Assembly (NCBI GenBank): GCA_002938035.1
Contig: PTLH01000010.1
Coordinates: 1-34,047, forward strand
Origin: Alphaproteobacteria bacterium MarineAlpha3_Bin6
GTDB taxonomy: Bacteria > Pseudomonadota > Alphaproteobacteria > Rhodospirillales > UBA2165
Length of the DNA: 34,047 bases
Direction: 5' to 3'
The number at the start of each line of letters is the position of its first letter. The first letter of the stretch is position 1. A program made the translations under genes and the position numbers. Below, in pieces: positions 1-34,047 of the stretch. Below the pieces are notes generated by a model, which did no database searches, was not told the DNA's origin, and was given only the letters and a program-made list of their open reading frames with translations.

Positions 1-130
1 TTCCTACTGACATTATCAGATCTCGTTTGGGAAATTTTTTGAATAACGATTAAACACTGGGAGAATTTACCAATGACAAATACACGACGTAAATTCCTTA
101 AGTTTGAGCTGTGCGCTCAATACTTAAAAG

Positions 131-135
131 GGAGG
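131..135 (+). promoter_or_regulatory. Ribosome binding site GGAGG deciding the start at 142
   Basis: GGAGG lies 6 nt before ATG 142. It favours this start over the in-frame ATG at 73, which has its own weaker GGGAG (about 60-64). Confidence 0.6.
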
Positions 136-141
136 TTAACC

Positions 142-1455
142 ATGAACGTGCGTAGTTTATCTCTAACCGCAGTGGCAGCAGCCATTGGCTTTGCCGGGGC
201 GTTGGAAGTAAAAAATGCGTATGCGGCAGAAGAGCAGTTTTTTCCACTATTAGTTTACCGTACGGGGCCATATGCGCCAAGCGGGATACCTGTTGCGAAT
301 GGTTTTCGTGACTACTATGACATGCTCAACAAAAGGGATGGCGGTGTGAATGGTGTTAAGCTGACCTGGGAAGAATGTGAGACCAAATATAACACGAAAT
401 TGGGTGTTGAATGCTATGAGAAGCTAAAAAACAAAGGTAAAACAGCCCTGATCAATCCGTTCTCTACTGGCATAACCTACCAACTCATCCCAAAAGCGAG
501 CGTCGATAAGATCCCGATCTTTTCCATGGGTTACGGCCGTACGTCAGCTGCCGATGGAACTATTTTTCCATGGATATTTAACTTTCCAACCACTTACTGG
601 AGCCAAGCTTCTGCTGTTGTACGTTACATTAGTAGCCAGGAGGGTGGGCTAGGTAATCTCAAGGGTAAGAAGATTGCCCATGTTTACCACAATTCGGCGT
701 ACGGCAAAGAAGCCAACCCAACATTGGATGCTCTTTCCAAGAAGTTTGGTTTCGAGTTGATCAAGCTCGCTGTTGATCATCCGGGGCAGGAGCAAAAGGC
801 GACTTGGCTGCAAATCAGACGTAAAAAGCCCGATTGGGTCTTCATGTCTGGATGGGGTGTGATGAACTCGGTGGCGATCAAGGAAGCTGCAAATATAAAG
901 TTTCCAATGGATCATTTCATTGGAAATTGGTGGTCAGGCTCCCATGCCGACGTGCTCCCCGCTGGTAAGAGCTCAATCGGCTACAAGTCTTCCGCTATGC
1001 ACCTTACGGGTACGAATTGGCAGGCTCATAGGGACATAATTAAACATGTGTATGGTGGCGACGCAGCCAAAGCAAAGGCCAATAAGCTGGGCGAAGTTCT
1101 TTACAATCGTGCAATGCTCAATGCCGTGTTTTCTACAGAAGCGGTCCGGACGGCTCAAGGTAAATATGGCAAGAAGGCGTTAACCGGTGAACAGGTGCGC
1201 TGGGGTCTTGAAAATCTGAACCTTACTAAGGCGAGGTTAACCGAGATTGGCCTGGGTGGTTTTACTAATCCTGTCAAGGTGTCGTGTTCAGATCACGAAA
1301 CTGGCGGACCCATACACATCCAGCAATGGGATGGTCAGAAATGGAATAAGGTTTCTGATTGGATCAAACCGTTCAAAGATGTTGTATGGCCCATGGTTAA
1401 GTCGGCCTCAGCCAAATACGCCGCAGAGAACAATATTAAGCCGCGCACTTGTTAG
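142..1455 (+). CDS. ABC transporter periplasmic substrate-binding protein (branched-chain amino acid type)
   Basis: Binds a small organic ligand in the periplasm and delivers it to an ABC permease; the ligand is unknown. The 437-residue protein starts with a Sec-type signal peptide: positive MNVR, a hydrophobic alanine-rich core, and a likely cleavage near AYA at residues 26-28. The rest matches the two-lobed Peripla_BP_6 (LivJ-like) fold, with conserved stretches such as ALINPFSTG, KIAHVYHNSAYGKE and WVFMSGWG. I chose ATG 142 because GGAGG lies 6 nt upstream and it places the signal peptide at the terminus; an in-frame ATG at 73 would add 23 residues. The gene is 3 bp from the next ATPase gene, so they share an operon. 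Permease genes and the LivG ATPase are not in the window and presumably lie upstream. The association with a downstream PaaK-like ligase suggests an aromatic or other carboxylic acid ligand (inference). Confidence 0.9.
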   Translation: MNVRSLSLTAVAAAIGFAGALEVKNAYAAEEQFFPLLVYRTGPYAPSGIPVANGFRDYYDMLNKRDGGVNGVKLTWEECETKYNTKLGVECYEKLKNKGKTALINPFSTGITYQLIPKASVDKIPIFSMGYGRTSAADGTIFPWIFNFPTTYWSQASAVVRYISSQEGGLGNLKGKKIAHVYHNSAYGKEANPTLDALSKKFGFELIKLAVDHPGQEQKATWLQIRRKKPDWVFMSGWGVMNSVAIKEAANIKFPMDHFIGNWWSGSHADVLPAGKSSIGYKSSAMHLTGTNWQAHRDIIKHVYGGDAAKAKANKLGEVLYNRAMLNAVFSTEAVRTAQGKYGKKALTGEQVRWGLENLNLTKARLTEIGLGGFTNPVKVSCSDHETGGPIHIQQWDGQKWNKVSDWIKPFKDVVWPMVKSASAKYAAENNIKPRTC

Positions 1456-1458
1456 CTG

Positions 1459-2304
1459 ATGGATCAACCAACCTCTTATGAGGAAGATAAAGTAAATGTA
1501 GACAAGCGCTCCTTCTTAGCTGTTAACAACATTGAGGTGATCTATAATCACGTCATTTTGGTGCTGAAGGGAGTGTCATTAATGGTACCCGAGGGGGGCG
1601 TAGTAGCCCTCCTCGGAGCCAACGGTGCCGGTAAAACTACTACGTTAAAGGCTATCTCTAACCTTCTTCAGGCAGAGCGAGGCGAAGTAACCAAAGGTTC
1701 CATTAAAATAATGGGTGAGAGGGTTGACGCCCTAACGCCAAACGAACTCGTGCGCCGTGGGGTCATTCAGGTCATGGAAGGACGCCATAGTTTTGAACAT
1801 TTGACAGTCGAAGAGAATTTATTAACTGGCGCTTACACGAGGCGTGATAGTAAAGCGATCATTAATTCTGATATTGAAAAAGTTTATCATTATTTCCCGC
1901 GTCTTAAAGAGAGACGAACCAGTCAGGCAGGTTACACGTCGGGTGGCGAGCAACAGATGATGGTTATTGGTCGGGCCTTGATGGCTAAACCAAAAATGAT
2001 TCTGTTGGATGAACCGTCGATGGGTTTAGCTCCGCAACTGGTTGAGGAAATATTCACGATTATCACTGACCTCAACAAAAAAGAGGGTGTCAGTTTCTTA
2101 CTTGCTGAACAAAACACCATGGTTGCGCTTCGACATGCGGAATATGGTTACATTTTGGAAAATGGCCGGGTTGTCATGGACGGCGACGCCGATCATCTGC
2201 GCGAAAACGAGGACGTTAAAGAGTTCTATTTGGGTCTTAATTCAGGCGGCAAAAAAAGTTTTCGGGATGTCAAAAACTACCGTCGGCGTAAACGATGGCT
2301 TTAA
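1459..2304 (+). CDS. LivF-like ABC transporter ATP-binding protein
   Basis: ATPase subunit that powers uptake of the ligand bound by the upstream protein. It has Walker A GANGAGKTT (residues 53-61), the ABC signature TSGGEQQ (160-166) and Walker B ILLDEPS (181-187), and the overall pattern of the LivF family (VNNIEVIYN near the start, QVMEGRHSFEHLTVEENL in the middle). At 281 residues it is longer than typical LivF (about 235). The extra length is an N-terminal stretch of about 18 residues and a basic C-terminal tail ending in YRRRKRWL; from memory, similar tails occur in LivF proteins encoded beside PaaK-like ligases. ATG 1459 follows the upstream stop by 3 bp and has no clear Shine-Dalgarno, so it is probably translationally coupled. 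The ligase gene starts 21 bp downstream. Confidence 0.92.
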   Translation: MDQPTSYEEDKVNVDKRSFLAVNNIEVIYNHVILVLKGVSLMVPEGGVVALLGANGAGKTTTLKAISNLLQAERGEVTKGSIKIMGERVDALTPNELVRRGVIQVMEGRHSFEHLTVEENLLTGAYTRRDSKAIINSDIEKVYHYFPRLKERRTSQAGYTSGGEQQMMVIGRALMAKPKMILLDEPSMGLAPQLVEEIFTIITDLNKKEGVSFLLAEQNTMVALRHAEYGYILENGRVVMDGDADHLRENEDVKEFYLGLNSGGKKSFRDVKNYRRRKRWL

Positions 2305-2325
2305 ACATAATCAAGGATAAAATCT

Positions 2326-3585
2326 ATGTCTTTGAATACTAAATTTTATGACAACTTGGAAATCCGACCACCGGAAGAGCGCGAAAGGGCGCTATTCGCG
2401 GCACTCCCATATTTTATTTCTGAAGCGCAAACCAAGTCCCCTTACTTTGGGCGCGTTCTAAAGGGTGTGAACGGGATCGAAATTAACAGCCGTGAAGCAC
2501 TTACCTCATTGCCAGTAACACGAAAATCTGACTTGCTTAATCTCCAGAGAGAAAACTTACCATTCGGCGGACTTACCACCTGTAAACCGGGAAAGTTAAA
2601 AAGGATATATCAATCACCTGGACCAATTTATGACCCTGAAGGTTACGGTGATGATTGGTGGGGTGCCGCCCGTTCCTTATATGCAGCAGGTTTCCGAGCG
2701 GGAGATATTCTTCACAATTCTTTTGCCTATCATTTAACGCCGGCTGGTTCGATATTGGAAACCGGTGCGGCAAAGGTTGGTTGCGCAGTCGTGCCGGCTG
2801 GTGTCGGTAATACAGAACTTCAGGTCCGCGCCATCGCCGATATCAAGCCCACAGGATATGCTGGCACACCTTCATTTCTGGTCACATTATTGGACAAGGC
2901 AATTGAGTTAGGTGAAGACATTACGACTTTGAGTAAAGCGGTTGTCGGCGGGGAAGCACTTCCACCATCACTGCGCAAAAATATTGAAGGCCGAGGTGTC
3001 GGTTGTGTTCAAATTTATGCTAGTGCTGATCTGGGCTGTATTGGCTATGAATCTGAAGCCTGCGATGGTCTAATTGTGGAAGAACGGTTGATCATTGAAA
3101 TCGTCCGACCGGGGACCAATGAAACGGTTCCCGAAGGCGATGTCGGTGAAGTAGTAGCAACAATGTTCGTTCCCGAATATCCGCTGATCCGGTTTGGGAC
3201 CGGCGACCTTTCGGCGGTCATGCCGGGGGTTAGTCCGTGTGGTCGCACCAACATGCGGCTGAAGGGATGGATGGGTCGTGCCGATCAAACGACAAAGGTC
3301 AAGGGTATGTTTGTCCATCCTTCTCAAATTGCCGATGTAATTAAGCGTCATCCGGAAATAATGAAAGCACGTCTTGTTGTTGACCAGCGTGACGGTATCG
3401 ATGTTATGACTTTGAATTGTGAAGTCGAAGGCGCTTCCCAACTAGCTGGGGATAAAACGAGACTGGATGCAATTATTTCCTCTATACAAACTGTGTGTAA
3501 ATTAAAAGGTGAGGTATGCTTTGCCGAACCGGTGAGCCTCCCAAACGACGGCAAAGTAATTGACGATATGAGAAAGTACGATTGA
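2326..3585 (+). CDS. Phenylacetate-CoA ligase-like (PaaK-type) adenylate-forming protein
   Basis: Predicted cytoplasmic ANL-superfamily protein that would activate a carboxylic acid as acyl-AMP and then acyl-CoA. The 419-residue length, the YAGTPSFL segment, the RFGTGDLS core motif and the C-terminal AMP-binding_C-like end (KVKGMFVHPSQIADVIKRHPE) match the PaaK family. Oddly, the usual TSGTTGxP phosphate-binding loop is replaced by QSPGPIYDPEG (residues 96-106), as in a PaaK-like subfamily that travels with LivF/LivJ genes (recalled, not searched). Activity as a classic phenylacetate ligase is therefore uncertain. It is the third gene of the uptake operon, which fits trapping the imported acid as a CoA thioester. 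The start at ATG 2326 follows the upstream stop by 21 bp; AAGGAT just upstream could serve as a ribosome binding site. Confidence 0.8.
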   Translation: MSLNTKFYDNLEIRPPEERERALFAALPYFISEAQTKSPYFGRVLKGVNGIEINSREALTSLPVTRKSDLLNLQRENLPFGGLTTCKPGKLKRIYQSPGPIYDPEGYGDDWWGAARSLYAAGFRAGDILHNSFAYHLTPAGSILETGAAKVGCAVVPAGVGNTELQVRAIADIKPTGYAGTPSFLVTLLDKAIELGEDITTLSKAVVGGEALPPSLRKNIEGRGVGCVQIYASADLGCIGYESEACDGLIVEERLIIEIVRPGTNETVPEGDVGEVVATMFVPEYPLIRFGTGDLSAVMPGVSPCGRTNMRLKGWMGRADQTTKVKGMFVHPSQIADVIKRHPEIMKARLVVDQRDGIDVMTLNCEVEGASQLAGDKTRLDAIISSIQTVCKLKGEVCFAEPVSLPNDGKVIDDMRKYD

Positions 3586-3651
3586 ACTGCCTGGTTCTTT
3601 TTGCCTTCACCGTGGAATAGAGAAACATTAGAAATTAAACTAATAATTGTT

Positions 3652-3657
3652 CAGGAG
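3652..3657 (+). promoter_or_regulatory. Ribosome binding site CAGGAG for the M24-like gene
   Basis: CAGGAG ends 8 nt before ATG 3666. It overlaps the alternative GTG at 3657, so ATG 3666 is the better start. Confidence 0.5.
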
Positions 3658-3665
3658 TGGTTGCC

Positions 3666-4880
3666 ATGACGTCTATGTCGGAACGCATCAACAAGCCTAT
3701 TTCAACAGTAGAAATGGAAAGAAGGTGGGGGGCGGTTCGTGCTGTGATGGAATCCGAAGGCATTGATGTTCTTTTGATGCAGAGTAACAACGATCACATG
3801 GGTGGTTACACGAAGTATTTTACGGATATGCCGGCCACAAATGGGTATCCAAACACGGTGGTTTTCCCACGTGATAACTACATGACCAAAATTAACCAAG
3901 GCCCCTTTAATCTGGACCGTGAACTTGATCCGACTGGCTCTGATGGGATAAATCGCGGTGTCAAACGTTTGATGACGACACCATCTTTTGAATCGGCACC
4001 GTATACGCGTAAGTATGATCCTGAACTGGCTTGTAAGGCTTTGAAACCCTACGAGAACGGTAAGGTCGGTTTGGTTGGAACATATCAAATGTCATCTGCA
4101 ATGGTAGATTATGTGAGGGAACAGTATCCAAACGCCACGTACGTCGAGTTTTCTGACGCAATTGACCGCATTAAGGTCATTAAAAGTGAAGAAGAAATCG
4201 AATTTATAAGAGAAACAGCGGCTCAACAGGATGCCTCCATGCAGGCAGTGATAAATGAAATAAAACCGGGGATGAAAGATTCAGATGTGGCCGCGGTAGC
4301 ACTGTATGAAGGGCACAAGTTGGGTAGTGAGCAGGGAATTTATCTATGTCAATCCTACACATATGGTGAACCCGCTGCTATTGGACCCCGCCATAATCAG
4401 AATAGAGAGATTGGGGAAGGTGACATATTCAACATGTTGGTGGAGAATAACGGGGCTGGAGGATTTTTTACTGAGATTGGGAGAACCATTGTTGTCGGTG
4501 AAGCACCTAAAGGTGCGGTACGGGAATTGGAATTGGAATTGCAATTCACGTTGGAAGCTCAGCGGTTAACCTTAGATTTACTTAAGCCAGGCACTGCTTG
4601 TCCGGAAGTCTGGAATACATTCAATCAATTCATGCGCGACAATGGCCGTGAGGAGGAAACTCGCCTCTATTGTCATGGCCAAGGCTATGATCTCGTGGAA
4701 CGCCCACTCGTCCGCCACGACGAGCCTATGACCATTGAGAAGGGTATGAATATGGTATGTCATCCTGGCCACATGACGAGTAACATTTTTTCTTGGATTT
4801 GCGACAACTACATTATTGGTGGGAACGGCCCTGGCGAATGTATTCACAAGCTACCCCAGAAAATTTACCAAGTCGGTTAG
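3666..4880 (+). CDS. Creatinase/Xaa-Pro peptidase (M24) fold protein lacking metal ligands
   Basis: 404-residue protein with an N-terminal creatinase-like domain (to about residue 145) and a C-terminal pita-bread M24 domain beginning near KSEEEIEFIRETA. Canonical M24 metallopeptidases bind two metals through Asp, Asp, His, Glu, Glu. Here the corresponding sites read ENN (260-262), TEIGRT (Glu270), CHGQG (His337), CHPG (His366) and CDNY, so only the His is clearly kept. Creatinase also lacks metals and has a comparable GAHNP...YYTALERT segment, which resembles GPRHNQN...FFTEIGRT here. A C-N bond hydrolase or a non-peptidase role is therefore more likely than Xaa-Pro peptidase; the substrate is unknown. 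It lies 80 bp after the PaaK-like gene and 97 bp before the GMC gene, probably in the same operon. Confidence 0.82.
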   Translation: MTSMSERINKPISTVEMERRWGAVRAVMESEGIDVLLMQSNNDHMGGYTKYFTDMPATNGYPNTVVFPRDNYMTKINQGPFNLDRELDPTGSDGINRGVKRLMTTPSFESAPYTRKYDPELACKALKPYENGKVGLVGTYQMSSAMVDYVREQYPNATYVEFSDAIDRIKVIKSEEEIEFIRETAAQQDASMQAVINEIKPGMKDSDVAAVALYEGHKLGSEQGIYLCQSYTYGEPAAIGPRHNQNREIGEGDIFNMLVENNGAGGFFTEIGRTIVVGEAPKGAVRELELELQFTLEAQRLTLDLLKPGTACPEVWNTFNQFMRDNGREEETRLYCHGQGYDLVERPLVRHDEPMTIEKGMNMVCHPGHMTSNIFSWICDNYIIGGNGPGECIHKLPQKIYQVG

Positions 4881-4977
4881 TGTGCTTCAATTCAAGACAC
4901 ATGCTTGACCCGAGCCTTAGACAAATTGTATTGGCACGCTTGTTAGTAATTACGAAAATTCTCACTTAGGGGACAAA

Positions 4978-6585
4978 ATGGAAACGGAATCCATGTTTGA
5001 TTATATCATTGTAGGGGCAGGAAGTGCAGGTTGTGTCCTTGCTAATCGTTTGACGGCATCGGGCCACCATAAGGTGTTGCTTCTTGAAGCAGGTGGTGAG
5101 GATAATCATTTTTGGGTTCATATTCCGCTTGGCTACGGAAAACATTTTACCAACCCAAAGATTAATTGGCTTTATTGGTCGGAGCCCGGTCAAGACTGGT
5201 TAAAACGAAAGATCCGGCAGCCCCGTGGTAAAATTATAGGTGGCACTAGTTCAATTAATGGTCTGGTTTATATGCGGGGCCAAAAGGAAGATTACGACCA
5301 TTGGCGTCAATTGGGCAACACAGGTTGGAGCTATGACGATGTGTTGCCTTACTTCAAGAAATCTCAGGATCAACAAAGGGGTGAGAGTGACTATCACGGT
5401 GTTGGGGGTCCACTTGCTGTTTCTGATCCCATGGATCCACATCCTATGGCCGATGCTTTTATACAGGCGGCACAGGACGCGGGCTACAAACGCAATGATG
5501 ATTTTAATGGAGCCAACCAGGAAGGTTACGGTTATATCCAGTGGACTACACGGAATGGAAGACGTTGCAGTACATCTGTCGGATTTTTAAAACCGGTTCG
5601 TAGCAGACCCAACCTAACTGTTGCCCCCAGAGCATTGGCTAACAGGGTTCTGTTTGATGGAACCAGGGCTATGGGAGTGGAGTATCATCAGAACGGAGGC
5701 GTAAAAAAGGCAACGGCAAAAGGAGAGGTTATCGTATGTACCGGCACCTATAATTCACCTCAACTACTGCAGTTGTCTGGAATTGGTCCTGCAGAACACC
5801 TGCGGGGCTATGGGATCGATGTAGTGGCCGATAGATCTCGGGTGGGCGATAACCTGCAAGACCATGTTAATTGCCCTTTGATGTACCGGTTAAATAAGCC
5901 CTTTACCGCTAACGATATTTTGAACCGCTGGAGTGTCCGAATTTCCCAGGGTTTGCAGTATGTATTTCAACGTCGTGGCCTGCTCGGTATGGGTGCTGCT
6001 TATGCCGGCGGTTACATGAAAGTTGCTTCTAACACTTCAACACCGGACATCCAGAATTTACTTATGCTATTTAGTGCGGAAGACGTTGGGGGACCAATTG
6101 ATCCCTTCCCGGGATGTGGAGTATATGTTGTGTTACTGAGACCTGAGAGCCGAGGGACTGTGATGATCTCGTCTGCAGAACCAACTAACCCACCGAAAAT
6201 TATACCAAACTACATGACCGTATTAAAGGACAGAGAAACTCTAATTAAGGCGCTCAGAAAAACGCGTGAGATAATGAGCCAAACCGCCGTGCAACAGTAT
6301 ATTGTTGAGGAAGTTAGACCTGGTCCAGAATGTGTTAGTGACGAGGGTATCTTGGAGTATCTCGAAAACAATGGTCGCACTAGCTATCACCCGGTTGGCA
6401 CTTGCCGTATGGGGACTGATGACGAAGCAGTGGTTGATCCGCGACTGCGTGTAAATGGGGTTCAAGGGCTGCGGGTAGTGGATGCATCTATAATGCCCAC
6501 TCTCGTTTCAGGAAATACGAATGCTCCTACCATTATGATAGCTGAAAAAGCGTCTGATATGATTTTAGAGGACGCAAAAACATAA
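4978..6585 (+). CDS. GMC-family FAD-dependent alcohol dehydrogenase (choline dehydrogenase-like)
   Basis: Oxidises an alcohol to an aldehyde or acid using FAD. The 535-residue protein has the N-terminal dinucleotide-binding motif GAGSAG (residues 13-18) followed by LLLEAGGED, the GMC signature region PRGKIIGGTSSINGLVYMRG, and the C-terminal active-site pair His471 (SYHPVGTCRMG) and Asn515 (SGNTNAPT). Their 44-residue spacing matches choline oxidase. No signal peptide or membrane segment is visible. ATG 4978 has AGGGGA about 6 nt upstream. Family members act on choline, glucose, polyethylene glycol, 3-hydroxypropionate and others; the sequence alone does not set the substrate. Position in the uptake operon suggests it works on the imported compound or its product (inference). 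Confidence 0.93.
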   Translation: METESMFDYIIVGAGSAGCVLANRLTASGHHKVLLLEAGGEDNHFWVHIPLGYGKHFTNPKINWLYWSEPGQDWLKRKIRQPRGKIIGGTSSINGLVYMRGQKEDYDHWRQLGNTGWSYDDVLPYFKKSQDQQRGESDYHGVGGPLAVSDPMDPHPMADAFIQAAQDAGYKRNDDFNGANQEGYGYIQWTTRNGRRCSTSVGFLKPVRSRPNLTVAPRALANRVLFDGTRAMGVEYHQNGGVKKATAKGEVIVCTGTYNSPQLLQLSGIGPAEHLRGYGIDVVADRSRVGDNLQDHVNCPLMYRLNKPFTANDILNRWSVRISQGLQYVFQRRGLLGMGAAYAGGYMKVASNTSTPDIQNLLMLFSAEDVGGPIDPFPGCGVYVVLLRPESRGTVMISSAEPTNPPKIIPNYMTVLKDRETLIKALRKTREIMSQTAVQQYIVEEVRPGPECVSDEGILEYLENNGRTSYHPVGTCRMGTDDEAVVDPRLRVNGVQGLRVVDASIMPTLVSGNTNAPTIMIAEKASDMILEDAKT

Positions 6586-6662
6586 TTTTTACTGAAAGCT
6601 TGAGCTAACTGCCGTTTGCGGTGACCTTTTAGATCAACGCTAATGTTGCCGTCATTTTTAAG

Positions 6663-8012
6663 ATGTATCCTTCTAAATCATATAGCTCCGATCGAAAATA
6701 TATTTTCCAAATGATCCCCTTCTTTTATGGATGGGTTGTTGTCGCTATTGCCTTTATTACCCTCGGTATTGGTGTCAACGCTAGAACATTTTTCTCCCTC
6801 TTATTTGCGCCGATCCTCGAAGAGTTCCAGTGGGACAGGGCAACGATTGCCGCTACATTTTCTGTTGGTTTCGTTGCTGCCACAGTATTGGCTCCCCTCG
6901 TGGGGTCTATGATGGATAAGTTTGGGCCACGGTTCGTTATACCATTGGGAGCCACGATTACCGCTTCGGGTTTCATTTTAGCTACCTACGCAAAATTACC
7001 GTGGCATTTTTATATGACCCTCGGTCTCATGGTTGTCGGGGGTTCACTCTTTATCAACTATATGGGTCATACCGCTTTTCTACCAAACTGGTTCAGTCGC
7101 CGAAGGGGGCTGGCCATGGGAATTGCTTTTTCGGGCGTTGGATGTGGTTCTATTACTTTGTTGCCCTGGGCGCAGCACGCAATCGAAACGGAAGGTTGGC
7201 GACAAACGAGTGTGACGATTGCGATTGTCTTACTCGTCGTGTTGGTCCCCTTAAACGCGATTTTCCAGCGCCGACGGCCGATGGACCTGGGTCTTGAGCC
7301 GGATGGTGTGACATCGGTTTCTAAAGAAGTTGATTCTGTTGATTCGCCAACAGAGATTGAAGACCCCACAGTTGTCGATAAGGAATGGGTAGCAACTGAA
7401 TGGACCGTAAAAAAGGCTATCAAAACTAGCCGTTATTGGTGGTTGATGGCGTCATATAGTACAGCATTATATATCTGGTACGCTGTCCAAGTGCATCAAA
7501 CGAGGTACTTGATTGATGTGGGAATATCCGCTGAAACGGCTGCACTAGTTTTGGGTTTGGTCGGGCTCTCTGGTGTCATAGGCCAGATTGGTGTTGGCTA
7601 TTTTTCGGATCGGGTTGGCCGGGAGTGGGGTTGGACCGTTAGTCTTCTGGGATTCCTCATGACTTATGTATTGTTGATACTAATTTCGATTTGGCCAAAG
7701 GAATGGCTAATGTATTTGATGGCCTGTCTACAGGGTCTCCTGGGTTATGGAATGGCTTCGGTATTTGCATCCGTTCCTGCGGAGTTATTTGCTGGAAGGC
7801 GTTACGGGACAATTTTTGGAATACTCGGGGCATTTGCTGGGATGGGTGCTGCGTTCGGCCCGTGGATCACAGGTTGGTTATATGATCAAACTGGAAATTA
7901 TAACGTTTCTTTTTGTGTGGCGGTCGTTATGTGTTTGGTCTCAATTTTCACAATGTGGTTGGCAGGACCCCGCAAGGTACGCTTGGTGGCTGGTCAAGTT
8001 CCCAGAGACTAA
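6663..8012 (+). CDS. MFS transporter, oxalate/formate antiporter (OFA)-like
   Basis: Inner-membrane carrier of about 12 helices, 449 residues, with a hydrophilic central loop at about residues 205-250 (acidic, SVSKEVDSVDSPTEIEDP). The N-terminal FYGWVVVAIAF, the NWFSRRRGLAMGIAFSG segment and a second-half GYFSDRVGREWG motif are typical of the OFA/monocarboxylate branch. The likely substrate is an organic anion, probably connected with the preceding GMC dehydrogenase 77 bp upstream. No good Shine-Dalgarno precedes ATG 6663; an in-frame ATG at 6711 just before the first helix (MIPFFYGW) is a reasonable alternative. It ends the plus-strand operon and is convergent with the FAH-family gene. Confidence 0.9.
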   Translation: MYPSKSYSSDRKYIFQMIPFFYGWVVVAIAFITLGIGVNARTFFSLLFAPILEEFQWDRATIAATFSVGFVAATVLAPLVGSMMDKFGPRFVIPLGATITASGFILATYAKLPWHFYMTLGLMVVGGSLFINYMGHTAFLPNWFSRRRGLAMGIAFSGVGCGSITLLPWAQHAIETEGWRQTSVTIAIVLLVVLVPLNAIFQRRRPMDLGLEPDGVTSVSKEVDSVDSPTEIEDPTVVDKEWVATEWTVKKAIKTSRYWWLMASYSTALYIWYAVQVHQTRYLIDVGISAETAALVLGLVGLSGVIGQIGVGYFSDRVGREWGWTVSLLGFLMTYVLLILISIWPKEWLMYLMACLQGLLGYGMASVFASVPAELFAGRRYGTIFGILGAFAGMGAAFGPWITGWLYDQTGNYNVSFCVAVVMCLVSIFTMWLAGPRKVRLVAGQVPRD

Positions 8013-8165
8013 ATTTTACATCGAGTTTTTAAATGGTCCGGAATTTATGCTTGTTGCTTATGTGCTGAATATTATTTAATGGCATAGGATACCCTGGTCC
8101 CGCCCGAAAGACGAATGTGACGTTCTGCCATATTCAGCCATGAGATAACACGGCTAGTCGAAATT

Positions 8166-9014
8166 CTAATTTTCTCCTACTACGGCGTTTTTTAAAATAC
8201 CAATGCCAGTGATTTCGACTTCAAGCTCATCTCCTGGTTTCATCCAGACGGGAGGATCACGTCGAGAACCGACACCACCAGGCGTACCCGTTGCGATCAT
8301 ATCACCGGGTTGGAAATAAAAGATTTGGGAGTAGTATGAAATTAAATCGGAAACATCAAAACAGAGCTTTCCTAAATCAGAGGCTTGCATAACTTTGCCA
8401 TTTAGCCGGGTGGTAAGCTTCATATCTCTAAAATCTCCTGGCACCTCGTCCATGGTAATCAACCACGGTCCTGAAGAAGAGGAGTGGTAAAAATTTTTCC
8501 CTTGGTCTACGGATCTTTTTTGAAAGTCTCTTATTGAGCCATCCATGATTATTGTGTAGCCGGCTATATAGTCTTTCCAATTCTCTTTAGCGATATAACG
8601 TCCGGGTTTACCAATCACGACGGCAAATTCGCCCTCAAAATCAAATTGATCAGAAACTTTTGGACGTACGAGATCTTGTCCATGTCCTATCATGGATTGC
8701 TGGGATTTCATGAATAAAGTAGGAAATTCTGGTTTATCGCGACCGGTCTCTTCAATATGATCAAGATAGTTAATTCCGGCACAATAAATATTTACTGGCG
8801 CAGGCATCAAGGGCAGAAAATAAACATCTTCTTCCTTAAAATCAGGTGATTGATTTCGACTTTCCTCTTCAGCTTCACCCAGAGCAAATGCTTTTATCAG
8901 CGTTGGCAGGTCAGGATAAAATTTTCCAAGCCTCCGCCCGAGATCGACAATTCCGTCGTCCAGCTTTACCCCGTAGCTGGCTTTCCCATTGTATATATAA
9001 CTGCCGATTTTCAT
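8166..9014 (-). CDS. Fumarylacetoacetate hydrolase (FAH) family protein
   Basis: Predicted cytoplasmic metal-dependent hydrolase, decarboxylase or isomerase acting on a beta-diketone or acylpyruvate-type acid, such as those made by aromatic ring cleavage. In 282 residues it shows the FAH catalytic pattern: NYLDHIEE (around 82-89), the metal-binding FEGEF (Glu127, Glu129), Asp158 in MDGSIRDFQKR, and the C-terminal PGDMIATGTPGGVG loop. The size fits the FAHD/UGL lyase group rather than full fumarylacetoacetase. It is the last of three minus-strand genes (Hyi-like, MhpA-like, FAH), with 131 bp to the hydroxylase, suggesting successive steps of one pathway. The Shine-Dalgarno upstream of ATG 9014 is weak. 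Confidence 0.92.
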   Translation of the reverse strand: MKIGSYIYNGKASYGVKLDDGIVDLGRRLGKFYPDLPTLIKAFALGEAEEESRNQSPDFKEEDVYFLPLMPAPVNIYCAGINYLDHIEETGRDKPEFPTLFMKSQQSMIGHGQDLVRPKVSDQFDFEGEFAVVIGKPGRYIAKENWKDYIAGYTIIMDGSIRDFQKRSVDQGKNFYHSSSSGPWLITMDEVPGDFRDMKLTTRLNGKVMQASDLGKLCFDVSDLISYYSQIFYFQPGDMIATGTPGGVGSRRDPPVWMKPGDELEVEITGIGILKNAVVGEN

Positions 9015-9145
9015 GTTAGAGTATATTGATCAATTAATTTGATTGGTTCAACAGATACTAGTAAACCTCGTGCAGGCTACATTGCGCCGAGAGGGTTTTC
9101 CCCCTGCATGGTTTTAGGGTTCCAAAATTATATTTCTATCCATTA

Positions 9146-10636
9146 TTAGAAGGCTTTGATTAGGGTGTCCACTTCTTCTACAGTTCTAGCACCCCCTAGA
9201 ATGTAGCGATCAGGACGTATCAAGACGGCGTTGATATCCTTGTTATTGAACCACTCTTGTATACCTGTTGCCGGGTCATTGATGGCTATTATATCTAATT
9301 TCTCCATTTTTATTATTATTTGCCGTGGTAATTGTTGCAAGAACTCATGCCGCATAAGAATAGCAGAACGCCTTCCCACCAAATCATCAAGAAGTTCTCC
9401 GGATTGTAGTCTGGGTTGCGGAAAAAGTTGACCTGTCCATTCGGTGCGGCATGCGGACAGGCCTACACCTAACGTTGGGCGCAACTGGGTCAATTTTTGA
9501 GGTTCGTCAGCGGCTGTCGATACAGTCCCTGAAACAAGAGAGGATGCCGTTGTATTTATTAGGTGCCCCATTTTAACAGTCAGGTCGATGAAGGCTTTGA
9601 CATGAGGTTTTCTCTCTATTTCATATGTTTCTAGAAGGTCCTCCGATGCATGACCCTTGAAGACGCGGTCTAATTTCCAACCAAGATTAAATACATCCCT
9701 AATCCCGGAGCACATCCCCTGTCCCATAAATGGCGGTGTTTGATGGGCTGCATCACCTGCGATAAGCAGGCGACCTCTCAGCCATTGTTCGGCAATAGAG
9801 GAATGGAAGGTATAGACGATGGCGCGTTCAAGAGTTGCATCATCAGGACCAATCCATTGGTTCAGCATACTCCAAACATTTTCGGGACGGGATATGTCAA
9901 TAGGGTCATCTTCCGGCTTTAAACGAAATTCCCAGCGCCGGCGGTTCCCGGCAAGGAATACGTATGTTGCGGATCTATTGGGGTTGCAGTGATGCACGCT
10001 CTGGGGACCCAAATCTGGCATGTGTTTTTTGAGAATGACATCTACAACCAGCCACGGTTCATGAAAACCTAGGTCTTGAAATCCTCGTCCAATTCTATTT
10101 CTAGTAAAGGAGTTAGCGCCATCACATCCAATGACGAATCCCGCTCGGATGTTATCTAATTTTCCCGTTTTTAGATCTTTATACTCAACGTCGACACCAT
10201 CTTCATACTCGATAAGGCTACAAACCTCACGATGCAATAACGTCTTGACGGAGGAAAAGCGTGAGAGCCCCTTTCGCAGAATTCCCTCGAGTTCTGGTTG
10301 GTGAAATCGATAGTTTAAGAACCAACCATTAGGTCCGACCTCTTGAGGTCTCGCCCAATTAACCAAAACTTTCCCGTTCTTGTCCACAAAATGCGCTCCC
10401 GCCCCTACTTCTACAATTGCGTTAATTTCATTTGCCAACTCAATAGATTGGAAGATACGCATTACTTCATCATCAAAGGCGACGGCTCGCGGTAGGTGAT
10501 AGGTTGCTGGGTCTCGCTCCAATATGATTGTGGAAAGTTCATATTGTCCAAGTATGTTGGCAAGTGTTGCACCTACCGGTCCCAACCCAATTATGGCGAT
10601 GTCAAAGGTTAGCTGATCTGTATGAGGGAGCATCAC
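9146..10636 (-). CDS. FAD-dependent aromatic hydroxylase, MhpA-like (3-(3-hydroxyphenyl)propionate hydroxylase family)
   Basis: Class A flavoprotein monooxygenase predicted to hydroxylate a phenolic ring with NAD(P)H and O2. It has the GLGPVG Rossmann motif near residue 17, the DG motif GCDGANSFTRNRIG in the middle and the GD motif LIAGDAAHQTPPFMGQGM that binds the FAD ribityl chain. The C-terminal region resembles the thioredoxin-like domain of MhpA/phenol hydroxylases. At 496 residues it is shorter than E. coli MhpA (about 554), mostly from a compact C-terminus, so the substrate may differ. The FAH-family gene 131 bp downstream would suit ring-cleavage products, but no clear extradiol dioxygenase is adjacent; the VOC gene at 14089-14694 is the nearest candidate. 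The start is one of two tandem ATGs preceded by GGAGAG. Confidence 0.88.
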   Translation of the reverse strand: MMLPHTDQLTFDIAIIGLGPVGATLANILGQYELSTIILERDPATYHLPRAVAFDDEVMRIFQSIELANEINAIVEVGAGAHFVDKNGKVLVNWARPQEVGPNGWFLNYRFHQPELEGILRKGLSRFSSVKTLLHREVCSLIEYEDGVDVEYKDLKTGKLDNIRAGFVIGCDGANSFTRNRIGRGFQDLGFHEPWLVVDVILKKHMPDLGPQSVHHCNPNRSATYVFLAGNRRRWEFRLKPEDDPIDISRPENVWSMLNQWIGPDDATLERAIVYTFHSSIAEQWLRGRLLIAGDAAHQTPPFMGQGMCSGIRDVFNLGWKLDRVFKGHASEDLLETYEIERKPHVKAFIDLTVKMGHLINTTASSLVSGTVSTAADEPQKLTQLRPTLGVGLSACRTEWTGQLFPQPRLQSGELLDDLVGRRSAILMRHEFLQQLPRQIIIKMEKLDIIAINDPATGIQEWFNNKDINAVLIRPDRYILGGARTVEEVDTLIKAF

Positions 10637-10642
10637 ATCATA

Positions 10643-10655
10643 CTCTCCGCGAGAG
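10643..10655. repeat. Short inverted repeat CTCTC-CGC-GAGAG at the mhpA-like ribosome binding site
   Basis: Perfect 5-bp arms around a 3-nt loop lie just upstream of the minus-strand start at 10636 and include its GGAGAG ribosome binding site. It could hide the site in the mRNA, but it is short and may be chance. Confidence 0.3.
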
Positions 10656-10759
10656 AATTTTAACCTTTTGTTTCGTAGCGTGATAAATATTCGGATGGTT
10701 TTTTTTCAAAGTCACCCAACCCTTTTAAAGATCTTAGACTTCCTCGAGCTCTGTATAGT

Positions 10760-11539
10760 TTAAACCCATTTCTTCATCCATCTTAGGGAGTCGAGAGTAT
10801 TAGAAGAGGGCCTATACTCACAGGCCACCCAGTTGCTGTAATTCAGTCGATCGAGAGCCGCGAGGAAACCGTCATAGTCTACCTTCCCGGTACCGGGTTC
10901 ATGTCTCTCTGGGACGTCAGCAATTTGGATATTGCCAATATAGGGTAAATACTTCTCGACAGTAGCCTCCATGTTACCTTCCGTAGAATACATGTGATAT
11001 GCATCGTATTCGAGACCAACATTCGGATGGCCTACTTCTTCTATTATCGCCATGGTTTCGTCTGAGGTCCTTAGTAGAGAGTTAGGTCGTACATCCGGGT
11101 TTAGAGGCTCGACAATTACCTTAGTCCCGATATCCCCGAAGGCGTCCGCAGCAAATTTGAGATTTTCTTTAAAGACTGTGAGGGCATCTGCTTTGGAGAC
11201 GCCATCTGGTGGCGAGTGCGCAGGGATCACCAAAGCCGAAGGTTTCAAGGTTTTGCAATAGGGAAGGGCTGCCGCTACATTCTGCCGCCAGGCATTCTCT
11301 TTCCCAGGTGCCGCTGCAACGAGAGGTCCATGCTTTACACCCTCACCTACGGCCACATTGATGACTGACCATTCTACACCTACGTTATCCGATTCCCGAT
11401 CCAAGTCATCAAGTGACATATCATAGATAAACAGATACTCGACGGCTCCAAAGCCAGCATTTTTAGCCAGTTGCATCCGTTTGATCGGATTTTCTTCTTC
11501 ACCAAACATCATGGAAATGTTAGCGGAGAATTTAAGCAT
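10760..11539 (-). CDS. Hydroxypyruvate isomerase-like TIM-barrel protein (Hyi family)
   Basis: Sugar-phosphate isomerase/epimerase (AP_endonuc_2) fold, 259 residues, the usual Hyi length. Features seen: N-terminal KFSANISMMFGE, catalytic Glu144 (VIVEPLN), Asp179 (LEYDAYH), QIADVPERHEPGTG near 205-218 and the second catalytic Glu241 (WVACEYRP). Known Hyi proteins interconvert hydroxypyruvate and tartronate semialdehyde, but relatives act on other hydroxyacids or ketoses, so the exact substrate is open. AGGAGG lies 7 nt before ATG 11539, a strong start. It heads a minus-strand cluster with the MhpA-like and FAH-family genes and is divergent from an MFS exporter gene. Confidence 0.88.
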   Translation of the reverse strand: MLKFSANISMMFGEEENPIKRMQLAKNAGFGAVEYLFIYDMSLDDLDRESDNVGVEWSVINVAVGEGVKHGPLVAAAPGKENAWRQNVAAALPYCKTLKPSALVIPAHSPPDGVSKADALTVFKENLKFAADAFGDIGTKVIVEPLNPDVRPNSLLRTSDETMAIIEEVGHPNVGLEYDAYHMYSTEGNMEATVEKYLPYIGNIQIADVPERHEPGTGKVDYDGFLAALDRLNYSNWVACEYRPSSNTLDSLRWMKKWV

Positions 11540-11596
11540 ATTGGGCCTCCTACTATTGGAAGTTGGTTATCTGAGAACAACGTAAAAGTTCCATTA

Positions 11597-11686
11597 TTGG
11601 GTCAAGTCATATGACCCCTTGATGCATTTTACTTTTCCAATTTCTTTTCTTTCACTACGACAAGAAGTAGTCAAACATTGACCCAA
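11597..11686. repeat. Spaced inverted repeat TTGGGTCAA / TTGACCCAA in a divergent intergenic region
   Basis: TTGGGTCAA at 11597-11605 and its exact reverse complement TTGACCCAA at 11678-11686 flank 72 nt. A second local palindrome, GGGTCA-7 nt-TGACCC (11599-11617), overlaps the first arm. The region lies between the Hyi-like gene (minus) and the MFS gene (plus), a natural place for an operator. No regulator gene is adjacent, so function is inference. Confidence 0.35.
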
Positions 11687-11802
11687 GTTAAGTTAATCGG
11701 AGAAAGAGTTTTACTCCAGAAACTTAATACGATTAATCTCTATTTGCTTATCAATTATCCGCATCGGACACCATGTTTTTTCCAGTATTTTGGGTATGAT
11801 TA

Positions 11803-13044
11803 TTGCCCCAGTCACATAAATCATCGCCTTTAGCGTCATTTTCAATCAAAAGTTTTCGTTATCAGTGGCCAGCGGATCTCTTGAATTCATGGGGTTTCGA
11901 AATGGAGACCCTCATTCTCGGTTGGTATATTCTTTCAGAAACCAACTCTGTTATTTTGCTGACAATATTTGGGGCACTGCGTTTCATTGGCACATTGATA
12001 TCTCCGTGGTTCGGCTTGGCTGGTGACCGCTGGGGTCGACGGAAATTAATGTATTTTATGCGCAGTTTTATGATGCTTCTGTCGGTCATCATTATGGTTC
12101 TGGGATTGTTGGATACACTTAATCCATACCATGTATTTGTCATCTCCTTCTTCGCTGGCTTGGTTCAACCATCTGACATCGTGATGCGAAACGCCTTAAT
12201 TGGCGACTCCATCCCAGCTACCATGATTATGAACGCCACAAGTGTGGCTAAGACAGCTCAAGATGCGGCCCGTCTATTTGGTGCCCTCATGGGAGCCGGG
12301 ATGTTTTCAGCCTTTGGGTTAGGTTTTGCCTATATTTCAGTAGTTATTGTCTATTTCTTAAGTGTAATTCTTACTATGGGTGTTTCTCGGGTTCATCCTC
12401 GTATAGATGGTACAGATAACTCGGACAAAATACCTGAAAGAAAATCTCAGCTAAGGGAGTTTAAGGAAGGGCTAATCTATATTCGGAATTCACCAAGTGT
12501 AATGGCTATCCTGTGTCTCGCGTTTCTTGCTAACCTTACCGTTTTTCCTGTGTCCCATGGTTTGATGCCATTTGTTGCCAAGGACATATTGTTCATTGAC
12601 GAAAATGGTTTGGGGCACCTTTTGGCTGCATTTGCTATTGGCTCGTTATTAGGATCTTTCATTTTAGCGTGGATTGGCAATCAGAAGTATTCCAACAAGT
12701 TGATGCTAATTAATCTAGTAGCGTGGTACGTGATGTTGGTGATATTTGCTCAAGCTGAAAGTAAGGAGATGGCTCTCGTGATCTTGGTTCTCATTGGTAT
12801 CACCCATAGCTTGGCCATTGTGTCTATGGCCGTGGCTTTGTTGGGTGTTACAGATCAGATGGTGAGAGGCCGGGTCATAGGCGTAAGAATGCTGGCGGTT
12901 TATGGCATTCCACTAGGACTTTTAGCTTCGGGTTTTTTGATTGAGGCACTGGGTTTCACTGCGTTTGTTGGAATTTATGCCACCATAGGCATAGCTTTTA
13001 CAATCATGATAGGGTTCAAATGGCGCTCGGTTATTTGGAGGTAA
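11803..13044 (+). CDS. MFS transporter (EntS/MFS_3-like)
   Basis: Integral membrane carrier of 413 residues with about 12 hydrophobic helices and no large soluble domain. The FRYQWPADLLNSWGFEMETLILGWYIL start, the FGLAGDRWGRRKLMYFMR loop (MFS motif A-like) and TDQMVRGRVIGVRML in the second half place it with MFS_3 exporters such as EntS. The substrate is unknown. Initiation is probably TTG 11803, since an in-frame TGA ends 4 nt before it and no ATG occurs before the first helix; the ribosome binding site is poor. It is divergent from the Hyi-like gene and convergent with the alpha/beta hydrolase gene. Confidence 0.85.
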   Translation: MPQSHKSSPLASFSIKSFRYQWPADLLNSWGFEMETLILGWYILSETNSVILLTIFGALRFIGTLISPWFGLAGDRWGRRKLMYFMRSFMMLLSVIIMVLGLLDTLNPYHVFVISFFAGLVQPSDIVMRNALIGDSIPATMIMNATSVAKTAQDAARLFGALMGAGMFSAFGLGFAYISVVIVYFLSVILTMGVSRVHPRIDGTDNSDKIPERKSQLREFKEGLIYIRNSPSVMAILCLAFLANLTVFPVSHGLMPFVAKDILFIDENGLGHLLAAFAIGSLLGSFILAWIGNQKYSNKLMLINLVAWYVMLVIFAQAESKEMALVILVLIGITHSLAIVSMAVALLGVTDQMVRGRVIGVRMLAVYGIPLGLLASGFLIEALGFTAFVGIYATIGIAFTIMIGFKWRSVIWR

Positions 13045-13087
13045 ATTTCAGTTTGGAATGCCTTGATAGCTATCACCTGAAGCCCCT

Positions 13088-13975
13088 CTAACTTTCAGAT
13101 GTTGAGAGAATATTACTACTGATTGAGCGTGGATCTCGCAAACTCCACATATTAGACTCGACTTGATGAAAAAAGTTATCGCAGAACATATTAAAGAGTG
13201 CCGGCTCTTCTAAATTACTGGCGTGTCCTGTCTTGGGTAAAGTTACTAACGCAGAACTACTAATTGTCCGTTTTAAATATATTCCCACGTCTAAACATGG
13301 TTCATCCTCATCTCCATTAAGGATTAATGTAGGAACAGTGAGATTTCGTATCTGATCCTCTAGCTGATATAATGAAGGGCGCTTCGCTTGGACACCCCGC
13401 ATCGTGTTTGCCGAGCCTAAAGTGGAATGTTCTCGCAGTTGTGTTTCAAATTCCGACCAACCTCTAGGGTCTTTGTTTTTATATTGGACCCGAGCTGGGG
13501 CCAAACCGTAACCTTTACCAAACTCTTCCATGCTTTGGGTTTCAATACTATCTGCTGCAGCCTCAGCCTCTTGTTTGAACTTATCTTTCGTGCTTTCATC
13601 CGCTCCATAACCACAGCCAGCAACAACCAAGGAGAGCGATCTCTTTGGATTATTTAATCCAAAATGGAGTGTTGCAAAGCCACCCATTGAAAGGCCAACG
13701 ATATGAGCAGATTCGATTTCAAGGTGGTCTAGGATCGCTAAAATGTCGGTCTGTGCTAGGTCTTGGCTGTAGGATTTTGCATTCGCTGGTACGTCTGATG
13801 GCAGGTAGCCACGCGCACTATAGGTAATACAACGGTAACATCTGCTGAAAAAACGGACTTGAGGTTCCCAACTACGATAATCGCCCGCATACTCGTGAAC
13901 AAAAATTATTGGTGTTCCTTTGCCAGTTTCCTCAAAATATAGCTTTACCCCATCTTGCGTTGTCGCGAAACTCAT
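13088..13975 (-). CDS. Alpha/beta hydrolase
   Basis: Single-domain alpha/beta hydrolase of 295 residues, cytoplasmic. The nucleophile elbow is GLSMGG with Ser96, the acid is Asp222 or Asp224 in NGDEDEP, and the base is His251 in TGHASNLEEP; the oxyanion region is FVHEYAGD. The family includes esterases, C-C bond hydrolases of ring-cleavage pathways, lactonases (PcaD-like) and haloperoxidase-like enzymes; the sequence does not decide among them. The location between an aromatic-type gene cluster and a VOC protein gene makes an esterase or ring-cleavage role plausible (inference). The start has a GGGGAAGGG stretch upstream. Confidence 0.92.
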   Translation of the reverse strand: MSFATTQDGVKLYFEETGKGTPIIFVHEYAGDYRSWEPQVRFFSRCYRCITYSARGYLPSDVPANAKSYSQDLAQTDILAILDHLEIESAHIVGLSMGGFATLHFGLNNPKRSLSLVVAGCGYGADESTKDKFKQEAEAAADSIETQSMEEFGKGYGLAPARVQYKNKDPRGWSEFETQLREHSTLGSANTMRGVQAKRPSLYQLEDQIRNLTVPTLILNGDEDEPCLDVGIYLKRTISSSALVTLPKTGHASNLEEPALFNMFCDNFFHQVESNMWSLRDPRSISSNILSTSES

Positions 13976-14088
13976 ACACCGACCCTTCCCCTGTTAAAGT
14001 TATCCAATTTCGAACTCTTTTTAGAACACTACATAGACAGCGTGTGATCAGTCAAAAAATTATTAGCTATTTCCTAATTGGACATGGT

Positions 14089-14694
14089 TTACCACTTCCG
14101 TAGGTTATCATCCTTCAATTTAGTATCTTGGCCCTGAGGCGCGTTGTCTATTGCGTCTTCAAGGGAAAAAACTTCGACCCACTCCTCCGGTGGTCTTGCT
14201 TTAGCGTTGGGCAAAATCTGATCTAGGCCCCAAAATATTTCTAGCCAATGGCCATCTGGATCCAGAAATTCAACCGCTACCTGGGCGCCTGCACGGCGGC
14301 GACCTTCAAACTGGATTTGGACGTTGTTCTTTATTAGGTGTTTCCGCGCTTTAAAAACTTCATCAATTGTACTCACTTCAAATGCCATGTGGTGTAGTTC
14401 GGTATTGCTTGAGTTGCCAGAGGCGCCGCCGACCAGGGCAACACCGTGATGGTCTCTATTGCAGCGCATAAAGACCATGCGGCCAGGCATCATATTTTCC
14501 GGGTAAACATCTGAGACACGAAATCCAAGAATTTGAGTGTAAAAGGCTACTGACCGTTCAAGATCCTTAACTTTAAGAACAACGTGGCCGATCTTGGTGA
14601 TGCAGAAGGGAATGTCGTCTGGAGTTTCAGTGTTTTTGAGAGACTGCATTTCGGGGGAATTCATCCCCTCGATATCGATAACCCCGCGACCCAT
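14089..14694 (-). CDS. VOC-family protein (glyoxalase/extradiol dioxygenase-like)
   Basis: Vicinal-oxygen-chelate fold protein of 201 residues. The single VOC domain (about residues 33-157) keeps a likely metal triad: His37 (KIGHVVLKV), His101 or His102 (ELHHMAFEV) and Glu152 (GHWLEIFW). Spacing and the DLERSVAFYTQILGF motif resemble one-domain extradiol dioxygenases and glyoxalase I relatives. A roughly 30-residue N-terminal stretch and a 45-residue C-terminal tail lie outside the domain. ATG 14694 is preceded by GGAG on the minus strand. It is 113 bp upstream of the alpha/beta hydrolase gene in the same direction. Whether it cleaves a ring or acts on another substrate cannot be told here. 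Confidence 0.85.
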   Translation of the reverse strand: MGRGVIDIEGMNSPEMQSLKNTETPDDIPFCITKIGHVVLKVKDLERSVAFYTQILGFRVSDVYPENMMPGRMVFMRCNRDHHGVALVGGASGNSSNTELHHMAFEVSTIDEVFKARKHLIKNNVQIQFEGRRRAGAQVAVEFLDPDGHWLEIFWGLDQILPNAKARPPEEWVEVFSLEDAIDNAPQGQDTKLKDDNLRKW

Positions 14695-14754
14695 AAACTT
14701 CTCCTCTGGATTTTAAATATTAAGCAATTGTGCCCCATAGAGATCATTCAGCCC

Positions 14755-14760
14755 AGAGGA
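14755..14760 (+). promoter_or_regulatory. Possible ribosome binding site AGAGGA for the TauE-like gene
   Basis: AGAGGA ends 6 nt before TTG 14767, which would start the protein just ahead of its first hydrophobic helix and outside the divergent VOC gene. Confidence 0.35.
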
Positions 14761-14766
14761 AAATTA

Positions 14767-15630
14767 TTGTTACAAATTTCTGTAGATACTAAGCAAAAAT
14801 TTGCTCTCCTTGCATTTTGGACATTGATGTTTGCCGGATTGGCTGTGATGTTAGAATCAGAAATCCGAATTAGGAGCAAACATCCGTTGCTTGAATTAAT
14901 CCAAACTGTCTTGACCATAGATCTTTTAGCAGCCATCGGGATAGGATTTACTGGTGGTTTAATGCACGGTTTTACAGGCTGGGGTGGTGCCATGGTTATG
15001 ATGCCTCTGATGAGCCTGATGTATGGACCAGTGCAGTCACTTGGAATCATTCTTATCGGCGGTATGCTGGTTTCAGCCAAACTATTTCCTTGGGCGGCAA
15101 AGCGAACTGACTGGCAAGAAATGAAACCGCTTTTGAGCGCCATCGTACTAGCAATTCCTGCCGGTACATATCTTCTTTTTCAACTGGAACTGAGCTTAGT
15201 GATTAAGATAATTGGCGTCATCATTATGATGTCTGCTCTCCTTCAACTTTCCGGTTGGAGTTATAAAGGGCCGCGGGGTGCTGTCCCTGCGGCGAGTGCG
15301 GGCCTTGCCTGCGGGTTTATTAATGGGTTTTCTGGGTGTGGCGGTGCGCCATTAGTTCTTTACATTTTGTCCAAGCCTGTTCCTGCCGAGATTCAAAGGG
15401 CTAATCTAATCATAGCAGTAACTGTTATATCTTTCTGTGTTTTCACATTCCTCGTTATTGGAGGTGGAATGGACGGTCGATCTTTGGCACGTGGTGTGAT
15501 AATCGCGCCTATACAATTGCTAGGTGCGTGGATAGGCGCTGGACTATTTCAGCGACTTCCTGGTGAGGTTTTTAAGAGGTTTTCTCTGATCATGCTGATA
15601 GTCCTTGGTCTATCCGTTACTATCTTTTAG
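14767..15630 (+). CDS. TauE/SafE-family membrane permease (sulfite/organosulfonate exporter-like)
   Basis: Integral membrane protein of about 287 residues and eight helices. The TauE/SafE inverted duplication is visible: GFTGGLMHGFTGWGGAMVMMPL in the first half and GLACGFINGFSGCGGAPLVLY in the second. Family members move sulfite, sulfoacetate or other small anions across the inner membrane; the substrate here is not defined. The frame is open back to 14584 inside the divergent VOC gene, but that extension is not membrane-like. I prefer TTG 14767 (AGAGGA upstream); ATG 14827 or 14848 are alternatives. Its 3' end overlaps the convergent methyltransferase gene by 21 bp. Confidence 0.85.
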   Translation: MLQISVDTKQKFALLAFWTLMFAGLAVMLESEIRIRSKHPLLELIQTVLTIDLLAAIGIGFTGGLMHGFTGWGGAMVMMPLMSLMYGPVQSLGIILIGGMLVSAKLFPWAAKRTDWQEMKPLLSAIVLAIPAGTYLLFQLELSLVIKIIGVIIMMSALLQLSGWSYKGPRGAVPAASAGLACGFINGFSGCGGAPLVLYILSKPVPAEIQRANLIIAVTVISFCVFTFLVIGGGMDGRSLARGVIIAPIQLLGAWIGAGLFQRLPGEVFKRFSLIMLIVLGLSVTIF

Positions 15631-16284
15631 ACTTTCTTTCCGCAAAATGAAAATCACAAACTCTTCAGGCGCAAGCCGATTAACCAATTGAACCCGGCCA
15701 TTCATGTTTTTTGTGCAGAAGGCCAAAAAATGTTCAGGGTCGGCATAATAAAGTGTTTTTTGACGCTTAGGTGAATGCGCGTTGAGCATATTGAAGCCTA
15801 GCGCTAGACGAGTTTTAGACCAAAGCTGAAGTAAGTTATTTTCTATATAGGTTCGCCATTGATCTTTATCGGCGTCCATATTGAGGTTGTATGTACCGGA
15901 AACAAAGGAGAAGTCCGCTTCCTCCGTCGCTAAGTGGCTTTGGATCCAAGAAGCACGTGGATCATTGAGGTGCTTCTTTGCCTCTAACAGCATCTCTATA
16001 CTAATATCATATCCATAGTAGCTAGCATTTTTGAACTCCGGAAGATCTTTATATGCTGCGAACATTGCTCCATAACCGCAGCCAAGGTCATTTATACTAA
16101 AACTGGTTTCGGATGGAATTAGAGGAAATAACCCTGCAAAAATCTGGAAGCGCCGAAATTGTCTTTCCTGATTACTCCAAGCTACAGCTTTGGGTTTGGA
16201 GCCGTGAATTTTGACAGATTTGCTAAAAACGCGGTTTACGGGTTCCAGTAGCATTTTATCGTGGATGGAACTGCTGTCTGGCAC
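15610..16284 (-). CDS. Class I SAM-dependent methyltransferase
   Basis: 224-residue Rossmann-fold methyltransferase with motif I NDLGCGYGAMFAAY (about residues 65-78) and the motif II acid in YYGYDIS. The acceptor is unknown. It follows ygfZ by 9 bp, so the two are cotranscribed, and it ends inside the 3' end of the convergent TauE-like gene. No signal peptide or membrane segment is seen. Possible substrates include a sugar, protein, RNA or small molecule; the neighbourhood (ygfZ on one side, an LPS operon beyond) does not settle this. Confidence 0.87.
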   Translation of the reverse strand: MPDSSSIHDKMLLEPVNRVFSKSVKIHGSKPKAVAWSNQERQFRRFQIFAGLFPLIPSETSFSINDLGCGYGAMFAAYKDLPEFKNASYYGYDISIEMLLEAKKHLNDPRASWIQSHLATEEADFSFVSGTYNLNMDADKDQWRTYIENNLLQLWSKTRLALGFNMLNAHSPKRQKTLYYADPEHFLAFCTKNMNGRVQLVNRLAPEEFVIFILRKESLKDSNG

Positions 16285-16293
16285 CGGAGTATC

Positions 16294-17175
16294 CTAAAAA
16301 TTTACCCATTTTGGTTTTTTAGGAACAACCAACGTGTCGCCAGCGGTTAGCACGTCGCTCTTCTCTAAAGCCTCTAGTCGTATGACCGCCATGCCTAGAT
16401 CACCGGAAGTCGATCGAAGTTCTCCAACAGTCTTTCCATTTTGTTTGATTACCGTACCCGGCGAGAGCTTTGCACCTTGAATATTCACCGGCATGAGTCT
16501 CTTTTTAATCAATCCCCTAAATTTAGTCCTGGCTGTCAGTTCCTGGCCCATATAACAGCCTTTTTTGAAATCTACACCATTCAATTCTTCAAACCCGCCC
16601 TCTAGTAGGATAGATTTTTCCACTTCCATGTCACGGCTACTGTCAGGTAGGCCTAGGGAAATTCGGTGCCGTTGATAGCGGTCATCACTAGCTTCCGAAA
16701 AACCTGCAGAGATTACCTTACCTATCGACTCATTGGGCAATATGCATCGGGCGCCCGCTAGGGCGAGCCTAGGATCAGTATATACAATCCCATTTTCAAA
16801 AAATTTTGCTGCCCCAGCTTTTTCTGGGAGTTCGAGGGATGTGAGGGCTCCTGTACCAAATAGTGCCAGAACCTGGTAAGCATCAGTAATAATTATTTCC
16901 ACATTTGATCGGAGTTTATAAATCTTTAAGCGCCTGTATAAATCCTCTATTCGAGAGGCCTCACAGTCTAGTAATAGGCGAGATCCTATGGTCGTAATAA
17001 AAAAATCATGAAGGTATTTTCCCTGGGCTGTCAGGAAGGCCCCGTAAATTGCGCGCTCCTCTGACACCTTTTCAATATCATTGGAGACAAGACCCTGCAA
17101 AAATCTCCGGGCATCCTTGCCTGATATTTCTAAAACTGAGCGGTCTAAAAGTCGGGTAAAGAGCTGTTCACTCAT
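16294..17175 (-). CDS. ygfZ: YgfZ-like folate-binding protein (GcvT family)
   Basis: Tetrahydrofolate-binding GcvT-fold protein needed for repair or assembly of certain Fe-S clusters, including that of MiaB. The family signature KGCYMGQE, with the functionally important Cys207, lies at residues 205-212 and is followed by LTARTKFRG. The N-terminal LLDRSVLEISGKDARRFLQG segment is also typical. The 293-residue length is close to alphaproteobacterial members (E. coli is about 326). It is divergent from the LPS operon (97 bp apart) and 9 bp upstream of the methyltransferase gene. ATG 17175 places the protein exactly at the usual N-terminus. Confidence 0.92.
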   Translation of the reverse strand: MSEQLFTRLLDRSVLEISGKDARRFLQGLVSNDIEKVSEERAIYGAFLTAQGKYLHDFFITTIGSRLLLDCEASRIEDLYRRLKIYKLRSNVEIIITDAYQVLALFGTGALTSLELPEKAGAAKFFENGIVYTDPRLALAGARCILPNESIGKVISAGFSEASDDRYQRHRISLGLPDSSRDMEVEKSILLEGGFEELNGVDFKKGCYMGQELTARTKFRGLIKKRLMPVNIQGAKLSPGTVIKQNGKTVGELRSTSGDLGMAVIRLEALEKSDVLTAGDTLVVPKKPKWVNF

Positions 17176-17272
17176 GGAACCAATATAGCGTCAGTAAATA
17201 CATTCGCAAATCGTCCTAAGGTAGATCACTCTTGATTTGCTTTTTAATATTCCTCTTTTATAACATTTTACC

Positions 17273-18316
17273 ATGCGAATTACCCTAATTGATGACTCAA
17301 TTCCATTTGATGGATCAACGCCAAGAAAAAGATCGATAGGTGGCGCAGAGAAGGCATTTGTGGGGCTTTCTGAAGCATTCGCAGCAAAGGGATATGAAGT
17401 CACGGCTGTAAACAGATGTGAATCCTATTTCGAGTTGAATGGTGTAAGATGGTTACCATTTGATGCACCACGTCCCCCCGATTGCGAAATACTTATCGCG
17501 TTTCGTCGGCCAACTTTGTTGCAGGAAATAGATGACGTTGACCAGCGGTTTTTATGGCTTTGGGGACCTCTCTCGTTCTTGAACAAGGCTAAAAACCAAG
17601 TTCTTCTGGACAGGTATATGCCTACTTTGATTTACTTGGGAGAAACTCAGCGGCGGAGTTGGAAACCTAATCGAATCTATCAAGAAGCGATTATCGTGCC
17701 AGGCGTTGTGGACGCCTATTTGGATTTTGAGAGTGATCAATCCGAGCCTCCACCGGTGGCTATTACGACCACTCACCCCCGCCATGCAATGCAGGAAATA
17801 CTTCGTCTTTGGGTGGATGAAATTCGCCCCAATAATGATCACGCACAACTTCATATTTACTCAACCTCATTGTCACGTTGGCGGGACACCGGTGAGATTG
17901 GGGATGATTTTGATGATCTTATCCCTATGGTGTTAAAGTCTGAAAAATGCGGCGTCTTTATAAAATCTCCTATGCCCGATTCAATCATGGCTAATGTCTA
18001 TGGAGCTGCTAAATTACACCTATACCCTGCAATTAAGATGGAGATGTACGGAAATACCCTTGCGGAATCTCAGGCTACTGGTTTGCCAGCGTTGGTGAGA
18101 ACAACGGACCAGAGTGCTGGGGCAATTGCCGAACGGGTATGCGATGGTCAATCGGGGTACATTGCGCCCGATGACCCCGCCTTTGTTAATTTGGTTGCTG
18201 AAATTCTTGCAGAAAGTAGTGGTATCTACCGGAGCTTGCATAAGGATGCGCTAGCCTTGCAGAGACAACGCAGTTGGCAGGTTGTATCTACCGAATTCGA
18301 AGCCCTCTGGAGCTAA
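17273..18316 (+). CDS. Glycosyltransferase, family 4-like
   Basis: First gene of the surface-polysaccharide operon, 347 residues. It has a GT-B layout: an N-terminal Rossmann half starting ITLIDDSIPFDG and RSIGGAEKAF, and a C-terminal donor half with EMYGNTLAESQATGLPALVRT, where the Glu of the GT4 E-x7-E region lies. It is clearly related to the product of 20058-21095 (shared DD.I.FDG, GG.E, RC/KC, LQR...W near the end), so the two are paralogs. The likely role is adding a sugar to LPS core or a similar glycan at the cytoplasmic face of the membrane; donor and acceptor are unknown. No strong Shine-Dalgarno is seen before ATG 17273. Confidence 0.85.
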   Translation: MRITLIDDSIPFDGSTPRKRSIGGAEKAFVGLSEAFAAKGYEVTAVNRCESYFELNGVRWLPFDAPRPPDCEILIAFRRPTLLQEIDDVDQRFLWLWGPLSFLNKAKNQVLLDRYMPTLIYLGETQRRSWKPNRIYQEAIIVPGVVDAYLDFESDQSEPPPVAITTTHPRHAMQEILRLWVDEIRPNNDHAQLHIYSTSLSRWRDTGEIGDDFDDLIPMVLKSEKCGVFIKSPMPDSIMANVYGAAKLHLYPAIKMEMYGNTLAESQATGLPALVRTTDQSAGAIAERVCDGQSGYIAPDDPAFVNLVAEILAESSGIYRSLHKDALALQRQRSWQVVSTEFEALWS

Positions 18317-18343
18317 TTTGACACTAGTTATATATATAAAAAA

Positions 18344-19303
18344 ATGAAGATGTTGTTTATTACATCGACCCGTGTTGGTGACGCGATCCTTTCAACGGGT
18401 CTCCTTAGCAAGGTAATATCAGATAATTCTAATATCAAAATTACCATTGCATGTGGCCCTGCGGCAGCACCGTTATTTCGTTGCGTACCGGGCCTCGAGA
18501 GAATAATTGTTTTAGACAAAATGTTGTTCTCGCTTCACTGGCTTAGGTTATGGGTTCTTTGTATTGGAACCTATTGGGATATTGTGATTGATTTACGGAA
18601 CGCACCTGTTACCTACTTGTTGTTGCGTGGCAACCGTCACGGTGTTCCAAGAAGCACCGGTTTGGAGCGTCGTGTCGAGAGGCTAGCCCGGGTATTGGAT
18701 CCTGAATTCGTGGCGGAGCCTATTCTCTGGACGGATGAGAATGAGGAAAGCTTAGCCCATAAATTAATACCCAGTGGAGAGCCTGTTATAGCGGTCGGAC
18801 CAACAGCAAATTGGAGAGCTAAAACTTGGCGGTCGGAAAATTTTTCTGAGCTAATCAGACGTTTGAGTGGACCACATGGAATACTTCCAGGGAGCCGGAT
18901 TGCTATATTTGGGCGTGACGATGAGCGCCCCGCGGTGTTCAACGTCATTAGTGATATTCCTGAAGAACGGCGTATCGATTTGGTGGGTAATTTAAATTTA
19001 CTGCAGGCATATGCGTGCCTGAAACGATGCTCTTTATATGTGGGTAATGATTCCGGATTGATGCATTTGGCGGCTGCTTCAGGCATTCCTACTCTTGCTC
19101 TATTTGGGCCGACCCCAGATTTACTATATGCCCCTTGGGGAGATTATACGAGTGTTGTAAGAACAAAGGCAGGCATGGAAGAGATATTCCCTGAGAAATT
19201 TGATCACCGCGCGTCGGATAGTTTGATGGACAGCCTTAGTGTTGAAATGGCTGAGAAAGGTGCGAACGATCTTTGGCTGCGCTTTAAGGAATCGAAAGAG
19301 TGA
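18344..19303 (+). CDS. Glycosyltransferase family 9 (ADP-heptose:LPS heptosyltransferase-like)
   Basis: 319-residue GT-B enzyme of the heptosyltransferase family (WaaC/WaaF/WaaQ type), which adds heptose to the LPS inner core. Visible landmarks are the N-terminal ITSTRVGDAILSTGLL, the middle IAVGPTANWRAKTW segment, and the diagnostic VGNDSGLMHLAAASGIPTLALFGPT around residue 230-254. ATG 18344 lies in an A-rich stretch with no strong Shine-Dalgarno. The stop overlaps the GTG of the next gene (19300-19303), indicating translational coupling. The GT9 member is the best single clue that the operon builds LPS core rather than an unrelated capsule. Confidence 0.9.
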   Translation: MKMLFITSTRVGDAILSTGLLSKVISDNSNIKITIACGPAAAPLFRCVPGLERIIVLDKMLFSLHWLRLWVLCIGTYWDIVIDLRNAPVTYLLLRGNRHGVPRSTGLERRVERLARVLDPEFVAEPILWTDENEESLAHKLIPSGEPVIAVGPTANWRAKTWRSENFSELIRRLSGPHGILPGSRIAIFGRDDERPAVFNVISDIPEERRIDLVGNLNLLQAYACLKRCSLYVGNDSGLMHLAAASGIPTLALFGPTPDLLYAPWGDYTSVVRTKAGMEEIFPEKFDHRASDSLMDSLSVEMAEKGANDLWLRFKESKE

Positions 19304-20058
19304 AACTTCCCACGTTATCAGCAGTGGTAAGTGTACATAACGAAGAGAATTGTCTCGCTGCATGTTTGGAGACACTCACGTTTGCCGATGAGCTGGTAGT
19401 GATACTCGATCGGTGCACAGATTGTTCTCAAGAGATTTCTAAAGGCTTTGGTGCTGTAATTTCCGAAGGTGCTTGGGAGCGCGAAGGAGAAAGACGTAAT
19501 GCCGCGATTGCAGCCTGCTCGTGCGATTGGATACTTGAAGTAGACGCGGACGAACATGTGCCCACGGAACTTGGGAAAGAAATACGCACCGCAATAGCTT
19601 CAAACGAATTTGACTGGTATGAAATACCGGTGGATAATTACATTGGTGATAGATTGGTGCGTTACGGTTGGGGTGCATCCTACGGTAAAGCCGCTTACCC
19701 AGGTTTATTCAGAAATGGTGCAAAGATTTGGGGCCCCCAGAGGGTTCACCCTAGGCTCGTTTGGAATGGGCGTAAAGGGCCAATGCTTACTAATCGATTG
19801 CAGCACTTTGTTGACCGGAGTATCACCGATATGATCAAACGTTTGGATTCCTATAGTACTGCGCGGGCAAAAGATATGCGGGAATCCAGTGATTATGGCT
19901 CATATCCGGGCTATATCCGCCGTATCTTTTCACGCTTCATCAAATGTTATATCGGCCGTAAGGGGTATAGAGAGGGCGGGTACGGTATTTTGATTGCCCT
20001 ATTTGCAGGCCTCTATCCTATCATTTCCTATATTAAAGCGGATCTTGAGGAAAGCTAA
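19300..20058 (+). CDS. Glycosyltransferase family 2 (WaaE/KdtX-like)
   Basis: 252-residue GT-A enzyme with N-terminal LSAVVSVHNEENCLAACLE, ADELVVILDRCTD, and the metal/nucleotide-binding DADEH at residues 82-86. The arrangement, including GERRNAAIAACSCDWILEVDADEH, matches LPS core beta-1,4-glucosyltransferases of the WaaE/KdtX group, which modify the inner-core heptose. A hydrophobic C-terminal segment (YGILIALFAGLYPIISYI) may touch the membrane. It begins with GTG overlapping the heptosyltransferase stop and ends with TAATG overlapping the next start. Confidence 0.88.
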   Translation: MKLPTLSAVVSVHNEENCLAACLETLTFADELVVILDRCTDCSQEISKGFGAVISEGAWEREGERRNAAIAACSCDWILEVDADEHVPTELGKEIRTAIASNEFDWYEIPVDNYIGDRLVRYGWGASYGKAAYPGLFRNGAKIWGPQRVHPRLVWNGRKGPMLTNRLQHFVDRSITDMIKRLDSYSTARAKDMRESSDYGSYPGYIRRIFSRFIKCYIGRKGYREGGYGILIALFAGLYPIISYIKADLEES

Positions 20059-21095
20059 TGGCTTGCATCGTCTTGGCCGATGACGGGATCGAGTTTGACG
20101 GTCAAAGTCCTGCTCGGGGGCCTTTGGGTGGTGTTGAAAGTTCTGTAGTAAATTTAACCAAGGAACTGGCGGCGCGCGGCCACGAGGTTCTGGTCCGTAA
20201 CAAATGTTCCGAAGCCAACACTGTCGAAGGTGTGCACTGGTTACCTATCGCTGAAGGTATGCCTAAATATGCTGATCTCTACATTGCTAATCGCGGAGAC
20301 AGGCTCATTCCAATGATGCCCCATGCAAAGCGCACGATATTCTGGGTACATAATCCAGCGCGTTATCTCTTGAAGTGGCGTTATATGGTTAAGCTATGGA
20401 AGCTAAAGCCCCCTATTATTTTTATCGGTGATTATCACTCCTCCACATATCCGTCTTGGGCACCGGGTGGAAGAAGGTTAATTATACCCTACGGGATTTC
20501 CGAGGATTTTAGAGTAGTTTCTGTTTCAAAAGTTGCTCCCCCACGTAGGGCGATTTTTACATCCAATCCGCTCAGATCTCTCGATTGGCTGCTTTCGGTT
20601 TGGCAGCGCAAAATTCATCCGATCTTGCCAGATGCGGAACTACATTTATTTTCAGGTGCGATTACCTATGGTGCTGTCGGAATAAAAAAAGAAAAAGAAA
20701 TCTTAGCTGTCTTAAACCAAGCTCGAGCCCTTAAGGCAAAAGGTGTTGTGATCAGGGACCCGGTATCCAAATCAAAATTAATCGACGAATTTCAAAAGTC
20801 CCGCGTAATGCTTTACAAAGGAGATGAAAACGAGACCTTTTGTTTGGCTCTAGGGGAAGCACAGGCAGCAGGCGTTCCGGCGGTTGTTCAGCGATGCGGT
20901 TCGGTAGTCGAGAGAGTAAGGGATGGTCTTACTGGTGCAATCACTGATACAGAGGACGCATTTGTCGAAGCCTCCGTGAAGTTGCTCACGGATGATAAAT
21001 ATTGGTTAACAACCCACAAGAACTCCCAAGCTTTGCAAAGAGGATGGGGTTGGTCCCAAGCAGCTGATGCGTTTGAAAGTCTAATACCTAAATGA
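20058..21095 (+). CDS. Glycosyltransferase, family 4-like (paralog of 17273-18316)
   Basis: 345-residue GT-B protein opening with IVLADDGIEFDG and GPLGGVESSV, then a donor-binding half containing LALGEAQAAGVPAVVQRCGS. N- and C-termini align by eye with the operon's first gene, pointing to an old duplication followed by divergence. It is coupled on both sides (TAATG upstream, ATGA downstream). It probably transfers a hexose or related sugar during LPS outer-core or side-chain assembly; specificity cannot be read from the sequence. Confidence 0.85.
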   Translation: MACIVLADDGIEFDGQSPARGPLGGVESSVVNLTKELAARGHEVLVRNKCSEANTVEGVHWLPIAEGMPKYADLYIANRGDRLIPMMPHAKRTIFWVHNPARYLLKWRYMVKLWKLKPPIIFIGDYHSSTYPSWAPGGRRLIIPYGISEDFRVVSVSKVAPPRRAIFTSNPLRSLDWLLSVWQRKIHPILPDAELHLFSGAITYGAVGIKKEKEILAVLNQARALKAKGVVIRDPVSKSKLIDEFQKSRVMLYKGDENETFCLALGEAQAAGVPAVVQRCGSVVERVRDGLTGAITDTEDAFVEASVKLLTDDKYWLTTHKNSQALQRGWGWSQAADAFESLIPK

Positions 21096-22117
21096 AACTT
21101 CTTCAGGCTATGGCGGGAGCTGACTACGGAGGCGCCGAGGAGTTCTTTGTGCGTTTGGCAATTGCGTTAAATTCATCCGTTGTCCAACAACGAGTGGTTA
21201 TTCGAAAACATAAATTGCGAGCCAGCCAGTTGCGGGCAGGTGGAGTTGAGCCGGTTGAACTTGGTTTTGGAAGTCCTTTGGATGTCGCCACAAGATGGAG
21301 ACTAAGACAACAAATTTCCGAGTTCAAACCGGATATTGTCTTAACTTGGATGAACCGGGCAACAGCTATGTTACCCGCGCGTGGAAAGTTTTTACATGTT
21401 GGTCGATTAGGGGGTTACTACAATCTAAAGTATTACCGTGCCTGTGATCATCTGGTGGCTAACACCGAAGATATTGCCAACTATTTAAAAAACAATGGCT
21501 GGGGTGAGGACCAGGTTCATTACCTTCCCAATTTTGTAACAGCGAAAAGGGTACCCAAAATCAAGCGAAAAGAATTGTATACGTCGAATAATGCTACCTT
21601 GTTATTGGCTCTTGGTCGATTGCATGAAAATAAGGCCTTTGATGTTCTCCTTAAAGCATTCGCTCAGGTGCCAAACGCCTATCTTTGGATTGCGGGTGAG
21701 GGACCCTTGCGTGAAACCCTTGAAAGGGAAGCGGAAAGGCTTGGTGTTAGGCCAAGGATTCGTTTTCTGGGTTGGCGTCAGGATGTAGCGGCACTATATG
21801 AGACTGCCGATATCTTGGTATGCCCATCCCGACACGAACCGCTAGGTAATGTAATAATTGAGGGTTGGGCTCACGGTGTTCCTGTGGTGGCTGCCGATAA
21901 CTTGGGACCGGGTGCCCTAATAAAAGATGGAGAGACGGGGCTTCTATTTCCAGTAAATGATGCAAACGCATTAGCTGCTGCATTGAAAAGGCTGATTTCT
22001 AATGACGAGTTAGGTAGGAGGTTGGCTGAGAACGGGAAGAAAATTTACAAAAAAAAGTTTTCGGAAAAAATTGTCGTCGACAAGTACATTAAACTATTTG
22101 AACAAATGAGTTTATAA
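21092..22117 (+). CDS. Glycosyltransferase, family 4 (WaaG/RfaG-like)
   Basis: 341-residue GT4 enzyme. N-terminal domain begins LLQAMAGADYGGAEEFF; the C-terminal Glycos_transf_1 domain has LLALGRLHENKAFDVLLKAFAQ, WIAGEGPLRETLEREAERLG, IRFLGWRQDV and the donor-binding SRHEPLGNVIIEGWAHGVPVVA with the E-x7-E pair. This is a textbook retaining GT4 pattern. The start ATG overlaps the previous stop (ATGA), and the stop overlaps the asparagine synthase ATG (TAATG). Likely role: sugar addition to LPS core or O-chain. Confidence 0.9.
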   Translation: MKLLQAMAGADYGGAEEFFVRLAIALNSSVVQQRVVIRKHKLRASQLRAGGVEPVELGFGSPLDVATRWRLRQQISEFKPDIVLTWMNRATAMLPARGKFLHVGRLGGYYNLKYYRACDHLVANTEDIANYLKNNGWGEDQVHYLPNFVTAKRVPKIKRKELYTSNNATLLLALGRLHENKAFDVLLKAFAQVPNAYLWIAGEGPLRETLEREAERLGVRPRIRFLGWRQDVAALYETADILVCPSRHEPLGNVIIEGWAHGVPVVAADNLGPGALIKDGETGLLFPVNDANALAAALKRLISNDELGRRLAENGKKIYKKKFSEKIVVDKYIKLFEQMSL

Positions 22118-23883
22118 TGTGTGGGATTGTAGGTATTGCGCTCAAAGATGGCATGCCAGAAATATCAATTCTACACAAAATGATGTCAGCAATCGCTCAC
22201 CGTGGTCCAGACGGCTCTGGTCAAATTGTTAAAGACAAAGTCATTCTCGGCCATACGCGTCTTTCTATCATTGATTTAAAGACTGGAGATCAGCCAATTT
22301 CCAATGTGCAGGGTGACCAGATCATTGCAAATGGTGAGATTTATAATTTTGTTGAACTTCGAGACAGACTGGGCACGGATAACTTTAGCACTCTGTCCGA
22401 TTGCGAGGCCCCGTTAATACTGTTTCAAAGTCAAGGAAAAAAATTTTCTGAGGATATGCGGGGGATGTATGCAATCGCCATCGTGGAAGGTGACAGTGGA
22501 GAGATTTATCTTAGCCGAGATCGTTTCGGTATCAAACCGCTATATATTTGCGAAGACGAAAAGGGCTTAAGTTTTGCGTCCGAAATCGGCGCTTTGATAG
22601 AGGCTAATATCGTAAAGCCGGTTTTAAATACTTCTGTACGAGATCAACTTCTACAGCAGCAATTTACCCATGGTAAGGTGACGGCCATTAGGGGCGTTGA
22701 AAGAGTTCTTCCGGGGGAAACACTTCGTATTGGCGATGGAAAAATTATAGAACGTTTGCGGCATCCTGCGCTACCAATTGATAGCCCAGCTGACTGGAAT
22801 GAGGAAGAAGCAATAAAGCTATTGGACGATGCCCTGATGGACAGCGTAGCCGTCCATCAGAGGTCAGATGTGCCTTACGGGTTATTCTTATCGGGAGGAG
22901 TTGATTCCTCGGCGATACTTGCCTGTATGCGAGAACTTAACGACCGCCCTGTGGAGGCCTTTACGGCCGGTTTTAGCGGTACACAGGTGACGGATGAGCG
23001 TGCACATGCACAGACTGTTGCAAAAGCCGCGGGAGCTAATTTTTACGCAGTTGACTTCAATGAAGATGATTTTTGGAATTTACTTCCCACAATCGTAGGG
23101 TGCCTTGACGATCCCACTAGTGACTATGCCGTGCTTCCAACGTTCAAGTTGGGAGCGCTTGCTCGTGAACGAGGTATAAAGGTGGTGCTTACCGGGGAAG
23201 GGGGAGACGAACTTTTTGCTGGTTACGGGCGTTATCGCCGATTAATGCGGCCTTGGTGGATGGGGGGGCGCCCGATGCGCCATAAAGGCATTTTTGAAGG
23301 AAGTGGTATTTTGAGAGAACCCGCTGGTTCTTGGAATACCCCGGATCTTATAAATACGTCCCACCGGTCTTGGACCAGGCTACAACAGGCTCAGGCCACA
23401 GATTGTGCGGGTTGGTTGCCTAATGACCTACTTATCAAGCTCGATCGCTGTTTGATGGCCCATGGTGTAGAGGGACGAACCCCGTTTCTTGATTTAGAGG
23501 TGGCGAATATAGCGATGCGTCTGCCAGATCGACTTAAAATCCGAAATAACTTGGGCAAATATATCCTTCGAAAATGGTTAAATAAAAAGTTTCCCGAGGC
23601 GAAACCTATGAGCCCTAAAAAGGGATTTAGTGTTCCCGTGGCGGAGTGGATTTCCAAAAAAGCAAGATTAAGTGGCGAGCTTGTTGCTGCGCAACCTTGC
23701 ATTGAAGAAATCGCAAATGCCGGCAGAGTTAGGGCTCTTTTTTCTAGCTTAGATGGAAACCCCAACCGTAAGGCCGGACAAATGGCGTGGACACTGCTAT
23801 TTTATGCTCTTTGGTACCGTTTTCATATCGATCGCAAACCGTGTGACGGAGACGTTTTTGACAACCTATCAATTGCGAACTGA
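22117..23883 (+). CDS. asnB: Asparagine synthase (glutamine-hydrolysing), AsnB family
   Basis: 588-residue class II glutamine amidotransferase plus ATP-pyrophosphatase. The N-terminal nucleophile Cys2 follows the initiator Met (MCGIVGIAL), with AHRGPDGSG and the GEIYNFVELR segment completing the glutaminase domain. The synthetase domain has the PP-loop SGGVDSS at 259-265 and GEGGDELFAGYGRY. The enzyme makes asparagine from aspartate, or amidates another carboxylate. It ends an LPS glycosyltransferase operon and overlaps the previous stop by 1 bp. AsnB-like proteins in such operons often amidate sugar acids or related groups, so a dedicated surface-glycan role is possible (inference). Confidence 0.92.
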   Translation: MCGIVGIALKDGMPEISILHKMMSAIAHRGPDGSGQIVKDKVILGHTRLSIIDLKTGDQPISNVQGDQIIANGEIYNFVELRDRLGTDNFSTLSDCEAPLILFQSQGKKFSEDMRGMYAIAIVEGDSGEIYLSRDRFGIKPLYICEDEKGLSFASEIGALIEANIVKPVLNTSVRDQLLQQQFTHGKVTAIRGVERVLPGETLRIGDGKIIERLRHPALPIDSPADWNEEEAIKLLDDALMDSVAVHQRSDVPYGLFLSGGVDSSAILACMRELNDRPVEAFTAGFSGTQVTDERAHAQTVAKAAGANFYAVDFNEDDFWNLLPTIVGCLDDPTSDYAVLPTFKLGALARERGIKVVLTGEGGDELFAGYGRYRRLMRPWWMGGRPMRHKGIFEGSGILREPAGSWNTPDLINTSHRSWTRLQQAQATDCAGWLPNDLLIKLDRCLMAHGVEGRTPFLDLEVANIAMRLPDRLKIRNNLGKYILRKWLNKKFPEAKPMSPKKGFSVPVAEWISKKARLSGELVAAQPCIEEIANAGRVRALFSSLDGNPNRKAGQMAWTLLFYALWYRFHIDRKPCDGDVFDNLSIAN

Positions 23884-24008
23884 AGATAGCTGATTTATTG
23901 TTTTAAATATTTTAGACAAATCTTCTGCACTAGTGTGAGAGGCTACTGTGAATTTAATCAAAATTGAAGAAAGCAAAGGATAACAATTTGCTTCTGGCGG
24001 GATAACTT

Positions 24009-24665
24009 TTGGCAGAACAGAACCAATTAATATTGCCCGAACCCATGGAACACCTGACCGATGAGGAGTGGGAGGATGCTGGTTTTACCCGTGCGCAATT
24101 TGAAAATCGATGGCGTGCACGACTGGAACGTGACAGGTTTTCACCGGAAACAGGTTCTCCTGCCCCGAATTTTATCCTAGAGGTTTTAACGTCTGAGGGT
24201 AAACGTTCTGGTGAGCTATTCCAGCTTTCTTCTTTATTTGGGAGGCCCATCGGTCTGGTATTTGGCTCCTACACGTGACCACCTTTCAGGGAAAAGGCCG
24301 TGCGCCTTATCAAAATTTCTAAAGAACTAGAAGATCAAGCAGAGTTTTGTTGCGTTTACATAAAAGAAGCCCATCCATTGGATGGGTGGGTTCTACCTGA
24401 TAATACCTTAGAGGGTATCGAAGTGGAGAGCCCCGACACAAAAGAAGAGCGAGCTGCCGTAGCCGCTATCTGTATGTTGCGTTACAACTTTCCGTTTCGC
24501 ATGGTGCTTGATAGTATGACCGATGAGGCAGAGGAAAAATACCGGTCCGAGCCAGATCGGCTCTACGTAATTGATGCTGAAGGCAAAATAGCTTGGAAGT
24601 CCGGCCTGGGGCCTTTTTATTTTGATGTGGAAGGTTGGTATGAGGCATTAAAGAAGGAGGTCTAA
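24009..24665 (+). CDS. Deiodinase-family selenoprotein (in-frame UGA = selenocysteine)
   Basis: 218-residue thioredoxin-fold protein read through TGA at 24276-24278 (residue 90). Before the TGA: SPAPNFILEVL and GLVFGSYT; after it, in the same frame: PPFREKAVRLIKISKEL, YIKEAHPLDGW, LYVIDAEGKIAWKSGLGPF. These match iodothyronine deiodinases (FGSCT-U-PPF, EAHPSDGW, GxGP). Ser87, Tyr117, Glu120 and His122 lie at U-3, U+27, U+30 and U+32, the spacing I recall for the vertebrate Dio3 catalytic network; the thyronine-contacting His at about U+49 is absent, so thyroid hormone is not the expected substrate. A redox or reductive dehalogenation role is possible but unproven. The start is TTG 24009 (GGCGGGA upstream) or ATG 24045. 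No signal peptide is seen. It lies 125 bp after asnB and just before pyrC. Confidence 0.88.
24276..24278 (+). other. Selenocysteine codon TGA
   Basis: In-frame TGA between GSYT and PPF codons, at the exact selenocysteine site of the deiodinase family. The reading frame stays open for 129 further codons with conserved family motifs. Confidence 0.85.
24284..24314 (+). promoter_or_regulatory. Candidate bacterial SECIS hairpin
   Basis: GAAAAGGC (24291-24298) pairs with GCCTTATC (24304-24311), 7 of 8 positions with one A-A mismatch, around the loop CGUGC (24299-24303). The loop starts 21 nt after the UGA and has G at its second position, within the general bacterial SECIS rule (loop 16-37 nt downstream, G in the first two loop bases). 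TTT at 24284-24286 can extend the stem with AAA at 24312-24314 across a 4-nt bulge. Pairing was done by eye, with no energy calculation. Confidence 0.6.
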
Positions 24666-24697
24666 ATCTCATTTTTTTGCATAATGTAGATGCTTCC

Positions 24698-25783
24698 ATG
24701 AAGGTAGGAAAATCCATTATTTCTAATAATATCAAAGAATTAATTATTCGCCGTCCAGATGATTGGCATGTTCATCTGCGGGAGGGTTTGCTGCTTGAGG
24801 CGGTATTGCCCTTCACGGCAAGGCAATTTGCGCGAGCAATCGTCATGCCCAATCTGACGGAACCCGTGACAAACACCATTGAAGCTGAAGGTTACCGAAG
24901 TCTCATATTGAAGGCGTTAGCTAAAGAAAATGTGACGAGAGAGTTCATTCCCTTGATGACGGCGTACTTAACCGACATGACAAAGGCTAGCGACCTTGCG
25001 AGAGGTTACAGTGAAGGTATTTTTGCAGCTGCAAAGCTTTATCCGGCTAATTCTACTACCAATTCGGCCCACGGAGTGTCGGATATGGCCAAGTTAAAAG
25101 CAGTATTAAATAAGATGGAAGACATCGGTATGCCACTTCTCATCCATGGTGAAGTAACTGATGCAGCGGTGGACGTGTTTGACCGGGAGGCAGTCTTCAT
25201 CCGTAAAATTCTTAAACCCTTGATAAATGAATACCCAAAACTAAAAGTCGTTTTAGAGCATATCACCACGAGTGACGCGGTCGACTTTGTTAGTTCTATG
25301 AAGGGTAAAGTGGCTGCTACTATCACGGCTCATCACCTGATTATAAACCGGAATAGCCTATTTCAGGGGGGCTTCCAGCCGCACAATTATTGTCTACCAG
25401 TGGCAAAGCGGGAACGGCATCGAATGGCTCTCCGAAAGGCAGTTACATCTGGTGACCCGTGGTTTTTTCTCGGTACCGATTCGGCACCTCACACAATCAA
25501 AGATAAGGAGACGAATTGCGGTTGCGCTGGTATATTTTCGGCGCCTTCGGCTCTTGAGCTATATGCAACAGTATTTGAAGAGGAAGGTGTGATTGAAAAA
25601 TTTGAAAATTTTGCCTCGATTTATGGCCCCGCCTACTACGGCCTTGAAATCAACGCTGGAACGGTAACACTAACACGCGAAGAATGTATGGTACCTCAGC
25701 GTGTGACCGTCGCTGATGGAACAGAGATTAAGCCATTCTTAGCAGGAAAAGTTCTGGGTTGGAGGCTAAAAGATAAACCATAA
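24698..25783 (+). CDS. pyrC: Dihydroorotase (class II, PyrC)
   Basis: Zinc amidohydrolase of pyrimidine synthesis: reversible cyclisation of N-carbamoyl-aspartate to dihydroorotate. The 361-residue protein has the first metal-binding motif DDWHVHLRE (His24, His26), the carbamylated-lysine segment AAKLYPANSTTNS, the ligand histidines in LLIHGEV and VLEHITT, and the catalytic Asp in LGTDSAPH. All are PyrC hallmarks. ATG 24698 is used here; an in-frame TTG at 24677 and even ATT at 24671 are closer to a strong AAGGAGG (24654-24660) at the end of the selenoprotein gene, so the true start may be upstream. It sits 32 bp after that gene and is probably cotranscribed with it. Confidence 0.93.
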   Translation: MKVGKSIISNNIKELIIRRPDDWHVHLREGLLLEAVLPFTARQFARAIVMPNLTEPVTNTIEAEGYRSLILKALAKENVTREFIPLMTAYLTDMTKASDLARGYSEGIFAAAKLYPANSTTNSAHGVSDMAKLKAVLNKMEDIGMPLLIHGEVTDAAVDVFDREAVFIRKILKPLINEYPKLKVVLEHITTSDAVDFVSSMKGKVAATITAHHLIINRNSLFQGGFQPHNYCLPVAKRERHRMALRKAVTSGDPWFFLGTDSAPHTIKDKETNCGCAGIFSAPSALELYATVFEEEGVIEKFENFASIYGPAYYGLEINAGTVTLTREECMVPQRVTVADGTEIKPFLAGKVLGWRLKDKP

Positions 25784-25834
25784 TGATTTCGGTCTCTCAA
25801 AACTTATAATCTTAGGGGGTGAGGCCTAAAGCAA

Positions 25835-25841
25835 AGGGAGG
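25835..25841 (+). promoter_or_regulatory. Ribosome binding site AGGGAGG for prpE
   Basis: AGGGAGG lies 7 nt before ATG 25849. It selects this start over an in-frame codon at 25819. Confidence 0.65.
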
Positions 25842-25848
25842 TGTTAAC

Positions 25849-27744
25849 ATGAGTTCCAGCTACGAAGAAGTATTTACAAGATCTTTGACAGACCCCGATG
25901 GTTTTTGGAGCGAAGCAGCTGAGGAGGTGTCTTGGATTAAAACCTGGGACAAGGTTATAGATACCTCAAATCCACCATTTTACCGCTGGTTCCAAGGCGG
26001 TGTAATGAATACTTGCTATAACGCAGTTGATCTCCATGTGGAAACTGGTAGAGCCGATCAGGCAGCCTTGATCCACGATAGCCCGGTCACCGATACGGTC
26101 AAAACCTTTACCTACCGAGAACTTCGTGATGAGATTTCTGCTTTCGCCGGTGCTCTTGCAAATCACGGTGTTATTAAAGGCGACCGCGTTATTATTTATA
26201 TGCCAATGGTTCCCGAGGCGGTTATCGCTATGTTGGCATGTGCCCGACTCGGTGCCATTCACTCGGTCGTATTTGGAGGGTTCGCTGCCAACGAATTGGC
26301 GGTTAGAATTGACGATTGCGAGCCAAGGATTATCGTTTCGGCTTCCTGCGGCATCGAGGTGGACCGTGTAATCCCCTATAAGCCGCTATTGGACACCGCG
26401 ATTGAACTTGCCTCCCACAAACCCAAGACATGTATCATTCTTCAACGACCGATGGAGAAATGCGAACTAATTCCTAACCGGGATATGGACTGGACTGAAG
26501 CTGTTGATGTGGCAGAGCCTCATGACTGTGTACCTGTATTCGCGACCGACCCGCTCTATATTCTCTATACCTCAGGTACCACTGGCGAACCAAAAGGGGT
26601 TATTCGTGATAATGGTGGACACGCGGTGGCGCTTAAATGGTCGATGAAATATATCTACGGAGTTGAGCCTGGTGAAGTATTCTGGTCGGCGTCGGACGTG
26701 GGTTGGGTCGTTGGCCACTCCTACATCGTTTACGCGCCTTTATTTAACGGCAACACCACCGTCCTCTTTGAGGGTAAGCCAGTTGGAACGCCTGATGCCG
26801 GCGCCTTCTGGCGGGTTATATCGCAACACAAAGTGGGGGTGTTTTTTACTGCACCGACGGCTTTCCGAGCGATAAAGAAGGAAGATCCAAAAGGTAAATT
26901 GATTAAGAACTACGACCTATCCAGGTTCAAAACACTTTTTCTCGCTGGGGAACGCCTGGATCCGGCTACGCTGCAATGGGCAGAAGAAAAACTTGGTGTT
27001 CCTGTGATTGATCACTGGTGGCAAACAGAGACTGGTTGGCCGATCTGTGCTAACAGCCTCGGCATCGAAAAACTACCGATCAAAGAAGGCTCTCCCACCA
27101 AGGCGGTACCTGGCATGGATGTGCGCGTCGTCGATAATAATGCTCAAGAGGTCAATCCCGGCGAGATTGGTGCCTTGGTCATCAAACTACCGTTGCCTCC
27201 TGGAACATTCCCAACGCTATGGAATGCAGATGAGCGTTTTATTGAAGCTTATTTTTCCGAGTTTCCCGGTTACTATAAAACGGCCGATGCCGGATTTATT
27301 GACGAGGATGGGTACGTATTTGTGATGTCACGTACAGACGATATTATTAATGTTGCAGGCCATCGCTTATCCACGGGCGCCATTGAAGAGGTGTTGGCAG
27401 CGCACCAAAATGTGGCCGAATGCGCGGTTATTGGAGTTGCAGATCAGCTTAAAGGTCAACTTCCACTCGGTTTCCTTGTACTAAGCGCAGGTGTAAACCG
27501 GAGCCACGCTGAAATCGTCAACGAAATCGTAAATATGGTTCGTGATCGCATCGGTCCCGTTGCTTCCTTCAAAATTGCGACTGTCGTCGAGCGACTGCCT
27601 AAAACCCGTTCGGGCAAAATCCTGCGTGGCACTATGAAAAAAATTGCGGACGGCGAAGAATACAAAATACCGGCGACGATTGACGACCCTGAAATTCTGG
27701 CAGAGGTCGCTACCGCCCTTGAGGAGATTGGTTACCCTAGTTAA
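25849..27744 (+). CDS. prpE: Propionate-CoA ligase (PrpE)
   Basis: ATP-dependent acyl-CoA synthetase of the acetyl-CoA synthetase group, 631 residues. The N-terminal domain, the AMP-binding loop TSGTTGEPKG (from residue 241) followed by VIRDNGGH (a PrpE-type continuation), HWWQTETGWP and the C-terminal catalytic Lys590 (TRSGKILRG) are all present. PrpE makes propionyl-CoA from propionate and in marine bacteria also activates acrylate and 3-hydroxypropionate. The acuI-like gene starts 60 bp downstream, which supports the acrylate role: acrylate to acryloyl-CoA by PrpE, then reduction by AcuI. Propionate assimilation or 3-hydroxypropionate use is the alternative. Confidence 0.93.
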   Translation: MSSSYEEVFTRSLTDPDGFWSEAAEEVSWIKTWDKVIDTSNPPFYRWFQGGVMNTCYNAVDLHVETGRADQAALIHDSPVTDTVKTFTYRELRDEISAFAGALANHGVIKGDRVIIYMPMVPEAVIAMLACARLGAIHSVVFGGFAANELAVRIDDCEPRIIVSASCGIEVDRVIPYKPLLDTAIELASHKPKTCIILQRPMEKCELIPNRDMDWTEAVDVAEPHDCVPVFATDPLYILYTSGTTGEPKGVIRDNGGHAVALKWSMKYIYGVEPGEVFWSASDVGWVVGHSYIVYAPLFNGNTTVLFEGKPVGTPDAGAFWRVISQHKVGVFFTAPTAFRAIKKEDPKGKLIKNYDLSRFKTLFLAGERLDPATLQWAEEKLGVPVIDHWWQTETGWPICANSLGIEKLPIKEGSPTKAVPGMDVRVVDNNAQEVNPGEIGALVIKLPLPPGTFPTLWNADERFIEAYFSEFPGYYKTADAGFIDEDGYVFVMSRTDDIINVAGHRLSTGAIEEVLAAHQNVAECAVIGVADQLKGQLPLGFLVLSAGVNRSHAEIVNEIVNMVRDRIGPVASFKIATVVERLPKTRSGKILRGTMKKIADGEEYKIPATIDDPEILAEVATALEEIGYPS

Positions 27745-27803
27745 TCTTTTCTCCCTTCCATGATATTGAGAAATACTTATTTTATATAATAAAGGAGAAA
27801 TTT

Positions 27804-28805
27804 ATGCCTGAAGACGCAATAAGAGCTTTGCTGCTAGAGGAAGAGGAAGGAAAGATTGTGGCAAATCTCACGCAAGTGTCAGAGGTGGATTTGCCGGACG
27901 GAGACGTGACCGTCAAAATAGACTACTCTACCCTAAATTATAAAGATGGTATGATTTTAACAGGTAAAGGTAGGTTGGTTCGAAATTACCCTCACATTCC
28001 AGGCGTTGATTTTTCAGGCGTTGTGGAGACTAGTAACTCAGAGTATTTCAAGCCAGGTGATCGTGTCGTACTCAATGGTTGGCGGGTTGGCGAAAACCGT
28101 TGGGGAGGTTATACCACAAAGACCCGGATCAAATCGGACTATTTGCTACATTTACCCGAAAACATCTCGAATAAACAAGCTATGGGTATCGGCACGGCTG
28201 GCTATACGGCTATGCTGGCCATCATTGCTCTTGAAGAACATGGACTAATATCGGGTGTTGAAGGTGAAATACTCGTGACGGGTGCGGGTGGTGGAGTTGG
28301 TAGTGTAGCAGTGTCAATCCTTGCCAATTTAGGTTACAACGTGACTGCATCCACTGGTCGAGAGGAAGTCCAAACATTTCTGAGGAGTCTCGGAGCTACG
28401 TCGATTATTATGCGCTCTGAATTAGAAGAGCCTATTAAGGGCCCCTTGGGCTCGGAAAGATGGCTGGGTGCAATTGACAATGTGGGTGGAGTTATTCTTT
28501 CTAACCTTCTTGCCTCAATGAAATATGATGCTAGTTGTGCTGCGGTTGGGTTAGCGGCATCACCTAAGCTTGATACTACCGTCGTTCCCTTTCTTTTAAG
28601 GGGTGTTAAACTCCTTGGAATTGATTCTGTAATGTGTCCAAAAAAGCGGCGGATAGAAGCTTGGGAACGGCTATCAAAGGACCTTCCAATGGATAAATTA
28701 TCTGGGATTATGAAAATCGTTCCGCTCTCAGAAATTGTTGGTTATGCAGATAAAATATTACAGGGTCAGGTCCAGGGGCGTATCGTAGTTGATGTAAAAA
28801 ACTAA
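27804..28805 (+). CDS. acuI: Acryloyl-CoA reductase AcuI (YhdH/YhfP-type MDR family)
   Basis: NADPH-dependent medium-chain reductase that reduces acryloyl-CoA to propionyl-CoA, detoxifying acrylate released from DMSP or formed via 3-hydroxypropionate. The 333-residue length, YSTLNYKDGMILTGKG, HIPGVDFSGVV, the nucleotide-binding TGAGGGVGSVA, and LLRGVKLLGIDSV with AWERLSKDLPMDKL match AcuI/YhdH closely as I remember them. No zinc-binding cysteine pattern is seen, as expected for this group. AAGGAG lies just upstream of ATG 27804. It is adjacent to prpE, so they likely form a two-gene acrylate/3-hydroxypropionate module. No DMSP lyase is recognised in the window. Confidence 0.9.
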   Translation: MPEDAIRALLLEEEEGKIVANLTQVSEVDLPDGDVTVKIDYSTLNYKDGMILTGKGRLVRNYPHIPGVDFSGVVETSNSEYFKPGDRVVLNGWRVGENRWGGYTTKTRIKSDYLLHLPENISNKQAMGIGTAGYTAMLAIIALEEHGLISGVEGEILVTGAGGGVGSVAVSILANLGYNVTASTGREEVQTFLRSLGATSIIMRSELEEPIKGPLGSERWLGAIDNVGGVILSNLLASMKYDASCAAVGLAASPKLDTTVVPFLLRGVKLLGIDSVMCPKKRRIEAWERLSKDLPMDKLSGIMKIVPLSEIVGYADKILQGQVQGRIVVDVKN

Positions 28806-28937
28806 AACTTTGAACTTTTAATATTGCTATATTAATTACTTTTTCACCTGTTCAAGGGATTCTCTTTATTCTCGCTAAAATGGGCCTAAAAGAGCCCGGA
28901 AATATAGTATTAAATATAGAAAGCCAGGATCAAACCA

Positions 28938-29264
28938 ATGTCCTACAATAAAATAATAGGGGCGCTTGGGGCAATTGTGGGAATTTTGAGCGGATGTGGT
29001 TCTGTAGATACCTATAAGGAAACCACATATGATGATGAAAAACCTATTTATTGTTATCAAAGCCTCGCCGGCGTTGAGTGTTTTAAAAAGCCAAACCATA
29101 GGGATAAGCGGCGGATCGTCAATTACTACGGACCCCACCCAACCCAATACGTTCAACCTAAAGCAAAAAAAATTCCAGGATTGAAAGCACCGAAAGAGAT
29201 TAATTATTGGGTGAAAGATCCAGAGCCTTCCCGTGAGGAGATAATAAAATGGGGTTCGGAATAA
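28938..29264 (+). CDS. Small outer-membrane-type lipoprotein, unknown function
   Basis: 108-residue protein with a lipoprotein signal: MSYNK, hydrophobic core, lipobox LSGC with Cys20 as the lipidation site. The mature part is short, basic and rich in Tyr and Pro, with PIYCYQSLAGVECFKKP and RRIVNYYGPHP; similar YCYRTLAxVDCY segments recur in alphaproteobacterial lipoproteins (recalled, not searched). The two cysteines at YCY and ECF may form a disulfide. Residue 21 is Gly, so retention by the inner-membrane Asp+2 rule is not indicated. No role can be assigned. Confidence 0.75.
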   Translation: MSYNKIIGALGAIVGILSGCGSVDTYKETTYDDEKPIYCYQSLAGVECFKKPNHRDKRRIVNYYGPHPTQYVQPKAKKIPGLKAPKEINYWVKDPEPSREEIIKWGSE

Positions 29265-29515
29265 AAAAAGTTAGTCAAAATTAATAAGAATTCTATCAAG
29301 TTGTTGTGCAAATAGAAACTGATTGAGTTACCCGACGGAAGCAAATTCATTAGGCTTAGACGTTCTGAAAAGGACGCATATGCAGATTTCACTTATTAAA
29401 AATGTGACTTGTTAGTCGATCGGACTGAAACTAGTCTGGAGAGGAAATAACAGCGAAATCTAGCGGTGCTGCATTCTGCCTACTATTTATTATTTAACGG
29501 ATATCTAGGTTAGTA

Positions 29516-30145
29516 ATGAGGTTAACGTTTACCATATTCCTATTGGTTACGTTTACAACTACGTTTCAAGTAGGGTTAGGAAAGGCTCAGGTACCTGTTC
29601 CGGTAAGCTATCTTGATTCCTTGAAATGGAGGCAGTTAGCGGCGGAGGCTGGAAATGTAACTGCCCAATTCCAATTGGGACAAATTCTGGATTTGGGCTT
29701 GACAGCGGAACCGAATCAAAAAGAGGCAGCCAATTGGTACACGAAGGCAGCCGAGCAAGGCCATGTCGAGGCCCAGATACGCTTGGCACAAATGTATTAC
29801 AGTGGGGAAGGCATTGCGCGGGATTTGACACAGTCCTCAAAATGGTACGGTACTGCCGCCAAGGCTGGTATCCCCCTCGCCCAGTTTAATTTTGCTGTTA
29901 TGCTAGAGGCTGGTGCCGGAGTTGAAAGAAATTTGTCTGAAGCTGCAGAGTTTTATGAAAAAGCGGCTCGGTCGGGCCTTGGGGAGGCTCAAATAAGTCT
30001 GGCTATGCTTTATGCCCGTGGTGGCGGGGTTGAATTGGATCTTAACAAAGCTCTAATTTGGCTAGAGATGGCGGTTGCAGGTGGTGCATCCGTGCCGAAA
30101 CCTGTTTACGAGCTTCTACGTGCGAACTCGGCACCTAAACAGTGA
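29516..30145 (+). CDS. Sel1-like repeat protein, secreted
   Basis: 209-residue protein with an N-terminal signal peptide (MRLTFTIFLLVTFTTTFQVG, cleavage likely near GKA-Q) and about four Sel1/TPR-like repeats of 36 residues, e.g. AEAGNVTAQFQLGQILDLG, AEQGHVEAQIRLAQMYYSGEG, AKAGIPLAQFNFAVMLEAGAG, ARSGLGEAQISLAMLYARGGG. Such repeats form a solenoid for protein contacts, here in the periplasm. The partner is unknown. It is convergent with the ABC exporter gene. The preceding 251 bp hold no recognised feature. Confidence 0.88.
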   Translation: MRLTFTIFLLVTFTTTFQVGLGKAQVPVPVSYLDSLKWRQLAAEAGNVTAQFQLGQILDLGLTAEPNQKEAANWYTKAAEQGHVEAQIRLAQMYYSGEGIARDLTQSSKWYGTAAKAGIPLAQFNFAVMLEAGAGVERNLSEAAEFYEKAARSGLGEAQISLAMLYARGGGVELDLNKALIWLEMAVAGGASVPKPVYELLRANSAPKQ

Positions 30146-30240
30146 AACAGAGTCAAGATTTAGAACCAAGTTTTAGTCGACTTGAATTGTGTTGACGAAC
30201 TTTAAATTGCGGTGATAGCTCTAGTGCGGGTAAGCAGGTG

Positions 30241-32124
30241 TTAGGGAGATAACACTGCATGATTAGTTGTCAGTCCATTTTCCAACAAAATACTTTCGTG
30301 ACTTTTATCCAGAGTTTCTAAGGCTTTTCTCGCTTCTTGCTGTTTTATCCACATACGAAAGTAAAAGTTTTTTAGAGCTAAAAGATCTTGATGGTTTCCA
30401 CGTTCTACGATTTCTCCTTCATTAAGTACCAGTATCTCATCGGCATTTATTACCGTTGAAAGACGGTGTGCAATTATAACAGTTGTGCAGTCAGCTGAAA
30501 CCTTGGCCAAGGCCTGTTGTATTTCTTTTTCAGTATGAGTATCGAGAGCCGACGTGGCTTCATCAAAAATCAAAATTTTTGGTGACTTAAGAATTGTTCG
30601 GGCGATGGCAATCCGCTGTTTTTCGCCGCCAGAGAGTTTTAGTCCCCGTTCACCAACTTGAGTATTATAGCCATCAGGCAGACTTCTTACAAAATCATCA
30701 ATGCTGGCAAGTTGCGCTGCATTCTCGATTTCCGATGGTCCTGCATCAGGGCGCCCATAGGATATATTATAATAGATAGTGTCATTAAAAAGGACTGTAT
30801 CCTGAGGTACAATGCCAATTGCCGCGCGGAGGCTATCTTGTTGAACCTGCTTTATGTTCTGATTATCAATTAAAATTCGCCCTTCATCCGCATCGTAGAA
30901 ACGGTATAGAAGCCGAGAAATAGTTGACTTTCCGGCTCCACTAGGACCAACGATCGCGAGGGTATGGCCCGAAGGTACTTTAAAGGACACATTGTTCAGG
31001 ATGCGCCTATCCGGATTATAATAAAAACCCACATTTTCAAAAACTATTTCGCCACCACTGAGGGTCAATTTTTCTGCACCCGATACGTCCATAATTTCTA
31101 GCCTCTGGCCTATAAGTTTGAACATATCTTCCATATCAGTGAGAGATTGTTTTATTTCGCGGTAGACAAAACCAAGGAAGTTCAGGGGTAGGAATAGCTG
31201 TATCAAGTAACTGTTTACCAGGACAAAGTCCCCTATTGTCATGGATCCATTCTTAACCCCAAAGCCAGCCATAATCATGATGACCGTGAGACCAATTGAG
31301 ATGACTAATCCTTGACCAATATTTAGAAAAGATAGGGTTACCTTACTTTTAATGGCAGCCTTTTCGTAAGACCTGAGAGCCGCGTCGAAACGCCGAGCTT
31401 CGTGATCTTCGTTACCAAAATATTTAACCGTTTCATAATTAAGAAGTGAATCTATAGCTTTTGTAGAAGCTTCGCTGTCCATTTTATTCATATGGCGACG
31501 GTACTTTATACGCCATTCAGTTACGCCGACGGTCCAACCGATGTAAAGACTAACCGTGAAAAAAGTTACGACTGCAAACCAGATATTGAATAGTCCCCAC
31601 ATAATTGTGCAGACGAGGAGAATTTCCAGCAAAGTAGGAACGATATTGAACAACATAAAATTTAGTAGAAAATCAATGCCCTTGGTTCCACGTTCCACTG
31701 CGCGGTTTAGGCCGCCAGTCTGACGGTCTAGGTGGAAGCGCATGGAGAGGCGGTGTAGATGTTGGAAGGTTTTAAGCCCGGCTTTCCTAATGGCGCTTTG
31801 CGCTACTTTGGCAAATATGGCATCGCGAAATTCACCAAAAGCCTGGGCCATTACTCTTGCTAGACCATAGGCAATCAAGAGGCCAATCGGGACGATTACA
31901 GTAGTTTCTAAAGAGACAAAAATGGTATCTACGACGGTCTTGTAAATAAAAGGTACGCCAACCGTAATACCCTTCGCGATAGTGAGGAAGAAGAGAGCAA
32001 TAACAACTCTCAAGCGCATTTCCGTGGCGTTTTTGGGCCAAAGATACGGTATGAGAGCCTTGATGGTTTTAAGGTGATCTCTTTGCCCTATATGGTCTGT
32101 CCGTTCATCAGAAAGTGATCTCAT
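30241..32124 (-). CDS. Atm1/ABCB7-type ABC exporter (fused permease and ATPase)
   Basis: 627-residue half-transporter: about six N-terminal membrane helices (residues 38-330) and a C-terminal ATPase with Walker A GPSGAGKST near 391, signature LSGGEKQR near 494 and Walker B ILIFDEATSALD near 518. The opening PYLWPKNATEMRLRVVIAL and NRAVERGTKGIDFLL are hallmarks of the Atm1/HMT1 group, which exports glutathione-linked sulfur or metal species and supports Fe-S assembly or heavy-metal tolerance. It would act as a homodimer in the inner membrane. MsbA-like lipid flippase is the alternative but these motifs favour Atm1. Confidence 0.92.
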   Translation of the reverse strand: MRSLSDERTDHIGQRDHLKTIKALIPYLWPKNATEMRLRVVIALFFLTIAKGITVGVPFIYKTVVDTIFVSLETTVIVPIGLLIAYGLARVMAQAFGEFRDAIFAKVAQSAIRKAGLKTFQHLHRLSMRFHLDRQTGGLNRAVERGTKGIDFLLNFMLFNIVPTLLEILLVCTIMWGLFNIWFAVVTFFTVSLYIGWTVGVTEWRIKYRRHMNKMDSEASTKAIDSLLNYETVKYFGNEDHEARRFDAALRSYEKAAIKSKVTLSFLNIGQGLVISIGLTVIMIMAGFGVKNGSMTIGDFVLVNSYLIQLFLPLNFLGFVYREIKQSLTDMEDMFKLIGQRLEIMDVSGAEKLTLSGGEIVFENVGFYYNPDRRILNNVSFKVPSGHTLAIVGPSGAGKSTISRLLYRFYDADEGRILIDNQNIKQVQQDSLRAAIGIVPQDTVLFNDTIYYNISYGRPDAGPSEIENAAQLASIDDFVRSLPDGYNTQVGERGLKLSGGEKQRIAIARTILKSPKILIFDEATSALDTHTEKEIQQALAKVSADCTTVIIAHRLSTVINADEILVLNEGEIVERGNHQDLLALKNFYFRMWIKQQEARKALETLDKSHESILLENGLTTNHAVLSP

Positions 32125-32291
32125 TCCTATCCTCGTTGAGCGACAGCTGAAAAAATTTTGTTTAGAAAAAAGAGTTTTTAAACACCAAAATGTTGATTAC
32201 CGATCAGGTTACATAAGTTATCTTTATTTGTTCCCTGTTGGGGATTAACTCGGTCTCAATCTTAATATGACTGCATATCCTATCCTATTGG

Positions 32292-32612
32292 TCATGTTGT
32301 CCGGTGAATTAGGTGGTATCCAAATTCTGTCTCCACGACCTCACTTACCTCATCAACCTCCAATGCAAAGGCGGCCATATCGAAGGCCTTTACCATAGCG
32401 CCACGGCTAAATTCTCCTAGATCACCACCTTTTTCAGCAGAAGGGCAATCGGAAAACTCTATTGCTATCTCTGAAAATGACATTCCAGATAACACTTGAG
32501 ATTTGAGGTCCTGAATACGTTCTAGTGCTTCTGCTTTGGTTAATAGAGATGATGAATTTTGGGCGTCAACGTAACTTACAAGGACGTGGGATGCTTGTAT
32601 TTGTTCTGACAT
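32292..32612 (-). CDS. Parvulin-type peptidyl-prolyl isomerase
   Basis: 106-residue single-domain rotamase. It has the parvulin pattern: QASHVLVSYVD at the start, the FSDCPSAEKGGDLGEFSRGAMVKAFDMAAFAL core and the C-terminal EFGYHLIHRTT with the conserved His. No signal peptide is seen, so it should be cytoplasmic, like PpiC of E. coli. AGGA precedes ATG 32612. It is divergent from the HSL esterase gene and 167 bp upstream of the ABC exporter gene on the same strand, but probably a separate unit. Confidence 0.92.
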   Translation of the reverse strand: MSEQIQASHVLVSYVDAQNSSSLLTKAEALERIQDLKSQVLSGMSFSEIAIEFSDCPSAEKGGDLGEFSRGAMVKAFDMAAFALEVDEVSEVVETEFGYHLIHRTT

Positions 32613-32750
32613 AAATTAATCCTGGTATTTATTGGTGAAAATAATTTTGGAACGGGTCGGTGTTGTAGTCAATTGGGACTTGCTTGACGAGCGTTAATTA
32701 GTTTCTCTTGGTTTTATTCCGATACCTAATTGTAGAAGAATGGAGGTAAA

Positions 32751-33698
32751 ATGTCAGTAAATTTCCAGGCCCAGGCAATCCTGGATATCGCAGAAAAGGA
32801 GGAAATTGTTGGCGCGCCCTCTCCAGAAGAATTAGGTGCGAAGGGACTTCGAATTGTTTTCAAGAAAAGCCGTGGGAGCCTAACGCCAGAGGTGCCCGAT
32901 GTTGGCCATGTGGAGGATTTTTCTATCCAAGGCCCAGGTGGGAAGATACCAGTTCGTTATTATAGACCCATTGGATCCGAGTTAACTCAGACCCTACCAT
33001 TACTTATATATTTTCATGGTGGTGGTTGGGTTGTCGGCGATAGGGATACACACGACGTTATTTGCCGGATGTTAGCTAATCGAGGTGAATTTGCTGTAAT
33101 TAATGTAGATTATCGTTTGGCACCAGAGAATAAGTTTCCGGCCGCTGTTGAAGATGCTTGGGCAGTTTTTAAATGGGCGGTAGGCGGAGCCGGTGGCCAT
33201 GCTATAGATGTTGATAGGATCGCCGTCGGTGGTGATAGCGCGGGGGGAAATTTATCAGCAGTCGTTGCCATCATGGCTCGTGATTTCGGACTTAATCTCT
33301 CTTTCCAAGCCTTGATATATCCCGCAACTAGTTTTCATTTAAATACTGCCTCTCATAAAAATTTTGATAAGGGTTACCTGCTCACTAGGGAGGCACAGGA
33401 CTGGTACCATGCACAGTATCTCAGAAACGAGTCTGACCGTGATGACTGGAGAGCGTCACCAATGTTATCTGATAATCTCAGAGATGTAGCTGCAGCCTTT
33501 ATTTTAACGTGTGGCTACGATCCATTGGTGGATGAAGGAAGAAGTTATGCCGAGAAGCTAAAGCAAGCAGGGGTGCACGTTAAATACCGATGTTTTGAAA
33601 GTCAGGTGCATGGATTTATCACAATGGGTAGAGCTATTGATGAAGCCAATGAAGCTATATACGAGGTCGCCGATAGTGTTTCGAGTGCTTTTAAGTGA
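32751..33698 (+). CDS. HSL-family (hormone-sensitive lipase-like) alpha/beta hydrolase
   Basis: 315-residue carboxylesterase. The HSL oxyanion motif HGGGW is at residues 89-93; the nucleophile motif GDSAGG has Ser163; Asp257 (YDPLVDEG) and His287 (QVHGF) complete the triad. The roughly 45-residue cap at the N-terminus is typical. It cleaves short-chain esters or related bonds; the natural substrate is unknown. GGAGG lies 5 nt before ATG 32751. Confidence 0.93.
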   Translation: MSVNFQAQAILDIAEKEEIVGAPSPEELGAKGLRIVFKKSRGSLTPEVPDVGHVEDFSIQGPGGKIPVRYYRPIGSELTQTLPLLIYFHGGGWVVGDRDTHDVICRMLANRGEFAVINVDYRLAPENKFPAAVEDAWAVFKWAVGGAGGHAIDVDRIAVGGDSAGGNLSAVVAIMARDFGLNLSFQALIYPATSFHLNTASHKNFDKGYLLTREAQDWYHAQYLRNESDRDDWRASPMLSDNLRDVAAAFILTCGYDPLVDEGRSYAEKLKQAGVHVKYRCFESQVHGFITMGRAIDEANEAIYEVADSVSSAFK

Positions 33699-34047
33699 AC
33701 CTTAAATATATCAATTTTTTTAACGGTAGGAGTTGATTAATTAAACAGTTAGAAATTTGGACCAGAACGGGTGGTTAACTATTAATATAGTTTTGGAGAG
33801 CTATTGAGTGTGAGAAATTAGTCTGAATAGAGAGATTAGAACTTGTTAGGTGGTAACTATATAAATTAATATTTTCCAAAATTAAATGGGCCAAATTAAA
33901 TCCAATCGAATCTTACAAGTTTAACTTTGGCACTTATGGAAATAAAATCAAACACGTTAGAAGATAAGGATCTTGCAGGTTTAGTTGGTGATAAGATTAA
34001 GATTTTATAGACCTTCAAGCGTTATACCCTGCTGGAATATAATTGGT
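33699..34047. other. AT-rich gene-free end region
   Basis: This 349-base stretch has no convincing reading frame on either strand. It holds one short open frame (about 24 codons from 33936) with no features, and an imperfect direct repeat starting GGTGGTTAACTATTAATAT (33770) and GGTGGTAACTATATAAATT (33849). I see no tRNA, terminator or operator that can be supported. A minus-strand gene ending at the very edge cannot be excluded. Confidence 0.5.

Follow-up and report, generated by a model that had tools for sequence, protein, structure and literature searches.

A predicted deiodinase-like selenoprotein with a recoded UGA codon in the marine alphaproteobacterium MarineAlpha3_Bin6

The contig segment of 34,047 nucleotides analysed here (the window) from Alphaproteobacteria bacterium MarineAlpha3_Bin6 almost certainly carries the gene of a deiodinase-like selenoprotein (Table 1). 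Judging from the UGA codon, a hairpin downstream of it, the tRNA-Sec and SelD, which were all assessed at the sequence level, we put the probability that the UGA is read as selenocysteine (Sec, U) at about 0.97. The agreement of the Pfam and PDB searches, the predicted fold, tRNA-Sec, SelD, the SECIS element and the homologs makes it well supported that the gene encodes a real protein of the deiodinase family with a recoded UGA. The explanation as a whole, a Sec-decoded PF00837 protein that would act through selenolate chemistry, is regarded as highly probable.

Table 1. Features of the deiodinase-like gene and its direct neighbours (positions within the window)
Feature	Position	Strand	Evidence or remark
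Asparagine synthase (glutamine-hydrolysing), upstream neighbour	22117..23883	+	PF00733, PF13537; end of glycosyltransferase cluster
Deiodinase-like selenoprotein gene	24009..24665	+	218 aa and stop; TTG start; PF00837, 107.3 bits; Dio2/Dio3 matches
Ser87 (U-3), deiodinase network	24267..24269	+	Invariant in 39/39 loci; role of Dio2 equivalent in PMC11592359
UGA, predicted selenocysteine 90 (GSYT-U-PPF)	24276..24278	+	TGA at same codon in 39/39 loci
Bacterial SECIS hairpin, starting 15 nt past UGA	24294..24308	+	Compensatory pairs; synonymous-recoding test
Tyr117, Glu120, His122 (U+27, U+30, U+32), deiodinase proton relay	24357..24374	+	Invariant in 39/39 loci
Cys155 (U+65), clade-specific conserved, candidate resolving thiol	24471..24473	+	Cys in 38/39 loci, one gap
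Dihydroorotase-like amidohydrolase (PyrC), downstream neighbour	24677..25783	+	PF01979; related amidohydrolase neighbour in several relatives

Reading frame and family membership

As the preliminary description had proposed, conventional gene calling breaks the gene at the TGA, leaving an open reading frame (24009-24278) of 89 codons that begins with TTG, which is likely, but not certain, to be the start codon. The TGA was the sole interruption of the frame, and its translation as U adds 128 further residues up to the TAA codon at 24663-24665. The TGA thereby falls, as claimed, exactly on the selenocysteine site of the deiodinases, with U as residue 90 of 218, and the C-terminal motifs VLDSM, RLYVI and GLGPF named along with it are all present in the protein.

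The Pfam search of the joined protein suggested in the preliminary description assigned residues 15-215 to the T4_deiodinase family (PF00837), the score lying far above the gathering cut-off of 27 bits. A sequence search against the PDB returned only mouse Dio2 (8.4e-20) and Dio3 (1.1e-18), and both alignments span the UGA, placing T-C-PPF opposite T-U-PPF and sharing VYI-EAHP-DGW. Furthermore, the AlphaFold model (pLDDT 90.8) was matched best by 9h48 and 4tr3 (Dio2 and Dio3) in a Foldseek search, followed by ResA-type thioredoxins and peroxiredoxins. The NCBIfam model NF038285 (deiodinase_rel), which covers a protein of 347 rather than 218 residues, scored 161.3 bits (E 4e-47) and hence below its curated cut-off of 250.

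In a tree of 48 rows the PF00837 proteins split into two sides with a support of 99/98. The first side holds the vertebrate deiodinases, the Sec clade of the window protein with the Cys orthologs of that clade, and Cys proteins from another class that have hydrophobic N-terminal stretches, while the second comprises Cys paralogs (two of them from the host genome), a group with an in-frame TGA and a UxxC motif, and an actinobacterial protein. Since the tree has several long branches, a midpoint root and only two animal fragments, we make no claim on the origin of the family. The suggestion of an ancestral-type enzyme thus found no backing, as this rough tree places the clade on the side of the vertebrate deiodinases and its root is unreliable.

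The UxxC proteins L100 and L101 (G728:C12, G642:C147; GSFT-U-PYC) are distant PF00837 relatives that resemble the window gene in having their own in-frame TGA at the same column, but they lie across the well-supported split, together with the Cys paralogs. Because the window clade differs from this UxxC type, the bacterial deiodinase-like class comprises at least two distinct groups with an in-frame TGA.

Among the other PF00837 proteins, the two host paralogs (L056 and L057; G000:C155, G000:C92) are distant Cys deiodinase-like proteins with GS-T-C...VYVREAHPG and long C-terminal extensions. The Cys deiodinase-like proteins L075-L079, which come from one family in a different class of the phylum, show several hydrophobic N-terminal stretches and the motifs NFGSYSCPHH...GDQGPFGYEP.

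Conservation of the selenocysteine codon among homologs

Matches to PF00837 were detected in 24 of 80 related genomes. The window's own family mostly carries one to three copies per genome, each with exactly one in-frame TGA. We extracted 39 non-duplicate loci from more than 20 genomes, nearly all of the same bacterial family, the locus L020 stemming from a proteobacterial assembly without family assignment. GSYT-U-PP is read in all 39, and Gly U-4, Ser U-3, Tyr U-2, Thr U-1, Pro U+1, Pro U+2, Arg U+4, Arg U+9, Tyr U+27, Glu U+30 and His U+32 are invariant. The motif following U is U-P-P-F/Y throughout the Sec clade, with no Cys at U+3. The isolate Rhodospirillales bacterium AH-558-E05 of the same genus encodes a protein of 91% identity, and four or more other alphaproteobacterial families likewise contain the Sec form, whereas PF00837 matches of any kind are rare across the phylum (10 of 399 genomes).

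The search for homologs with U or Cys proposed in the preliminary description also recovered Cys orthologs, L098 (GSYTCPIYR) and L099 (GCYTCPVFR), whose Cys occupies the column of U, as it does in the paralogs. Homologs that all stop at this codon, which the description had named as a finding that would speak against it, were not what we observed; the frame past the TGA is conserved among them. For two well-diverged pairs the dN/dS ratio downstream of the TGA was 0.07-0.08, indicating conservation as protein. Close pairs were uninformative in this respect, and only diverged pairs were used, since the two halves of the gene differ in synonymous divergence in some pairs. A TGA arising by chance is excluded, as 39 loci share the codon and the part downstream of it is conserved as protein.

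Lower synonymous divergence 3' than 5' of the UGA was seen between the window (24000-24665) and L018 and in a few other close pairs, and not in the diverged pairs; it probably reflects local recombination or chance. The loci L111 (G746:C36:23310-23678) and L112 (G723:C112:2308-2676) hold the C-terminal half only, without the Sec site, and begin exactly at the SECIS stretch (AVRL...); we consider them partial duplications or remnants. The Sec copy of L020 (CAJWOS010000457.1) is located at a contig end and shifts frame after about 140 residues, with a protein-kinase-like frame following it; this contig is possibly chimeric. No relatives were found in phage records or viral contigs, and the plasmid collection yielded only a distant actinobacterial Cys protein (24.7%).

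A bacterial SECIS hairpin downstream of the UGA

The stem of the hairpin is formed by AAGGC (24294-24298) and GCCTT (24304-24308), which enclose the apical loop CGTGC (24299-24303; CGGGC in two sequences), a loop containing G. In the 36 distinct sequences 89.4% of the pair cells of a six-pair stem were formed, compared to 76.0% after shuffling and 25-51% when the stem was slid to other offsets, and 32 cells had both sides changed, compared to 10.2 expected from the shuffles. The same stem of five pairs was predicted by RNAalifold without guidance.

As the stem lies within a coding region, every sequence was additionally recoded synonymously according to its own codon use. The natural sequences formed 171 of 180 pairs, whereas in 300 such trials the average was 123.8 (sd 4.8, maximum 138). 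For the Val in the loop all 37 sequences use GTG, although this codon accounts for about a quarter of the Val codons elsewhere in these genes. The minimum free energy alone (-10.3 kcal/mol vs -9.4 kcal/mol for the recodings) sets the SECIS poorly apart from the synonymous recodings; the case is made by the pairing and by the compensatory changes. Since its compensatory conservation exceeds the level of synonymous recoding, we assign the hairpin as a bacterial SECIS element; none of the Rfam models matches it. In E. coli the recruitment of SelB by such a hairpin is an established mechanism. By analogy, the SECIS of the window gene would recruit SelB with Sec-tRNA-Sec to the UGA.

Selenocysteine machinery of the host and its relatives

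The host genome encodes a tRNA-Sec (79.4 bits, anticodon TCA), and its SelD is a selenoprotein as well, the reading frame containing a TGA at SHGGG-U-GCK. The check for Sec machinery called for in the preliminary description was thus successful for these two components and failed for selA and selB, neither of which was found in the host assembly (89% complete, 179 contigs) or seen beside the tRNA-Sec. The absence of selB, which the description had listed as evidence against a selenoprotein, therefore applies formally to an incomplete assembly. The only congener searched (66% complete) likewise lacks selA and selB, and no tRNA-Sec of full score was seen in it.

The relatives suggest that this absence is likely an assembly gap. 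Among the 21 genomes with TGA copies 15 carry selA, the remaining six all being less than 90% complete, and both selA and selB are present in all seven such genomes of at least 90% completeness. Since the two genes form one locus in the relatives, a single gap would remove both. Likewise, neither selA nor selB was found in G002 and G012, two members of the family without a PF00837 match.

The three genomes G741, G812 and G658 (loci L141, L139, L140), which belong to another family of the same class, show a gap of 33 bases between the end of the Sec gene and selA, and selB follows selA directly on the same strand. The deiodinase-like gene is thus physically tied to the Sec machinery in these genomes, where a dio-selA-selB operon is possible.

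Comparison with the vertebrate deiodinases

The window protein shares with the vertebrate Dio1-3 the thioredoxin fold, the UPPF motif, Ser U-3, Thr U-1, Tyr U+27, Glu U+30, His U+32 and the side of the tree, with an identity of 29-30% in the structural alignment. Five of the six Dio2 relay residues whose roles have been described (PMC11592359), namely Ser127, Thr129, Tyr157, Glu160 and His162, are matched, whereas the sixth, His182 (His219 in Dio3), aligns with Pro at U+52. The preliminary description was right that the His contacting the thyronine is missing, U+49 being Val, with His there in only one of the 39 homologs. It had also claimed a catalytic network at U-3, U+27, U+30 and U+32: Ser87, Tyr117, Glu120 and His122 are indeed all present, but they are not specific to deiodination. 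As distant Cys paralogs retain these residues as well, we take them as a shared active-site architecture and not as proof of deiodination.

Further differences concern the cysteines, the N-terminus and the SECIS element, which is of the bacterial type in the window gene and of the eukaryotic type in the vertebrate genes. The position U-2, occupied by Cys in Dio1 and Dio3 and by Ala in mouse Dio2, is Tyr in the window protein and in all 39 loci; in Dio1 this residue (Cys124) is needed for the re-reduction by GSH (PMC9141512). Conversely, U+65 is Cys in the window protein and not in Dio2 and Dio3. Inspection of the sequence revealed 45 mostly polar N-terminal residues with predicted short helices and no hydrophobic segment of the kind that anchors the vertebrate enzymes in the membrane, and the protein is probably cytosolic.

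Possible function

The selenol of Sec90 would lie in a peroxiredoxin-like thioredoxin fold beside the Ser/Thr/Tyr/Glu/His proton relay known from the vertebrate deiodinases. We infer an attack of the selenolate on a small organic substrate, with a Se-X intermediate as product; most likely a halogen or other leaving group would be removed reductively, a peroxide being the next candidate, and the intermediate would be re-reduced through a thiol. Since the U-2 Cys of Dio1 is replaced by Tyr, Cys155 is the best candidate for the selenenyl-sulfide partner.

That the protein reductively dehalogenates haloaromatics of natural marine origin or other organohalides is a tentative proposal, falling somewhat short of probable. 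It is in line with the retained relay residues and with the genes adjoining other copies, which include a LigB ring-cleavage dioxygenase, TRAP components, acyl-CoA dehydrogenases, enolase-superfamily and enoyl-CoA hydratase genes and regulators of the LysR or IclR type. These neighbourhoods lean towards small-molecule catabolism, but the genes differ among the copies and the sample has no background control. The Pro in place of Dio2 His182 also argues against a dehalogenase, as does the position of the window copy between a polysaccharide cluster and pyrC, an arrangement with asparagine synthase and pyrC that is common to several relatives.

Slightly less likely is a selenol peroxidase or thiol-disulfide redox enzyme, in which Sec90 would reduce peroxides or disulfides and the likeness to deiodinases would be one of fold and ancestry only. 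A redox role has been suggested before (Zhang 2005, PMC1088965), and it would agree with the structural matches to ResA, thioredoxins and peroxiredoxins, an AhpC-TSA match of 20.6 bits (below the cut-off of that profile), the network residues common to Cys paralogs and the conserved Cys U+65 as potential resolving Cys. The Sec clade, however, has neither a UxxC nor a CxxC motif, its best matches are Dio2 and Dio3 by sequence and by structure, and several copies adjoin catabolic genes and LysR/IclR regulators instead of stress genes.

A pseudogene, or a sequencing error of TGA for TGC or TGT, with only the short N-terminal frame being made, would fit the lack of selA and selB in the host assembly but is hardly credible and in practice refuted by the homologs: 39 loci from many assemblies share the TGA, the frame beyond it is conserved and the SECIS shows compensatory changes. 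The tRNA-Sec and the Sec-containing SelD of the same genome also speak against it.

Significance

Bacterial deiodinase-like selenoproteins have been known since 2005, and the window gene is one more of them. The Sargasso Sea yielded four Sec and six Cys proteins of Pfam00837 (Zhang 2005, PMC1088965), and the Global Ocean Sampling data 22 Sec and 21 Cys proteins (Zhang and Gladyshev 2008, PMC2398784). Compared by description only, these marine proteins resemble the window gene in being bacterial Pfam00837 members with UGA as Sec, a SECIS directly downstream and Cys homologs; current reviews include them with the family motif UxxC, whereas the 2008 table gives no motif and the window protein has U-P-P-F. 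Our literature search found no biochemical test of a bacterial deiodinase-like Sec protein.

Annotation pipelines will split or miss the window gene and its numerous relatives. In the set assembled here the SECIS motif accompanies more than 50 Sec copies; the set further includes Sec and Cys orthologs as well as copies directly upstream of selA-selB, and it offers clear targets for the role of deiodinases outside animals, a question standing since 2005. It seems unlikely, on balance, that the clade represents a Sec-based reductive dehalogenation of marine organohalides on the branch of the animal deiodinases, with a re-reduction cysteine of its own; if true, the family would have a dehalogenation chemistry that is independent of thyroid hormone and perhaps older than it.
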